Shown here in pieces: positions 1 to 64,000 of a DNA stretch of 64,000 bases. Source of the stretch: a virus; IMG/VR virus record IMGVR_UViG_3300020172_002590, positions 17,458 through 81,457 of that record; one strand, 5' to 3'. Below the pieces are notes generated by a model that did no database searches, was not told the DNA's origin, and saw only the letters and a list, made by a program, of their open reading frames with translations. Position 1 is the stretch's first letter. The number at the start of each line of letters is the position of its first letter. A program made the translations under genes and the position numbers.

Positions 1-7253: not shown

Positions 7254-7679
7254 CTAGAATTGTCTTGTGTCAAAGTTGTCTTTTGTATGAAATGTTAATG
7301 TAAAACATCCATTATCTTCATCTGGTAGTTGAACTTCATCAATATTTAACCACCAATCTTTGTCCTTATCGCTGACAACAATTTGAATATCATCATCAAC
7401 ATTTTTCAAAATTTCTTTCAATTGTTTTACTGTAATTGTTGGTTGAAAATTGGTTGTTTGTAAAAGGAACTTTTCTGATAGGTTATTCATCCAATTAGCG
7501 TACTCATAAATCCATTCGTCAAAAGAACCAGTGAAAGGATAATCAACAGATGTTTCACCATTATCCTCAGCTGATAGTTGCTCCCAAGCCATAGTTAGTT
7601 TCATAAGCGGAGTCCAAAGACTTCCCGCAGCATCTATGAATTCTTTTCTTGCTATGTAATTATTATATGTTTCTTTCAT
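7254..7679 (-). CDS. Hypothetical protein (141 aa)
   Basis: Unrecognised. The N-terminal 90 residues are helical and aromatic; the C-terminal part (ITVKQLKEILKNVDDDIQIV) looks like a small alpha/beta domain. A strong SD (AAAGGAGACAAAC) precedes ATG. First gene after the tRNA-Arg and its hairpin. Confidence 0.76.
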   Translation of the reverse strand: MKETYNNYIARKEFIDAAGSLWTPLMKLTMAWEQLSAEDNGETSVDYPFTGSFDEWIYEYANWMNNLSEKFLLQTTNFQPTITVKQLKEILKNVDDDIQIVVSDKDKDWWLNIDEVQLPDEDNGCFTLTFHTKDNFDTRQF

Positions 7680-7707
7680 GTTTGTCTCCTTTGTTTGAGA
7701 ATATAAA

Positions 7708-7760
7708 AAGAGACTAGCTACCGTTAGTAGTATCCAATTTCTAACGGTAACTAGTCTCTT
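7708..7760 (-). terminator. Long hairpin terminator downstream of tRNA-Arg
   Basis: 20-bp arms (7708-7727 and 7741-7760) with one mismatch and a 13-nt loop. On the minus strand the stem is followed by TTTTTATAT, fitting a strong rho-independent terminator 3 nt after the tRNA. Confidence 0.82.
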
Positions 7761-7762
7761 AG

Positions 7763-7835
7763 CGCTTTCAGTAAGATTCGAACTTACAACCTACTGATTA
7801 GAAGTCAGTTGCTCTATCCATTGAGCTATGAAAGC
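7763..7835 (-). tRNA. tRNA-Arg(TCT)
   Basis: Complete cloverleaf: acceptor GCTTTCA/TGAAAGC, D-stem GCTC/GAGC, anticodon stem ACTGA/TCAGT with loop CTTCTAA (anticodon TCT), T-arm GTAAG-TTCGAAT-CTTAC, discriminator G. CCA is not encoded. Reads AGA, a codon frequent in these AT-rich phage genes and usually rare in actinobacteria. Confidence 0.95.
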
Positions 7836-7889
7836 ATAAAGGTATATAAGTTATTTTTACCCGCATATATACCAGATACGGGGTTATTA

Positions 7890-7974
7890 GGTAATAACTT
7901 AACCTATTTTAATATAATGATTATTTTTCGGCGCATTTATATTAGAAACGCTTTTCTGTGGTAATAACCTAACC
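7890..7974. repeat. Direct repeat GGTAATAACYTAACC, two copies 70 bp apart
   Basis: GGTAATAACTTAACC (7890-7904) and GGTAATAACCTAACC (7960-7974), in the gap between the endolysin and tRNA-Arg. The first copy is also half of a longer symmetric stretch (GGTTATTAGGTAATAAC). Candidate protein-binding site; function unknown. Confidence 0.5.
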
Positions 7975-7981
7975 ACTATAT

Positions 7982-8503
7982 TCACACTTTGAAACCCCAG
8001 TTACCAAATCCACCACCATAATACAGAAGATATTTAGCAACTTTAATATTACATCTTGATTTTAGGAGAACTGTCATATCTCCCCAACGCTTTCCACAAA
8101 CTACTTGTGTTACCGTTGTCCAAGATGAATTGATTTGCAATAAACCAGAGTCATAAGAACTAATTGCATTACACTTCTTGTAAATATTAGCTGGGGCTAA
8201 TATACAATTCTTATGTGACTTACCTTTCTTATAATTCCAACCAATTGCTTTAGGTTGACACCTAGATTCTCTCCACATAATGTATGAAAAGATTTGTACA
8301 GGCAATCCTTCATCTTTAATCATTTGATGATATTTAGGACACCTATATTTTTGATCTTTTGGTATTTGTCTTTTTACCAAAGATATTTGTTGTTTTAATT
8401 CCTGTTCACTTATTTGTTCAGCCTGAACAGAATGGGCAGCAATACTGCTACCTAAGCTGATTATCAAAGTAATTGATAATAATCGTTTTATAAACCTAGA
8501 CAT
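7982..8503 (-). CDS. Secreted lysozyme-like (SLT-type) muramidase, candidate endolysin
   Basis: A 173-aa protein with a Sec-type signal peptide: basic MSRFIKRLL, a hydrophobic core, and a likely cleavage site after HSVQA. The mature part has the lytic transglycosylase/lysozyme signature: YIMWRESRCQPKAIG with the catalytic Glu, then SYDSGLLQINSSW and a late YYGGGFGNWGF. Four to six cysteines suggest disulfides outside the membrane. It cleaves peptidoglycan glycan strands. A signal peptide suggests a secreted endolysin that does not need a pore-forming holin. A virion-associated role is less likely given its distance from the tail genes. SD AAAGGAGCG and an upstream extended -10 support expression. 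Confidence 0.82.
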   Translation of the reverse strand: MSRFIKRLLSITLIISLGSSIAAHSVQAEQISEQELKQQISLVKRQIPKDQKYRCPKYHQMIKDEGLPVQIFSYIMWRESRCQPKAIGWNYKKGKSHKNCILAPANIYKKCNAISSYDSGLLQINSSWTTVTQVVCGKRWGDMTVLLKSRCNIKVAKYLLYYGGGFGNWGFKV

Positions 8504-8677
8504 ATTTCGCTCCTTTAGTTGTTGGGTTTACGATTCTGTTATACACAGATAACGCATTAGCATAAGCTAAGGTTGCGAAACGAGGTCATAGCATATTTAT
8601 CTACAATTCAATGCTCACTCGCTTCACTTACATTTATTCATAGGCATCACCTTTCCTTTAAAAAACAGATAAATACA

Positions 8678-8686
8678 ATTATATCA
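8678..8686 (-). promoter_or_regulatory. Extended -10 promoter upstream of endolysin
   Basis: Minus strand reads GTGATATAAT (TGn-TATAAT), just downstream of tRNA-Ile. The leader from here to the endolysin (about 170 nt) holds a strong SD followed by only a 7-codon frame, and a small hairpin (TTAGC-ATAA-GCTAA). No other gene is seen in this leader. Confidence 0.45.
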
Positions 8687-8701
8687 CTTAATGCAATATA
8701 G

Positions 8702-8775
8702 TGCCGAATATAGGAATTGAACCTATTCAAAAAACTTATAAGGTTTTCTCCGTCAAACCGTTCGGACCATTCGGC
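8702..8775 (-). tRNA. tRNA-Ile(TAT)
   Basis: Acceptor GCCGAAT/ATTCGGC, D-stem TCCG/CGGA, anticodon stem AAAAC/GTTTT with loop CTTATAA (anticodon TAT), short 4-nt variable loop, T-arm ATAGG-TTCAATT-CCTAT, discriminator A. The short variable loop excludes Leu/Ser. Reads AUA. G at position 8 instead of U is unusual. Confidence 0.82.
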
Positions 8776-8790
8776 TAATTAATCTACATA

Positions 8791-9168
8791 TTAATCATCT
8801 TCATAATTTTCAAACATTTCGTCAATCTCTTTCATTGCTTCTAACAATTGACTTAATACTTCTCTTGCTTTATGAACATTTAGCAATGGATTATCAAGAA
8901 GTTCTTCTCTAGCAATAGCATAATCTATAGCATAGTCTGAAAGCAATTTATCAACAGGAGTATTAGTTGCGTGTGAAACTAATCTCATAATAGTTGCCAT
9001 ATGATACATTAATCCATAGATCAAACCCGGCATAAACATATCATCAATATTCTTTTCATCATCTTTGAATGACTCCAATATTTTTTCCATTGAATTCATA
9101 TCTTCTGATATGTAAGAAGAAAATATCTGCAATGCGTAATCAGTATATAGATCATTTTTATCAGCCAT
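8791..9168 (-). CDS. Helical hypothetical protein (125 aa)
   Basis: Unrecognised; all-helical, acidic, with methionine-rich middle (MFMPGLIYGLMYHMATIMRL). No membrane segment long enough to be certain. Overlapped at its start by a tiny membrane-peptide frame. Confidence 0.72.
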   Translation of the reverse strand: MADKNDLYTDYALQIFSSYISEDMNSMEKILESFKDDEKNIDDMFMPGLIYGLMYHMATIMRLVSHATNTPVDKLLSDYAIDYAIAREELLDNPLLNVHKAREVLSQLLEAMKEIDEMFENYEDD

Positions 9169-9235
9169 CTCTAACCCCTAACAAAATAATTGTCATAAAA
9201 GTTATAACAATAGCCATACTGAAAATACGAAACAT
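9161..9235 (-). CDS. Possible 24-aa membrane peptide
   Basis: MFRIFSMAIVITFMTIILLG followed by VRDG: one transmembrane helix. AAAAGGAAC lies about 10 nt upstream, inside the end of the preceding gene, and the frame overlaps the next start by 8 bp. Tiny; could be chance. Confidence 0.35.
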   Translation of the reverse strand: MFRIFSMAIVITFMTIILLGVRDG

Positions 9236-9236
9236 T

Positions 9237-9803
9237 TTATGCTTGTTCCTTTTCGGCAGCTAATTGCTTTCTGAATGCTTCCATATATATCTTTGATGCA
9301 ATGTCTGCTTCTGTTGGCTTACCAAAATCATACACTTCTGCTGGCTCCCAAGTGATTTTTAAATCTCCATGCCATCTTGACATTTTATCTTCAAAAAATA
9401 CAAATCGGAAATAGTCATCATTCTCTTCACCTTTGAAGGAAATATAATCTCCATCTCTTGTATAACCAGCAAAGCATTGCAAGAAATATTCTTCATTGCC
9501 GACCTTAGTGTAATAAGAAAGATTGATCAAATTACCATCTTCATCGAGTTCCCATTCAAAACCCAACTGTTGCAAAATATCAAACATATTCTTACAAGTT
9601 TCTGGATAGTTATATTCCATCCAAGAGAACCACTTATTTCTTGGATATCTTTCACCTTCAACATTGTCATTATTTGAACCATAAGATCCACCACGCTTCA
9701 ATTCGTGAAAATCATTTAGTTCACACATTTTTTTATAAATAGCATCAAAATGCTTTTTATCTACAAAGATGTTAGCTTCTTCTATGCTTACATAGTATCC
9801 CAT
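9237..9803 (-). CDS. Hypothetical phage protein (188 aa)
   Basis: Starts MGYYVSIEEANIFVDKKHFD, an opening I associate with an uncharacterised protein family in phages and actinobacteria. Aromatic-rich alpha/beta protein with a C-terminal helix. SD AAAAAGGAAAAG precedes ATG. Function unknown. Confidence 0.78.
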   Translation of the reverse strand: MGYYVSIEEANIFVDKKHFDAIYKKMCELNDFHELKRGGSYGSNNDNVEGERYPRNKWFSWMEYNYPETCKNMFDILQQLGFEWELDEDGNLINLSYYTKVGNEEYFLQCFAGYTRDGDYISFKGEENDDYFRFVFFEDKMSRWHGDLKITWEPAEVYDFGKPTEADIASKIYMEAFRKQLAAEKEQA

Positions 9804-9840
9804 TTTTATTTCTTTTCCTTTTTTTTATTTTGATAACCCT

Positions 9841-9930
9841 TTATGGGCGAGCAATTTGGTCACCTAATGCTACACCAGCATTTTTTTTGCTAAATGCAAA
9901 TGAAAATTGAGTATGCGCTAGAGCAACCAT
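9841..9930 (-). CDS. Possible 29-aa peptide
   Basis: A short frame (MVALAHTQFSFAFSKKNAGV...) fills the gap between the HNH gene and the 188-aa gene. The ribosome-binding site is weak, and its stop lies in the recurring CCATAAAG motif. May be non-coding. Confidence 0.25.
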   Translation of the reverse strand: MVALAHTQFSFAFSKKNAGVALGDQIARP

Positions 9931-9940
9931 TACTTAGTTT

Positions 9941-10381
9941 TTAAATTTTTTGACTTACTATTTCCGTTGTATATTTATTAAATTTGTCCACATATTTCTC
10001 CCATCCATTTTGATGAACAGAAACATGACAGTTATGACATAGCAAAATAAGATTCGTATAATCATCTTCACCACCATTTGATACTGGAACAATATGATGA
10101 ACTTGAGCACGAATTGTTTCTACTTCTTTGTTGCATAGACGACATATTAAGTCATCCCTGTTTCTAATATAATTTCTTAATTCTTCATTTACTCCGTGTC
10201 TAAAAGTTCCTTTTTCAATCTTCTTTTGTGTTTTTTTATAATTATGATGCTTTACTTTTTCATCAATAACTTCTTTACACAAGTTATCCCCACACCATCT
10301 TTTTCTTCTATGAAAAGTTGTTTGTGGAATATAAAATGAATTCAGACAGCCAGCGCAAATAACCTTTCTATTGTTACTCAC
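9941..10381 (-). CDS. HNH endonuclease
   Basis: A 146-aa protein with an N-terminal CAGC...zinc knuckle, then a classic HNH nuclease fold. CRLC is followed by the first catalytic His in QVHHIVPVSNGG, the Asn in DDYTNLILLCHNCH and the final His in VSVHQNGW. It nicks or cuts DNA with a divalent metal. Here it lies among small accessory genes, and free-standing homing-type spread is likely. Overlaps the KTSC gene by 4 bp. Confidence 0.92.
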   Translation of the reverse strand: MSNNRKVICAGCLNSFYIPQTTFHRRKRWCGDNLCKEVIDEKVKHHNYKKTQKKIEKGTFRHGVNEELRNYIRNRDDLICRLCNKEVETIRAQVHHIVPVSNGGEDDYTNLILLCHNCHVSVHQNGWEKYVDKFNKYTTEIVSQKI

Positions 10382-10665
10382 AATTCTATTCCAATTTTCT
10401 CAAGTGGAGAACCACTCTTAATTTCTCCAATATTTTTGTATGGATACCTTAATTTAATTTCTTTTGAAAAAGCTGATCCAACAGAATCAGCTTTTAAAAC
10501 ACTTAAAATATCAAACATTGATACATCGTTATAAATACACGATTGATCATTATCAAAAATGACTCCAAGTAAACTCTTATCACCATCATTGTGATAATGC
10601 ATATACTTAATCATAGATGAATCAATATCTGACCAAATGATATTTACAACACCACTCTTATTCAA
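10378..10665 (-). CDS. KTSC domain protein
   Basis: A 95-aa protein matching the KTSC domain: DIDSSMIKYMHYHNDGDKSLL, a variant of the IdSS..l..i.Y..d..tL opening, then VIFDNDQSCIYNDVSMFDIL and SVGSAFSKEIKLRYPY. The family is found in phages and bacteria, often beside nucleic-acid enzymes; its function is unknown. Overlaps both neighbours slightly. Confidence 0.85.
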   Translation of the reverse strand: MNKSGVVNIIWSDIDSSMIKYMHYHNDGDKSLLGVIFDNDQSCIYNDVSMFDILSVLKADSVGSAFSKEIKLRYPYKNIGEIKSGSPLEKIGIEL

Positions 10666-10975
10666 TGTCTTTTCCTTTCTCTATATCTTCTGGCGTTAGC
10701 CCTCTTGCAACCAAATCTGTATGATAAGCAATATTCTTTGTTATCTCTCTAGATGTTGCTGAATTTGGATTGTAAAAGAATTCTTTTACATACCCCGATG
10801 AATTTGAATCAGTTGAATATAAGAATATTCGCGCATTCCAATTGTCAGGTTTAAAACCAAACTGATTTTGAAATACTTGTCCCGCCATTGAAACCGCTTC
10901 TTGAACAGAACCTACAGAATCAATTTTAATTGGGAACCTATATTCAACAATGAAATATTCATTATGCTTAGGCAA
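10658..10975 (-). CDS. Hypothetical protein (105 aa), TTG start
   Basis: Unrecognised alpha/beta protein. The only sensible start is a TTG, preceded by TAGGAG at ideal distance inside the end of the membrane-peptide gene; this SD decides the start. Confidence 0.72.
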   Translation of the reverse strand: MPKHNEYFIVEYRFPIKIDSVGSVQEAVSMAGQVFQNQFGFKPDNWNARIFLYSTDSNSSGYVKEFFYNPNSATSREITKNIAYHTDLVARGLTPEDIEKGKDIE

Positions 10976-11093
10976 TTAATACTCCTATCATTATTATTGC
11001 GTATGCAATAAGCATAAAAAACAAAATGGGTAATGCAATGATAAATAAAAAGATACATATCATTGCTAAAGCTGAACAGTACAAAAAATGCAT
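10968..11093 (-). CDS. Small membrane protein (41 aa)
   Basis: MHFLYCSALAMICIFLFIIA then further hydrophobic residues to the end: one long or two short transmembrane helices. It overlaps the next gene's TTG start by 8 bp. No clear SD; translation may depend on the hairpin-containing leader. Function unknown. Confidence 0.6.
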   Translation of the reverse strand: MHFLYCSALAMICIFLFIIALPILFFMLIAYAIIMIGVLIA

Positions 11094-11099
11094 AAAGCA

Positions 11100-11124
11100 A
11101 CTTTCTTCTAGGCTAGAAGAAAGT
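11100..11124 (-). other. Perfect 12-bp-arm hairpin
   Basis: ACTTTCTTCTAG / CTAGAAGAAAGT around a single base, between the GHKL-zincin gene and the membrane peptide. There is no T-run, so it is more likely a regulatory or mRNA-processing element than a terminator. Confidence 0.5.
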
Positions 11125-11152
11125 CTATACCGAACTCAACCAAAATGTCTTG

Positions 11153-12586
11153 TTACTTATTCGTTAGTTTATAAATTTTGCAGATTAGTTTAGCGATTTT
11201 GTCATCTGCTACGTCCCTAAACATTCTACCAACCATATCTCCATCACTAATTCCAGTAGAATAGTGATCCCATTCGTGAACAATAGTACCGATCATTTTT
11301 TCAATACTTGTTTTGAATACTGTCTCTTCGTTAATAAGAACGATTTTCTTCTTATCTCCATCCTCATTAATATCTACAGTCATTGCTAAGACCATATCTT
11401 CTTCATCAAATGGTGTATAAAATCCAACCTTATCTTTGATTTCAATGACTTCTGGAAGTACGGATATTACCATATCTAAAGCTTGAACTACCATCGGATA
11501 ATTTTCAATATTAAAATGGTAGTTATATTTCAGAGATTCCCCAAAAATATCGTCAACACAAGAAATACCTAATCTTCTCATAAAAGAATAAACACCTTCG
11601 TGGTCTACTTTTAGAGATAGGAAACCTTTTGCTTCAATCGTTTTTAGAGCATTAATGGTAGCAAAATGTTCCATAATCATTACACTATTTAAATATTCAC
11701 TATCAAACACTTCTTCCCAAAGGCTATTTTTTGTGTTTATATTTTGATAAGTATAATCAGTAATAGATTCTTTTTCGTAAAGTCTATCACCTTCATTTTC
11801 AAAGAAATATTGAAGAATTGTGCTGATTACTTCTCTATCTTTAACACTTGATAATGATGTAAGAATTTTATAATTCATAGAGAAATTGCCATCTACAGTT
11901 CTATCTTCATTCAGATCAAGATTACTAATATCATAATCAAACATACCTGGAAGATTTTCTCCACCATAATTATTAACTGATTTTTCTGAAGTAAAGACAA
12001 GAATGCCCTTACAATAAACTCTAAATGAATCATCAATAGGTTCGTAAAGTTTAAACCAACTATCTGAATAGATTGGCTTCCTATTTACACAAAAATACTT
12101 ATCAAAGTTTTTATGAATTTCTAGCAGCTCATCAGTAGCAGTAATATAAACAGAAAACTCACCGGAGACTGGAACAAATTCATCAACATCTACTATTTCA
12201 ATATTCCAACCATTGCCATTAAGAGTATCTTCATCAATGGCATTAGATACTACTTCACGATAAATTTGAAACTCATCTTTCCAAGAAAGTACACCTGCAT
12301 CTGCAGAAAAAGATGAAGGCTTTTCATAATCTTGATACTTATAAAATACGGAAGGAATTCCTTCATCATCTTTAATGATGTATTCTAAGACATAATTGCC
12401 CTTACTATCCTCTCCTGTAAATGCCCATCTCATTCCTTTGCGAATTGCAGCAATTGGAGCAAACTTAATTCCAGAACCGAACTGTCCAATTGTCTGATCA
12501 TTATCCCGTTTTGTTGACATACCTAATTTCTCAAGTGATAGTCTGTTTACATTGCTTACATAATTTGTTACTTTAATGTATTTCAT
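11153..12586 (-). CDS. GHKL-type ATPase domain fused to a zinc-metalloprotease-like C terminus
   Basis: A 477-aa protein. Near the N terminus TIGQFGSGIKFAP (residues 32-44) resembles the glycine-rich ATP-lid motif of GHKL ATPases (gyrase B, Hsp90, MutL, histidine kinases), and REVVSNAIDED (110-120) resembles their N-box. The order is reversed relative to the usual N-box-first arrangement, suggesting a permuted version. The C terminus has VHEWDHYSTG (H437-E-W-D-H441), an HExxH zinc-protease signature, followed by a helix with acidic residues. ATP-dependent conformational change coupled to proteolysis is an inference; rIIA-like phage proteins are a possible distant comparison. Good SD (AAAGAGAGA). 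Function unknown. Confidence 0.6.
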   Translation of the reverse strand: MKYIKVTNYVSNVNRLSLEKLGMSTKRDNDQTIGQFGSGIKFAPIAAIRKGMRWAFTGEDSKGNYVLEYIIKDDEGIPSVFYKYQDYEKPSSFSADAGVLSWKDEFQIYREVVSNAIDEDTLNGNGWNIEIVDVDEFVPVSGEFSVYITATDELLEIHKNFDKYFCVNRKPIYSDSWFKLYEPIDDSFRVYCKGILVFTSEKSVNNYGGENLPGMFDYDISNLDLNEDRTVDGNFSMNYKILTSLSSVKDREVISTILQYFFENEGDRLYEKESITDYTYQNINTKNSLWEEVFDSEYLNSVMIMEHFATINALKTIEAKGFLSLKVDHEGVYSFMRRLGISCVDDIFGESLKYNYHFNIENYPMVVQALDMVISVLPEVIEIKDKVGFYTPFDEEDMVLAMTVDINEDGDKKKIVLINEETVFKTSIEKMIGTIVHEWDHYSTGISDGDMVGRMFRDVADDKIAKLICKIYKLTNK

Positions 12587-12615
12587 AATATTTTTCTCTC
12601 TTTATGGTAGCGACA

Positions 12616-12645
12616 TTTGGGGATAGATATTTCACTATCCCCAAA
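12616..12645 (-). other. 11-bp-arm hairpin between two genes
   Basis: TTTGGGGATAG / CTATCCCCAAA with an 8-nt loop, in the gap between the 199-aa gene and the GHKL-zincin gene. On the minus strand it lacks a T-run. It could attenuate or stabilise the transcript. Confidence 0.5.
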
Positions 12646-12658
12646 CGTCATTTTATTT

Positions 12659-13258
12659 TTAAACCAAATCCAATGGCACTGTAGCAGTTACTTCAGTATT
12701 CAAAAGTTTTTTGGCATTCTCAACAGCAGTTGAATACTCATTCAACTCATTGATAAATTCAATACGTAATTCTGAACGAATTGCATCTCTTGTATGAGCA
12801 ATAATAGATTCACGCACTTCTGCAATCAAATCTTTTTGCTCAAGACGAGACAAAGCATCTGCGATATCAGAAACGAATTCATCATCCTTAAGCAAAAAGT
12901 ACCGCATAGCATTTCTAATTGCTTGAGTTGCAAGTTCAGCAGTTGTACAACCACTTAATGGACTGTATTGTTCAAGCAATTTTTGAATATCAGACTCAGT
13001 ATCATTTTCAATATAATCACTAAAGTCAATATTACGAATATGGTCTTCAATATCAAAATGATAATCCATCCAGTTGCTAATGCTATCACTGATATCATAA
13101 TCATCTCGAATGTAATCAATCACTTTTTCAGTGACTTCATCTTGAAAGTCATCCTTTACTGCTTCAGCAATTGACTCTTTAATATTTTCTTGAACAAGTG
13201 CAGAAATTTTTTCGACTGCCTGATTGTCAATACCCAATGTTACGTTAAGATGTTCCAT
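12659..13258 (-). CDS. Helical hypothetical protein (199 aa)
   Basis: Unrecognised acidic protein, entirely helical by composition, with coiled-coil-like stretches (AEAVKDDFQDEVTEKVIDYI, then TRDAIRSELRIEFINELNEY). The start (MEHLNVTLGID) is preceded by AAGGATAAATAAA; upstream in-frame sequence overlaps the previous gene. Confidence 0.74.
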   Translation of the reverse strand: MEHLNVTLGIDNQAVEKISALVQENIKESIAEAVKDDFQDEVTEKVIDYIRDDYDISDSISNWMDYHFDIEDHIRNIDFSDYIENDTESDIQKLLEQYSPLSGCTTAELATQAIRNAMRYFLLKDDEFVSDIADALSRLEQKDLIAEVRESIIAHTRDAIRSELRIEFINELNEYSTAVENAKKLLNTEVTATVPLDLV

Positions 13259-13263
13259 TTTAT

Positions 13264-13626
13264 TTATCCTTCTGTGTCTGCAATTTGCATAGCGTAATCC
13301 CAAAGATAGGAATCACTTGGTACTTTAACTTCAGCGTGATCAAACCAATCAGCATAATGATAAGTTAATTCAGAAGGATTTCCATCATCATCAACTTTTA
13401 ATTCAAGCCAATCAGCAGGACCACCTGTTGATAAAAGAATTTTAATTACTTTAAATTTAGAAATTTCGAGAGCCAAATTATTCAACTCTTCCAAAGCTTC
13501 TTCTTGCTTTTCTTCATCAATGTCATCATCTCCAAGAATGTCATTGATTTCTTCAAGCTGTTCGCTACGACTAATCATTTGGTCATAGACAAGTTCTGCA
13601 CAAGTCTTTTTCTCTACTGTACTCAT
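13264..13626 (-). CDS. Hypothetical actinophage-type protein (120 aa)
   Basis: Helical N terminus, then LLSTGGPADWLELKVDDDG and YHYADWFDHAEVKVP, a signature I recognise from uncharacterised actinobacteriophage proteins. Overlaps the upstream gene by ATGA. Function unknown. Confidence 0.8.
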   Translation of the reverse strand: MSTVEKKTCAELVYDQMISRSEQLEEINDILGDDDIDEEKQEEALEELNNLALEISKFKVIKILLSTGGPADWLELKVDDDGNPSELTYHYADWFDHAEVKVPSDSYLWDYAMQIADTEG

Positions 13627-14066
13627 AATTCTGTATACTCCTTGATATACTCATTGAATTGTTCTAAAGATTCAGAATACTCTAGAATTTTTTTTATATT
13701 TTCAAATTGACTTTTAATCAAAATAAAAGCCAATTGGATCTTTTGTTGAACAACATATTCTTCATAATCAATAAAATCATCATTAGGATAATTGATTGTT
13801 CTATTATCTTTGTCAATTGGTTTTAACCAACCTCCAAGTCTGCCATCAATTTCAAACCCCTCAAATCCAAATTCTTTGAGAATATAATTTGTTTGATGAA
13901 AGAATGTTTCACTAGCTTCAACGTAAGCTTTTTCAAATTCTTCATTGCTCATCTTGTAATAATGAGCATAATATTTAATTTTAAAAGCATATGACCCATT
14001 ATGGCTATACTGAACAAAAGTATTTCTACATTTTGGAATAGATAAAAATGTATTAGTCATAGTCAT
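13623..14066 (-). CDS. Hypothetical protein (147 aa)
   Basis: Unrecognised; begins with a beta region (YSHNGSYAFKIKYYAHYY) and continues helical. Start is either MTMTNTF or the second Met, both near the upstream stop. Confidence 0.73.
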   Translation of the reverse strand: MTMTNTFLSIPKCRNTFVQYSHNGSYAFKIKYYAHYYKMSNEEFEKAYVEASETFFHQTNYILKEFGFEGFEIDGRLGGWLKPIDKDNRTINYPNDDFIDYEEYVVQQKIQLAFILIKSQFENIKKILEYSESLEQFNEYIKEYTEL

Positions 14067-14439
14067 AATCTCTTTCTATTTGCGATTCATAGCTTTTACC
14101 ACATTTTGGACAAGACCAATAAGTTGTTCCACGAAAAGATTCTTTTAATACAACTCCATCAAAGTCGCATTTTTCAACAATAACTTCTGGAGCAATTTCT
14201 GGCATATTAAACAATGAATTTAAATGTGCTAAATGACGGTAGATACCATCTTTAGCTTTTTCTATTTCCTCTGTTCTGTTTACTTTCTTTCCAAATTCGC
14301 TGCAATAATTAAAAGCATATTCTGAAATACGAACATAGCTAAAATTTTCATTCCAACACTCAAATTCTTCTTCAAACTCAGCGTCAGGCCCAGCAATTTC
14401 GTATTCATTACCAGTAACTCCTGGTGGATAATTACTCAT
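14053..14439 (-). CDS. MSNYPPG-type phage protein with C-terminal zinc ribbon
   Basis: A 128-aa protein starting MSNYPPGVTGNEYEIAGPD, an opening shared by uncharacterised actinobacteriophage proteins. The C-terminal CDFDG ... WSCPKCGKSYE gives a zinc knuckle. The start is set by the TGA-T-ATG junction with the 40-aa gene, whose end supplies the SD (AAGGAG). Function unknown. Confidence 0.82.
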   Translation of the reverse strand: MSNYPPGVTGNEYEIAGPDAEFEEEFECWNENFSYVRISEYAFNYCSEFGKKVNRTEEIEKAKDGIYRHLAHLNSLFNMPEIAPEVIVEKCDFDGVVLKESFRGTTYWSCPKCGKSYESQIERDYDYD

Positions 14440-14440
14440 A

Positions 14441-14563
14441 TCACTTTTTCTCCTTTTTTGATTTCCTTTTGTTACCCCTTTTGAGGATAACAAAAGGAAT
14501 ATTCAAAACTTTTTTTATTTCCGATATTTTAACTGGCACATCAAAGTTAAGATTTTCATCCAT
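14441..14563 (-). CDS. Small basic-tailed protein (40 aa)
   Basis: MDENLNFDVPVKISEIKKVL ... ending in KRGNKRKSKKEKK, so an acidic/hydrophobic N terminus with a strongly basic tail. It overlaps the 57-aa gene upstream by 8 bp and stops one base before the next ATG. A 12-bp inverted repeat lies inside it. Confidence 0.6.
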   Translation of the reverse strand: MDENLNFDVPVKISEIKKVLNIPFVILKRGNKRKSKKEKK

Positions 14564-14729
14564 TTTCAAACTTTTCAATTTCACTATAAGTGTAAGAAAT
14601 ATTTCCAATAAAATTAGAAATACTGTTTCTTTCTTCTAGCAAGTCAGCAATTTGCTTTGCTTCATTTAATGATTCAAGTTCGAGAATAGTTTCATTAATA
14701 ACTTTAATTTTAAATTTTGTTGTTGTCAT
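14556..14729 (-). CDS. Small helical protein (57 aa)
   Basis: MTTTKFKIKVINETILELES then LNEAKQIADLLEERN: a beta strand followed by a helix, similar in style to the other small beta-alpha proteins. Overlaps the 3' end of the WhiB gene by 20 bp. Confidence 0.65.
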   Translation of the reverse strand: MTTTKFKIKVINETILELESLNEAKQIADLLEERNSISNFIGNISYTYSEIEKFENG

Positions 14730-15006
14730 TAGTTTTTACTACCTTAATAGAAACATCTTTGGCAATAACGCTACGTTGTGCAAGAATTTTACTTCTTTCT
14801 TTTGGAGTTGTGCCTCCCCAAATACCAAAAGCTTCTTCATTTTTTAAAGCATATTCTAGACATTCCGCTCTCACAGAACAAATCTTACAAAAAGCTTTAA
14901 TTTCAGCAGATTGCTTTGCTGAACCTTTTACCCCAGGTTCAGGGTAAAACAATTCTGTATCTTGACCAAAACATGCAGCGTTATTACGCCAAGTTTCATT
15001 ATTCAT
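14710..15006 (-). CDS. whiB-like: WhiB-family Fe-S transcriptional regulator
   Basis: A 98-aa protein with the four WhiB cysteines C12, C40-x2-C43 and C49 (FCKICSVRAECLEYAL) that ligate a [4Fe-4S] cluster, followed by the GIWGGTTPKERSKI turn and basic region. WhiB proteins occur in actinobacteria and their phages, binding the host sigma factor and acting as redox-sensitive transcription regulators; phage copies can repress host whiB genes. Strong evidence for an actinobacterial host. Overlaps the 130-aa gene by 8 bp. Confidence 0.93.
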   Translation of the reverse strand: MNNETWRNNAACFGQDTELFYPEPGVKGSAKQSAEIKAFCKICSVRAECLEYALKNEEAFGIWGGTTPKERSKILAQRSVIAKDVSIKVVKTNDNNKI

Positions 15007-15391
15007 TTATCTCCCAATATGGTAATGATTTTGATTCTTCTCTCATAACAGGCAAAACCTCAGACATAAGAAAAGAGTAATAGTCTTCAATATTAAAACC
15101 ATCAGCGATTAGATTGCTAATGATATTAGAATAGTTAAAACACAAGGCCAGGATTACTCCAAATACATTGTCTTCAACTAAAATATCTTCACTATTTTCT
15201 CCATCTTCATAGCATAAATTAATACACTGCATCATAAATGTCATTCTATCTTCATCAGATGTAAAATCTGTTGTAGACATAATATTTACAATGTTTTCGA
15301 GAATAAAATGTGAATCTGAACCGTCAGTCATACCGTCTGCCATTTCAGTTCTCATTTTTTCAATATGATCAAAGTCTTCTTTCTTAAACAT
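14999..15391 (-). CDS. Hypothetical protein (130 aa)
   Basis: Unrecognised helical acidic protein, methionine-rich. Lies directly upstream of WhiB with an 8-bp overlap, so the two are probably co-translated. Confidence 0.74.
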   Translation of the reverse strand: MFKKEDFDHIEKMRTEMADGMTDGSDSHFILENIVNIMSTTDFTSDEDRMTFMMQCINLCYEDGENSEDILVEDNVFGVILALCFNYSNIISNLIADGFNIEDYYSFLMSEVLPVMREESKSLPYWEINE

Positions 15392-15405
15392 TTAAAACTT
15401 TCTAC

Positions 15406-15837
15406 TCAGAACAATTCGTTAATTGCTTCAGCAAGTGAACCTGTAGCATTATTGAAATCATATACCTTTTCATCAGCATCATCAAATTTAATAACGCTAC
15501 CAAAGATATTCTTATTTGCAATGTTAACAGCAATAGCAAGAGCAACTCTACGCCTATCTGGATGCTTACTTGGAGCTCCATCTACTTCTCCATCATCATT
15601 CAAAGGTGCAGCCCAACCTGTTGTTACAACGCTTACATATTCAAATAGCAAATGCTTGTTTTGATTTCCAATCTCTTGAATAAGATCATACACATCTGGA
15701 TTGAAATCAATAAGTACAGACTTAAGTTCTCCTTTTTCATTAGTTGAAATTCCATATGCTTTGGCATCTGTAATCTCAGGGTGAACAGCAGAGATATCAA
15801 AAATCTCATCCAATAGTGTTTCGTTTTTGTCTTTCAT
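15406..15837 (-). CDS. Hypothetical protein (143 aa)
   Basis: Unrecognised alpha/beta protein with SVVTTGWAAPLNDDGEVDG and PDRRRVALAIAVN segments, a pattern also seen in actinobacteriophage hypothetical proteins. Start chosen at MKDKNET, preceded by AAAGGAAAAAA. Confidence 0.75.
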   Translation of the reverse strand: MKDKNETLLDEIFDISAVHPEITDAKAYGISTNEKGELKSVLIDFNPDVYDLIQEIGNQNKHLLFEYVSVVTTGWAAPLNDDGEVDGAPSKHPDRRRVALAIAVNIANKNIFGSVIKFDDADEKVYDFNNATGSLAEAINELF

Positions 15838-15862
15838 TTTTTTTCCTTTGTTATTGTTGTTG

Positions 15863-16450
15863 TTATTTTTTGTTTGAATCGAATAGATACTCTGTATCAA
15901 ATTCGTTTTCGATTAGATCAGCTTGGTATGATTCTTTACATTCGCCATTAATCCAAATGTTCTTTCCACAGAAACCCATTCCTTCTTCTTGATAGTAAAG
16001 ACAGAACAAAAGGTTTGGATAATCCATTGCAATTTTTTCAAATGCTTCAATAGGTGGAGACCAAGCAGTTGAAAAATCAAAATCAATTTCAATACGCCCT
16101 CTTGAAAGCATAGGGGGATTGAAAAACAAATCACTTTCTGGCCATTTAGTTCCCCATTTCTCAATTCGCCATTGATACCAATCAGGATAACCAAATTTTT
16201 CAATATTAGTTTTTTGAGTATCGTTATGCACCATAGGAGCATCACCAATTAACAAATCTGTAGGTGTTGGATAAAGATTTTCCAAAAGACTAACATTAAC
16301 TTCTCCGTGTTGAAATTCTTCAAGAACAACTTCTGTTGTTTCTACTACATTATTGTATTGATCAAGCTTACGAGAAATGATACTAAGAAATTGCATCATA
16401 TCTTTTTCTTCGCCATAAACATATAAATTATTTGAGCACCAATTAGGCAT
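15863..16450 (-). CDS. Api92/YubB-like ferredoxin-fold phage protein
   Basis: A 195-aa protein opening MPNWCSNNLYVYGEEKDM, the signature of the Api92-like (DUF1281, YubB) family of phage and plasmid proteins. WRIEKWGTKWPESDL, and later FDFSTAWSPPIEAFEKIA, fit the same family. A ferredoxin-like fold is known; the function is not. Overlaps the upstream GTG-start gene by 8 bp. Confidence 0.88.
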   Translation of the reverse strand: MPNWCSNNLYVYGEEKDMMQFLSIISRKLDQYNNVVETTEVVLEEFQHGEVNVSLLENLYPTPTDLLIGDAPMVHNDTQKTNIEKFGYPDWYQWRIEKWGTKWPESDLFFNPPMLSRGRIEIDFDFSTAWSPPIEAFEKIAMDYPNLLFCLYYQEEGMGFCGKNIWINGECKESYQADLIENEFDTEYLFDSNKK

Positions 16451-16592
16451 CTTGTTCTACTTTCTTATTGCTGTTTTTATTTGCACATTCATAACAGATA
16501 TTTGTGATATCATCAAGGCAACCCAAAATCCAAGCATCAATGCCTGACCAAACGATATTTTCTTTGGTATCACATTCTTTACATTTACTCAC
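16443..16592 (-). CDS. Small zinc-ribbon protein (49 aa), GTG start
   Basis: CKEC at residues 4-7 and CYEC near residue 33 form a zinc ribbon. It begins with GTG overlapping the end of the 44-aa gene; GAAGAAGATA upstream offers a weak SD. Overlaps the Api92-like gene start. Confidence 0.65.
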   Translation of the reverse strand: MSKCKECDTKENIVWSGIDAWILGCLDDITNICYECANKNSNKKVEQDA

Positions 16593-16719
16593 TATCTTCT
16601 TCTTTCTTGAATAAATCATCCCAAGATGATTTTACATACTTGACATTTCCTTTTTCATCAACATAAGCTGTTAGCACCATTGTTGCACTAAACAGTTCTG
16701 AATTATTTTCATTTTCCAT
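16585..16719 (-). CDS. Small hypothetical protein (44 aa)
   Basis: MENENNSELFSATMVLTAYV, then DEKGNVKYVKSSWDDLF and an acidic tail. Overlaps the 67-aa gene by 11 bp. Unrecognised, but coding pattern and packing support it. Confidence 0.62.
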   Translation of the reverse strand: MENENNSELFSATMVLTAYVDEKGNVKYVKSSWDDLFKKEEDSE

Positions 16720-16912
16720 TATTTTCTTCCTTCATTAATTGATTAATCAGCCATCTTGCTTTTATAAAATTCGGATGTTCTTGATTATGAATAGCAAGAT
16801 TTCTATTCAACCATCCGATATCTTTTTTCCTACGTTCCGGTATTGTCATACCAATAAGAGCATCTTGAAGTAAATCCATCATTTGCTCTTTATCTAATTT
16901 CTCAGGTTCCAT
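16709..16912 (-). CDS. Hypothetical protein (67 aa)
   Basis: Unrecognised helical protein (DLLQDALIGMTIPERRKKDI ...). Starts two bases after the upstream stop. Confidence 0.7.
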   Translation of the reverse strand: MEPEKLDKEQMMDLLQDALIGMTIPERRKKDIGWLNRNLAIHNQEHPNFIKARWLINQLMKEENNGK

Positions 16913-16914
16913 TT

Positions 16915-17604
16915 TTAATCCTCAAATAAATTTAATTGATTAGGGTTATATTGTCTTGTAGGAATTGGCTCAAGATTATTACGTTCAATAAACTCAGTCC
17001 AACCCCCAATGTTTTCTTTGTTCCAATATTTAATGTTATAGACAGCCATTAAAATATCTTCATCTTCTGGATAAAGTCCAGCATCTGGAGATAGCTCCAC
17101 ATTCATATTCATCGCTAATTCGTTATAGATAAAATCAGCCCAATTAGAATCAGAAGTATCAATTAAATCTAAAAGATAACTTGGTAGTTCCTTTATGGAT
17201 TCAATTACACTTTCATATTCTTTGTTAAAGTAATCACCTTCATCAGCAACTGAATACTCCATCAATCTTTCTTGCCATTCCATAGCAGCAATAAAAGCAG
17301 GACTAATATTGCTTTCTGTAACGTCACTTTCTGATAAAAGAATACGACAAACTAAACGATCAATTGAACCTACAACCCAATGCTTATATGTTTCAATTCT
17401 AAAATCACCAGGAAATCTTTCCATTAAATCTTTACTGATAACTTCAAAGTTTGACTTTTCAAGAATACTTTGAGCAGTATCATCAATTCCAGAAAAACCC
17501 CAAGTTTTAAACATATCTTCAGACCCCCAATAACCAAAATCTTCTGGTTTTTTCAAAGCCATAGTCGCAAGTTCTTCAATGCTGTAATGCGAAATATCAA
17601 TCAT
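16915..17604 (-). CDS. Hypothetical protein (229 aa) with QLNLFED tail
   Basis: Unrecognised, helical and acidic. The C-terminal NQLNLFED resembles the short QLxLF peptide by which many bacterial proteins bind the DNA sliding clamp (beta clamp motif). That makes clamp binding a testable guess. Overlaps the upstream gene by 8 bp. Confidence 0.72.
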   Translation of the reverse strand: MIDISHYSIEELATMALKKPEDFGYWGSEDMFKTWGFSGIDDTAQSILEKSNFEVISKDLMERFPGDFRIETYKHWVVGSIDRLVCRILLSESDVTESNISPAFIAAMEWQERLMEYSVADEGDYFNKEYESVIESIKELPSYLLDLIDTSDSNWADFIYNELAMNMNVELSPDAGLYPEDEDILMAVYNIKYWNKENIGGWTEFIERNNLEPIPTRQYNPNQLNLFED

Positions 17605-17923
17605 TTTGTTTTTCCAATTCTTTCAATGCTTCTTCATCCCAATTTGAAGGAATAGACTTATCAATTACATAAACATATTCGTCAGCAATAGGATCATCCA
17701 TATCCCAATACATACAAACTTCGCCATATGAACCAAATTCGTGACTAAACCACTTAACTTTAAATCTAATTCCTTTTTCTTCTGCTTCAGGAAAACTTCT
17801 ATTTAACTGATCAATAAAAGCATCCATTTCTTTTTTAGCAAGTTCGCGGTAATTATAAGTACCAACTTGAGCACAATCTTCATCATAAGGCGTTGAGCCA
17901 ATTTCAATATATTCAATATTCAT
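17597..17923 (-). CDS. Hypothetical protein (108 aa)
   Basis: Unrecognised. Opens MNIEYIEIGSTPYDEDCAQV and later has FKVKWFSHEFGSYGEVCMYW, typical of a small alpha/beta phage protein. Start set by the adjacent upstream stop. Confidence 0.74.
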   Translation of the reverse strand: MNIEYIEIGSTPYDEDCAQVGTYNYRELAKKEMDAFIDQLNRSFPEAEEKGIRFKVKWFSHEFGSYGEVCMYWDMDDPIADEYVYVIDKSIPSNWDEEALKELEKQND

Positions 17924-17924
17924 T

Positions 17925-18158
17925 TTAAATACCTTTCTTCTTAAACATTTTTTTGATTTTGTAATTACGATAATAACGCTTATAATAAGCTGACCATTTA
18001 TTATCAAGCTTTTCTACAACGCTTGTGTAGTCTTTAATATAAAGATCATTTTCACGAAAAGCGCGATCTTCAAGATAATCAAGAGCTTCAATAATTAACT
18101 CAAGTTCAGGTTTAGTAAAAGAAACTTTAATACTTCTCACTTTACATATACCTTTCAT
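17925..18158 (-). CDS. Hypothetical protein (77 aa)
   Basis: Helical (KPELELIIEALDYLEDRAF) with a very basic C terminus (AYYKRYYRNYKIKKMFKKKG), which could bind nucleic acid. Overlaps the 37-aa gene; an internal GTG six codons in is an alternative start. Confidence 0.7.
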   Translation of the reverse strand: MKGICKVRSIKVSFTKPELELIIEALDYLEDRAFRENDLYIKDYTSVVEKLDNKWSAYYKRYYRNYKIKKMFKKKGI

Positions 18159-18255
18159 TGTAAGCTTTTACTACTTCTTGTTCCATACACTGAGTACAGA
18201 CTGAATCATCAGGCAATTCTTCATAAACAGCTTCACAGTTTTTACAAATATACAT
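18142..18255 (-). CDS. Small zinc-ribbon protein (37 aa)
   Basis: MYICKNCEAVYEELPDDSVC then TQC: CxxC...CxxC ribbon followed by a short helix. SD GAGGTAGCA precedes ATG. Confidence 0.68.
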   Translation of the reverse strand: MYICKNCEAVYEELPDDSVCTQCMEQEVVKAYNERYM

Positions 18256-18263
18256 TGCTACCT

Positions 18264-18569
18264 CTATTCGTATTTTGTTTCAATACAATGAACACAAGGC
18301 TGACCTTGTTCCATTTCTTCACATTCACACTCATCTTCATCAATAGTAAGAAACATTTCTTCCCAACAATTTGGATGAGTTCCTGAAATCATAACTTCTC
18401 GAATTTCTTTTGGCAAAAAAGGAAAGACATCTTGAATGTATTCATTATTCAGAATCAGTCTTTGATATTCATCAAAAGACAAACAAAATTCACTTTCTTC
18501 TCCGCAATGAAAACACTTTCTGGTAAAACCATAAGCATTTTCATTAATCATATAAATATTTGCTCTCAT
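18264..18569 (-). CDS. Zinc-ribbon hypothetical protein (101 aa)
   Basis: CFHCGEESEFC near residue 19 and a C-terminal CECEEMEQGQPCVHC make six to seven cysteines and probably two metal sites. Function unknown. One base separates it from the upstream stop. Confidence 0.73.
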   Translation of the reverse strand: MRANIYMINENAYGFTRKCFHCGEESEFCLSFDEYQRLILNNEYIQDVFPFLPKEIREVMISGTHPNCWEEMFLTIDEDECECEEMEQGQPCVHCIETKYE

Positions 18570-18570
18570 T

Positions 18571-18855
18571 TTAATTGTTCCTTTCAGGATAAATAGTTAA
18601 TAATGCTTGATACCTTTTTACAAAAGTTGGATTTTCCCAAGCCAAAGAACCATATTTTGCGCTAGGCAAATCTGGAAGTTCTTCGCGATTAATATGGATT
18701 GACATTCCATTAATAAAAATGGAAAGCCTATAACCAAGATAAGAAGCAAAGTCTTCTAAAGCTTCTTCAATTGTTTGGAAATATTTAATTTCTCCATATT
18801 GATTTCGAGTTGAATAATTAGTTTCTTCTTGAAACATCATTTCATCATCATTCAT
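18571..18855 (-). CDS. Hypothetical protein (94 aa)
   Basis: Unrecognised; centre reads FQTIEEALEDFASYLGYRLS. Start chosen at the ATG overlapping the upstream gene's end by 8 bp; longer versions overlap more. Confidence 0.7.
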   Translation of the reverse strand: MNDDEMMFQEETNYSTRNQYGEIKYFQTIEEALEDFASYLGYRLSIFINGMSIHINREELPDLPSAKYGSLAWENPTFVKRYQALLTIYPERNN

Positions 18856-19105
18856 TTTCATCTTCCATTTCATAATCACTGTTTACATCTTCATTGACCA
18901 TAACGATTCTTTCTTTCATTTTTTCTTGAATGCAATCATCACAAATCCAAATTTTCATATGAGATAAGTCAAAAATAGAACCATAAGAACCATAAATGTC
19001 AATTTCAATGGCACCTTCAACTAATACAAAATCAGTTTTTATGTTGTTAGTTTGCATATAACTAATTTGTTTTCCACAAGAAAAACAAGGACAGGGTGTA
19101 TACAT
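18848..19105 (-). CDS. Zinc-ribbon hypothetical protein (85 aa)
   Basis: CPCFSC at residues 5-10 and CDDC near residue 54 give a zinc ribbon with a beta-rich insert; acidic C-terminal tail. TAATG overlap with the upstream gene. Confidence 0.74.
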   Translation of the reverse strand: MYTPCPCFSCGKQISYMQTNNIKTDFVLVEGAIEIDIYGSYGSIFDLSHMKIWICDDCIQEKMKERIVMVNEDVNSDYEMEDENE

Positions 19106-19440
19106 TATCTCATCTCCAAAAATTGAGGGTATTTCTTATAAAACAAAAATGTTTTGATCTGGTAATTAACCATTTGATGAACATAGTTAGATGCAAGATG
19201 AATTCTTAACTCATCTCCCATCTCGGTTTTACTACCAAGATTTTTCATAACTTGATCTTTAACTCTTGAATGGAAAAAACATTCGCGTCCTTTCTTAATT
19301 TCAAAAGTATTGATCACTTTAACTATCTCTCTACCAATTTTTTTATTAGTAGCAACATCATCAGTGCCATAATCAGCATTGATAAATATTTTTTTCTCTA
19401 CGTCATTTATAGAAAAGCTAACCATTTCTTCAGTCTTCAT
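19105..19440 (-). CDS. Hypothetical protein (111 aa)
   Basis: Unrecognised. Starts MKTEEMVSFSINDVEKKIFI after AGGAGTGAAAAAA. Beta N terminus, helical C terminus. Confidence 0.72.
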   Translation of the reverse strand: MKTEEMVSFSINDVEKKIFINADYGTDDVATNKKIGREIVKVINTFEIKKGRECFFHSRVKDQVMKNLGSKTEMGDELRIHLASNYVHQMVNYQIKTFLFYKKYPQFLEMR

Positions 19441-19469
19441 TTTTTTCACTCCTATATTCGTAAATACAT

Positions 19470-19541
19470 TCAATAACGGCTACATAACCGAAACAAATAA
19501 AAGGTGTCATTGCGACACCAAATATCAACCAATCAATCATT
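19470..19541 (-). CDS. Possible 23-aa membrane peptide
   Basis: MIDWLIFGVAMTPFYLFRLC then SRY. ATG overlaps the end of the 61-aa gene. It partly fills the only gap in this stretch; may be chance. Confidence 0.28.
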
Positions 19542-19718
19542 TTGCAAATCCTTTCCAGATTCAACATTTTTTGTTTTTTGCATTCCGCAACCTTTTGGGC
19601 AATCAGTAAGCTGCCCCTTTTTCAATTGGAAAAACCTCATTGGTAATCCAGTTTCTATCTTATGTTCACAGAATAAAACTTGAATTGCTTCAAATCTACC
19701 CGGAATGTTTTTATTCAT
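19533..19718 (-). CDS. Cysteine-containing hypothetical protein (61 aa)
   Basis: MNKNIPGRFEAIQVLFCEHK ... DCPKGCGMQK: possible zinc site formed by CEH and CPKGC. Its ATG overlaps the stop of the upstream zinc-ribbon gene. Confidence 0.68.
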   Translation of the reverse strand: MNKNIPGRFEAIQVLFCEHKIETGLPMRFFQLKKGQLTDCPKGCGMQKTKNVESGKDLQND

Positions 19719-19953
19719 TTTGATCTCCATATCCATCAATAATGTCTGCTCTTGTATTTAGACTTTTAAGTTCATCTTTCCGAACCCAAAAGTAATTGCA
19801 TTTATGTAGTAAAGCCGGGGTATAAACCTTACGAAATTCTCTTTCTCTTTCGTCAAGTCCCATACGATTACATTTTTCTTCTAAACAATAATCGTAACCA
19901 GCTTCAAATCTTTCTTCAATAAATTCTTGTTCACAAAATTTACAAATTGCCAT
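19711..19953 (-). CDS. Zinc-finger hypothetical protein (80 aa)
   Basis: CKFC at residues 4-7, YCLEEKC near residue 22 and a HKC later. The N-terminal part resembles short zinc fingers found in phage regulators and nuclease-associated proteins. SD AGAAAGAAACAATCG precedes ATG. Confidence 0.74.
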   Translation of the reverse strand: MAICKFCEQEFIEERFEAGYDYCLEEKCNRMGLDEREREFRKVYTPALLHKCNYFWVRKDELKSLNTRADIIDGYGDQNE

Positions 19954-20101
19954 CGATTGTTTCTTTCTGTTTTTTTGCTATGTCAAATAACACATTTATC
20001 AACTTTTTCATTTCATCATTTTTCTTTTGAAGAAGCTTAATTCTTTTTTCTAAGTCTTCTATCATCATTTTAAAAATGACTTCATCTGTATTTGTATTCA
20101 T
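19940..20101 (-). CDS. Small coiled-coil protein (53 aa)
   Basis: FKMMIEDLEKRIKLLQKKND then EMKKLINVLFDIAKKQKETI: continuous heptad-like coiled coil. ATG directly follows the TAA of the upstream gene (TAAATG) and the 3' end overlaps the zinc-finger gene by 14 bp. Confidence 0.68.
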   Translation of the reverse strand: MNTNTDEVIFKMMIEDLEKRIKLLQKKNDEMKKLINVLFDIAKKQKETIDGNL

Positions 20102-20371
20102 TTATATACCTTCAATAATTAAAGTAATTTTTTTCTTATCTTTTGACCAACGATGATGTACTTCTATGTTGTTATACAAACAAGATTTTTTAACAGCTTT
20201 AAGAATTAATTTTCTATCTTCTTCTTTTGTTCCGTCAATTTCAATGTCAATCTTTTCTCCAACTCGCATAGTTGAAATCTTTTTATGAAACATTTTTTCA
20301 AGTTCTGTTACAAACTTTAGACCAACTTTTTTGTGGTTATAAGCTTCAACTTTGTTTACTTTTTCTATCAT
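20102..20371 (-). CDS. Hypothetical basic alpha/beta protein (89 aa)
   Basis: Unrecognised. Basic, with VGEKIDIEIDGTKEEDRKLI and a beta-strand end (KKKITLIIEGI). Start at MIEKVNKVEAY after AAAGAAAGAATAAAA. Confidence 0.72.
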   Translation of the reverse strand: MIEKVNKVEAYNHKKVGLKFVTELEKMFHKKISTMRVGEKIDIEIDGTKEEDRKLILKAVKKSCLYNNIEVHHRWSKDKKKITLIIEGI

Positions 20372-20405
20372 TTTTATTCTTTCTTTTTTGTGCCTACTCA
20401 ATGAA

Positions 20406-20433
20406 AAATGGGATAGTAAACACTATCCCATTT
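20406..20433 (-). terminator. Rho-independent terminator
   Basis: AAATGGGATAG / CTATCCCATTT, 6-nt loop, followed on the minus strand by further T (ATTTTTCATT). Follows the 133-aa gene and may separate it from the downstream run; no new promoter is obvious, so it may be partial (attenuation). Confidence 0.75.
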
Positions 20434-20470
20434 CCCATCTTTTTCTTATCTTTATGACGTAAGTAATTAC

Positions 20471-20872
20471 TTACTCAGAATCAATTGCTGTATACAGTTC
20501 TTCAACATTTTGATAATGAGGAAGAATAACAATTTCACAATCACCATAATCAAGTTGACGAATTGTGTAATTATCTTGCGTAATCAAAACTTGAAGCATT
20601 TCTAATTGGTAAATGCGTAACTCATCTCTATGTTCTTTACTCAATCTTGCAGCATAATCATAATGCTCAATATTGATCAAACGCAAATTCTTAATACTTT
20701 TACGAATTTCCATTCGAGCAAAAATCATAAGTATTTCTGAACCAGCATCATTACCCCAATAAGTTCTATCTTCCAAAGGAGTATCAAAAATAGAAGGTGT
20801 TTTTTCTACTTTTTCTCCACCAAAACCTCTTGATGGAACAATTTCACTTTCGTCAATAAATTCAAATTCCAT
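20471..20872 (-). CDS. Hypothetical protein (133 aa)
   Basis: Unrecognised. ATG (MEFEFIDESEIVP) overlaps the upstream stop as TAATG. Helical middle (RMEIRKSIKNLRLINIEHYD) and beta end. Confidence 0.73.
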   Translation of the reverse strand: MEFEFIDESEIVPSRGFGGEKVEKTPSIFDTPLEDRTYWGNDAGSEILMIFARMEIRKSIKNLRLINIEHYDYAARLSKEHRDELRIYQLEMLQVLITQDNYTIRQLDYGDCEIVILPHYQNVEELYTAIDSE

Positions 20873-21240
20873 TACTTCATCCAATCTTTGTTGTAACCAT
20901 TAATTTCTGAATAATCTCTACCATCAACAATCAGCTTATCGCCATTTTTTGAATAGTAGTAAAACAAACCATTTTCAAATTCAATATTCATTTCTTGTTT
21001 GAGTTTCTGAATAGCAATCAAAACACTACTCTTTAATCCTTCATCAATTATTGAATCAATAAAACACATTGTTCTAATCTGTGTATCAAGATTTTTCGTA
21101 AGAATTCTTACAATATCAAATCTTGCTACATTCATTTTGTCATTATGAACAATTACTTTTTCATTTGCCAAAATACGAAGCTTTTGCTCAAACTCATTCG
21201 CACGATTTTTCCAATACTGAATGTCATCATTATTGCTCAT
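20872..21240 (-). CDS. Hypothetical protein (122 aa)
   Basis: N-terminal coiled-coil-like helix (DIQYWKNRANEFEQKLRILA), then a small alpha/beta domain ending in LFYYYSKNGDKLIVDGRDY. Unrecognised. ATG lies within the end of the upstream gene. Confidence 0.74.
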   Translation of the reverse strand: MSNNDDIQYWKNRANEFEQKLRILANEKVIVHNDKMNVARFDIVRILTKNLDTQIRTMCFIDSIIDEGLKSSVLIAIQKLKQEMNIEFENGLFYYYSKNGDKLIVDGRDYSEINGYNKDWMK

Positions 21241-21751
21241 TTTGTTCTTCCTTTTTATTGTTGAAATATTCATTGACGCTAAGATTAGCACGTTCTAAAA
21301 TCTCGTCAATAGTCAAACCGTTAGGGTTAGTCTTACCTTTAGGTAAAACAAATTCTTCAGGAAAAGCACCAGCAGAAGTTACAGTTGATGTAATATCAAT
21401 ACTTTCATCATTACTTACTTTTGCAGCAGTATGTATTTGTCCACTTGTAAGTGAACGCATACCTGAACGCCTAACTCGCATTTGACGATTACGCAATACC
21501 TTATCTGTACCGTCAGGATAAACAATAGCAGGTCTATTTTCTAACTTGCGGCGATAGTTATTCATAAAACGCATAGCAGAACCTGAATCAATTTTTCTAC
21601 CTGTATCTGTTACAAATACATATCTAACAGCCATATTTTCTGTAATCTTGATGTAATCCACAATCTTACCGAAATCTTTTACGCCATTAGATAATTGAGT
21701 GCCAAGCATAGCGATAACCTTATCTTGATACTCATCTAATTCTGAACCCAT
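21230..21751 (-). CDS. Hypothetical protein (173 aa), first gene of the small-gene run
   Basis: Unrecognised. Basic middle (MRFMNNYRRKLENRP, RQMRVRRSGMRSLTSG) suggests nucleic-acid contact; the end is helical. It is the first gene downstream of the 392-bp regulatory gap, so it probably heads the long leftward operon. Confidence 0.74.
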   Translation of the reverse strand: MGSELDEYQDKVIAMLGTQLSNGVKDFGKIVDYIKITENMAVRYVFVTDTGRKIDSGSAMRFMNNYRRKLENRPAIVYPDGTDKVLRNRQMRVRRSGMRSLTSGQIHTAAKVSNDESIDITSTVTSAGAFPEEFVLPKGKTNPNGLTIDEILERANLSVNEYFNNKKEEQNEQ

Positions 21752-22143
21752 AAGTGAACCTCACTAATAATGTAATAAAATAACACGTACAAATCCTAAC
21801 CTATTTGTACGTCTATTTGTGCCATAAAGATAGTCTATCAGTTGGGAATTAGATTCACACGCTAGAAATTAGATTTCTTTTATATTTCTTTTAGGTGAGA
21901 AAATGACGCGATCAATAGATCGGGATTGTATGTCGAGCAGCTTATTTATAATATTTTTAATTACATTAGCCAGGATCTAAAAAATCAGCTTATTGACGAT
22001 CTATATTGCCCGTGTAATTTTAGGCTATTTTCTCACCTAATTCACACCCTGCAATATTTTAGCAAATAATGCAAAAATTTTAATATATTTTTTTGGGCCT
22101 ACTACATTATTCTTATAAAACCCAAAAAAGTAAACACTTTGAC
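21752..22143. promoter_or_regulatory. 392-bp regulatory gap with nested inverted repeats
   Basis: No convincing gene. ACGTACAAAT / ATTTGTACGT (21785-21812) is a perfect 10-bp inverted repeat around 8 bp, immediately upstream of the small-gene operon and operator-like. TTAGGTGAGAAAAT (21891-21904) and its exact complement (22027-22040) form a 14-bp inverted repeat 122 bp apart. GAAATTAGATTTC (21865-21877) is the exact reverse complement of 375-387 in the left-end leader. A short plus-strand frame (26 codons from 21902) follows GGTGAG. Confidence 0.6.
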
Positions 22144-22956
22144 TTATTCTGCTGGCTTAGCATTATCTATAAGGAACTGCATAAGAGTTCCTGTGTATTT
22201 CATTCTACCTAGATGCGTAAGTTCAATAGTTGGGTCTGTCCAAATATCGCCATTCATCTTTTGCCAATAGCGACAGAAACCGTAATCCTCAGATAAGAAT
22301 CTATTATCTTCGTCTACATAAGAATTAAATAATGCATAAGAATAGTTTCTTTCCTCTTCATTAAGCAGCCCGGTATCATCATCATATTTTAATTCCGGAT
22401 ACTGAGCAAACATTTTCTCAAATGCGCTACGCTTAATCATCATAAAACCAGTGCCAGCATCATGAACAGAAATTGCACCATTTTCTACAACAATTTGATC
22501 ACTACCAAAACGAACTGGATTTACAACAAATCTTGTACTCAATGATAAAAGCCTATCTGGATCCACACCTTTTTCTACTGCTTTAGAAATTTTTTCCCAA
22601 TTTATATCCTTTATGGGATAAGCACCAGTTACAATTTCTTTATCGTGCCATAACATCTTCAAAATATCATCAGGGTTAAAACCTAAATCAACATCAATAA
22701 ATACCAAATGAGTAAACTCAGGATTAGCCATAAACTTAGCTACAAGTTGATTTCTAGCTCTTGAAATAAGAGAATCAGATAATGTACTAATAGAAAATTT
22801 TAATCCAATGTCTTTAAACCCAATTGCTGTCTTTATGAAGGACATAAAAAATGGTTCCGTAATTTGTTGATCATAACAAGGCAAAGCAAAAAATGGATGC
22901 CAACCTTTTATTTGATCAGAAGTAATTTCAATTTCTTGTTCTTGTGTTTGAATCAT
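22144..22956 (-). CDS. GT-A fold glycosyltransferase
   Basis: A 270-aa protein. SLISRARNQLVAKFMANPEF leads into HLVFIDVDLGFNPDDILKML, with the DxD metal/nucleotide-sugar motif, then IVTGAYPIKD and DAGTGFMMIKRSAFEKM, and near the end FLSEDYGFCRYWQKMNGDIW. These features fit a family-2-like glycosyltransferase. It transfers a sugar from a nucleotide donor; the acceptor is unknown (virion protein, modified DNA base or host glycan). No SD; a -10 element lies 7 nt before the ATG, suggesting a leaderless mRNA. It sits alone between a terminator and the regulatory gap. Confidence 0.8.
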   Translation of the reverse strand: MIQTQEQEIEITSDQIKGWHPFFALPCYDQQITEPFFMSFIKTAIGFKDIGLKFSISTLSDSLISRARNQLVAKFMANPEFTHLVFIDVDLGFNPDDILKMLWHDKEIVTGAYPIKDINWEKISKAVEKGVDPDRLLSLSTRFVVNPVRFGSDQIVVENGAISVHDAGTGFMMIKRSAFEKMFAQYPELKYDDDTGLLNEEERNYSYALFNSYVDEDNRFLSEDYGFCRYWQKMNGDIWTDPTIELTHLGRMKYTGTLMQFLIDNAKPAE

Positions 22957-22963
22957 AAACAAA

Positions 22964-22969
22964 AGTATA
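22964..22969 (-). promoter_or_regulatory. -10 element of a probable leaderless promoter
   Basis: TATACT-TTTGTTT-ATG on the minus strand puts the transcription start at or near the A of the glycosyltransferase ATG; no ribosome-binding site is present. Confidence 0.5.
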
Positions 22970-22973
22970 CACG

Positions 22974-23004
22974 AAAAAAACCCCCATGTGTTTCCACATG
23001 AGGG
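22974..23004 (-). terminator. Rho-independent terminator
   Basis: CCCTCATGTG / CACATGGGGG stem with GAAA loop and one mismatch, followed on the minus strand by seven T. Ends the transcript of the 113-aa gene and the terminase genes. Confidence 0.9.
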
Positions 23005-23029
23005 TCTTTTCCTAAATATTTTTTAATAT

Positions 23030-23371
23030 TTACTTAGATGCTTTTGTCTTCTCTTTTGCAGTAACAGAAGGCACTGCATTTGCAGTAACAGAAGTCATTG
23101 CATTTGTGTCTTGTGTTGCCTTAAAGTAAAGCTTGCTATCATCTGCATCAAAGCGAATAACAATATTGAAACCCAACTTCTTAGCCTGAGCACGAATACG
23201 CTGCTGCATTGAATTATATGCCTTACCCTTTTCAATACCAGTAATGCAAAACTTTTCTCCAGTCTTTACAGACTCATTGAGTGCATCAATAATCATCTGC
23301 AATTCTTCAGACACTCTACCTGAGCGAGAGATTTCTGGAAAGTTTTCTACTTTTTGAATGCTAATGGACAT
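23030..23371 (-). CDS. Hypothetical basic protein (113 aa)
   Basis: Unrecognised. KAYNSMQQRIRAQAKKLGFN is a basic helix followed by IVIRFDADDSKLYFKA. The last 25 residues repeat TSVTANA/PSVTAKE and look disordered. SD AAAGGAAATTAAA precedes the ATG chosen; a second in-frame ATG 23 codons upstream also has a fair SD (AAAGGCGGTG). Confidence 0.72.
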   Translation of the reverse strand: MSISIQKVENFPEISRSGRVSEELQMIIDALNESVKTGEKFCITGIEKGKAYNSMQQRIRAQAKKLGFNIVIRFDADDSKLYFKATQDTNAMTSVTANAVPSVTAKEKTKASK

Positions 23372-23515
23372 TTTAATTTCCTTTGTTCTTGTTGTTTGTA
23401 AGTGTTGAAATGGTCTTTCCATTTCGTTGAATGTCATCATAACACCGCCTTTTTCACCGTGTCGGCAGTTTGCGTATCTTTTTTAAAAAAAGTTTTTGTA
23501 ACAATTATTTTGTGA

Positions 23516-23713
23516 TCAAAAGTCTTGAGCAATATTTTTAGACTTTACATCGTCAGTTTCTTCATAAGAAGAAATGATTTTTTGCAGCTTTTGCACAGCC
23601 AATTTGTTTACAGTAAGTTCAAAATTTAAACTACTAATTTGGCGATTCAATTCAGCAATAATTTCATCAACAGTAACTTGTCCGCTATCTTTATTTAGAC
23701 TAGATCTATCCAT
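23516..23713 (-). CDS. Small coiled-coil protein (65 aa)
   Basis: ELNRQISSLNFELTVNKLAV QK-type heptads form a coiled coil. It overlaps the end of the large terminase gene by 19 bp, so it is coupled to it. Unknown role. Confidence 0.68.
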   Translation of the reverse strand: MDRSSLNKDSGQVTVDEIIAELNRQISSLNFELTVNKLAVQKLQKIISSYEETDDVKSKNIAQDF

Positions 23714-25425
23714 CTCTCAGCCCCTCCAATCTCTTTCTTATCTGTATCTTCAAACATTTGAAGATCTCTATTATACATTTTTACAGAAGAGAATTCTTCA
23801 AATTCATCATCCATTTCAAATATAGGACTAGGTGCTAATACTTCAATTTCAACTTCTGAATCAATAGCAGCCATACTCATAGCATTAAAGACAGACCCGG
23901 CTAATGCATCAGCTAAGTCTTTAGAACCAGTAGCAGGGTGATCAATTTTGTTATTACCAAATAGCTTTAACTTTAATAATTCTTCTTCAACTAATAACTC
24001 ATTCCAATATCCGCGTAATCTTGTATCATACATACAGGACATTAAGGTGTCATAATCTGTTTTCTTAACGCTATGGAAATCTGAATTGATCCCCATACTT
24101 CTAAGGCTCTGAATCATTTCAATAGATTGCCAACGGTCAAATGTAACTAATCCAACATCAAATTTTCTATGTAGATCAACGATCATTTGTCTAATTGATG
24201 CAAAGTTAATTTCTGCACCAACTGAAGCTTCCCAAGAATAAACAAGATCAACATTAATAATAGGTAACTTTTCTACACCCATTGAAGTTTTTACTTCTTT
24301 AAATCCAGCACAATGCGACATACAAAGTGCAGCCCTATCTCGTTTCAAAGCCAAGTCAACATGAATAAATCTTGTATATCCATCTTTATTATTAAACCAG
24401 GGTTTAAACATTCCTTCTTCATCTACTGGGTCTTCTCTATACATAAATGCTTTTCTAACTAGATCAGCATCTCTAAAGTATGCGTCTTCCATATTAGGTG
24501 GTTCACATTCAAATCTAGCTCTAGCCTGAATAGGATTACGAATATATTCCGACTCTAATTGCTCTCTCTTAATCGTAGGATTAACTTCCCAAGTAGCAGC
24601 TTTCATTGACCAAGTTTTTGGTTCATTATTATTTCTAGAATCAAAATATCTTTGCTGAATAAAGTCACCTTTATAACGAGGGAAAGACAAAAGAATAACC
24701 TTACCGACTTCCGGGAAACGAGACATAACAGATAACTTACTCATATTATAAATCGCAGATGCAGAACCTTTTGATCTAGTTTCTCCCTTTAATTCAACAT
24801 CTGTTTTAAAAGCTGCAATTTCGTCAAGAATAATTGTCATAACTTCATAACCTTCCCAACCTTCACTTTCAGAGTGACCAGAGAAACATCTTACAGGTCT
24901 ACTAAAGAAAAATATTTCTGAAACTCTAGGTTCAAATCCTACTTCATTAAAAAATGGAGAACCAAGCAGTAAGTTTTTAAAAGGCTCAAAGAAAACTCTT
25001 TGTGCTTGCTGAGCGTTTACAGCTAAGTTAAGCAAGTCAATATATACACCATTTGCTTTACCATAATAACTTAAAGGATCTCGAAGACAATGCATAAGAT
25101 AAGCTGTATACGCCATTGAAATTCTTGCACAATGGTCTTTACCAGAACCTTTACCTAACATGCATATGACTTCATTATCTGTATACTTATCGTAATAAGC
25201 CGCACCTTCTTCTTCACCCATCAAATTCATTAACGTATGTTTTTTAAAAATTTGTGTAGAATGTCGTACAATCTCTAATTGAATAGGAGATAATGGTGGA
25301 AGCCCAAGATATTTCCTATCCTGAACAAATACTTCAATAGGAACAGGTTCTTGTACAAATTCTTCTTTCTTTAGCAATCTTTCAAAGTCTGCTAATTCTA
25401 AGTTCATACCGATGAAGTCAGACAT
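23695..25425 (-). CDS. terL: Terminase large subunit
   Basis: A 576-aa packaging motor. The N-terminal ATPase has a Walker A-like MLGKGSGKDHCARI (residues about 92-105) and Walker B IILDEIAAFKTD. The C-terminal RNase H-like nuclease has FIHVDLALKRDRAAL, VTFDRWQSIEMIQ and a late KDLADALAG. It translocates DNA into the prohead and cuts concatemers. It starts within the end of the small subunit gene (1-bp overlap) after CATAAAGGAGCAGAATA, and is followed by a coiled-coil protein. Its separation from the tail genes is unusual. Confidence 0.93.
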   Translation of the reverse strand: MSDFIGMNLELADFERLLKKEEFVQEPVPIEVFVQDRKYLGLPPLSPIQLEIVRHSTQIFKKHTLMNLMGEEEGAAYYDKYTDNEVICMLGKGSGKDHCARISMAYTAYLMHCLRDPLSYYGKANGVYIDLLNLAVNAQQAQRVFFEPFKNLLLGSPFFNEVGFEPRVSEIFFFSRPVRCFSGHSESEGWEGYEVMTIILDEIAAFKTDVELKGETRSKGSASAIYNMSKLSVMSRFPEVGKVILLSFPRYKGDFIQQRYFDSRNNNEPKTWSMKAATWEVNPTIKREQLESEYIRNPIQARARFECEPPNMEDAYFRDADLVRKAFMYREDPVDEEGMFKPWFNNKDGYTRFIHVDLALKRDRAALCMSHCAGFKEVKTSMGVEKLPIINVDLVYSWEASVGAEINFASIRQMIVDLHRKFDVGLVTFDRWQSIEMIQSLRSMGINSDFHSVKKTDYDTLMSCMYDTRLRGYWNELLVEEELLKLKLFGNNKIDHPATGSKDLADALAGSVFNAMSMAAIDSEVEIEVLAPSPIFEMDDEFEEFSSVKMYNRDLQMFEDTDKKEIGGAERWIDLV

Positions 25426-26048
25426 TATTCTGCTCCTTTATGGGGCGAATTTTCCGTTTCAAATTGTGGAGTTTCTACAATCTCTGCTTCTTCTATAAAT
25501 TCTTCTTGCGTATTCATAATGTCAAAAGCAATAGAAAGCTCTCTACGGACTTCATCAGCAATCTCTGGGTATTTTGAAATAACATCTCTGAGAACTCTGG
25601 ATAGGATTTGATTAACATTCTCAGCCTTTTGCATTCGGGCAATGTAATCAGAATCGCCATTTGTCCCGCCCATAAGTTTATGCAATTGTGCTTTCTTATT
25701 AGCAATGTCTGCTGCCAATTTAAGAGCCTGAATTCTTGCTGGAACCATTCCATGATCAGTTGCTATGTTAACTGTCTCCCAAGCTTCCTTGCTTAATTGA
25801 TCAAACTCTTGAAGAGCTTTAATCGTATTAAATTGAATTCTCTCAAGGAAGTATGGGTCTTCCTCTGCTTGACGGTTGAGTATCTTTTTATACTCGTTTA
25901 TATAATCTTTCGCATCCGCTATCTTTATAGATAATAGCGTTGCTATTTCGTGATAAGAATAACCTTTAACATACAACTGGCCTGCATCTTCTATAGACCT
26001 TAATTTGTCAAAGATATTCTTGTCACCTATTGGTTCAATATTTGACAT
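25425..26048 (-). CDS. terS: Terminase small subunit
   Basis: A 207-aa protein directly upstream of the large subunit. GQLYVKGYSYHEIATLLSIK is a helix-turn-helix of the small-terminase type, followed by helical oligomerisation segments and an acidic tail (EEFIEEAEIVETPQFE). It recognises phage DNA and loads the large subunit. No SD; a TAAACT element 7 nt before ATG suggests a leaderless message, with TATGAT further up as an alternative. Confidence 0.82.
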   Translation of the reverse strand: MSNIEPIGDKNIFDKLRSIEDAGQLYVKGYSYHEIATLLSIKIADAKDYINEYKKILNRQAEEDPYFLERIQFNTIKALQEFDQLSKEAWETVNIATDHGMVPARIQALKLAADIANKKAQLHKLMGGTNGDSDYIARMQKAENVNQILSRVLRDVISKYPEIADEVRRELSIAFDIMNTQEEFIEEAEIVETPQFETENSPHKGAE

Positions 26049-26055
26049 AATATAT

Positions 26056-26061
26056 AGTTTA
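26056..26061 (-). promoter_or_regulatory. Candidate -10 element for terminase transcript
   Basis: TAAACT-ATATATT-ATG; overlapping TATGAT (26061-26066) is an alternative giving a 12-nt gap. It lies downstream of a terminator, so a promoter is needed here. Confidence 0.4.
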
Positions 26062-26075
26062 TCATACTAATACAG

Positions 26076-26108
26076 AAATAAAAGCGAAAAGCCCCGCCGA
26101 AGCGAGGC
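26076..26108 (-). terminator. Rho-independent terminator before the terminase genes
   Basis: GCCTCGC-TTCG-GCGGGGC with a stable tetraloop, followed by TTTTCGCTTTT on the minus strand. Confidence 0.88.
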
Positions 26109-26127
26109 AATTCACTATTTTTACTTA

Positions 26128-26214
26128 TTAGTTAGAGACAACTCTGTAAATAGTAATCTTGTCGTTTTTTGCAAAAAGGACAAGTTGCTCTTGGACTTTT
26201 ATTGGTGAATTCAT
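26128..26214 (-). CDS. Possible small protein (28 aa)
   Basis: MNSPIKVQEQLVLFAKNDKI then TIYRVVSN, ending 20 bp before a strong terminator. It looks like a small beta peptide. There is no SD. It fills an otherwise empty gap. Confidence 0.42.
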   Translation of the reverse strand: MNSPIKVQEQLVLFAKNDKITIYRVVSN

Positions 26215-26277
26215 ATTTCTATAATATCATATTCCGGATCGTTATTTTGTCGTTTGTTTTTGTTTGTATAAAAATTA

Positions 26278-27042
26278 TTATTCTTTCACAAAACCAAGTT
26301 GGTCGCCATCTTTTTCAGCAAAAGTGTGAAGAGTATCATAATCATAACCATGCATCTTAGTAAAAACTAATCTATAGTTATACCATCCTCTTACACCTTC
26401 CCAAAATTTTTGGTCTGTTTCCGCTGCTAGGTCTACCAATTCTTCACTCGTTAACAAGAATGTTAGAACTCCCAAAGGCATATAAACAACACTGTTATAT
26501 GTTGCATCTTTGTCACTTGCATATTCAGCAAGAAGGTCTTGGTATTGCTTAATAACTTTGACTACGCCTTCTCCAGAATAATAATCTACTTGTCCATGTG
26601 CATTTCTAATTCTTGGGCAGTAATCATCAACAGGGGTAATTGTTCCAAAAGTTCTGCAAACCATTGGTCTGTATCTGTAAATGGTACAACCACCTTTGTA
26701 AAATACACAATGACGATCTGTTTCGCCATTCATTTCCCAATTTGGATCATGCATTGCTTCTTTCAAATTAGCAATCGTTTCTTCCATCCAAACATTTGCT
26801 ACATCTTCACCTTCTGATTCCATTTTAAAATAAAAGTCTTGCGTGATGCGAAAAGCAATATTTGCACATTCAGCAAGCGGAATACGCAAGCCAATACGAC
26901 AGCACTTGCCAGAACCCAAGCACTTGTATTCTGTTGTGTTCTGTTTTGATTCAATCACTCTTACCTGATTGTAAACCATATCTAATTTTGAAAATGTGGA
27001 AATGTCTTTTGCTGACACACTCCTTCTCATTTCTTTTTTCAT
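26278..27042 (-). CDS. YkgJ-type cysteine-cluster protein
   Basis: A 254-aa protein with the CxxxxCC cluster YKCLGSGKCCRIGL (about residue 40), then CVFYKGGCTIYRYRPMVC (about 115-132) and YCPR. This is the zinc/iron-chelating YkgJ (UPF0153) pattern. Members bind metal through these cysteines; their biological role is unclear, and relatives can accompany oxygenases or protein modification. Overlaps the HTH gene by 4 bp. Confidence 0.82.
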   Translation of the reverse strand: MKKEMRRSVSAKDISTFSKLDMVYNQVRVIESKQNTTEYKCLGSGKCCRIGLRIPLAECANIAFRITQDFYFKMESEGEDVANVWMEETIANLKEAMHDPNWEMNGETDRHCVFYKGGCTIYRYRPMVCRTFGTITPVDDYCPRIRNAHGQVDYYSGEGVVKVIKQYQDLLAEYASDKDATYNSVVYMPLGVLTFLLTSEELVDLAAETDQKFWEGVRGWYNYRLVFTKMHGYDYDTLHTFAEKDGDQLGFVKE

Positions 27043-27335
27043 TTTAATTTTCCTTTCTTTTTGAGTTCATTTTGTTTTCTCATTTCTCTTCGTCTTTGCT
27101 CTACCATTTTTTGGGCTGGCGATTTAGGAGCTTTCTGTTTACCAGCAGATAAGTTTCTTCCCTTACCTCTGTACTTAAGCAGATCATATTTTTTACACCA
27201 GTTGTAAACTGTCTGAGGACTTGTTTTAATATTGTAATTCTTATCTAAAAGTTTCACAATATCTGTCAAGTTCATTCTTTTAGCAACATAATGCTCATAT
27301 AAAAATGTTTTATCTTTATAAGGCTCAAGGCCCAT
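27039..27335 (-). CDS. Helix-turn-helix DNA-binding protein
   Basis: A 98-aa protein. LYEHYVAKRMNLTDIVKLLD then SPQTVYNWCKKYDLLKYRGK is a homeodomain-like HTH of the resolvase/transposase type, followed by a highly basic tail. The ATG overlaps the resolvase gene stop by 11 bp. Probably binds DNA next to RuvC-like resolvase or as a regulator. Confidence 0.76.
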   Translation of the reverse strand: MGLEPYKDKTFLYEHYVAKRMNLTDIVKLLDKNYNIKTSPQTVYNWCKKYDLLKYRGKGRNLSAGKQKAPKSPAQKMVEQRRREMRKQNELKKKGKLK

Positions 27336-27906
27336 CTTTACCACCAGTTTTGTAATACCATAAAGCAATTCCTAATGCGTCAATAATATCATCATCTTCA
27401 AGACCTGGGGTTTCATTTCCATAAGCAATTGAAACAATTTCTCTTACTCTAGTTTTTCTTTCGTTCTTCATTTTAATCTGAATAGACCCTTTGGTGCCAT
27501 TCTTTTCTAAAGAACTCTTATCTTGCTTAGTAACATTTTTGTAGCCAATAGCTGGCTTCCATTTAAGAGGATTAATATCTCTAGTTTTGATACCTGCTTG
27601 ATGGAGTATTCCCCATGTAAAACCTATTACATAAGAAATAATTCTACTTGATTGAAAGTTTTGGACATACACTGATTGCTCAATAGCAGCAACATCTGGC
27701 TTATACATATCTATAACCGAAGACATTTCTTTGTATATCTTTGCAAACTTTTCTGATTCTGTTTTCTCTTTTTTAAGATCTATTTTCCCAGTAGCAATCA
27801 CATCTTTTTCTTTTGTGACGACTGCCCATGCCAAAGAATGAGATGCTGGGTCAATGGCTATGACTTTTTGCCAGTCATTACTACCGACAATATTCTTTAA
27901 ACTCAT
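27325..27906 (-). CDS. RuvC-like Holliday junction resolvase
   Basis: A 193-aa RNase H-fold nuclease. VIAIDPASHSLAWAVV carries the first catalytic Asp, VAAIEQSVYVQN the Glu, and LEDDDIIDALGIALW the C-terminal Asp pair. It resolves branched recombination and replication intermediates before packaging. A perfect TATAAT lies 6 nt before the ATG, with no SD (probable leaderless mRNA), and a partial palindrome GCGTTAGTCTATACGC covers the region upstream. Confidence 0.85.
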   Translation of the reverse strand: MSLKNIVGSNDWQKVIAIDPASHSLAWAVVTKEKDVIATGKIDLKKEKTESEKFAKIYKEMSSVIDMYKPDVAAIEQSVYVQNFQSSRIISYVIGFTWGILHQAGIKTRDINPLKWKPAIGYKNVTKQDKSSLEKNGTKGSIQIKMKNERKTRVREIVSIAYGNETPGLEDDDIIDALGIALWYYKTGGKDGP

Positions 27907-27912
27907 CTATAT

Positions 27913-27918
27913 ATTATA
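27913..27918 (-). promoter_or_regulatory. Consensus -10 of a leaderless promoter
   Basis: TATAAT-ATATAG-ATG on the minus strand. The upstream 16-bp GCGTTAGTCTATACGC is a near-palindrome and may be an operator. Confidence 0.58.
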
Positions 27919-27927
27919 GCGTATAGA

Positions 27928-28239
27928 CTAACGCTGTTCATCCCTAAGCTTCTTTTCATCCCATCCCCAACTAATTAATCTTTGTATGTATCGTTCAGTT
28001 TTACACTGCTCGCATATTTCTTCTTCATTATAGGATGAAAGAACAGTATCACAATCTTTTGTTTTACAAATTCTTTTTCGCTTTTTATTCTCTTTTTTTC
28101 TGTAGTAGTTTTCAAGCAGTTTTTTATTTGTTACAACTTTTCTACATTCTGGCGAGCAGTATATAGTGTTGTAAACTTTTGCTATAAAATCTTTTTTACA
28201 TTCCTCGTTTTGACATACTCTTTGTTCGCTATCAAACAT
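27928..28239 (-). CDS. Double zinc-ribbon protein (103 aa)
   Basis: CQNEECKKDFIA ... YCSPECRK is one zinc ribbon (MYM/FCS-like), and CKTKDCDTVL ... ICEQCKT a second, joined by a very basic helix (YYRKKENKKRKR). Likely nucleic-acid binding. ATG overlaps the stop of the nuclease C-terminal fragment. Confidence 0.78.
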   Translation of the reverse strand: MFDSEQRVCQNEECKKDFIAKVYNTIYCSPECRKVVTNKKLLENYYRKKENKKRKRICKTKDCDTVLSSYNEEEICEQCKTERYIQRLISWGWDEKKLRDEQR

Positions 28240-28468
28240 TCCCCGACCAGCATTTATCAGCCAAAGCACACTCTGCACATTTAGCAGAACTACGCTTATA
28301 GGGCTGAGCGGGGATTTCTCGCTTTAAGAAAGCATCGTAAATTCCCCTATATTTTTTAAATAATTTATCTATGAATGTGTCATCTCTTTCAATATAAATT
28401 GGAAGAATTTCTTGGTTATTTTTATTCTCGTAAATAACTAAACCAGATGGCAAATCAAGACAGCGCAT
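28232..28468 (-). pseudogene. C-terminal part of interrupted Cas4/RecB-like nuclease
   Basis: Same frame as the upstream 156-aa gene, separated only by an in-frame TAA. The codons between read AQIY then MRCLDLPSGLVIYENKN, so the conserved Q-x-x-x-Y helix of Cas4/RecB nucleases spans the stop. The fragment ends in KCAECALADKCW, three of the four Fe-S cysteines. The internal ATG has no SD. It may be expressed by stop readthrough or be inactive. Confidence 0.7.
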
Positions 28469-28480
28469 ATAAATTTGTGC

Positions 28481-28951
28481 TTATCTAAAATGATCGTCTT
28501 TTGGTTTGTTATATAGCTTTCTATAGTGAAAGCCTTCATTTGAGATTGATTTCAACTCTATTAGTTTATGACCATCAAGATCAATTATACCATCTGCAGT
28601 GCCCTCAATTGGGGGATCATCGTGTGTTACTGGAATTTCTTCTGCTACAAGTATGCCAATCTCTCTCAAATAACTGTAAAGTCTGTCATGGACAGCATGA
28701 CCATTATCAAAGATTCTATAAGTTTGAGGATGGAATTTAGTTGTCATTTCAGTACCCTCAAATAGATAATACCAATAACGCGCACATTGATTTGTATAAC
28801 TAGGATGGAACCCGCCAACCTTTTTCTCAGTTGGGGTATTACGCTTTTCTAGATGGGTATCAATTGTTTTTAACAACTCCCCTACAATATCGTCACCGGA
28901 TTTCTGTATCTTTTCCTGTTTTGGGAGTTTTAATGCATTTAATGATTTCAA
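28481..28951 (-). CDS. Cas4/RecB-like PD-(D/E)XK nuclease, N-terminal part
   Basis: A 156-aa protein with the first Fe-S cysteine (SYTNQCARYWYYLF), the conserved GHAVHDRLYSYLREIGIL helix, and the nuclease core EGTADGIIDLDGHKLIELKS (Asp ... Glu-x-Lys). A whole Cas4/AddB-type exonuclease would continue through the next fragment to about 239 aa; here a TAA follows PKDDHFR. Such nucleases process DNA ends in recombination. It may be a recent nonsense mutation, a sequencing or assembly error, or recoding. Confidence 0.8.
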   Translation of the reverse strand: MKSLNALKLPKQEKIQKSGDDIVGELLKTIDTHLEKRNTPTEKKVGGFHPSYTNQCARYWYYLFEGTEMTTKFHPQTYRIFDNGHAVHDRLYSYLREIGILVAEEIPVTHDDPPIEGTADGIIDLDGHKLIELKSISNEGFHYRKLYNKPKDDHFR

Positions 28952-29266
28952 TTAATTTCCTTTTGATGCGATTTTGAGAACATTAATGTTCTCTGCTAGA
29001 GCTTCATACATGGTTTTCCATATATCATTTACCATTTTATCTTGTTCACTCATGAGACTAGATCTTCTCTTAAAAGCCTGAGACTTAATAATCATTTGAG
29101 TTCTATATGCTGCCAAAAGGTTTGCATATTTAATAGCTTGCGCTCCAACATAGTGATTTGGGTTGTCAATAATATCTTGTACAATTGCCATACACTCAAT
29201 AAATTCTTTTGATCTTTCCCCCATGTGTTGGGCGATGAAATCAACATCTACAATAATATCAGCCAT
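28952..29266 (-). CDS. Helical hypothetical protein (104 aa)
   Basis: Unrecognised, all-helical, in the recombination cluster between the Cas4-like nuclease and the cytosine methyltransferase. Contains HYVGAQAIKYANLLAAYRTQ. Overlaps the methyltransferase by 8 bp and precedes the nuclease directly, so perhaps a nuclease or recombination partner. Confidence 0.72.
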   Translation of the reverse strand: MADIIVDVDFIAQHMGERSKEFIECMAIVQDIIDNPNHYVGAQAIKYANLLAAYRTQMIIKSQAFKRRSSLMSEQDKMVNDIWKTMYEALAENINVLKIASKGN

Positions 29267-30650
29267 GTGTATCTTCTCTTTCTATTAGGTTCTTCAATTG
29301 TACACCTATCCAATGCGATACAGGGCTTGCAATAGCATTTCCGCACATTTTATATCTATTGGTATCAGCAATCTTTTTGCCGTTGCTATCTAATGCTGTG
29401 TGATTATCAGGGAACCCCATCAACCTTTCGCATTCAACAGGTGTAAGTCTTCTTAAAATAAATTTCTTTTCATCTACTGGAATAGCAATGTGGTCAGCAG
29501 AGTCAACACCAGTTCTGATTGTTCTATAAGTATCTTCTGTTATTTTATTATTATAGCCATCATATGCAAGAACAGGTACTTGACCACCACCTGTCCCCAT
29601 TCTGTGCTTTAAAGTTGGAACAATCCCATCTTCATAGATTCTAATATCATCAACTCTTGTCCCATCAAGCACCATTATATGAGGCATATTATCCCCATTA
29701 TGATGTTCTGCTCTAAGAGTTGGAACTAAATCTTCACTAACTCCATAACCTTGTCTAACCATTACTCCCGGCTGAAAGACAAGGACTGTTGCTCTTGCTT
29801 CTCCAGTGTTATCAAATGCGTTAAGAGTTGGTGATACATTACCACTAATCCAAGACTCTGAATCTTCATTATTCTGCGCCCTCTTTGTCTTAACAAAAGG
29901 CTCTAAAATGAAGTTCATATCTGGTCTTTTATGGTCAGAAGAAGATAGACTTACTCCTCCTTCTTCGTATTTGCTAAATCCTGTTTTTCCATACCAGATA
30001 GGTCCATCAATGCCTGTCTCAGAGGCTCTGGGATTTGATTTCCCTTTCTTTCTCCTCTTCTTAATATCCCCATTGCTGTCTTCGGGGACAGATAATATTT
30101 TTCCATTACTTCTTCTAATGGCTGAAGAGTCCCAGCAAGCGATGACAAATACTCTTCTTCTTCGTTGGGCGACTCCGAACCATTGTGCATCCAAGATATG
30201 CCATTCAATTCCCAATGCCCCGATGTTAGCCATTTGGTTGAGGACTTCCCCGAAGTCTTCTCCTTTATTACTTGTGAGGGCACCTGGGACATTTTCCCAG
30301 ATTGCCCATTTTGGATATTGTCCATTTGTTGCATCACGCATCTCCTTAATTATTCTAATACCTTCAAAAAATAATCCTGATCTATCTCCGTCAAGACCAG
30401 AACGCTTACCTGCTACTGATAAGTCTTGGCATGGTGAGCCAAAAGAAATCAAATCAACAGGTGTTAAATCTGCGCCATTAACATCTCGTACATCTGTGTA
30501 CTTTAATGTATCAGGCCAGTTTCTTTGCAATACTTCTTGGCAATGCTTATCCCATTCAACTTGGAATTTACATTCCCAGCCAGCAGAATCAAAACCAAGA
30601 TCAAATCCACCTACTCCTGCGAATAGGCTTCCATAGGTTAAATTACTCAT
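29259..30650 (-). CDS. dcm-like: DNA cytosine-C5 methyltransferase
   Basis: A 463-aa enzyme with all main motifs: SLFAGVGGFDLGF (SAM binding), SFGSPCQDLSVAG (catalytic Cys in PCQ), WENVPGA (ENV), QRRRRVFVIA (QRxR) and CGNAIASPVSHWIG. The long variable region contains several SPTL/VPTL repeats typical of target-recognition domains. It methylates C5 of cytosine in a specific DNA sequence, probably protecting phage DNA from restriction. Overlaps the adenine methyltransferase gene by 4 bp. Confidence 0.95.
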   Translation of the reverse strand: MSNLTYGSLFAGVGGFDLGFDSAGWECKFQVEWDKHCQEVLQRNWPDTLKYTDVRDVNGADLTPVDLISFGSPCQDLSVAGKRSGLDGDRSGLFFEGIRIIKEMRDATNGQYPKWAIWENVPGALTSNKGEDFGEVLNQMANIGALGIEWHILDAQWFGVAQRRRRVFVIACWDSSAIRRSNGKILSVPEDSNGDIKKRRKKGKSNPRASETGIDGPIWYGKTGFSKYEEGGVSLSSSDHKRPDMNFILEPFVKTKRAQNNEDSESWISGNVSPTLNAFDNTGEARATVLVFQPGVMVRQGYGVSEDLVPTLRAEHHNGDNMPHIMVLDGTRVDDIRIYEDGIVPTLKHRMGTGGGQVPVLAYDGYNNKITEDTYRTIRTGVDSADHIAIPVDEKKFILRRLTPVECERLMGFPDNHTALDSNGKKIADTNRYKMCGNAIASPVSHWIGVQLKNLIEREDTHG

Positions 30651-31045
30651 CTTTTTCCTTTAAATACTACTATAACTGATGGGAACGGTGCATTATACAC
30701 TGCTCCTTGAAATCTCAGTCTACCTTTGATAAATCTAATTTCATCGGCTTCCATTACATATGTATGCCACCATTTGGTGTCTGTACGGCTCGGTATCAAA
30801 AATACAGATGTTTTTCCTTTCATCTGCTCTTGAACAGCTTTTTCTAACCACTTGGTAATAATATTGCCATAAGGAGGGTTAACAAAATTACATTTACCCC
30901 ATTCAATTTCCAAACCATCAAACTGAGGGCTAGGAGGACAGGGATCAAAGTCAAAGTTAAATTCTTCATTAAGTTTTTCATAAAATGCCTTTGGTGTTTT
31001 CCAATTATCTCTATTGGCTGTGAAGTGGACTTTGCTTTTATTCAT
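30647..31045 (-). CDS. Phage-type DNA N6-adenine methyltransferase
   Basis: A 132-aa protein. DNWKTPKAFYEKLNEEFNFD then FDPCPP and CNFVNPPYGNIITKWLEKA (NPPY catalytic motif), and SVFLIPSRTDTKWWH, match the short phage Dam-like family. Methylates adenine N6. Start chosen at MNKSKVHFTANRD after GGAGAAAATTTG. Overlaps the oxygenase gene by 8 bp. Confidence 0.9.
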   Translation of the reverse strand: MNKSKVHFTANRDNWKTPKAFYEKLNEEFNFDFDPCPPSPQFDGLEIEWGKCNFVNPPYGNIITKWLEKAVQEQMKGKTSVFLIPSRTDTKWWHTYVMEADEIRFIKGRLRFQGAVYNAPFPSVIVVFKGKR

Positions 31046-31730
31046 CAAATTTTCTCCAGTTATAAACAGGCTGTAGACCGAGTGGTTTATTAATTTTATC
31101 TTTATATGTAAGAATAATATCGGAAGCAATACATATTCTTTTTTTATTTAAATCGTAAAATGATTTAACAGGCTCTTCAGGAGTATTTAGAATCTTACCA
31201 TCACCAAAAGTGTCATGAGGGATCCTTGAAGAGAAAACAACAACTTGACCTTGGTATGTGTTTATACTATATGTTCTGGAATTAAACTCATTATAGCCAG
31301 AATTGTTATAATCGTATAAACCAGGAAAAGCTTGTCTTTCCTTATCGAAATAATGCAATCTTAAAAATTGCCCCATATCATCGGGTGTATTTGCATAATA
31401 CACAATTGATATGTGTGCATCACCATGACTATGCAATGGTGTTGTACTTTCACCAAGAATATTAAACCAAGATTTAACAAAATTTATATCAAAATTATCA
31501 GCAATGTTTAATGCTTGTAAATATTTTTTAATGGATTTACTTAAGAAGCAGTATAAATCTTTATACCTAACATCTAAATGTATGTCCAAATTGTTTGTTG
31601 ATTCATTAGAATATCCATTATAAAAATGGTCTTCCCAACTCTTAGATAGTATTTCTAAAAATTTTTTATTATCTTCATAGTAATCTTCAAAGATTAATGT
31701 TGGGAAAGCATAATGAACAGTTTCATTCAT
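31038..31730 (-). CDS. 2-oxoglutarate/Fe(II) oxygenase-like protein
   Basis: A 230-aa protein opening VHYAFPTLIFEDYYEDN, with LHSHGDAHISIVYYANTPDD (candidate iron-binding histidines/Asp), then TYQGQVVVFSSRIPHDTFG and a late KKRICIASDIILTY. This fits the phage 2OG-Fe(II) oxygenase family found in many cyanophages. It hydroxylates an unknown substrate (protein or nucleic acid). Co-transcribed with two DNA methyltransferases, so a modified base is one possible substrate. Confidence 0.78.
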   Translation of the reverse strand: MNETVHYAFPTLIFEDYYEDNKKFLEILSKSWEDHFYNGYSNESTNNLDIHLDVRYKDLYCFLSKSIKKYLQALNIADNFDINFVKSWFNILGESTTPLHSHGDAHISIVYYANTPDDMGQFLRLHYFDKERQAFPGLYDYNNSGYNEFNSRTYSINTYQGQVVVFSSRIPHDTFGDGKILNTPEEPVKSFYDLNKKRICIASDIILTYKDKINKPLGLQPVYNWRKFDE

Positions 31731-32022
31731 AATCGCTATCCTTGATCAACTCTTTAAACACATGCCATTCAATAATAGCAACCTTAACATCAGAATCCTC
31801 TCCAAGCACAACAGAAATACATGGGTATTTATGATTGGATTTCCATGCATCCTTACGCATTTTAATCCAAGCAGTTCTTGTTAATGTAAAAGATGCCCCA
31901 TTGTGTTTATAATCTAATAAAAACTCATGGAACTCTGCATCACCCTTCTTGAATCCTCTACCTGAATTCTTCACAGCCTTTGCTTTATCCTTTTTGATTT
32001 CTTCTTTTTCAGTTCTTTTCAT
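31723..32022 (-). CDS. Small putative PD-(D/E)XK nuclease or resolvase-like protein
   Basis: A 99-aa protein with a Lys-rich N terminus, then EFHEFLLDYKHNGASFTLTR and WIKMRKDAWKSNHKYPCISV. This resembles small Holliday-junction-resolvase-like or PD-(D/E)XK phage proteins, with D-x-K in the first core strand. Assignment is tentative. ATG (MKRTEKEE) overlaps the upstream stop (ATGA). Confidence 0.55.
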   Translation of the reverse strand: MKRTEKEEIKKDKAKAVKNSGRGFKKGDAEFHEFLLDYKHNGASFTLTRTAWIKMRKDAWKSNHKYPCISVVLGEDSDVKVAIIEWHVFKELIKDSDYE

Positions 32023-32468
32023 AGTAGCGCCCATACATAACTTGGCTCATCAACTGGTCTTTCTGTAACATCGTCAAACTTATCACAATACCAATCCCAG
32101 TGTTTCCATGCTAACTTCAAGCGGTGTGATCGGTGAATGTCTTCACGACCAAACCAATATGGCATTACTAGCTTATCATAATTTATGACTTCAAGCTTCA
32201 TTGTATTGTTATAACCACGATTAATCCATTGCTCAACTGATTCATTAAAGTAAAGTTTCAATGCTTCTTCGTAACCTCTCCACATTCTTGTAACAACATG
32301 GTTTTCCCAGCCATAATAAAATGTCCCATCCTTTTTCATCTTCGGCTGAACTCTTTTCAAAAGAACATTCAAGACCTGATGTGTCTCAACACGCTGTTTC
32401 CCAAGTCTTTTATAATCAAGAACTTGTAGCGATTCTTTGAAATCTGGGTACGGTAAAAATGTTTGCAT
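32019..32468 (-). CDS. Pyrimidine dimer DNA glycosylase-like protein (MSMEG_6728-type)
   Basis: A 149-aa protein opening MQTFLPYPDFKESLQVLDYK then RLGKQRVETHQVLNVL, YYGWENHVVTRMWRGYEEAL and WINRGYN. This is the conserved layout of the MSMEG_6728/pyrimidine-dimer glycosylase family, related to T4 DenV. It probably excises UV photoproducts. Strong SD (TAGGAGGCATCT), and TATATT on the minus strand in the gap upstream is a likely promoter -10. Confidence 0.83.
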   Translation of the reverse strand: MQTFLPYPDFKESLQVLDYKRLGKQRVETHQVLNVLLKRVQPKMKKDGTFYYGWENHVVTRMWRGYEEALKLYFNESVEQWINRGYNNTMKLEVINYDKLVMPYWFGREDIHRSHRLKLAWKHWDWYCDKFDDVTERPVDEPSYVWALL

Positions 32469-32559
32469 AGATGCCTCCTATTTAGACGGTGTGCAGAATA
32501 TAGCACAATGGCAAACGGCAATAGGGGGTAACGAGGATTTTTTATTTTTTATTTTTGGG

Positions 32560-32685
32560 TTATTCCCAAAAAATATCTTCATCAAAGTCCTCTTCAACCT
32601 TCTTTATTAAAGCAATTGTGCCAACAACGAGAAGTCCAGAGGCTACTAAAAATGGTAGTGATACTAATACTAGGAGTCTTTTCAT
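32560..32685 (-). CDS. Small single-pass membrane protein (41 aa)
   Basis: MKRLLVLVSLPFLVASGLLV then VGTIALIKK and an acidic tail: one N-terminal transmembrane helix. ATG overlaps the RecA-like gene stop (ATGA), indicating coupling. Function unknown. The 90 bp after it hold no gene. Confidence 0.68.
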   Translation of the reverse strand: MKRLLVLVSLPFLVASGLLVVGTIALIKKVEEDFDEDIFWE

Positions 32686-33596
32686 CCTAATATTTTAGCA
32701 CTAATTTCCTCAATTTGCTTATCAGTAAGCTCAATCTTACCCATACCATTCCACTTCTGATCTCCGTAGAAAAACCAAGCGCCCCTGCGCTCAATGATAT
32801 TCATCTCAATTGCAATATCAAGCATTTCACGATATTTATCAATCATACCCTCTTGAGGAAGAACATAATACTGCCCATGTGTCCCAATGCTTGGGATCTG
32901 TTTTGTCTTTTCAATTGTCCATGTTACTTTTTGAGATGTAATCATATTAACTTCATCTCTTTCCATTTCCTTTGACGACATAGATAGGAACAACTTAACA
33001 ATATTATGCATATTATGATGAACCGTATTACCCATCTTTGCTTTTGTTATTGCGTACATTCCTGACAAGTCAATCGTCTGGTGAGCAACAAAGATCATCA
33101 TATTCCTCTCTTTATGGAGATAGTTTACGAGCTTCTGAAGAAGAAAGCCTTGTGAGCGAGATTGAAGACCCATTGCCTTACCACCTTCAGGCTTGTCATA
33201 AAACTCTTCCTTAATAATATTTGAAAGAGAGTCAAACAAGAAGATATGCTTCTCTTCTTCGTGAGTAAGATATGGATGGATATTCTTCAGAATGTCTTCA
33301 ACAACTGTTGATTGAATAACTACAATGTCATCAATATCAATACCACACTTAGCAGCATACTCTTCGTTAAATGAATACTCTGAGTCAACAATTACTGGTC
33401 TAAAACCCCTACTCTGTGCTTCAGCTAAAATTCTAAAACACATTGTAGATTTGCCTACTGATGGAGTACCCCAAAACAAATGTGTTGCTCCTGTATTTAG
33501 ACCTCCACCTAATGCACGATTAAGTCCAACACTAGGAGTTGGAATAACCTCATGCACTGGCATATGGTCGCCTTTTCTTTTATCTACAATTAACAT
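32682..33596 (-). CDS. recA-like: RecA-like recombinase
   Basis: A 304-aa RecA/UvsX-fold ATPase with Walker A LFWGTPSVGKSTMCFRI, VIVDSEYSFNEEYAA, Walker B-like HIFLFDSLSNI and a following LQKLVNYLHKERNMMIFVAH strand. It binds single-stranded DNA and drives strand exchange in recombination-dependent replication and repair. It clusters with RuvC-like and Cas4-like nucleases. SD AGAAGAGTAA; an ATG 11 codons later (MPVHEV) is possible. Confidence 0.86.
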   Translation of the reverse strand: MLIVDKRKGDHMPVHEVIPTPSVGLNRALGGGLNTGATHLFWGTPSVGKSTMCFRILAEAQSRGFRPVIVDSEYSFNEEYAAKCGIDIDDIVVIQSTVVEDILKNIHPYLTHEEEKHIFLFDSLSNIIKEEFYDKPEGGKAMGLQSRSQGFLLQKLVNYLHKERNMMIFVAHQTIDLSGMYAITKAKMGNTVHHNMHNIVKLFLSMSSKEMERDEVNMITSQKVTWTIEKTKQIPSIGTHGQYYVLPQEGMIDKYREMLDIAIEMNIIERRGAWFFYGDQKWNGMGKIELTDKQIEEISAKILG

Positions 33597-33643
33597 TTAC
33601 TCTTCTTTCTACTATAGATTTATGCAATAATAACACATGGGAG

Positions 33644-34681
33644 CTACAGAGTTCCCATCCAGTTATAAACTTTTTCCGCATCGTATGCGAAATCAACATT
33701 ATTTTTAAATGTTTCATATGCCTTAATTGACATTGAATTCAATAACTCTTCATCAGATAAAATTTTTCTAACTTTATGAGCAGCATCTTCAATTGAAATG
33801 CCATCAAGATTTATACTGCTTTCATCATTGAATAACTCTTGACCTAAACAATTGTCATACATAGAGTTACGAATAATTACTGGTTTACCACACGCGTAAG
33901 CATTGTATAGAATATGACCGTATCCATCTCCACCGTCTTTTACATGAAAGATCATACTATTACGATTCATAGAATCCGCTAATAGGCTTGCGCCAGCAAT
34001 ACTTCCATCTCTGCATTGACCACCGTAGCTATTAAATTTAACTTCATTGACTAAAAGATTTTCCAAATTAGTAAAATCTCTCCAGCCTTGATTCATATTT
34101 TGCAATATATTAATATAGCTGTTTATACTGTTATCTGTTTTATAGTTTAATGGTTTAAAAATATCTATATCAAATTCTTGATGATAGTAAACAACATTAG
34201 AATTATCCAATAGTCCTGGTTTAACTGATGCTAATACATTCAGCCCTTGTACAATATTTGAAGACCAATTATTTCCAACTTGAACAATCAACTTAGCTTT
34301 TGGCTGGTATTGATTAATGAGTTTTTGATATAAATGTATATGCTGAGGGATAGAAGCAATAACGAAGTCGAACTCCATACTTTTAAATGCATCTAGTGTA
34401 ATAGCTTTATGAGTAGACTCATACCCAGGATCATATATATGATATATACCATTACTTTCATCATTTACGATGTTTAATGGGGCTGTATTGTCAGGAACAA
34501 AAGCAGATTGTGTATCTAAAAATTGTTTTGCAGTATCTGCATTATCATTAATTGCCCAAAAACCCTCATTAAACCATTCTAAACCAGCTGGTCTATAAAT
34601 ATCCATGCTTAGTCTATTTTCAAAAAGTAGAACCAACGAGCGTAATAAAGAATTGTGATGAAAATCAGTTAAGATATTCAT
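33644..34681 (-). CDS. GT-B fold glycosyltransferase
   Basis: A 345-aa protein with an N-terminal Rossmann-like half (FDFVIASIPQHIHLYQKLIN) and a C-terminal donor half ending DGYGHILYNAYACGKPVIIR, the G-x-G/E-x-x-A-x-G-x-P pattern of family 1/4 transferases. First of three glycosyltransferases in this cassette by position from the left. ATG follows the methyltransferase stop directly. Confidence 0.76.
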   Translation of the reverse strand: MNILTDFHHNSLLRSLVLLFENRLSMDIYRPAGLEWFNEGFWAINDNADTAKQFLDTQSAFVPDNTAPLNIVNDESNGIYHIYDPGYESTHKAITLDAFKSMEFDFVIASIPQHIHLYQKLINQYQPKAKLIVQVGNNWSSNIVQGLNVLASVKPGLLDNSNVVYYHQEFDIDIFKPLNYKTDNSINSYINILQNMNQGWRDFTNLENLLVNEVKFNSYGGQCRDGSIAGASLLADSMNRNSMIFHVKDGGDGYGHILYNAYACGKPVIIRNSMYDNCLGQELFNDESSINLDGISIEDAAHKVRKILSDEELLNSMSIKAYETFKNNVDFAYDAEKVYNWMGTL

Positions 34682-35356
34682 TTATTGCCAAGAGTAATCT
34701 TCACTTTTTGGTTTATAAAACATTGTCAATCCTCTTGGAGTCTCATAGTGGAATGGAACTAATTTCTTATTCAAAACTAAGTCGTTAAATTCTTTTGGAA
34801 TCAAACCGTATGGAGAGCCAAAACCGTGTTCTTCATTCGGAATCTGACTCATATGACGATGAAGATCGTGAATAAATAAATAACCGCCTTCTTTAAGGTT
34901 TGGATAAAATCTAACCAATTCATTAAATCGAGTTTGTGGTTCAGTATCTAGGAATATAAAATCATACTGCACATCCAACTTAAGAGTATCAACATTTGTC
35001 AAGCTAGATACAATATGATCATTAAGTTGAAGCCTATTGAACCTTTCATTAGCTATTTTATAATTATCAGGATTGAATTCATGTGTGTGTAGAACTCCAA
35101 AGCCATTATTTTTTAATGCAGAAGCAACAAATGAAGAACTAACTCCTTGATGTGTGCCTGTCTCCAGTACAAAGTCTGGTTTAATCAAGCGCATAAAACT
35201 GTACAAGAATTCTCCAACTTCACATTCCACTCCAGCATCGTTAAAAGCAGAATACTTCTTAGTGTGTTCATCACCTGCACCCCATTTGCTTTCATTGTAA
35301 ATTTCTAAAAGACCATCTAAGTCTTTTAATTGTTCTGATATTGTTTTAATTTTCAT
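34682..35356 (-). CDS. Class I SAM-dependent methyltransferase
   Basis: A 224-aa protein. DFVLETGTHQGVSSSFVASA is the SAM-binding glycine loop, HTHEFNPDNYKIA follows with the acidic residue, YDFIFLDTEPQTRFNEL is the later Asp motif, and LKEGGYLFIHDLHRH the next strand. It resembles CmcI/O-methyltransferase types found in sugar-modification clusters. Between two glycosyltransferases, so it probably methylates a sugar. Start at MKIKTISEQ after AAGGAAGTAT. Confidence 0.8.
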   Translation of the reverse strand: MKIKTISEQLKDLDGLLEIYNESKWGAGDEHTKKYSAFNDAGVECEVGEFLYSFMRLIKPDFVLETGTHQGVSSSFVASALKNNGFGVLHTHEFNPDNYKIANERFNRLQLNDHIVSSLTNVDTLKLDVQYDFIFLDTEPQTRFNELVRFYPNLKEGGYLFIHDLHRHMSQIPNEEHGFGSPYGLIPKEFNDLVLNKKLVPFHYETPRGLTMFYKPKSEDYSWQ

Positions 35357-35364
35357 ATACTTCC

Positions 35365-36363
35365 TTATATTGTATTTAAAAAGCTTTCCCATTGCTTTAT
35401 TATTTTCTTTTTACCAAATACATCAATAGCGTAAGCTCTTTGCTTTTCGCTAATGTCTTTAGCGTAGGACTCATTATTAAGTAGCTCTTCGGTTTGGGAA
35501 ATCATTTCTTCAACACTTCCACAAACTATTCCTCCGATACTTCTTAATATTTCTTCAACTTCATAAAAGTCAAAATTATAAATAATATTTGCCATTTGAT
35601 TATTAATTGCGACAATTGGCAATCCCATCATCAAAGCTTCAATAAATGAAAGAGTGTACGAAGCAGGAGCAGTTCCACCATATGGCATAACCCTTGCCTC
35701 TTGCATTCTCTTTATCTGTGCTTCATACGGGATTGCACCACCATTATATTTACCTAAATCATCATTGCCAGGACCATATACTGTTCCATCAAATTTTTCT
35801 ATTACAGCTATTATCTCATCATAATGACAATGACTTCTTCGCCCCTTCAAAGACTGAGCAAAGTTAACAATGCTACGACCACCCCCAGTCCAGCCAGATA
35901 ACTCATCTTCATCTTTATAAAAACGAATGAGAATATCTTCACCAATGTAATTAGACAATCTTCTCTCATTTGGTGAGTATCTAATAATCTTTAAACTATC
36001 ATCACGCATTGGCTTTAAAGATGCTTCAACACCCTCTGTTGATTGACCAATCGTTCGCCAAATTACCTTTTTATGCTTAATCTTATCCCAGTTGTTGATA
36101 ATAACATCAGGTGAATGCATAATTATAATAATATCAAATGGTTCAATTAATTCATTTGGCAAATTTGTCTTAGGGAAATTAGTTGCAAAAGGAATATATT
36201 CTTCATAGTATTTAGCACCCTTAATTCCCGGTCTTGGCAAAGTGATATGGCCTTTAGGATCAATATATGACCCATTAGAAAATACTTCATGTCCTAAGTC
36301 TGTCAGTAGTTGTACCTCATCATATTCTAATATGGAATGACAACTTAAATAATGAATCTTCAT
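35365..36363 (-). CDS. GT-B fold glycosyltransferase
   Basis: A 332-aa protein. FDIIIIMHSPDVIINNWDKI in the N-terminal half, and PYGGTAPASYTLSFIEALMM then GLPIVAINN in the donor-binding half, a group 1 pattern. ATG overlaps the upstream stop as TAATG. Substrate unknown. Confidence 0.78.
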   Translation of the reverse strand: MKIHYLSCHSILEYDEVQLLTDLGHEVFSNGSYIDPKGHITLPRPGIKGAKYYEEYIPFATNFPKTNLPNELIEPFDIIIIMHSPDVIINNWDKIKHKKVIWRTIGQSTEGVEASLKPMRDDSLKIIRYSPNERRLSNYIGEDILIRFYKDEDELSGWTGGGRSIVNFAQSLKGRRSHCHYDEIIAVIEKFDGTVYGPGNDDLGKYNGGAIPYEAQIKRMQEARVMPYGGTAPASYTLSFIEALMMGLPIVAINNQMANIIYNFDFYEVEEILRSIGGIVCGSVEEMISQTEELLNNESYAKDISEKQRAYAIDVFGKKKIIKQWESFLNTI

Positions 36364-37445
36364 TAACTTTTTACCTCTTCTAATATTTCCCAAGCTCTTT
36401 TAATGTATGGTTGAGAAACTTTCTCCCAAGTCATGTGCTCATTGATATACAATGCACTTTCATATGTGCGTTGTGCAACTGATGAATAGTTCTCAGCAAC
36501 ATAAAGCATTTTATCACACAAGTCGTCAAATTCTGGTTCTGCCCATTCACCGCAGTCTTCGTATCTTCCAAACATACGCCATGTGCCCCATCTAAAGTTA
36601 AGCGGTACTGACATATGAGCAAAATCTTTACAAGCCAATACATCTGTGCAGATTGTTGGGATACCTTTAGCAATTGCTTGGAATGGCAAGTTACCCCATC
36701 CTTCTCCGCTAGTCGGATATATAACGCAGTCTGCCATGTCAAAGATTCTTCCCAATTCTTCATGAGATACTTCATCATCAATCACTTCAATTTGGGGGTG
36801 TCTAAGACCATGCATTTCTCCACCTCTATAAATTCTTCCATCAGGTTCACCATTGGATTTATAAATTAAACGGTAGTCATCATTGCCCTCAAACATTCTT
36901 AAAAATGCATCAACCGCCATCTGAGAATTCTTACGACTAGATGGTGATCCAATAGACAAGAATGTAAATGTAGAATGAGGTGTCCTTAACTTAGGGAAAT
37001 AGATATTAGGGTCAACACCTAACTTAAATTCATACACAGGCCGCTGAATTCCTGAAGCAATGAAAACCTTTTGCATGTCCAAACTGCATGTCCAAATCTC
37101 ATCCATTTGATTGCATAGTTTTACCCAATGATCGGGGAGTTTATTTGTTTCCCAGAATGTAAAACCGACAGAGTAAATCTTTGACTTAACAAACCCTTCA
37201 GGAACGGAATGGTTAATTACAATCTCATTTGTGCAATCATCCTTTTGCATATAACCAAGTCCAAGAAATTCTTGCATCGTGGCAAGTTCGGGTGGCACTT
37301 GAATCTTTCCAATCTCATCCCAATTTGTGGGCTTGCTTCTGCGGATTGGCAATCCGCTTGTGCCGATGAAATCCCATAGACGGTCAGGCGTATAGCCATA
37401 GCCTTCACTAAATTTCGGTATTTGGTTATCCGACCATACTAGCAT
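36363..37445 (-). CDS. Family 4-like glycosyltransferase
   Basis: A 360-aa protein with a clear GT-B core: FTFLSIGSPSSRKNSQMAVD, RLIYKSNGEPDGRIYRGG, then MADCVIYPTSGEGWGNLPFQ and AIAKGIPTICTD (E-G-x(7)-E-like donor loop). Overlaps the Pol III alpha gene by 20 bp, so it is probably expressed with the replication genes. Confidence 0.86.
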   Translation of the reverse strand: MLVWSDNQIPKFSEGYGYTPDRLWDFIGTSGLPIRRSKPTNWDEIGKIQVPPELATMQEFLGLGYMQKDDCTNEIVINHSVPEGFVKSKIYSVGFTFWETNKLPDHWVKLCNQMDEIWTCSLDMQKVFIASGIQRPVYEFKLGVDPNIYFPKLRTPHSTFTFLSIGSPSSRKNSQMAVDAFLRMFEGNDDYRLIYKSNGEPDGRIYRGGEMHGLRHPQIEVIDDEVSHEELGRIFDMADCVIYPTSGEGWGNLPFQAIAKGIPTICTDVLACKDFAHMSVPLNFRWGTWRMFGRYEDCGEWAEPEFDDLCDKMLYVAENYSSVAQRTYESALYINEHMTWEKVSQPYIKRAWEILEEVKS

Positions 37446-40400
37446 TCTTTAATCCTTTCATGTCTATGTACTGTTCAATTGGAATCATTGATCTCTCATT
37501 CTCAATCTTGTATGAGTCCAATCTTGTTAGAGTTTTCTTGTCCTCAATTTTAGCAAGTTTTGCAGCATACCATGTGTTCTTTTTGATAATATTTTTCAGT
37601 TTTCCGAATACCGAAGGGAACAGAACGATCTTAAAGATTTGTTCTCCATCCCAGCAATACAAGTTAGCCATATCCTTACCAGTTTGTGTGGTGAAGAATC
37701 GTGTGTGAAAAATGTACAACAATGTCTTTTCGTTATTAACGCTCCCCAACCCCGATGGATACAGCCACCCAAAGTCATGCTCTAAGCCTTTGGCTCTCAA
37801 TTTGATAAAGTCATGCAATGGTGTATCAATATAGTTAAAAGCGTCACTAAAGGCATGGAGCGTTCGGTCACCGATAAGGGCATAGAGATAGTCTCTGACG
37901 GCCACCTCGGTATCACGCTCTGCAAACACCGTAGCAGAGCCTGAGGCATCTTCAAATTCAATACGGAGGTATTGGGGGGTTTTCTTAGTAGAACGCACCA
38001 CAGCCTTAACCAGCGTCAATGGAGAGTTGATTTCATGGAAGTTTGCTATGTCCTCTACGAATTCATCCATCTCATTCCTATCCGAAGCCAATGTAATAGG
38101 GAATCCTAGGATTGGTAGATAGTATCTTTCATGCTCATATTGGGATTCAAACCCGATTGATTTGAAAGCACCTACCTTTTCTAAGTTTTCCTTGACATTG
38201 GATCTTACGGCTCTCTTAGAGCATTTGTTTACGAATTCATCGTAAGAGTTAAATGGTCTCTTTGAAGTAATCTCTTCAATGGCTGTCTTGCCACAAGCCT
38301 GAACATTGCTCAACCCAAAACGAATACCCTCTACTCCGTCTTCACTGCCGATAGTAAAGTACTCGTCTGATTCATTGATATCAGGAGGAAGAACCTTAAC
38401 CCCAAGTCTTTGCGCTTCCATAAGATATGCAGTAATCTTATCTGTTGAGTCCTCGTTGCAAAGCAATGCCCAAGTAAACTCAAGAGGATAATAAACTTTC
38501 AACCACATTGTCTGATACGACAACATTGAATATGCAACGGCATGAGATTTGTTAAACATATACAAAGCCGCTAGTTCAAAGTCAGCCCAAATCTTTTCCG
38601 CTTTCTCTCTCGTAATATATTTGTTATTGACGAACTTTTCTCTGTATTCATCAAATCCAGCAGCATCACGCTTCTTACCAATGATCTTACGAAGTTTGTC
38701 TGCTTCTGACCAAGTAAAGTCAGCAAGTAGCACAGCCATTTGCATTAACTGCTCTTGGAAGATAACTGTTCCATAAGTTTCACGAAGAATGTCTTCTACT
38801 AATGGATGAGGATACCTAGGCTTCTTTTCCCCCTTCTTACATTCAATATAAGTTTTACCCTGAGAAAGTAATGCACCTGGTCTTACAAGAGCGTTGCTAA
38901 CAACCAAGTCATTGAAGTCATCAATGCCCATTCGTTCAATGAGATTCCTATAAGCAGCGGCATCAGCTTGGAATACCCCAACTGTGTTACCGTTTGCAAT
39001 GTTTTGGTATACAGCCTTGTCATCAAGCCTGAGTGATTCTTCTGTAACATCTACACCTGTTCTTTCTTTAATCTTTGAAATACAATCTTTAATAACTGAT
39101 ACTGTTTTTAGACCCAATACGTCAATCTTAATTAGACCAACTGCTTCAGCGTCTTCCATATCAAAAGCAGTAACAATAGATCTAACTCCTGAGTTAACAT
39201 CTTTTCTTGTTTCTACAGGACAGATATCAGTTAATGGGATTGAAGAAACAACCATGCCAGCAGCATGAATGCCTGCGTTACGAATTCGACCTTCTAATTG
39301 TTTTGATAACTTTGCAACATCAGGATACTTTTTACAAAAAATCTTACCCTTGTCAGAAGTCTCAAGTTCTTCTAATGTTTCAAAGTATGGAGTAATTGCG
39401 TTAATCTCTTGAAAAGGAACTTGATAAACTCTTGAAACATCCTTAACAGCCGACTTTGGTTTGTAAGTTCCATATGTTGTAATAGCGGCAACATTATCAT
39501 GACCCCATCTTTCACGAAGATAGTTTCTAACTTCATGTCTGCGCTTATCTTCAAAGTCTAAGTCAATGTCGGGATAGTCATTACGGTCTGGGTTAATAAA
39601 ACGCGCAAATAGCAAACTATACTTGATTGGATCAACTTTAGAAATATCCAACAAGAACGCTAAGATGCTTCCACCGACAGAGCCTCGGCCTGTACCACGA
39701 CCAATGTTGTTCTGGTCTGCCCATTTAACCAAGTCCCATACAATCAAGAAGTAGTCAGCAAATCCCAATTGTTTAATGATTGCTAATTCTTCATCAAGAC
39801 GAGTCTTGTATTCTTCACCGTATCCTCTTGATTGCAATTCAAATTCAGTAATCTCACGAAGATAATCATCAGAGTTGAATAACTTAGAATACTTAGGCAA
39901 TAGATTTGCTCTTTTTTGAAGTCTTGCAGTGCATTTGTCTGCAACTTCAATTGTATTCTCTAGAAATGATGCATTAGAATATCCAGCTTCTTGAAACCAA
40001 CTAAATACAGTATCAGCATCAGCAACATAAGGATTGATTTCATCAAATCGCAAGAAACGATTTGGGTACATCTTATTAATCTTGTCAACTACAGAAGCAC
40101 TAGGGTCATTAATAATTGAACTATTTTCTTTAGCCAATCTTTCCTCTGCTGCTCCCATACTTGGATACTGTGAAACCATAAGAAGAACTTCCTCACAACC
40201 TCTATCGTCATGAGTTGGGAAATGACAGTCAGCAGTGCCAACTACTTTCTTATTAAAATGCTCTGCTAAGTTAATTAGACCGTCATTAATATTCTTTGGG
40301 TTCCAAGCCTGTACTTCAAAGTAAAAGTCATCCTTAAAGATTTTAATAAATCTTTCAGACAACTGCTCTGCTCTTGCGTAGTTCTTATTTTCAATAGCCT

Positions 40401-40830
40401 TAGAGATTGCACTACCCATGCAACCTGATAGTGCAATAATGTCATCATCAACTAATGATTCAAGAAGTTCAAAGTCCATTCTTGGTTTGTAATAAAAGTT
40501 ATTAGTCCAACCGATTCTTGATGCTTTAAATAACTTCTGCAAACCCTCGTTGTTCTTAGCCAAAAGAATTAAGTGATATCTTTCGTGCTTTCCATCACCA
40601 TCACTACCTACTGATGGAACAAAGTATGCTTCAATGCCAAATATTGGCTTTACATTTTGCTTATCACAAGCTTCTTGAAATTTTAAAACACCACCCATTG
40701 TCCCATGATCGGTAATAGCAGCAGCATACTGCCCATTCCTACTTGATGTTCTTGCAATTTCTTCTGGTGTTGACATACCATCCAATAATGAATATTCTGA
40801 ATGGCAGTGTAGGTGAACAAAATCAGTCAT
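37426..40830 (-). CDS. dnaE: DNA polymerase III alpha subunit
   Basis: A 1134-aa C-family replicative polymerase. PHP domain at the N terminus (FVHLHCHSEYSLLDGMSTPE, ITDHGTMGG), then the catalytic PDIDLDFEDKRRHEV and a later KIDVLGLKTVSVI Asp, thumb and fingers with IGRGTGRGSVGGSILAFLLD and VRPGALLSQGK, and a C-terminal OB-like region. Length is near that of bacterial DnaE. It replicates the phage genome, presumably with host clamp. Overlaps neighbours at both ends, supporting one operon. Use of a Pol III type enzyme is seen in some larger actinophages. Confidence 0.95.
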   Translation of the reverse strand: MTDFVHLHCHSEYSLLDGMSTPEEIARTSSRNGQYAAAITDHGTMGGVLKFQEACDKQNVKPIFGIEAYFVPSVGSDGDGKHERYHLILLAKNNEGLQKLFKASRIGWTNNFYYKPRMDFELLESLVDDDIIALSGCMGSAISKAIENKNYARAEQLSERFIKIFKDDFYFEVQAWNPKNINDGLINLAEHFNKKVVGTADCHFPTHDDRGCEEVLLMVSQYPSMGAAEERLAKENSSIINDPSASVVDKINKMYPNRFLRFDEINPYVADADTVFSWFQEAGYSNASFLENTIEVADKCTARLQKRANLLPKYSKLFNSDDYLREITEFELQSRGYGEEYKTRLDEELAIIKQLGFADYFLIVWDLVKWADQNNIGRGTGRGSVGGSILAFLLDISKVDPIKYSLLFARFINPDRNDYPDIDLDFEDKRRHEVRNYLRERWGHDNVAAITTYGTYKPKSAVKDVSRVYQVPFQEINAITPYFETLEELETSDKGKIFCKKYPDVAKLSKQLEGRIRNAGIHAAGMVVSSIPLTDICPVETRKDVNSGVRSIVTAFDMEDAEAVGLIKIDVLGLKTVSVIKDCISKIKERTGVDVTEESLRLDDKAVYQNIANGNTVGVFQADAAAYRNLIERMGIDDFNDLVVSNALVRPGALLSQGKTYIECKKGEKKPRYPHPLVEDILRETYGTVIFQEQLMQMAVLLADFTWSEADKLRKIIGKKRDAAGFDEYREKFVNNKYITREKAEKIWADFELAALYMFNKSHAVAYSMLSYQTMWLKVYYPLEFTWALLCNEDSTDKITAYLMEAQRLGVKVLPPDINESDEYFTIGSEDGVEGIRFGLSNVQACGKTAIEEITSKRPFNSYDEFVNKCSKRAVRSNVKENLEKVGAFKSIGFESQYEHERYYLPILGFPITLASDRNEMDEFVEDIANFHEINSPLTLVKAVVRSTKKTPQYLRIEFEDASGSATVFAERDTEVAVRDYLYALIGDRTLHAFSDAFNYIDTPLHDFIKLRAKGLEHDFGWLYPSGLGSVNNEKTLLYIFHTRFFTTQTGKDMANLYCWDGEQIFKIVLFPSVFGKLKNIIKKNTWYAAKLAKIEDKKTLTRLDSYKIENERSMIPIEQYIDMKGLKNASMVG

Positions 40831-41347
40831 TGATTTCCAATTCTAGTAGACCGCCGATTGTAGGCAGTTCGTTCCAATATTTGCGATTGTACCATGCTTT
40901 TCTAAGGAAAGCGTTATGACCTTCCTCAAGAAGTGTGATTACTTCATTTGGGTTATCTTCTACAATGAATTCAGGGTTTAATTCCTTAATTACATTGTGC
41001 TTTTCACCCATCTTACAGAAGATAGGCTTCATAGTGTTTATCTTCCACTCATCAAGCCATTGCTCTGTTACTTCAATAGATGCAGGAGTTCGTCTAGCAG
41101 TAACAATATATACATCATTACCGTTAGAAAACCACTTGTTAACTTGATGCCATGCATCTTCAAAAGGTTTTAAATTTCTCCAAAATAAAGATGAACTCAT
41201 TATTTCATCTGATAATTCGCATTCATGATGCGTAGTCAGCCATTCTGTATAATCATAATCAAAATGGCCTCTTTCTTCAAGTTCTATATTTAACGCTTCG
41301 CCAATGTCTGCGATTACGCCATCTAGGTCTAAGGCTATCTTTTTCAT
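40823..41347 (-). CDS. HAD-family 5'(3')-deoxyribonucleotidase-like protein
   Basis: A 174-aa protein. MKKIALDLDGVIADIGEALN is HAD motif I (DxDGV), DVYIVTARRTPA motif II, and FIVEDNPNEVITLLEEG motif IV, matching NT5C-type nucleotidases. Probably dephosphorylates (deoxy)nucleoside monophosphates in nucleotide-pool control. No SD seen; overlaps the polymerase gene by 8 bp. Confidence 0.84.
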   Translation of the reverse strand: MKKIALDLDGVIADIGEALNIELEERGHFDYDYTEWLTTHHECELSDEIMSSSLFWRNLKPFEDAWHQVNKWFSNGNDVYIVTARRTPASIEVTEQWLDEWKINTMKPIFCKMGEKHNVIKELNPEFIVEDNPNEVITLLEEGHNAFLRKAWYNRKYWNELPTIGGLLELEIND

Positions 41348-41359
41348 AAAATGAGGATT

Positions 41360-41385
41360 GGGGAGTGGTTTTTACACCACTCCCC
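41360..41385 (-). other. Stable hairpin in the nucleotidase leader
   Basis: GGGGAGTGGT / ACCACTCCCC, perfect 10-bp GC-rich stem, 6-nt loop. It ends 12 nt before the ATG of the nucleotidase and directly follows the SSB-like gene. No U-run, so it may be an attenuator or mRNA-stabilising element. Confidence 0.55.
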
Positions 41386-41406
41386 TCTCGCATCATACCT
41401 TTCTAA

Positions 41407-42054
41407 TTACCACTCTTCTTTGGTGATTTCGCCAGTCGTATAGAAACGCTCTTGCTTATCGTATGGCAATGTCAAATAAGTGTTTTCAAGTTCATGCATA
41501 GGCAATTGCTTAATTTCACTTGTCATTTCTGAGACACTCAATGGAATAAGGCTATAGTTAGTGTCAGATGCTCCTGAACCTTGACGAGAATACTTGTAGT
41601 CACGATCAGTGATTGTCCCAAATTCCTTTGCGTACTCAATCAAGATTGCACCAATATGACGCTGATTGAAAGTAGTGTCAATGATTCGTGGTTCCCAAAC
41701 TCCCGGCTCAACCTCAACTGCAACATTGATAATCAAGTGAGTCTTTGGTCTCCAAGCCTTATCCTTATGAACCTGCTCTGAGGCCCAGCATCTAAAACCA
41801 AACTTTTCAATCTGGGCAGTAGAAGCTGCTCTCCATTTCCAGTTAATTGGAGAAGTAATAACAGGAACCATAATACCTGTCCCAAACTTCTCATCGTAGC
41901 CTTTGCCATCCTCAGTTAGTTCCTGACGGAAACGAACTTTAACGGACTCTCCAGCACCAATTGTTAGATACTTCTTAGTGCCAGTCTTTTGTGCACCTGC
42001 TACTGGTGCTACTGTCTTTTCTAATTCTGATAGTGTTTTTACTGATTTAAACAT
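41407..42054 (-). CDS. Putative single-stranded DNA-binding protein
   Basis: A 215-aa protein between primase and polymerase. KKYLTIGAGESVKVRFRQEL and GIMVPVITSPINWKWRAAST are beta-rich and aromatic, consistent with a phage SSB (OB-fold), and the end is acidic. There is no definitive motif; position in the replisome cluster is the main evidence. SD AAGGAAGGTATAAACAA precedes ATG. Confidence 0.5.
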   Translation of the reverse strand: MFKSVKTLSELEKTVAPVAGAQKTGTKKYLTIGAGESVKVRFRQELTEDGKGYDEKFGTGIMVPVITSPINWKWRAASTAQIEKFGFRCWASEQVHKDKAWRPKTHLIINVAVEVEPGVWEPRIIDTTFNQRHIGAILIEYAKEFGTITDRDYKYSRQGSGASDTNYSLIPLSVSEMTSEIKQLPMHELENTYLTLPYDKQERFYTTGEITKEEW

Positions 42055-42069
42055 TTGTTTATACCTTCC

Positions 42070-43014
42070 TTATATGTGTATTTGTTTGTTTGTTAATGTA
42101 AGTTTAATTTCTGTTTCTGTCATATCACCTGCATCCTTGCGGTCCTCAGGTAATGTGACTGTGTAGAGTTCCTTGCCACTACACGCATCCAGTATATCAT
42201 GCTTCATCTGCTCTCCAGCCTCATCATTATCCGAGAAGATAATTATTTTATCAAAATATCTTCTAAGTAATTTGTATTGATACTCTGAAACTTTTGAGCC
42301 GAGTGTAGCAACAACATTGGGAAAACCAGATTGATGAATGAACATTGCATCAACACTACCTTCCACAACTATGCAAGAATCATACTGTTTTGCATTTTGG
42401 ATATTAAACAATACATCGGCTCTTTTAAAGCCTTTGTTGTATAAGTATCTTGGCTCTTGCTCCGTACTGATAGCACGACCAATAAAGCCAACTAACTTAT
42501 ATTGTGCATCCCTTACAGGAATTACAATTCTTTCTTTCTTGGTTGAATAACCAATTTCAAAATATTCAAGTGTTTCAACTAATAGCCCTCTTTCAATGAA
42601 AGTAAATAGATTATTAATTTCATCTTCATTAGAGTAATCAATCTCAACATCAGAAATATTTAATTGTTCTTTTTCTCCCTCTTCATAATTTAAATCTCTA
42701 TCAATAGCATTTTTAAGGGCTAAGTGATCTAGCTTTATATCTTTTGTAAAAGGCTTACCAGTAATCTGTTTGTACAGTTGTCTGAAATTACCCTTTTTAC
42801 CGCAAGACGGATTAAAGCATTGCCAAAGACCAGTTTTTACATTTATATAAAAAGCAGGACTATGTAGATTTTTATGAAATGGGCAAAAGATTGTTACTTC
42901 ATTCATACCCTCATTATGGATATGAATATTATAATTATCAAATAACTCTCTTATGTTTCTTTCAATATTACTTGAAGAAATGTAACTGGAATTTGAAGAT
43001 ATTTGATTTCGCAT
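42070..43014 (-). CDS. dnaG-like: DnaG-type primase
   Basis: A 314-aa protein with an N-terminal CHC2-type zinc finger (TIFCPFHKNLHSPAFYI ... LWQCFNPSCGKKG) and a TOPRIM domain: SCIVVEGSVDAMFIHQSGF (Glu), NVVATLGSKVS, and KIIIFSDNDEAGEQM (DxD). It makes RNA primers. Shorter than bacterial DnaG, lacking a helicase-binding C-terminal domain. Overlaps the 62-aa gene by 47 bp. Confidence 0.9.
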   Translation of the reverse strand: MRNQISSNSSYISSSNIERNIRELFDNYNIHIHNEGMNEVTIFCPFHKNLHSPAFYINVKTGLWQCFNPSCGKKGNFRQLYKQITGKPFTKDIKLDHLALKNAIDRDLNYEEGEKEQLNISDVEIDYSNEDEINNLFTFIERGLLVETLEYFEIGYSTKKERIVIPVRDAQYKLVGFIGRAISTEQEPRYLYNKGFKRADVLFNIQNAKQYDSCIVVEGSVDAMFIHQSGFPNVVATLGSKVSEYQYKLLRRYFDKIIIFSDNDEAGEQMKHDILDACSGKELYTVTLPEDRKDAGDMTETEIKLTLTNKQIHI

Positions 43015-43156
43015 CGTAGTCTGTTGTTAGCTTAGTCTTCTTAAAATCACCGTATTCGGCCTTCCATTCATCTTCAATCCAAGGTCTCAACCTTACGATT
43101 GTCTCAATGTCTTGAGCCTCACCAGCAATATACTTCTTTGGAATTATAGTTCCCAT
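42968..43156 (-). CDS. Hypothetical protein (62 aa)
   Basis: Unrecognised; starts MGTIIPKKYIAGEAQDIETI, between helicase and primase genes. ATG overlaps the helicase stop by 13 bp; the 3' end overlaps the primase start. Possibly a small replisome accessory protein. Confidence 0.62.
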   Translation of the reverse strand: MGTIIPKKYIAGEAQDIETIVRLRPWIEDEWKAEYGDFKKTKLTTDYDAKSNIFKFQLHFFK

Positions 43157-44361
43157 TCTTCTGTCCACTTTCCTGTCTCTAGGTTCCATCTTAGATAAAA
43201 ACCAAAATGTGTTGATCTTCTTACTTTTCTTGATACTACTTGAAATACATCTGAATTATATTCACGATGAATTGCAAGCACTAAGTCTGCATCGTAAGCA
43301 AGTTGCTTACTCCATGCTACCTCTTCCAATTCTGGCGGTCTTTCTGAGTGACCTTCATTCATTGTTACTGCTGCTACGTCAATGATAGGAATACCATTTT
43401 TAACAGCAATTCTCTTGAATGCCTTTGAAAGATTTTTTGCCTTCTCTGTCTCATTTTTTGCACCACTGGCATCATCAAATAATCCGTGGTAATCCAAAAT
43501 AACCATGTCAGGATGATATTGGTCAATCTTTGCTTGAACCATATTTTGATCTGCAGTTTCAAGACCCTCTGATGTTACAAGATAGATAGGATGCTTACCC
43601 TCAAAGGTTGCTTCAGCCCATCTCTCATAACTATCCACAATGCCCCTGTTCGCTTTTACAAGATCGGTATTGGTAAAGTGACCTTCTCCATTGTTTAACA
43701 ATGTATCAAGTCTCTGGCCCTCCTGTTGCTTATTCATTTCTAATGAAATAATCAATGGGCGATAACCTGCTCTCCAAGCATTAGCAGCAAATAGTCTAGC
43801 AATAAAACTTTTACCAACTCCTGTCCAACCTAAAAGAACAACAAAGTCTCCCGGTTGCCAACCACCAAAAGATTTATCAAGAACTTTAATACCACTTGGA
43901 ATCCCAGGAATATCTCTAGCTTCTTGCAAGGATCTTTCTCTTAAGTTGTCTGCTCTATCTTTCCACTCACTTACTAAGTCAGTATCTTTCAAGCTGCTAG
44001 AGAACTTATACAATTGAGATGTTGATTGCATAAGGTAAGCCATTGATTCTTTTGGCCCCATATCTTTGAGTATATTATGTGCCTTAGAAATAATCTGTCT
44101 TGTCTGATAGGACAGAGATTCCCTCTTTGCTTCATCAATATAATAAGTTAATGGCTCAGGTGTGTTAATAAATTCAAAGTCTGGGTAATGATGTTTTACC
44201 GTATCTTTTGATGGTGTCTTTTTATATTCATCGTAGTGTTGCACTACGAAATTCCAAATGTCACGGTATTCAACGAATACATTCTCAATGCCATCGTTTA
44301 CTGCCGTTACATATTCTCCAGAATTAAGTAAGGAGTTTATAACCCTTAACTCATAATTCAT
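43144..44361 (-). CDS. dnaB-like: Replicative DNA helicase (DnaB-like)
   Basis: A 405-aa protein. The N-terminal 150 residues are helical; the RecA-type core has GIPSGIKVLDKSFGGWQPGD, Walker A LLGWTGVGKSFIARLF, RPLIISLEMNKQQEGQRLDT, Walker B MVILDYHGLFDD and ELEEVAWSKQLAYDADLVLA. It unwinds the replication fork as a hexamer. Overlaps the upstream 102-aa gene by 11 bp. Confidence 0.92.
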   Translation of the reverse strand: MNYELRVINSLLNSGEYVTAVNDGIENVFVEYRDIWNFVVQHYDEYKKTPSKDTVKHHYPDFEFINTPEPLTYYIDEAKRESLSYQTRQIISKAHNILKDMGPKESMAYLMQSTSQLYKFSSSLKDTDLVSEWKDRADNLRERSLQEARDIPGIPSGIKVLDKSFGGWQPGDFVVLLGWTGVGKSFIARLFAANAWRAGYRPLIISLEMNKQQEGQRLDTLLNNGEGHFTNTDLVKANRGIVDSYERWAEATFEGKHPIYLVTSEGLETADQNMVQAKIDQYHPDMVILDYHGLFDDASGAKNETEKAKNLSKAFKRIAVKNGIPIIDVAAVTMNEGHSERPPELEEVAWSKQLAYDADLVLAIHREYNSDVFQVVSRKVRRSTHFGFYLRWNLETGKWTEEWEL

Positions 44362-44659
44362 CTGTCATTCGCTTTCTTGTTTCTTCTAATATTGCCTGAA
44401 ATTTGCTTTCTGATTTATTATCAAATTGCACCTTGTCTATATATGTCTTAGATTCAATTGCAAAATCAAAAACTAAAACTGGCCCTGACTTTGCTTTGAC
44501 AAAAGATTCAATTGCCTTAAACAACAGTTCTGATTCATAGAATTCAGAGATTGCTTTTGCTACTGGCTCTTGTCTTGGTGAATCTGGGATAAACAACTTA
44601 CTGTGCTTTTTGCAACAATCTTGAAAGTGTTGAATTGTCTGTTCTCCAGTTACTTTCAT
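44351..44659 (-). CDS. Hypothetical protein upstream of DnaB (102 aa)
   Basis: Helical-alpha/beta protein (MKVTGEQTIQHFQDCCKKHS ... KSGPVLVFDFAIESKTYIDK). It overlaps the WhiB-like gene by about 60 bp and has no well-placed SD. A longer start (MITSTRFG) is possible. Position suggests a helicase loader or partner, unproven. Confidence 0.62.
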   Translation of the reverse strand: MKVTGEQTIQHFQDCCKKHSKLFIPDSPRQEPVAKAISEFYESELLFKAIESFVKAKSGPVLVFDFAIESKTYIDKVQFDNKSESKFQAILEETRKRMTDEL

Positions 44660-44900
44660 CTTCCTTAGATGCTCTTTTCCAAATCGTGTTGAGGTAATCA
44701 TACTCTGACATACCTGCAACAACTCCTACAAAATAATCATTTTCTAATGCCATTATTAGGCATTCTTTTTTAACATTACATCTCGCACAGCCAGATTTTG
44801 CATATTCAACATCGTTAAGATCATAAGACAGCCATTTGTTAGCAAACTTATCGTTAGTACAAACTGCCTCATCTCTCCAACTACTTTGTTGTTGCATCAT
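44598..44900 (-). CDS. whiB-like: WhiB-like Fe-S protein, divergent
   Basis: A 100-aa protein. The Fe-S cysteines read SSWRDEAVCTND, then SGCARCNVKKECLIMALEND (C-x2-C-x5-C). The usual GIWGG turn is replaced by FVGVVAGMSEYDY, so sigma-factor or DNA contacts may differ. Second WhiB-type protein in the window, here inside the replication operon. An upstream in-frame start would overlap the 67-aa gene more. Confidence 0.85.
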   Translation of the reverse strand: MMQQQSSWRDEAVCTNDKFANKWLSYDLNDVEYAKSGCARCNVKKECLIMALENDYFVGVVAGMSEYDYLNTIWKRASKEDESNWRTDNSTLSRLLQKAQ

Positions 44901-45084
44901 CCAACTCTTTGAGTTTTGCTTCAATTTGCAAATCAATAGAATCCCAAAGCTTTTTCCAAGCTGCTTCGTCTTCTAAAGATGATGCCATTGTCTTTGCACC
45001 TGCATCCAATCTTAGCGACTCATAGTTGCCAAGATTTTTCGTGATGCCAAGTGATGCCCAAATTTCTACTTTTTCTTCTGCCAT
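44881..45084 (-). CDS. Hypothetical protein (67 aa)
   Basis: MAEEKVEIWASLGITKNLGN then YESLRLDAGAKTM: the type of a small conserved protein beside replication genes in phages. A helical acidic C terminus follows. Function unknown. SD GAGGTAATT precedes ATG. Confidence 0.75.
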   Translation of the reverse strand: MAEEKVEIWASLGITKNLGNYESLRLDAGAKTMASSLEDEAAWKKLWDSIDLQIEAKLKELDDATTK

Positions 45085-45091
45085 AATTACC

Positions 45092-45526
45092 TCAGAATTT
45101 TAATTTTACTTTCTGTTCAATTGATTTAATTTTTGAATTAACATCAATACTTTTACTTTGCGCTGGTCTTCCCGGAATCCTAGTGTTAAAGAATTCAATC
45201 ATCTCATAAATGTCTGATTCTTCATAGTATCTCCAGTTTTCATAGCTTTTATACTTATCCCCAAATTTATTTGGTGAGGGAATAAGATTTTTTTTCTCAT
45301 ACTTTCTTAGGGTATCAGATCTTTTTTCTACAATCTTTGCAACTTCTCCAACAGTATAAAGTCGTGTTAGAAGAATTTCGCATTGCTCGTATGGTATCAG
45401 AATAGATTCTCCATTGTCCAGCCTTTCGGCAAGAATCTTATTAGAATTTTTGCTGATTTTTTTTAATTTCACAATAGTGTTTGCGTATCTATAAAACTTA
45501 TTTAGAACTGGTTTTCTTGTTATCAT
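45092..45526 (-). CDS. MerR-like helix-turn-helix protein
   Basis: A 144-aa protein. After a basic beta-rich N terminus, RLYTVGEVAKIVEKRSDTLR then KYEKKNLIPSP is the winged HTH of MerR-like regulators and excisionases, and WRYYEESDIYEMIEFF completes the wing. Likely binds DNA as a regulator of the downstream replication genes. Overlaps the zinc-ribbon gene by 29 bp. Confidence 0.75.
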   Translation of the reverse strand: MITRKPVLNKFYRYANTIVKLKKISKNSNKILAERLDNGESILIPYEQCEILLTRLYTVGEVAKIVEKRSDTLRKYEKKNLIPSPNKFGDKYKSYENWRYYEESDIYEMIEFFNTRIPGRPAQSKSIDVNSKIKSIEQKVKLKF

Positions 45527-45710
45527 TTACAACCACTTTCTCATGCTTAAGTTTTTCTAAAAATACATTTAATTTTTCAACCTCAATATCTTTGGTATCA
45601 CTACATATTACACATGTAACATCAACATAGTAAGTTCCATATACATAATATGGTTCACCAATAAACTTAGGTCCACTACATACAGCACACTTAAGTCTAA
45701 TTTTATCCAT
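45498..45710 (-). CDS. Zinc-ribbon protein (70 aa)
   Basis: CAVCSGPKF ... CVICSDTKD form a zinc ribbon, followed by a basic C terminus (KHEKVVVNDNKKTSSK). Probably nucleic-acid binding. One base after the phosphoesterase stop. Confidence 0.75.
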   Translation of the reverse strand: MDKIRLKCAVCSGPKFIGEPYYVYGTYYVDVTCVICSDTKDIEVEKLNVFLEKLKHEKVVVNDNKKTSSK

Positions 45711-45711
45711 A

Positions 45712-46878
45712 TTAGTCCAACCAGCAAGTATACTCGGCAGTTACTATTCCCTTTTCTGGGTGGATAAACATCAACGGCTGTGATGCTTTACCAATAGCAG
45801 CAAGACTCTCCATTGCGTATGTATTAGTTGATTCAGGGCTTCCTGAGATGCGACATTGAACACTATTAAATGTCATCTTAGTTGGAGTATGGAAGTGTCC
45901 AAAATAAACATCATCAAAATCCTCCTCAATTGCTCCGACCTTCCATCCATAAATCTTCTTTTGGAATGAGTAGAGAGTTGAAAGACTGCCAAACTGATCA
46001 CCATGAATTAACAATGACTTATAGTTGCCAATTGTGTCAATTGCATACCAGTTTCTTTCACCACGACCATCTGGAATAATGAACTTAATCCTCTTTTCAT
46101 TTTCAAACATGAGTTGAACAATGCGATAAAGCATTCTATCTCCGTTTGTTTCGGGATCGTGGTCTCTTCTTGCTCTACCGCCAATTGAACCATGATTACC
46201 AATTACACCGACAAATGTAACTGTTTCAAAATTCTCAAGCATCTTTGTCAAGAAATTCTTAATAATTCTTGGTCCATCAACAGTGATTTGACGATACAAG
46301 CCTCCATCAACTAAGAAGCTCTGACCAGGAAAGATTAATTCTCCTTCAACAATATCTCCTAAAGCCCAAACATGTAGGTGCTTAACTGGATGTTCAGTTC
46401 TCTGAATTTCCGTTAGTCTGATTACAGTATCAGCATACTGTTCAATTCTCTTTTCACAAATTTCAGAATTATAAGTAGGAGTTACTTTTGCTAACTGCCA
46501 GTCTGCAATCACAGCAACAGCAACTTCTTCTGAGTGCTTTCTTTTATCTTTTGCAGGGGCTGGTACACGGATAATCTTGTTATCCTTGATATCTTCCTTG
46601 ACTGCACGATATACAGCATCTGCAATAGCATCTTGCTTTGTCTTAATCTTTTCATACTCTTGCAATAGCTTTGCATATGAAACTTTAAGTTCAGATTCAG
46701 TAGTTGGGGCTTTCCCAATAACTGGATTTACAGGGATTTCTACAAGCCCATTTTCTTTTCTAAACTTGCACAGTCCAAGAGAATCAATTGATTTTCTACA
46801 ACTCGGATCTGCGTATTTTTGGTTTTGTGTATTTGGTTCAAAGGTCTGATTACAACCTTCTGCTCCACATTCTTTCAT
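45712..46878 (-). CDS. Calcineurin-like metallophosphoesterase with N-terminal zinc knuckle
   Basis: A 388-aa protein. The first 40 residues hold CGAEGCNQTF ... DPSCRKS (zinc knuckle), then a coiled-coil linker. The phosphoesterase core has AVIADWQLAK, VWALGDIVEGE, FVGVIGNHGSIGG, LLIHGDQFG and VYFGHFHTPTKM, the metal-binding Asp, Asn and His set. It could hydrolyse nucleic acid or nucleotides, like Mre11/SbcD-type enzymes. The SD sits in a hairpin just before ATG. Confidence 0.87.
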   Translation of the reverse strand: MKECGAEGCNQTFEPNTQNQKYADPSCRKSIDSLGLCKFRKENGLVEIPVNPVIGKAPTTESELKVSYAKLLQEYEKIKTKQDAIADAVYRAVKEDIKDNKIIRVPAPAKDKRKHSEEVAVAVIADWQLAKVTPTYNSEICEKRIEQYADTVIRLTEIQRTEHPVKHLHVWALGDIVEGELIFPGQSFLVDGGLYRQITVDGPRIIKNFLTKMLENFETVTFVGVIGNHGSIGGRARRDHDPETNGDRMLYRIVQLMFENEKRIKFIIPDGRGERNWYAIDTIGNYKSLLIHGDQFGSLSTLYSFQKKIYGWKVGAIEEDFDDVYFGHFHTPTKMTFNSVQCRISGSPESTNTYAMESLAAIGKASQPLMFIHPEKGIVTAEYTCWLD

Positions 46879-46898
46879 AGGGACTCCTTCTCAGTCCC
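46879..46898 (-). promoter_or_regulatory. Hairpin masking the ribosome-binding site
   Basis: Minus-strand mRNA reads GGGACT-GAGAAGG-AGTCCC then T-ATG: a 6-bp stem whose loop and 3' arm contain the AAGGAG SD, one base before the phosphoesterase ATG. Folding would block ribosome access. TATGAT upstream is a possible -10. Confidence 0.5.
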
Positions 46899-46919
46899 GA
46901 ATATCATACCATAGGATAT

Positions 46920-47363
46920 TTAGATGTTTGGTCTTTTTAATCTATTTTCTATTGGTTTATTTTGAGCATGATTTCTTTTCTTTGTATGAGGTTTTGTTTT
47001 CTTCACAGTGTCCCTCATTTTCTCTTTTCGGCTTGCAGAAGGTTTATGACCTTCCTTATGCACAGCACTATGCTCAGAGTGTGTACAAAGAAAAAGATTA
47101 TCTAATCTATTATCAACTTTTATTTCATTAATATGGTGAACAGTTTCCCAAGGTTCTAGATATCTACCAAGATATTCTTCCATAACAAGGCGATGTTCAT
47201 ATGCGTAACCACGAATATTACGCGGGTGATCAGTCTTAAGGACTCTTACATACCCTTTATCGTCAATATATTTTCCGCCGTTATAGTTGGCGCTATCTTC
47301 ACCAGATGGAAGACTATCTGACCACTTAACATCTTTTCTTTTAGACGCAAGCTCTCTTGGCAT
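46920..47363 (-). CDS. HNH homing-type endonuclease
   Basis: A 147-aa protein. GYVRVLKTDHPRNIRGYAYE and HRLVMEEYLGRYLEPWETVH then HINEIKVDNRLDNLFLCTHS form the HNH core (His-His ... Asn ... His), with a basic tail (MRDTVKKTKPHTKKRNH). Typical free-standing homing-like nuclease between tail and replication genes. Confidence 0.88.
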   Translation of the reverse strand: MPRELASKRKDVKWSDSLPSGEDSANYNGGKYIDDKGYVRVLKTDHPRNIRGYAYEHRLVMEEYLGRYLEPWETVHHINEIKVDNRLDNLFLCTHSEHSAVHKEGHKPSASRKEKMRDTVKKTKPHTKKRNHAQNKPIENRLKRPNI

Positions 47364-47366
47364 ATT

Positions 47367-48038
47367 TTATGCTTGACCAATCCACTCGCCAATATCTTCA
47401 ATATAAAATTGCATTTTACCAGCAGCCCCAAGAACTGTCCAACCAGATGCATTATTTGAGTTTGATTTGTATCTTTCAAGTTCAACAATATGACTTTCAT
47501 TATTAGCATTAGTTCCTTGGAATACATAAGAGTATGTCCCAGCTCCAAAAACAATATCACTTCTTAAGGTTATATTATTAGCATTAGGAGCCTCTGCATC
47601 TGTATTGGTATACAATCCAGCACCAGACGATAAAACAAATGTGCTAAGAATTGTACCAGTGTTGGCAGTATTTCCAGTTCTAAATCTTATATAGTAAACA
47701 CTGTCTTCACCACCAGAGTCAGCTTGCACAATACCTGGGCAAATAAAAGTTAGTCTATAGTATCTTTGTGAAGACAATGTAACTCTATTATCATAAGCGA
47801 CGTTGCCTTCTGTTTCTTGAGTTAGCGAAATAATTTTAGTATGTTTAAAAATATCACCCGCAACTGAGCCATTTGAAACATTTCCAGTTGCCTCTCTTAT
47901 TTTTAAGATCCCCTTTGGCTTACTGTCATTGACAAGTTTTACTTGATCAATATTTGTAGACATTTGGTTAAGTCTTACACTTGTAATGGGGGTAAGATCT
48001 GACCAAGAGACTGTTGAATAATTTGTATAATCAGGCAT
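47367..48038 (-). CDS. Tail-associated protein, putative
   Basis: A 223-aa protein starting MPDYTNYSTVSWSDLTPITS and LNQMSTNIDQVKLVND, an opening typical of actinophage tail/fiber-adjacent proteins, then beta-rich repeats. Next to the S74 fiber gene. TATAAT 7 nt before ATG suggests a leaderless late message. Confidence 0.6.
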   Translation of the reverse strand: MPDYTNYSTVSWSDLTPITSVRLNQMSTNIDQVKLVNDSKPKGILKIREATGNVSNGSVAGDIFKHTKIISLTQETEGNVAYDNRVTLSSQRYYRLTFICPGIVQADSGGEDSVYYIRFRTGNTANTGTILSTFVLSSGAGLYTNTDAEAPNANNITLRSDIVFGAGTYSYVFQGTNANNESHIVELERYKSNSNNASGWTVLGAAGKMQFYIEDIGEWIGQA

Positions 48039-48045
48039 ACTATCT

Positions 48046-48051
48046 ATTATA
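48046..48051 (-). promoter_or_regulatory. Consensus -10 of a probable leaderless promoter
   Basis: TATAAT-AGATAGT-ATG upstream of the small tail protein, overlapping the fiber gene stop. Confidence 0.5.
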
Positions 48052-49339
48052 CACCTTCAAGAGCCTGTAATCTAGACTCTAAATCATTAATCCTTTGCAA
48101 GAGGGTTTTTATGCCAGCAGCAAGAATTGGAGTTATTTTAGAATAATCTACTTGCTGGTACTTTGGATTGCCATTTTCATCAATAGCATCTTTTTCGCCA
48201 ATGACTGCATACGGTGCAACCTCTTGTAACTCATGGGCAATAAAGCCGTGAGACCATTCTTCAGTATTGCCCCAATTAAAGATTACTGGATTTATATTAT
48301 TTATTAAATCTTCAACATTTGATATTATTTTTATGTTTGATTTAAGCCTATAATCAGAACCACTATTATATGCAACCGTTGTGTTTGACACTGTAATACT
48401 GGCAATTGTGCTACCTTTTCTTCTAAAAGTTAAAACATCCTCAGCTCCGTTACCAGCCGATGTTTCGTTTAATACCAAACAAGAACCAGATCTTGTGAAT
48501 GTAGCAAAACCAGCATTGCTTAACCATCCACCGCTACTGCCTTGTCCACCACTTGACTGATTTGTATCTGTGCCAATACCTGCACTTGTTGTAACCAGTA
48601 ATTGATCAATACTTCCTTCACCAGTAATTGACAGACCAGGAGAGTCAACAGATGTTGATGTAATTTGTGTATTAGTAACAGTTCCACCAATATTACCTGA
48701 GACAGTCATACCATCAGAGTCAATTAAAATATCATAATAATATGATGGGGTAACAAAACCTGCTGGAATATACGAATGTAGATTCATTATTCCATTACTA
48801 TATAATGCCGTATAATTTGCATTCAGCGTTGGGGCTTGTCCTGCATAAATCTTATCTGAGCCTAAAGTCCAGCCGCCAATTGTTCCGCTATTTGATATGA
48901 CAGTACCCCTCATTGTCACATTGCTAAACTCAGCGTTACCATTGCTATATATTGCCCAACCAACACTACCGCTTTGGAATCCATTACTTTTAATAGTATT
49001 ATTAACTAAGATTATATTTGATGAAAGTTCATTCGCAGTAATTGTGCCTGCTGCTATCTCATTTGCTGTAATGGCATTTGCCTGAACTCTAATACCTCTT
49101 GGGTTTAAAACTCTTTCCTCAACTGCACTTACAATAAATGTTTTAAAGCTTATAACATTATTCTCCTCAAATGCTCTTCTTGAAGTGCCAACACTTGCAA
49201 CTGGATAGGTAACAAAATCAAAAATGGAGTATTTAGTATAATCAATTAAATTAGATGTTAAGCCATCATGTCGGTGACCAATATCTCTTTTAAAAATAAC
49301 TTGATTTTCATTTATATTAATTTTTGGGTCAATTGCCAT
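48047..49339 (-). CDS. Tail fiber with C-terminal S74 intramolecular chaperone
   Basis: A 430-aa fiber. The N-terminal half has ITANEIAAGTITANELSSNI, a repeat seen at phage tail tips, then beta-rich shaft sequence. The C-terminal region SDYRLKSNIKI (Ser-Asp ... Arg ... Lys catalytic set) ... WSHGFIAHELQEVAPYAV, and a final coiled coil (LAAGIKTLLQRINDLESRLQ), is the S74 chaperone that trimerises the fiber and cuts itself off. Start at MAIDPKININ inside the end of the large tail gene. Recognises host surface sugars. Confidence 0.86.
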   Translation of the reverse strand: MAIDPKININENQVIFKRDIGHRHDGLTSNLIDYTKYSIFDFVTYPVASVGTSRRAFEENNVISFKTFIVSAVEERVLNPRGIRVQANAITANEIAAGTITANELSSNIILVNNTIKSNGFQSGSVGWAIYSNGNAEFSNVTMRGTVISNSGTIGGWTLGSDKIYAGQAPTLNANYTALYSNGIMNLHSYIPAGFVTPSYYYDILIDSDGMTVSGNIGGTVTNTQITSTSVDSPGLSITGEGSIDQLLVTTSAGIGTDTNQSSGGQGSSGGWLSNAGFATFTRSGSCLVLNETSAGNGAEDVLTFRRKGSTIASITVSNTTVAYNSGSDYRLKSNIKIISNVEDLINNINPVIFNWGNTEEWSHGFIAHELQEVAPYAVIGEKDAIDENGNPKYQQVDYSKITPILAAGIKTLLQRINDLESRLQALEGV

Positions 49340-52300
49340 TATGTAACCTTCCTTAATGTAAGAGATTGAGTTAAAGATTCGCCATACCCAAATTCTTGTG
49401 ATATTACCCAATAATCTTGATTTGTAAGATCAAATGAATTAAATGATGTAATTCTAATTCTATCACCTAATTGAATTTTTGGGACACACATTGTATTAAT
49501 TGTTATAATTGGAACAGGATCGCTTACTTTTTCAATTATAAAATCAGCCAATTTTTGAGCATGTTCTTCTGATGTGATATAGGGACTTTCAATAGTTAAT
49601 TCTTTCAAACCATACTTACGGATATTTTCAGAAAGTGAATCTTTTTTTTCAGTAATTTGAGCATTGTTCAAAGTAGCAATAACTGGGTTTCCACGAATTT
49701 CAAAAGAAGATATAATTTCGGTTCTTGGGTCTTCTCCCTGCACATAGATATGATTGTCATAATCAACATTTGCTGATGCTGAGAAGATCAATCTAGCTGT
49801 ATACGGACCGCTTTCAAATTTAATTATGTCAACAGTATTTGGTTCATCATAAACAATTCCGGTTGATATAGGATACTTAACCGCAATTGCTGGCTTTTTA
49901 TCATATGTAACTTCATATGATCTAGCCTCTCTTATTTTTGTATTGGCAGCAACATTGCCAAGAATTGGAGTCCCGAACTTCCCTCTTTCCACATTTAAAA
50001 AATAATTATCAGATTTAGAACGATATCTAACAATTTCAGTTTGTCCAGCGCTAGTAAAAGCTAAATAACCAACATTAGGAAATACTGGGCTTGTCGTTGA
50101 AGAAACATGGATTCCATCATGCGATGAGAATATTGGTGATATTAATTTAACAACTCCAAGTGTTGTTTTGTCTTCTACTGCCCATAAAACTTCTGGGAAA
50201 AGTGTAACTTTTGTAACTGCTGATATCTTTACAACAACTTTATTTGTTTGCAATTGAACATTCAAACTGCCATCGATAATATTTGTTGTATCACTAAAGC
50301 TATATTGAATATTTGAATGTTGATCTATTGAAGATTCAAAAAATCTATTATAATGTTCATACCTAGCAAACCCTTCTTCATCTATATAAAATCTTCCTAA
50401 ATCAGCCAGTGTAATTTCATCAATAGCACCTCGTAGATTTTCCTGTTCTGAATAGACATATGGGAAAATTGCGATGTAATCAATTTGTGAAGATATATAT
50501 CTATTTTTAACTTCTTGTGATGTTAGACACTTCTTGTATATTGCAAATTCATCAATAATCAATTCTCTTGCTGTTGATGGAGCTTGCTCTGCACCAGATG
50601 CAACATTGTAATAAGAACCCCTTCCGCCAACTGTGATATCAGATTGACTTAAGACAACATTCCCATTTACTGTACTTGTATTTTTTAAATCACCATTTAT
50701 ATAATACGATAACAAATTACTTGCAGAATCGTAACTTACCAAGATGTGGTAAAATTCAGATTGTAAAAGGTCAGTTGTATCAGAAACAGATGCTGTTGTC
50801 GTTGTTGGTCCTGTTGTTTTAATTTTAAAACCATGACTTGATGTATCATTATAATAGAATTCAAAACCATTATTTGGATTATTATTAGCCCAGCAAGAAA
50901 GATATTCTCCATCACCAGTGGAAAAATGTCCATCATTAAATTTAGCTATTAATTCAATAGTAAAATCTTCTTCTGTAACTGCAATTGATTCATGATTTGG
51001 AATTCTTATGTATGCACTATTTGTTAATAATATGCCAGTATTATCGTTATCAGATACCAATCCAGTTGCATAACTTAATTGAGCATTACTATGAATAAAG
51101 GCATCATTTTGATGATGATTTAAACTAATATCATTTATAGCGTATGTAGTTGGCACAATTCCAGTTAAATTTCTTGATCCAAGACCATCTCTTGCGACAA
51201 CTGAACGGAATTGCGCTGCATTCAGTAATGTTTTTGTTGAAGATATATAGGAATGCAAACTCATTGAAAAATTTGCATTTCCTGGACCATGAAAGAAATC
51301 GATTCTTATCTTATAAGGAACGCCAGCAGTTAAGTTTTGACTAATTGTTGTCAAAGATACAGATGAATTTTCCCCATAGGATTCAGCCAGTAGAATATCG
51401 TCTATGTAAATACGACCTCCACCATTTGAAATATCAAGAATAAGACTTTGTGAGCCTGATGTTTTGGGGAAATAATACCCGTCTACGACTCCGTTAAAAT
51501 ACTTTGTATATGTAACAGAGTTTACATTTCCCAAGAATGAAAAATTAGACAAATTTAGAGCATTTGCATTTGAAACAGATATTTCTGTTGATATTCTAGT
51601 TGAGTCTGGGACTGCATAGACAGCTTCTCCTTTTATTCTTTCTTCAACTGATATATTCTTTTCTAGAATATCTGCTTTAATTGTTTTATAGTCGGCTTCA
51701 AAACCTGGTCTCATACCCCAGAATCTGCATCTTAATCCTGGATTAAGAGTTGTCAGCACTCCATTTTTATCAATAGCATCTTCACTAAAAGAATACCTAA
51801 CAACCCCGCCAAGTTGGGAAATCCCCTTGCTGTACGGAAGATTATGTGAATAGTCTGCTTTTGGAAAGTTTCTTCTCAAAACAAGATTTTGGACAGCCTC
51901 ACTCATTGTTTTATTTTCAACTAGGAAACCATTTGTTAATTTTGTTTCAGATAAAAATTTTGACCAATCAGATCCTGTTACAGATACGGTCATATCGCCA
52001 GTTGAGGTTGTCCATTCATCTACATAAAATGTACCCATAGATACATATTCATAGGGATCAAATTGAACAATAGAGCCAGCTGTATGAGAATTTGCGTCAG
52101 TTTGCTGAATTCCTCTTTCTGAGAGACTGATTGTATTAGTTGATGTTACAGCATTGCATAATATAATTTCTCTATTTTCTTTATTTGGATTTAGTGTAAC
52201 AATAAAATTATTATTTACTCCGCCAGTTGGAAAAATATCAGAATTAATAACGGACATGGTATTTGCAGAGTTGCTTAGATTTGATCTAAGAGTAGTTGTA

Positions 52301-53253
52301 GATACTGTATCGTTTGTTTTTTTAATTCTCCAACCAGTTGATATAGTCAACTTTAAATCTTTTTTCATATATTTACCATAAGTTGAAGATGTGTTAAAAA
52401 CATTCCAATCTTTATTGGTATTATCAAGCTTTAATGTTAACTTAGGTGTTTGTGTACCACCTATTGGCAAGCTGCTTTCATGAATATCTCTAGCTCTTGA
52501 AACACTATAATCAATTACATAATCAGTTATATCTACTTCATATATTGGAGATATTTCATGTATTCTTGCACAATCTAATCCGTTTTTTGTAGAAAGAATT
52601 GTTAATTCAATTCTTTTTGCTAAAAAGTTAGATGAAATAGCGTTATTGCTATTTAAATATATGTCCTTATAATAATCATCATCTCCAAAAACAACAGTTT
52701 GATCAAGGAGGTCAATTAAAGAAGCGTCTTTGACTTTGATTCTAAAAGACTTTACCTGACCATAGAATTCAGATGTTGTTACTCTAATTTTGTTAACTTT
52801 TCTTTCTTCAAAAGCAACGGTTACAACTGGCGATGACGCAAAAACACCGTTTGCTTGACTTCTTGTTTTTGACCACCATCCAAACTCAAAATCACCGTCT
52901 AATTTATTATCTTCATCAAGAGTTGTTGGCATACAGTGCCAACTGCCATCAGCAGTAATAATCTTCCCATTTTTATCTAAAGAGTCAGTTACTGCCCAAG
53001 TAAAAGATTCTCTTTCATATCCATTAATTATTTGTCTTTCTGAAAAGTAGTAGCCAACGGAGCCTTCAGATTTTACAACATGAGCATCAGTATTAGTAAT
53101 ATTTGCATTACCTGTTAAAACATTTTCTAATACTAAATGACGACTATCAAGAAGATCTATAAGAACTTTTGGCTTTACATTTTGAGCAGGCGATTGTATA
53201 GCATTATTAAAGTTACTGGACAGGGTTGTGCCATATATACTTTTTGTTAACAT
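49339..53253 (-). CDS. Large minor tail protein with PA14-like and LamG-like domains
   Basis: A 1304-aa tail-tip or adhesion protein. The middle has YYFPKTSGSQSLILDISNGG and GRIYIDDILLAES (PA14-like sugar-binding sandwich). Further on, SAYIRIPNHESIAVTEEDFT, ILVSYDSASNLLSYYINGDL and LIIDEFAIYKKCLTSQEVKN form a LamG/concanavalin-like lectin fold. The C terminus (IRKYGLKELTIESPYITSEE, QLGDRIRITSFNSFDL) resembles tail-hub proteins. The carbohydrate domains suggest receptor binding. Overlaps its neighbours by 1 bp. Confidence 0.76.
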   Translation of the reverse strand: MLTKSIYGTTLSSNFNNAIQSPAQNVKPKVLIDLLDSRHLVLENVLTGNANITNTDAHVVKSEGSVGYYFSERQIINGYERESFTWAVTDSLDKNGKIITADGSWHCMPTTLDEDNKLDGDFEFGWWSKTRSQANGVFASSPVVTVAFEERKVNKIRVTTSEFYGQVKSFRIKVKDASLIDLLDQTVVFGDDDYYKDIYLNSNNAISSNFLAKRIELTILSTKNGLDCARIHEISPIYEVDITDYVIDYSVSRARDIHESSLPIGGTQTPKLTLKLDNTNKDWNVFNTSSTYGKYMKKDLKLTISTGWRIKKTNDTVSTTTLRSNLSNSANTMSVINSDIFPTGGVNNNFIVTLNPNKENREIILCNAVTSTNTISLSERGIQQTDANSHTAGSIVQFDPYEYVSMGTFYVDEWTTSTGDMTVSVTGSDWSKFLSETKLTNGFLVENKTMSEAVQNLVLRRNFPKADYSHNLPYSKGISQLGGVVRYSFSEDAIDKNGVLTTLNPGLRCRFWGMRPGFEADYKTIKADILEKNISVEERIKGEAVYAVPDSTRISTEISVSNANALNLSNFSFLGNVNSVTYTKYFNGVVDGYYFPKTSGSQSLILDISNGGGRIYIDDILLAESYGENSSVSLTTISQNLTAGVPYKIRIDFFHGPGNANFSMSLHSYISSTKTLLNAAQFRSVVARDGLGSRNLTGIVPTTYAINDISLNHHQNDAFIHSNAQLSYATGLVSDNDNTGILLTNSAYIRIPNHESIAVTEEDFTIELIAKFNDGHFSTGDGEYLSCWANNNPNNGFEFYYNDTSSHGFKIKTTGPTTTTASVSDTTDLLQSEFYHILVSYDSASNLLSYYINGDLKNTSTVNGNVVLSQSDITVGGRGSYYNVASGAEQAPSTARELIIDEFAIYKKCLTSQEVKNRYISSQIDYIAIFPYVYSEQENLRGAIDEITLADLGRFYIDEEGFARYEHYNRFFESSIDQHSNIQYSFSDTTNIIDGSLNVQLQTNKVVVKISAVTKVTLFPEVLWAVEDKTTLGVVKLISPIFSSHDGIHVSSTTSPVFPNVGYLAFTSAGQTEIVRYRSKSDNYFLNVERGKFGTPILGNVAANTKIREARSYEVTYDKKPAIAVKYPISTGIVYDEPNTVDIIKFESGPYTARLIFSASANVDYDNHIYVQGEDPRTEIISSFEIRGNPVIATLNNAQITEKKDSLSENIRKYGLKELTIESPYITSEEHAQKLADFIIEKVSDPVPIITINTMCVPKIQLGDRIRITSFNSFDLTNQDYWVISQEFGYGESLTQSLTLRKVT

Positions 53254-54248
53254 TAGACCTCTTCCAAACTTAAATTACACTCATACAAGTATACATCTTC
53301 TGAGATGTATCTTCTAGTCAAAGTTTCACTATAATCTCTTACAAATACTGTATATGTAGATTCCGTATATGGGGTTGTCCCCGACTCATTTTGATTTATA
53401 ATTTTCAACTCATGAGCATCTGGGTCTTCAGCAATGGAATGAAGGAAGTCTCTTCCATGTCTTGAATCAACAGTGTCTTCCATTGCGTTTGGCAAATCAG
53501 TCCAAGCAATTGTGAATTGTTTCCTGCCCGAAGTTGATTCTCTTTTATAATATCTATTTTTTTTATTATTCCAATTAACTGTTTCAACAAAATTTGGAAC
53601 TAAAGATATATCAAGTTTTCTTTGATGATTTGTTAAAGGCTTACCATCTAATATCAATAATGTTCTTATAGAGGTTTCATCAATATATGATGGAGAAAAT
53701 CTAATTGGTGGATTTATTATTGTTCTAGACAATATTGAAAATTGATGCCTTAGTGCTCTAACAGGAGTTGAACCGCCAGGAAAAGATGTTGTTACAGACA
53801 AACTAGATGTAGAAGATGCTTGAGCAATTTTTATTAAGTTAAAAATTCCAGATAGATTAATTGAAATATTAGAATTAGTTTCTGTAATCTTTCTTGCAGA
53901 ACAAGAAATGCTTGACTCAATTGAGACAGAACTTGATGCAAAAGATGTTTTTGATGATGAAATAGATATAGAAGATTCAATTCGGACAATTGCAAGTGGA
54001 ATATATATATCTGCCAATACTGATTCAGTTATTAATTCTATTACAACTTCAGAAGAAGCATTTGTTACCTTGGTAGCAGAAAATGAATTACTTGATTCAA
54101 TTGAGATTGAAGATGAAACATTAATAATTTTTGTTGCAGATGCCGTAACTTCTGTATTAATAAAGGAATTAATATGAATTATTTCAGCACCAATATAAAA
54201 ATCTATATCGCTAAGTTTTGGACCTATTTCATAATATTCTTCGGTCAT
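53253..54248 (-). CDS. Tail protein with repeat-rich N-terminal extension
   Basis: A 331-aa protein. The C-terminal 140 residues (SIRTLLILDGKPLTNHQRKL ... DLPNAMEDTVDSRHGRDFLH ... TYTVFVRDYSETLTRRYISE) match the neighbouring 139-aa protein in order and spacing, so the two are paralogs. The N-terminal 180 residues are Ser/Ile repeats of the type SSISIESSxSxSAxK, a beta-repeat decoration missing in the paralog. Probably a tail-tip or distal tail structural protein. Starts 1 bp after the paralog's stop. Confidence 0.72.
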   Translation of the reverse strand: MTEEYYEIGPKLSDIDFYIGAEIIHINSFINTEVTASATKIINVSSSISIESSNSFSATKVTNASSEVVIELITESVLADIYIPLAIVRIESSISISSSKTSFASSSVSIESSISCSARKITETNSNISINLSGIFNLIKIAQASSTSSLSVTTSFPGGSTPVRALRHQFSILSRTIINPPIRFSPSYIDETSIRTLLILDGKPLTNHQRKLDISLVPNFVETVNWNNKKNRYYKRESTSGRKQFTIAWTDLPNAMEDTVDSRHGRDFLHSIAEDPDAHELKIINQNESGTTPYTESTYTVFVRDYSETLTRRYISEDVYLYECNLSLEEV

Positions 54249-54667
54249 TATTGCTCACCAAGACCTATTGTAACATCATAGTAAGCACAAGCATTACCAA
54301 TATCCCTTCTAACCAGTTTTTCTGTATAAGAATTAACAAAACATGTATAAGTTTCAAATTCATCCGTTGGCGACATTTTTATAGATATAGTTACTGTACC
54401 TCTGGTGTTAGATATAGAATTAAGGTAGTCTCTTCCTTTTCTGCCATCAACAGTTTTATCAACAGTATTTGGAAGATATGTAAAAGTTAGGTTGAAGTCT
54501 TTTTTATTTTTTCTAATGTATCTTCTAAAAACTCCCCTTCCTAGTTCAACATCCGTTCCTGATTGCACAATAGTCATTGAAAATTTTCTATTATGTTCTG
54601 TTATTTCTTCACCGTTGATTGTAATAAGGTGTGTTAAACCTGTTTGCTGGTTCTGTATTGCTGGCAT
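54248..54667 (-). CDS. Tail structural protein (139 aa), paralog of the next gene
   Basis: Directly downstream of the tape measure gene with a 1-bp overlap. HLITINGEEITEHNRKFSMT ... YLPNTVDKTVDGRKGRDYLN ... TYTCFVNSYTEKLVRRDIGN aligns with the C-terminal part of the 331-aa protein. Position just after the tape measure protein suggests a distal tail or tail-tip component. Confidence 0.75.
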   Translation of the reverse strand: MPAIQNQQTGLTHLITINGEEITEHNRKFSMTIVQSGTDVELGRGVFRRYIRKNKKDFNLTFTYLPNTVDKTVDGRKGRDYLNSISNTRGTVTISIKMSPTDEFETYTCFVNSYTEKLVRRDIGNACAYYDVTIGLGEQ

Positions 54668-57600
54668 TATAGACCTCTATTAATTCCTCTATAGGTTGAG
54701 ATAGTTGTATTATTCAACCCAGCAGCCTTTTGGTTTTGCGGGGCTACATTAATATTATAGTCTTTCATCATTGACTCAAACCACTGCTTTTCACCAATAA
54801 AGTTATCAACATAAATATGAACAGTTGAAGTAGAAGATGTTTGTGGCTGTACAGGGCCAGCATATGATGGAGATTTTGGAGTATTAAATCTCATATCGTT
54901 AATTGCTTGAAGGGCAGCAATTCCAAGATTTTTTACAGCATTAGAATTTACAACATATTCTCCACCGTGAAGCATTGCTGGAACGCCTTGTGAAGCGAAT
55001 GCATTAACAAATCCACCATTTGCATAACCACCAATTCGATTTGTAATAGAAGATTTTGACTCCCCGGTTACGCCTCTTGCGTTTTCCATAATTCTTCTTA
55101 ACATTAAATGAGTTCTTGTTCTAACATTTGCATCTCTAAAAACATTTCCCTCACCTAAAGTATCTCCCATCATTGAAGTATAACGATTAAGATATGGACC
55201 CAAGTTAAAATCTATATCATTCAAGTTAGTAGGATTATGTTCTCCACCGAAAAGCTCAAGGAATCTTACATTGGGGTCTAATTTTTGAAAAATTTCTTTC
55301 AATTTAATTACTAAAGCTTCAGAATGAACAGAAGTGCTTCCAGGATAGATTGTATCAATATTATTTGGAACCATTATGTCTGAGTAGACATAAGAAAGCA
55401 TTTTCATTACATCAATTGCAGAACCAAAAGAGTTTCCTCTTTGCAGAACGCCAACACTAAGAGTTTTGTATTCTGGATCAATATAAAATGAAAAATCAGA
55501 TGTGTTACCATAACTTCCATCCGAAAGTGGTTGCCAAGTCTTTATCTCGTAACGATTACCCCTTGCACCACCTTTCTCTACATTTAAAATCATTTTATCC
55601 ATGAGTGCTTTATATTCTTCTCTGCTTGATAAAACCCCTTTCATTCTTGCCATTCTAATTGATCTAGATATATGTATGTTTTTTAAAACTCTTTCTCTCA
55701 TTTGGGCTTGTATCTGTCGTTGGCTAATATAAGATGTATATTTAACCATATCAGTAGGAAGTTTTCTATTAACTACTCTACCCGTATATAAAGCATCCAT
55801 AAATCTATCAAAGTCTGAGTACCCATACATACTAGGAAAACTATCATCTATACGAGAAGGAATCTGTGCTAGACTAAATGCATTTTTAATTTGTTCATCA
55901 GAAAAACGCCCAGATGAACGAGCTATACGCCAGAAATCACTTACTGGCAATGATGCTTCTCTGAACGCTGAACTTCCAGGCTGGACAATAGGCATTCCCA
56001 ATGTCCTATACCACATTCTATTAGCTATATCACGGGTTGAATAACTACGATAAGGATCTGTATAAATGCCATAGAATCTTTGGTGTATTGCATGAGCCCT
56101 ACTGCGTATATTCTGCACATGACGAGAATCAAAACTATATGGCAGTGTTTCTCTACGCAGAACATCTCCTGAGTCAGATGCTGTTGCACCGATAAGATTC
56201 AAAATTCTTCCAGTTTCTTGAGATAATGTTGGTCTCAAACCTGCTGGCATTGGAATTCTTGTTCCTGGGAAGAACTGTTCAATATTAGACGCTTCTTGAA
56301 TTGTTTTTTGCAAATTTGAGACACCCTTTATCCCCTTACCAGCACCACCCATATATCCAGCGTTTTTATCAAAAATTGTTGGATTACCTGCAATTGCTGC
56401 ATAGGAGGCAAGACCCCATCCTAAACGGCTAAGATTACTTCTATTCTTATCAGCTGCATTAGCTGCAGACATTATTCCACCACTTGGAGTAAAGTCCATC
56501 CCAGTTCTAATCATGCTCATGCCCTGTCTTAGAGCTTCATTAGCATAAATAGAGCCAGGGGGCGCTTCATAATCTGATATACCACGGGGATTAAAAACAC
56601 TTGCGTTTTTTGTTGCCTCTGCAAAACCTTTGAAATTATCGGTATATGAACCACTTGTGCCAGTTCCTTGACCATACATTGCGCCAAACATTTCTTTTTG
56701 TAATCTATTCTTAACCGCCCTAAATGGAGAAGTAACAGCAGAAGTGAATTTACCCCAAAGACTCTTTTTCTTCTTTTTTACTTCTTCAGTTGCCTTACTT
56801 GTAATTCTTTGAATCTCCCAACCGTCAATAGCATCAGCCATTCTGAACTGTCCAGCAGATGTTTTATTACCTTTAACTAAACCGCCTTTTTCAAAACTTT
56901 GGATAAGACCGCCATTAAACATTTGATCAAGAGGTATTCTTTGAGCAACGCCTGGCACTGATTGTGGCCAAGGACTTGAAGAAATAATGGAAGGTAATTC
57001 TGGATTTGGCATTCTTCTAAACAATTCTAAAAGTGTTTCAATAGGATCTTGAGCATAATTTCCACTTCCTACATTTGGATACATAAATCTAGAATTAGCT
57101 ATATTCCAATAATCACGACGAAGTGCTGGATTTAATAGAGTAGCTGATGGCATTCCAATACCAAATGGCCCATACGGAGAAAAATCTGGATTCAGTTGAC
57201 CTCTTATAAAACCCATTAAGTCATTAAGTTGTCGGATATAATATTGCCCCGCTACTTGTGCCATCTCAAGTTCATCTGGAGAATAGATTTTTTGCCCTTT
57301 CTTTTTAGACCTTGATCTTGCTTTGACTATTTCTTTAACAGATGCTTTTGTTTTTATTGACTTAATAGGGTCTTTAAGCATATTTAATTCATTAAAGTTT
57401 TCAAGAGCTTGTTGCTCTGTAGGAAAATAACTTCTACCTATGCTAGGTTGAAAATCAATGCTGTTAGGTCTCCAGTCAAATATGCTAGGTGTAGCAACTT
57501 CAATTCGGGGATCTAACTCTGCCATCATGTCACTAAGTTGTCTTGATAGCGCATAAGAGTACTTAGAATAAGAACCATTAGTTATTCTTGTAACATTGTT

Positions 57601-60600
57601 TGGCTTTATAACATTCGCATATACATAAGCTAAAAGGTTAGGAACATCTGTTGATGTAAAATCTTTAAGACCGTATAGACCACCAATATTTAAATGTGTA
57701 CTCCCATCAGCCTGTGGATACATTCCAAAATTAAAAGTGCTACTGTTAAATAAAGCATTTTCTGGCACTTGATTTGCTATATCATAAGGGTTGACATTAG
57801 GTGGGAAACCTTTTCTGACCAAACTAACTGTATGACTCATACCGTCAATTTCATGCTGTAGAGATACATCTTTTAGACCAGGAAATTTAACTGCCTTAAC
57901 CTTATCCGCCTGTGACAATTTCCTAAAATAATCACCAGTAGAACCTCCAAATTCTTTTTCCAGTCTTTCTACAATATCAAATACAGTATTGCTAGTTCTA
58001 AAACCACCAGTTCTACCCAATTTTGATTTCTCAATATTTCCAAGAACTCTTTGCCTTAATAATTGTTTTTGAAGTCCTTGAATATATTTATATTTACTAT
58101 ATGCAATTTGATAATATTCTTGCAATGTAGTTGTGCTCATTGCAGAATTATACGGAACTAAATTATTAATATTCCTTTTAAGTGGAATTATATTTGCAAG
58201 AGCATCCAAGCCTCTTTCTTTAATTGCTGGCAGTATTTGTTTTAATGGGCTTCTTACTAGACTATAAGGTTCTTCACCTCTCAACAACCTTACAGCATCT
58301 TCTGCATACGCTTGATTTCTATAATCTTTACTAAAAGCAAGTCTTCCTCTGATGTAGTCAAGCATCGGAACATTCTTTGTAAGTCTTCTTGAGATTATTC
58401 TTGGCAGAGTTGGATAAAGAATCTTATCTTTTAGACCCATTGTATTTCTTGCATATCTATTTGCAAACATTTCTTGAAATATAGAGTTAGAATATAAATT
58501 GTAAGTATCTTTAACACTGCTAATATCACCAAAAACATCAGTTAGAGGATCATTAATTCCAGCTCCTACTAGACGAGTATCTGCTTGTGCACGAGATCTT
58601 CGCCCCTCTGCAAGATCATACCAAGCTTGACGGGCTGGTTTGTATATAATCTCATTAGATCCGCTTGTTATCCTTTTTGAGCCAGCAATTTGTTTTTTAT
58701 TTAGTAATCCCCTCTTAAGATAGAATAATTCTTCACTTATTTTACGGATTGGAGGAAATTTTGCTTTAAGAGGATTACTTATTTTATTCCAATAGAAATC
58801 AGCAATATCTCCTCTTCCAGTTTTTGTAAATACTTTTGGTACAGTCTTTATTCCTTTACCAAAGCCTTTTATAATTTTTGTTAAACTCATCGTTGGGTCT
58901 AGTCCAGCCATTGCAGCAAAGTCTCCACCCAATTGTGTGGCCATGTAGAGTTTGCTTCCTTCTTTGGATAGGCCAGTCTTGTCAAGACCAAAATATGCAA
59001 GCGCTCCACCAGGAGATAGCACTGTTCCCTTGCCAAGAATGTTTCTACTTCTAGATGCCTCTTCCATAGCTTTTTCGCCAGGGGTTGTTGGAAGGAAGCC
59101 AGCAAGCCCGAATGGACCTCTATCAAGACCATAAAGTTCTCTATAATCTTGTCCAGTTGTTATTGTTAACTTAGCTGCTTTAAGTCTCTGTGCAAGAGAT
59201 GTTTGCATCAATGGGCTTGCAACTAATTGGTTAAAGAGATTGCCATTATTTTGTCTTCTGCCAGTGCCTGGGAGGTACCCAGCAAGTGTGCTACCAAGAG
59301 CAACTCCATACTCTGGGATAAAAGATACACCAGAAATAAAAGATGACGTACCAATTTTTGCAGTGTTCGCAACGCCAGTAACTACTTTGCCAAGTGTTCT
59401 GTCCCAAAGACTCTTTTTCTTAGGAGCAGATTTCTTTGCTTCCTTATTGGCATTATCAATAATTTTTTGAAGCGCCCAGCCATCAATAGCATCAGCCATT
59501 CTAAATTGCCCTGCTGATGTTTTATTATTCTTACCTCTTACTAAACCACCAATTGCGTATTCAAATGGGGTGTATGCCTTTTCTCTTGGGTCTTTATATT
59601 GTTCTCCACTTTTTGTCATAAGTTGAGAAATTGGTATAAACTTACGAATTCCTGCAGAACCAGTTCTTGTGAACCCAATACCATCTCGTTCTGATACAAT
59701 CAATCCAACTCCAAAAGGATGATTCTTATTATTGTATCTATCATTCCTGAATGATTGCGGACTACCGAAGTGGAAATCGGATAAAGTGCCTGCATAAGTT
59801 GCCTTAAGTCTTGCGGCAGCAGTGCCTGATTTCTCTTTTACGCCATATTTACCCTTATAGCCAAGAGACCACATTCTATTATATACAACCATTTGTTGAT
59901 ATGGATCTGCATTATATGGAAAATCAGAGAATTCTAAACCTCCCCATTTTTTCCAGTTTTCATAAGAGATACCAAGACCACCGCCTGCATAGTCACCTAT
60001 ATTATTCCAGTCCTTACCTTCTTTTCTCCAGATTTCTCGCATGTAGTTGTAATTCATACCACCCATTGAGACTTGCCATTCATAAAGTGGTTTATATTTA
60101 CTATTTGCATTTTTTCTCAGTGTATTATAAAAATATTTATATTGTTTGCGAATCACAGCTAGTGTTGTATTAAAATTAGGGTCAGTTCCCATATTTAAGC
60201 CAGGGACTTCTAAAGGATCTTTTAATGGGGTAGGAGGTTTTGCTATGTTGTTAGTAGATCTTAATTCTCCACCTTTTGCAAAGGAATCAATCATTCCACC
60301 GTTTGCGTATGGTTTTGGCTTATATGTACCCTTATTGATCTTGTCCATCATTCCCCAACCGTATTTTTTAACGGCTGAGTTTCTTACTACATATTCACCA
60401 CCATGCAAGATTGCTGGAATTCCTTGTTGTGTTGGACCTTCTGTTGCACCACCCATTGCATATGGCATACCACCTTTAAAATAACTAGATGGAGTTAAAT
60501 TATAAGTACTATCATTTAACAAATACTTTGTTTTATCAAGAACCATTCTTGCAACCGCTCTCGCTTTATTTGCAACAGTTCCAGACTTATTCCAATTATC

Positions 60601-63600
60601 ATTTGTATTTTTAAAAGCAATGTCTAGATCACGAATTGATATATTTTCATTTGTTTTTCTTGGAAGGAAATATCCCAAAGTCTTTGACAAAAGAACACTT
60701 TGATTAGATTGAGGATATGCCCTCCTTGCTGCTGTTAGAATCGCTGTTCTTAAAGAGACAGCATCTGCAACTGTTGGAGCCGCAGTTACAGGAGTACTGC
60801 TATCTGCCCTCATTCCAGCATTATATAGACCTGTACCAAGTGCTATTGACTCTTGGCGAGTAAGTGCCCTGCCCCCTGTTGCTCCCCCAAGACCGGGACC
60901 TGTTGCGCCAGAAGTGCCTGCAGTACCAGCCCCACCAGCAGGATCACCTGTATCAACAAGTGACTGATATTTCTTGTAGATTTCAAAAAGCTTCTTAAAA
61001 GATTCAGATTTAGTATCAATAATTGTTGTTAGCGTATTTGTAAGTCCTTGATACTTTCTTGTTAGTGCATCAATACTTGCATCAATTGTTTTATTCCAAA
61101 CACCAGTTGGACCAAAGGGGTTATTGTCTGCAAGAGTTTTACCAATTGCCTCAAGAGAAGAAGTCAATGGTCCTGATGCATTAACTCCAAGTTGCGATAA
61201 AGCACCGCCAAAAGAGTCCGAGAAGACAGTCCCCATACTATTAGCAATCGCTCTTGCTCCAACAAAACCATTACCACCTTCAATAAGTTGGTTAAGCATT
61301 GTATTGAATTCTTCTGCAGTTGTTGGAGGGAATTCTGTAATCTTTTTGGCAGCATCGGTAAATGACTTAATCATGTCATCAAAATACTTACTTGCTTCTT
61401 GCTTTGCTAACTTAATAGAATCAATTAAGTCTGCTCTATTTTGCTCAGCGACTTCTTTTGCTCTATCTTGATTAATGTCATTAATCTTTTCGGTATCTTG
61501 TGTTTCTTGTCGGGCTGCTTGATCTGCAATATTTCTTGCTTCATCAATATTTCCAGCGTATACAGCCATAGCATAACTGCGTCTGCTATTTATTCTATTA
61601 AGGGATCTTTCAGCCTCTGCTTCTCTTAATCTATTCTGATATTCTTGTTCTTTTGTTAATCTGCCCTCTGCCTTAGCAACATCTTCAATTTTCTTTATTT
61701 GTTCATCATAAATTGCAAGTGCAGATTCTTTTTGATTTTTTAGTACATCTTGTATACTTTCAACAACACCTTGCATTGTGTCTTTAATACGATCTGCAAT
61801 TTCTTGTTGAAGTTCTTTCTTTAAGCCCTTAAGAACAGCAGCAATCCTTTTTGCACCATCTTCTGCTCCATCTTCAAACCCTTGGCCAGATTGATTAGCA
61901 ATTGTTTCTTGAGCATCGTCTGCATCTACATCAACGCTATTTTCATCTTTACCGCCAAAGAGATCAAGTTTGCCTTTACTCTTTTTGATACCACCTTTAG
62001 CAAGTTTATCAACAGCGCCTTTTGCTTTCTCAACTCCAGAATCAATGCCTCTTTTAAGCGTGTCACCAGCTGAGTTAACAGCATTTGCAACTGTTCTTAC
62101 AGTGCCTACATATGCATCTCTAGCATTTTTTAAACCACCTAAAACAGCACCACCTGCTGCTCCTAAGAATCTTCCAAGGATTGGTATTCTTTTAACTTGA
62201 CCTAAAACCCATTCAACAAAACCAAAAAATAAATCTGTTGCTTTTTCAATACCCCATGCCCATGCTTTCATAAAAGCAGTTGGAATTTCAAAAATCAAAT
62301 TAATAATTTGCTTAACAAGGAAACCCATTATTGTAATTCCAAGTTTTACAACACCTCCAAAGACATTAGCAAAAGCTGCTGCTAATGCTTTTAGGGCATC
62401 ACCCCATTTTCCTTGGAAAATATTAACAACAAATTTAACAAGATTTACAATTCCATAAAGATATGGTTGAATTATATTCTCTACCAACCACTTAAACATG
62501 TTTGCAACAAATTCGAGTACTTTTGTTAATCCATTAAAAGCGCTTCCAAGACCGCCAATAGCGCCTTCTGCGCCATCTGCACCACTGCCGAAGGAACTAA
62601 ACAAATCGACAATAGGTCTGACCAAAGATTCAAATGTTGTTTTTAATGTGCCAAGAACTTTTTTAATAGTTGCAAACCCAGAAGCGCCAGCTTGCTTGAA
62701 CTTGTCCATGTTTTTCATAACAAGCATTATTGCAACGCCAAGTGAAAGAATTATAACGCCTATACCAGATGCTATGAGAGTTACCTTAGTAAGTTTAATT
62801 GCATTATTGACTAATCCAAATGATTTTGCAAAACCACCAACACTTGCTTTCATTCTTGCAAAAGCGCCGGGGCCTGTGCCAGTAAAGGCTAGAGTTTCAA
62901 TTCGCAATAATCTTTGTGCTTCTTTTGCTCCTAATAATCCTTTTTGATACATACCAACAGCAGCAGTTGGAGCACCTTTGATCGCAGAAAGACTACTTGT
63001 TAATGCAGAAGATGATCTAGCACCAATTGTGTCATATGCTTGAAGAGCTCTACCTCTTATACCACCACCAGCAATTGAGAGCGCTCTTTCTTCTGAGATT
63101 TCTCTTCCGAGTCTCATAATTCTTCCACCGCCAAGAGAGGAAGATGGAGATGTTCTTGTTATTCCAGTTCTTTCAAAGGCTTGCTGTCTAAGGTTAATTG
63201 CTTCACCAACATCAGCTGCTGATATTGATCTAAAACCAGTTCTTCTTCCACGAAGACCAAATCCTTGTTCAATGTTATATCGTGTACCAGAGGCACCAGA
63301 TCTTCTTAAACCCATTTGCTCCATTGAAAACTCTTCTTCTGCAAATGCTTTACGAGCAGCAGAAGGGATTCTTGCGGTAGGGTCTAGGGGATCAATAATG
63401 CCAGCAGATGTTCTGACGAGTCTTCTTAGTCTAGCAGCAGGAGTTGCCCCACCGCTAAGCATTGGGTCAAGAGTAGGGTCTCCAGATAATGCTCCCCTCA
63501 CAGGCTTTTGAGACATTACTTCGCTTACTAAAGGAAGAGGGGCAGTTGTTGTTTTTTGAAGAACACCTGTCATCTCTCCAAGTTTTTTAGCCATGTTTGA

Positions 63601-64000
63601 GACTGGCCCATCACCACTTGATAATGTTGCAATAAATGTTGCAAATTTACCATTGGTATTTACAACAGTATCGCCCATAACAGTTAATGGCTTTGTTAAT
63701 TTAAGAAGACCATCTCTTGCTGCAAGGGATTCAATTGTCATTGTTTTAAGACTTGGCAGGAAACCAAACAAAACTTTTCCAATGCTACCCATCGCAAGTC
63801 TAAACTGACCAAATACGAAAATCAACGGACCAATTGCAGCAGTTGCTCCTGCACCTATAAGTGCCATTGTAGAAATTAACTTTTTAGTTCTATCATCAAG
63901 ACTGGACCATTTTTCAATAAGAGTCGTTGAAATGTCTGCAATTTTTTCTATTGCTGGCTTTACACTTTTTAGTATGTCGGAAGCAAAAGCTTTAAAGTTA
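54667..64000 (-). CDS. Tape measure protein, partial, with embedded Rpf-like muralytic domain
   Basis: The visible part is 3110 residues and runs off the window edge; the first in-frame Met at 63867 is internal (upstream reads WSSLDDRTKKLIST). The N-terminal region has TP901-type tape-measure sequence, hydrophobic helices (GVIILSLGVAIMLVM) and coiled coils. Around 59830-60060 lies an Rpf/transglycosylase-like domain: WRKEGKDWNNIGDYAGGGLG (candidate catalytic Glu codon 60019-60021) then FSDFPYNADPYQQMVVYNRM. After it come two homologous modules, each starting with GQFRMADAIDGW. Two HGGEYVV motifs lie at about 60390 and 54950. It sets tail length and helps DNA cross the cell wall. Confidence 0.9.
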   Translation of the reverse strand, partial: NFKAFASDILKSVKPAIEKIADISTTLIEKWSSLDDRTKKLISTMALIGAGATAAIGPLIFVFGQFRLAMGSIGKVLFGFLPSLKTMTIESLAARDGLLKLTKPLTVMGDTVVNTNGKFATFIATLSSGDGPVSNMAKKLGEMTGVLQKTTTAPLPLVSEVMSQKPVRGALSGDPTLDPMLSGGATPAARLRRLVRTSAGIIDPLDPTARIPSAARKAFAEEEFSMEQMGLRRSGASGTRYNIEQGFGLRGRRTGFRSISAADVGEAINLRQQAFERTGITRTSPSSSLGGGRIMRLGREISEERALSIAGGGIRGRALQAYDTIGARSSSALTSSLSAIKGAPTAAVGMYQKGLLGAKEAQRLLRIETLAFTGTGPGAFARMKASVGGFAKSFGLVNNAIKLTKVTLIASGIGVIILSLGVAIMLVMKNMDKFKQAGASGFATIKKVLGTLKTTFESLVRPIVDLFSSFGSGADGAEGAIGGLGSAFNGLTKVLEFVANMFKWLVENIIQPYLYGIVNLVKFVVNIFQGKWGDALKALAAAFANVFGGVVKLGITIMGFLVKQIINLIFEIPTAFMKAWAWGIEKATDLFFGFVEWVLGQVKRIPILGRFLGAAGGAVLGGLKNARDAYVGTVRTVANAVNSAGDTLKRGIDSGVEKAKGAVDKLAKGGIKKSKGKLDLFGGKDENSVDVDADDAQETIANQSGQGFEDGAEDGAKRIAAVLKGLKKELQQEIADRIKDTMQGVVESIQDVLKNQKESALAIYDEQIKKIEDVAKAEGRLTKEQEYQNRLREAEAERSLNRINSRRSYAMAVYAGNIDEARNIADQAARQETQDTEKINDINQDRAKEVAEQNRADLIDSIKLAKQEASKYFDDMIKSFTDAAKKITEFPPTTAEEFNTMLNQLIEGGNGFVGARAIANSMGTVFSDSFGGALSQLGVNASGPLTSSLEAIGKTLADNNPFGPTGVWNKTIDASIDALTRKYQGLTNTLTTIIDTKSESFKKLFEIYKKYQSLVDTGDPAGGAGTAGTSGATGPGLGGATGGRALTRQESIALGTGLYNAGMRADSSTPVTAAPTVADAVSLRTAILTAARRAYPQSNQSVLLSKTLGYFLPRKTNENISIRDLDIAFKNTNDNWNKSGTVANKARAVARMVLDKTKYLLNDSTYNLTPSSYFKGGMPYAMGGATEGPTQQGIPAILHGGEYVVRNSAVKKYGWGMMDKINKGTYKPKPYANGGMIDSFAKGGELRSTNNIAKPPTPLKDPLEVPGLNMGTDPNFNTTLAVIRKQYKYFYNTLRKNANSKYKPLYEWQVSMGGMNYNYMREIWRKEGKDWNNIGDYAGGGLGISYENWKKWGGLEFSDFPYNADPYQQMVVYNRMWSLGYKGKYGVKEKSGTAAARLKATYAGTLSDFHFGSPQSFRNDRYNNKNHPFGVGLIVSERDGIGFTRTGSAGIRKFIPISQLMTKSGEQYKDPREKAYTPFEYAIGGLVRGKNNKTSAGQFRMADAIDGWALQKIIDNANKEAKKSAPKKKSLWDRTLGKVVTGVANTAKIGTSSFISGVSFIPEYGVALGSTLAGYLPGTGRRQNNGNLFNQLVASPLMQTSLAQRLKAAKLTITTGQDYRELYGLDRGPFGLAGFLPTTPGEKAMEEASRSRNILGKGTVLSPGGALAYFGLDKTGLSKEGSKLYMATQLGGDFAAMAGLDPTMSLTKIIKGFGKGIKTVPKVFTKTGRGDIADFYWNKISNPLKAKFPPIRKISEELFYLKRGLLNKKQIAGSKRITSGSNEIIYKPARQAWYDLAEGRRSRAQADTRLVGAGINDPLTDVFGDISSVKDTYNLYSNSIFQEMFANRYARNTMGLKDKILYPTLPRIISRRLTKNVPMLDYIRGRLAFSKDYRNQAYAEDAVRLLRGEEPYSLVRSPLKQILPAIKERGLDALANIIPLKRNINNLVPYNSAMSTTTLQEYYQIAYSKYKYIQGLQKQLLRQRVLGNIEKSKLGRTGGFRTSNTVFDIVERLEKEFGGSTGDYFRKLSQADKVKAVKFPGLKDVSLQHEIDGMSHTVSLVRKGFPPNVNPYDIANQVPENALFNSSTFNFGMYPQADGSTHLNIGGLYGLKDFTSTDVPNLLAYVYANVIKPNNVTRITNGSYSKYSYALSRQLSDMMAELDPRIEVATPSIFDWRPNSIDFQPSIGRSYFPTEQQALENFNELNMLKDPIKSIKTKASVKEIVKARSRSKKKGQKIYSPDELEMAQVAGQYYIRQLNDLMGFIRGQLNPDFSPYGPFGIGMPSATLLNPALRRDYWNIANSRFMYPNVGSGNYAQDPIETLLELFRRMPNPELPSIISSSPWPQSVPGVAQRIPLDQMFNGGLIQSFEKGGLVKGNKTSAGQFRMADAIDGWEIQRITSKATEEVKKKKKSLWGKFTSAVTSPFRAVKNRLQKEMFGAMYGQGTGTSGSYTDNFKGFAEATKNASVFNPRGISDYEAPPGSIYANEALRQGMSMIRTGMDFTPSGGIMSAANAADKNRSNLSRLGWGLASYAAIAGNPTIFDKNAGYMGGAGKGIKGVSNLQKTIQEASNIEQFFPGTRIPMPAGLRPTLSQETGRILNLIGATASDSGDVLRRETLPYSFDSRHVQNIRSRAHAIHQRFYGIYTDPYRSYSTRDIANRMWYRTLGMPIVQPGSSAFREASLPVSDFWRIARSSGRFSDEQIKNAFSLAQIPSRIDDSFPSMYGYSDFDRFMDALYTGRVVNRKLPTDMVKYTSYISQRQIQAQMRERVLKNIHISRSIRMARMKGVLSSREEYKALMDKMILNVEKGGARGNRYEIKTWQPLSDGSYGNTSDFSFYIDPEYKTLSVGVLQRGNSFGSAIDVMKMLSYVYSDIMVPNNIDTIYPGSTSVHSEALVIKLKEIFQKLDPNVRFLELFGGEHNPTNLNDIDFNLGPYLNRYTSMMGDTLGEGNVFRDANVRTRTHLMLRRIMENARGVTGESKSSITNRIGGYANGGFVNAFASQGVPAMLHGGEYVVNSNAVKNLGIAALQAINDMRFNTPKSPSYAGPVQPQTSSTSTVHIYVDNFIGEKQWFESMMKDYNINVAPQNQKAAGLNNTTISTYRGINRGL

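What the first reader, a model, noticed from the sequence alone, without database searches (positions are those of the whole stretch)
54890..59530. Tandem duplicated modules of unknown function in the tape measure C-terminal half
Copies starting GQFRMADAIDGW at about 59500 and 56850 each continue into a KKKSLW segment, a helix resembling RQRVLGNIEKS/RERVLKNIHIS, and a domain with AYVYANVIKPNNVTRI / SYVYSDIMVPNNIDTI then a YSYALSRQL / HSEALVIKL helix. The strand-helix-strand-helix order might be GNAT-like (weak guess). These modules greatly exceed what a ruler needs and may be injected effectors.
Basis: partly seen in the sequence, partly recalled or inferred. Interest (0 to 1): 0.65.

Follow-up and report, generated by a model that had tools for sequence, protein, structure and literature searches.

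The report
Swappable effector slot in phage ruler
The protein that sets the tail length of this uncultured bacterial virus carries, between two fixed ends, a slot whose contents are swapped between related viruses and look like enzymes; here it holds two related modules with an acetyltransferase-like fold, which are probably injected into the host along with the viral DNA.

Summary
The tape measure protein (TMP) ORF (54667-63999, minus; 5' end cut by the contig end) holds two diverged tandem modules that share a linker (56%/52 aa, E 4e-11) and a C-terminal domain (34%/100 aa, E 8e-10).

The 'GNAT-like' guess holds at fold level: two AlphaFold2 models, one per module, give the GNAT order, and the structural aligner lists GNAT-type entries for both. 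The models are low-confidence overall, and neither the GNAT Pfam model nor the acetyl-CoA loop consensus is matched, so this is a GNAT-like fold, not a proven acetyltransferase.

The larger finding: the modules occupy a slot between two EYVV repeats. Among 58 TMPs 38 are empty and 20 filled. Content is swapped while the ruler stays nearly identical (L005/L008 ruler 99.5%, C-terminal domains unrelated; L011/L012 ruler 95%, slot 0 versus 697 aa). Other occupants are ADP-ribosyltransferase-like, kinase-like and metalloprotease-motif domains; the kinase-like one also occurs in an annotated particle-associated phage protein.

Best reading: a TMP-borne slot for virion-delivered effectors. Delivery and enzyme activity are inferred, not shown.

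The parts
54667..63999 (-). Tape measure protein ORF (3110 codons visible; 5' end lost at the contig end; the full-length relative L002/L003 is 3764 aa)
   Evidence: (PHROG 1533 tail length tape measure E 7.8e-8)
60462..63999 (-). Ruler part (aa 1-1179), 96-97% identical to L002/L003
60292..60453 (-). Slot border repeat 1 (GIPAILHGGEYVVRNSAVKKYG...)
   Evidence: PHROG TMP families 3547 and 23013 match here
59872..60003 (-). Rpf-like transglycosylase domain, weak in the window (19.4 bits against cut-off 27), above cut-off in several relatives
59362..59532 (-). Module A linker NKTSAGQFRMADAIDGW...KKKSLW
56884..59538 (-). Module A (aa 1488-2372)
57493..57867 (-). Module A GNAT-like domain (core strands and helices)
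56710..56874 (-). Module B linker NKTSAGQFRMADAIDGW...KKKSLW
55003..56883 (-). Module B (aa 2373-2999)
55258..55590 (-). Module B GNAT-like domain
54880..55029 (-). Slot border repeat 2 (GVPAMLHGGEYVVNSNAVKNLG...)
54670..54852 (-). C-terminal anchor of the TMP; the last 105 aa are 100% identical to L003

Best explanation
The TMP has a conserved ruler and a conserved C-terminal end. Between them, flanked by two related GIPAxLHGGEYVV repeats, lies a slot for payload modules. In this phage the slot holds an Rpf-like wall-cutting domain and two tandem modules, each made of a basic linker, a poorly conserved middle and a GNAT-fold domain. Shown: the modules, their fold class (low-confidence models), their dispensability, and their swapping against other modules in relatives. 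Inferred: at infection the TMP leaves the tail ahead of the DNA, the Rpf-like domain helps open the wall, and the modules reach the host cell and modify host components, perhaps by acyl transfer, to aid takeover or block defence. Fast change of module B apart from its GNAT core fits an arms race.
For: Duplication E 4e-11 and 8e-10. Fold: module A domain model, Foldseek top hit a ribosomal-protein N-acetyltransferase (prob 0.97, E 9e-3); the 50 entries listed by the aligner are GNAT-fold structures or the related N-myristoyltransferase fold, Z 5.8-7.5; module B model residues 424-534, best Z 8.4, rmsd 2.4 over 86 aa (YjdJ), listed entries of the GNAT/acyltransferase type. Slot: 38 TMPs end 63-425 aa after the ruler match and 18 complete ones 1033-2171 aa, none between. 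Swaps with a near-constant ruler: L005/L008 99.5%, L011/L012 95% with slot 0 versus 697 aa, L067/L070 96% with slot 25%; reverse case L066/L082 ruler 83%, slot 97%. At least 8 gains or losses forced by supported branches of the ruler tree (one of them rests on a truncated ORF). Module A L003/L004 dS 0.13 although ruler dS 1.12. Payload types: kinase-like domain shared with portal-neighbouring and particle-associated phage proteins; R/STS/ExE motifs of ADP-ribosyltransferases; HEMGHGFNLDH. dN/dS 0.11 ruler, 0.87 module B. TMP is ejected before DNA in siphophages (PMC11099176).
Against: Models are weak (mean pLDDT 58 and 41; about 50-86 in the GNAT region). The GNAT Pfam model does not match and the [QR]xxGx[GA] loop is absent, so catalysis is doubtful. 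No virion proteomics or translocation data. It is unclear how about 1700 extra residues per copy fit a tail tube. No PADLOC, Pfam, PHROG or NCBIfam match to the modules themselves. High dN/dS in module B could also mean relaxed constraint or patchy recombination.
Confidence: 0.66

Rival explanations
1. The slot modules only help to breach the cell envelope: they act in the wall or membrane as enzymes, spacers or channel parts and never act in the cytoplasm.
For: An Rpf-like transglycosylase sits in the same slot; some slots carry glycine-zipper or hydrophobic stretches (PF21724 in L069 over cut-off); envelope make-up varies between hosts and could drive swapping.
Against: GNAT-like, ADP-ribosyltransferase-like and kinase-like folds normally use acyl-CoA, NAD or ATP, which are cytoplasmic; the kinase-like domain occurs in large portal-neighbouring or particle-associated proteins of other phages.
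Confidence: 0.17
2. The slot acts during assembly in the producing cell (late takeover, superinfection block, folding aid) and is cut out or irrelevant in the virion.
For: TMP is made at high level late in infection; processing of TMPs is known for some phages (general knowledge, not tested here).
Against: The end of the TMP after the slot is the most conserved part (105 of 105 aa identical to L003), so an internal slot would have to be removed from between two needed parts.
Confidence: 0.08
3. The modules are tolerated insertions without a function of their own, kept by recombination between the flanking repeats.
For: Flanking repeats could recombine; empty and filled states alternate; dN/dS of module B near 1.
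Against: Frames stay open over more than 1000 codons in 18 distinct complete filled TMPs; the GNAT core of module B is constrained (aa 2850-2899 dS 0.16, dN 0.05); several unrelated enzyme-like domain types recur.
Confidence: 0.06

Closest known systems
Polyvalent proteins of phages and conjugative elements (Iyer et al. 2017, PMC5512222)
   Same: Large multi-domain proteins thought to be injected with the DNA; the catalytic repertoire includes ADP-ribosyltransferases, kinases and GNATs.
   Different: Those are separate proteins or fused to MuF/portal; the paper's held text has no mention of tape measure proteins. Here the carrier is the TMP, in one bordered slot.
Sle1/Tme tape-measure-related effectors of actinobacterial contractile injection systems (PMC13277306)
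   Same: TMP-like N-terminal part carrying diverse, exchangeable functional domains; actinobacterial setting.
   Different: Those belong to bacterial injection systems and vary at the C-terminus; here it is a phage TMP with an internal slot and a fixed C-terminus.
Bacterial polymorphic toxins
   Same: Constant delivery part, linker, exchangeable activity domain.
   Different: No pre-toxin TG match; the gene downstream of the TMP is the same conserved tail gene, no immunity gene seen; the variable part is internal.
Siphophage TMPs with wall-cutting domains
   Same: Rpf-like transglycosylase domain inside the TMP.
   Different: Known cases explain wall passage; they do not explain GNAT-like, ADP-ribosyltransferase-like or kinase-like cargo (comparison from general knowledge).
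MuF-VIP2 ADP-ribosyltransferase fusions of actinophages (PMC7302621)
   Same: Structural-gene-linked enzyme payload in actinophages.
   Different: Carried by a capsid-side protein, not by the TMP.

Membership tests
Tail length tape measure protein | Sequence match to TMP families and position upstream of distal tail genes | tested here: met
   PHROG 1533 E 7.8e-8 on the ruler part; followed by conserved tail genes incl. a Phage_Tail_Tip / S74 fibre protein
GNAT (GCN5-related N-acetyltransferase) | GNAT core topology (four strands, helix, strand, helix, strand) | tested here: met
   Both module domains by AlphaFold2 plus fold search; model confidence modest
GNAT (GCN5-related N-acetyltransferase) | Sequence match to the GNAT family model | tested here: not met
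   PF00583 finds nothing in 9 records; no hit
GNAT (GCN5-related N-acetyltransferase) | [QR]xxGx[GA] acetyl-CoA loop between strand 4 and helix 3 | tested here: not met
   Absent in all seven aligned domains; conserved instead are [NP]GSxSxxS and DP
GNAT (GCN5-related N-acetyltransferase) | Acyl transfer activity | not testable with these tools
   needs biochemistry
Polymorphic toxin system | Constant delivery part with exchangeable activity domains | tested here: met
Polymorphic toxin system | Pre-toxin domain (PT-TG) | tested here: not met
   PF14449: no match in 9 records; only 12.5 bits (cut-off 23.5) in L119
Polymorphic toxin system | Cognate immunity gene next to the toxin | tested here: inconclusive
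   Window and L002 share the same conserved tail genes downstream; other places not searched
Polyvalent (injected) protein | Delivered in the virion into the host | not testable with these tools
   Only indirect: L005 kinase-like domain also in a protein annotated 'phage particle associated'
Rpf-like transglycosylase (PF06737) | Score over the curated cut-off | tested here: inconclusive
   Window 19.4 bits (cut-off 27); the TMPs of L004, L007, L008 and L003 (with neighbours in frame) are over it
ADP-ribosyltransferase (relatives L097, L117, L005) | R, STS and ExE motifs | tested here: met
   Invariant R64, T96-S97, E152 and E154 in a three-row alignment
ADP-ribosyltransferase (relatives L097, L117, L005) | Pfam PF03496 over cut-off | tested here: not met
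   13.3 bits in L097, none in L007 and others; the best solved-structure match of the profile is an ADP-ribosyltransferase, E 0.062

The most novel reading that the evidence does not exclude
Phages of this uncultured, probably actinobacteria-infecting group use the tape measure protein as a general delivery chassis: a bordered internal slot into which different effector cassettes (GNAT-like, ADP-ribosyltransferase-like, kinase-like, metalloprotease-like and unknown) are exchanged between viruses and shot into the host ahead of the DNA.
Probability: 0.55. Interest if true: 0.86.

Novelty: new variant of a known kind. Interest (0 to 1): 0.72.

Why it matters
TMPs are usually read as rulers and channel formers. 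A bordered, exchangeable cargo slot in the TMP would put a set of first-contact effectors in the one protein that leaves the tail before the DNA, would explain why some TMPs are far longer than their ruler, and would give a phage counterpart to the tape-measure-related effectors of bacterial injection systems. It makes testable where early takeover and anti-defence factors are carried, and gives a handle (flanking EYVV repeats plus a length gap) to find more of them.

Tried and rejected
Plain coiled coil: neither model supports it for the domains. Pre-toxin TG domain, suspected from LPIxG... segments: not met. GNAT by sequence: not met. HMM of the kinase-like family against solved structures: no informative hit, so 'kinase-like' rests on motifs only. 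GNAT-like profile against solved structures by sequence: nothing. Close relatives in annotated phages: none for modules A, B, for the ruler, or for the L008 and L009 modules. Genome-contig scan with the GNAT-like alignment: none confirmed. First scan with module A alone: none. PADLOC: none. Full module B model: only the GNAT-like part and a few helices are readable; most of the rest is under pLDDT 50. AADFRKAD as a virion-loading signal: only a lead; the annotated phage search found nothing. Papers on an effector slot in phage TMPs: none found in the held library, which is not proof of absence.

Full report
Setting. The window is 64 kb of an 81,457-base virus record and ends at the record's end, so the TMP gene (54667-63999, minus) lacks its 5' part. 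A WhiB-type gene at 44601-44936 and the Rpf-like domain in the TMP point to an actinobacterial host (inference). The nearest relative, L002/L003, has a complete 3764-aa TMP.

The observation. BLASTP of module A (aa 1488-2372) against module B (aa 2373-2999) gives E 4e-11 for the linker and 8e-10 for the domain near the C-terminal end, with 300-450 aa between them that do not align. Both modules lack significant Pfam, PHROG, PADLOC and NCBIfam matches.

Fold. Seven family members from the window, L003, L004 and L008 were aligned. The module A domain model has mean pLDDT 58, about 53-86 over residues 101-200, and the order H-H-E-E-E-E-H-E-H-E. Foldseek's best PDB match is a ribosomal-protein-alanine N-acetyltransferase (prob 0.97, E 9e-3). 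The 50 entries listed by the structural aligner are GNAT-fold structures (one is the related N-myristoyltransferase), Z 5.8-7.5. Among viral models the best match is an uncharacterised Mycobacterium phage protein, E 2.9e-4. The full module B model is poor (pLDDT 41), but residues 424-535 repeat the same order at about 50-71 and match GNAT-type structures in the aligner's list, best Z 8.4; plain Foldseek on the whole module is mixed. The two models share alignment rows, so they are not fully independent, and Z values under 8 alone can reflect a common arrangement. The acetyl-CoA loop consensus is missing; the conserved positions are [NP]GSxSxxS at the strand 5/helix 4 junction and DP. I therefore call the domains GNAT-like and do not file them as acetyltransferases.

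Slot. A scan with the ruler alone found 13 loci, and one with an alignment of six rulers found 80, giving 61 distinct TMP ORFs. After leaving out duplicates and ORFs cut at the 3' end, 38 TMPs run 63-425 aa past the ruler match and 18 run 1033-2171 aa, with nothing in between. Adding the window and the 3'-cut L084 gives 20 filled in the 58-row tree. In the window, L002, L004, L005, L008, L009 and L012 the insert lies between two EYVV-type repeats; in L011 the two repeats are adjacent; L010 has one.

Swapping. L005 and L008: ruler 99.5-99.7% identical, last part of the slot 26%. L011 and L012: ruler 95%, slot 0 versus 697 aa. L067 and L070: ruler 96%, slot 25%. L066 and L082: ruler 83%, slot 97%. 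L009 and L012: ruler 43%, slot 75%. Window and L003: ruler dS 0.14, module A dS 1.44; L003 and L004: ruler dS 1.12, module A dS 0.13. A ruler tree (quick method) needs 9 changes of state, at least 8 on supported branches; one 'empty' tip, L077, is an ORF cut at its 3' end, so 7 is safer.

Selection. Window against L003: dN/dS 0.11 in the ruler (bootstrap 0.07-0.17) and 0.87 in module B (0.67-1.21). Within module B the stretch with the helix-strand-helix core (aa 2850-2899) has dS 0.16 and dN 0.05, its neighbours dS 0.12/dN 0.26 and dS 0.25/dN 0.39; the last 110 aa have dN 0. dS varies along module B, so some patches may be recombinant.

Other occupants. The end of the L005 slot is homologous to part of large phage proteins: Actinomycetia phage DSL-LC01 (3289 aa, between portal and capsid maturation genes; 34% over 254 aa), Gordonia phage Forza gp78 next to the portal gene, and a Yersinia phage protein annotated as particle-associated. 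Its motifs look kinase-like (inference from sequence; no structure match). The same domain is in L070 and L074. L097, L117 and L005 carry the R, STS and ExE motifs of ADP-ribosyltransferases, with sub-threshold Pfam support in L097 only. L066 and L082 have HEMGHGFNLDH. L069 matches PF21724 over cut-off in a glycine-zipper stretch; a glycine zipper is needed for translocation of the T6SS effector Tde1, whose N-terminus resembles some TMPs (PMC10240207). The GNAT-like profile also hits the 5219-aa ORF of L119, E 1.8e-5.

Mechanism. Shown: module anatomy, fold class (modest models), dispensability, cassette exchange, and different selection on slot and ruler. [quoted passage not shown] TMP-related effectors with variable functional domains exist in actinobacterial injection systems (PMC13277306). 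Inferred: the slot modules travel in the tail and act in the host cell.

Against known kinds. It works like a polyvalent or polymorphic effector system but differs in carrier (TMP) and position (internal slot with fixed C-terminus), and it lacks a pre-toxin domain or visible immunity gene. I found no paper in the held library that describes such a slot in phage TMPs.

Limits. All evidence is sequence- and model-based; the relatives are uncultured virus contigs; packaging and activity are unmeasured.

Noticed in passing
L029 2882-3334, L032 10106-10462, L040, L030, L047 5693-6208: The peptide SAADFRKADQxSM, close to the module linker of L003 (SSAADFRKADQEG), also sits behind Lys/Ala-rich N-termini in small basic proteins of other phages, next to what looks like the major capsid gene in L029, L032 and L047; a possible virion-loading or processing signal.
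   Followed up: partly
window 44601-44936: WhiB-type transcription factor gene (43 bits), pointing to an actinobacterial host although the G+C content is only about 0.31-0.39.
   Followed up: partly
window 49342-53253: Large tail protein with a concanavalin-A-like (Laminin_G_3) and a PA14 domain, likely glycan binding.
   Followed up: no
window 53256-54248: 331-aa tail-region protein with a serine-rich segment of repeated SSxSIxSS units that differs from L002 while its ends are conserved.
   Followed up: no
window 46923-47363: HNH_3 endonuclease gene between replication and tail genes, possibly a homing endonuclease.
   Followed up: no
L119 1-15657: TMP ORF of at least 5219 aa with a GNAT-like domain, an Rpf-like stretch and a weak pre-toxin TG-like segment in its slot.
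   Followed up: partly
L009, L012, L069, L097 (slot regions): Shared domain with VHET/VHEK ... RDT[IV]H motifs and no family assignment; possibly a further effector type.
   Followed up: no
L066 and L082 (slot end): HEMGHGFNLDH followed by SIMDY, a metzincin-like zinc protease signature inside a TMP slot.
   Followed up: partly
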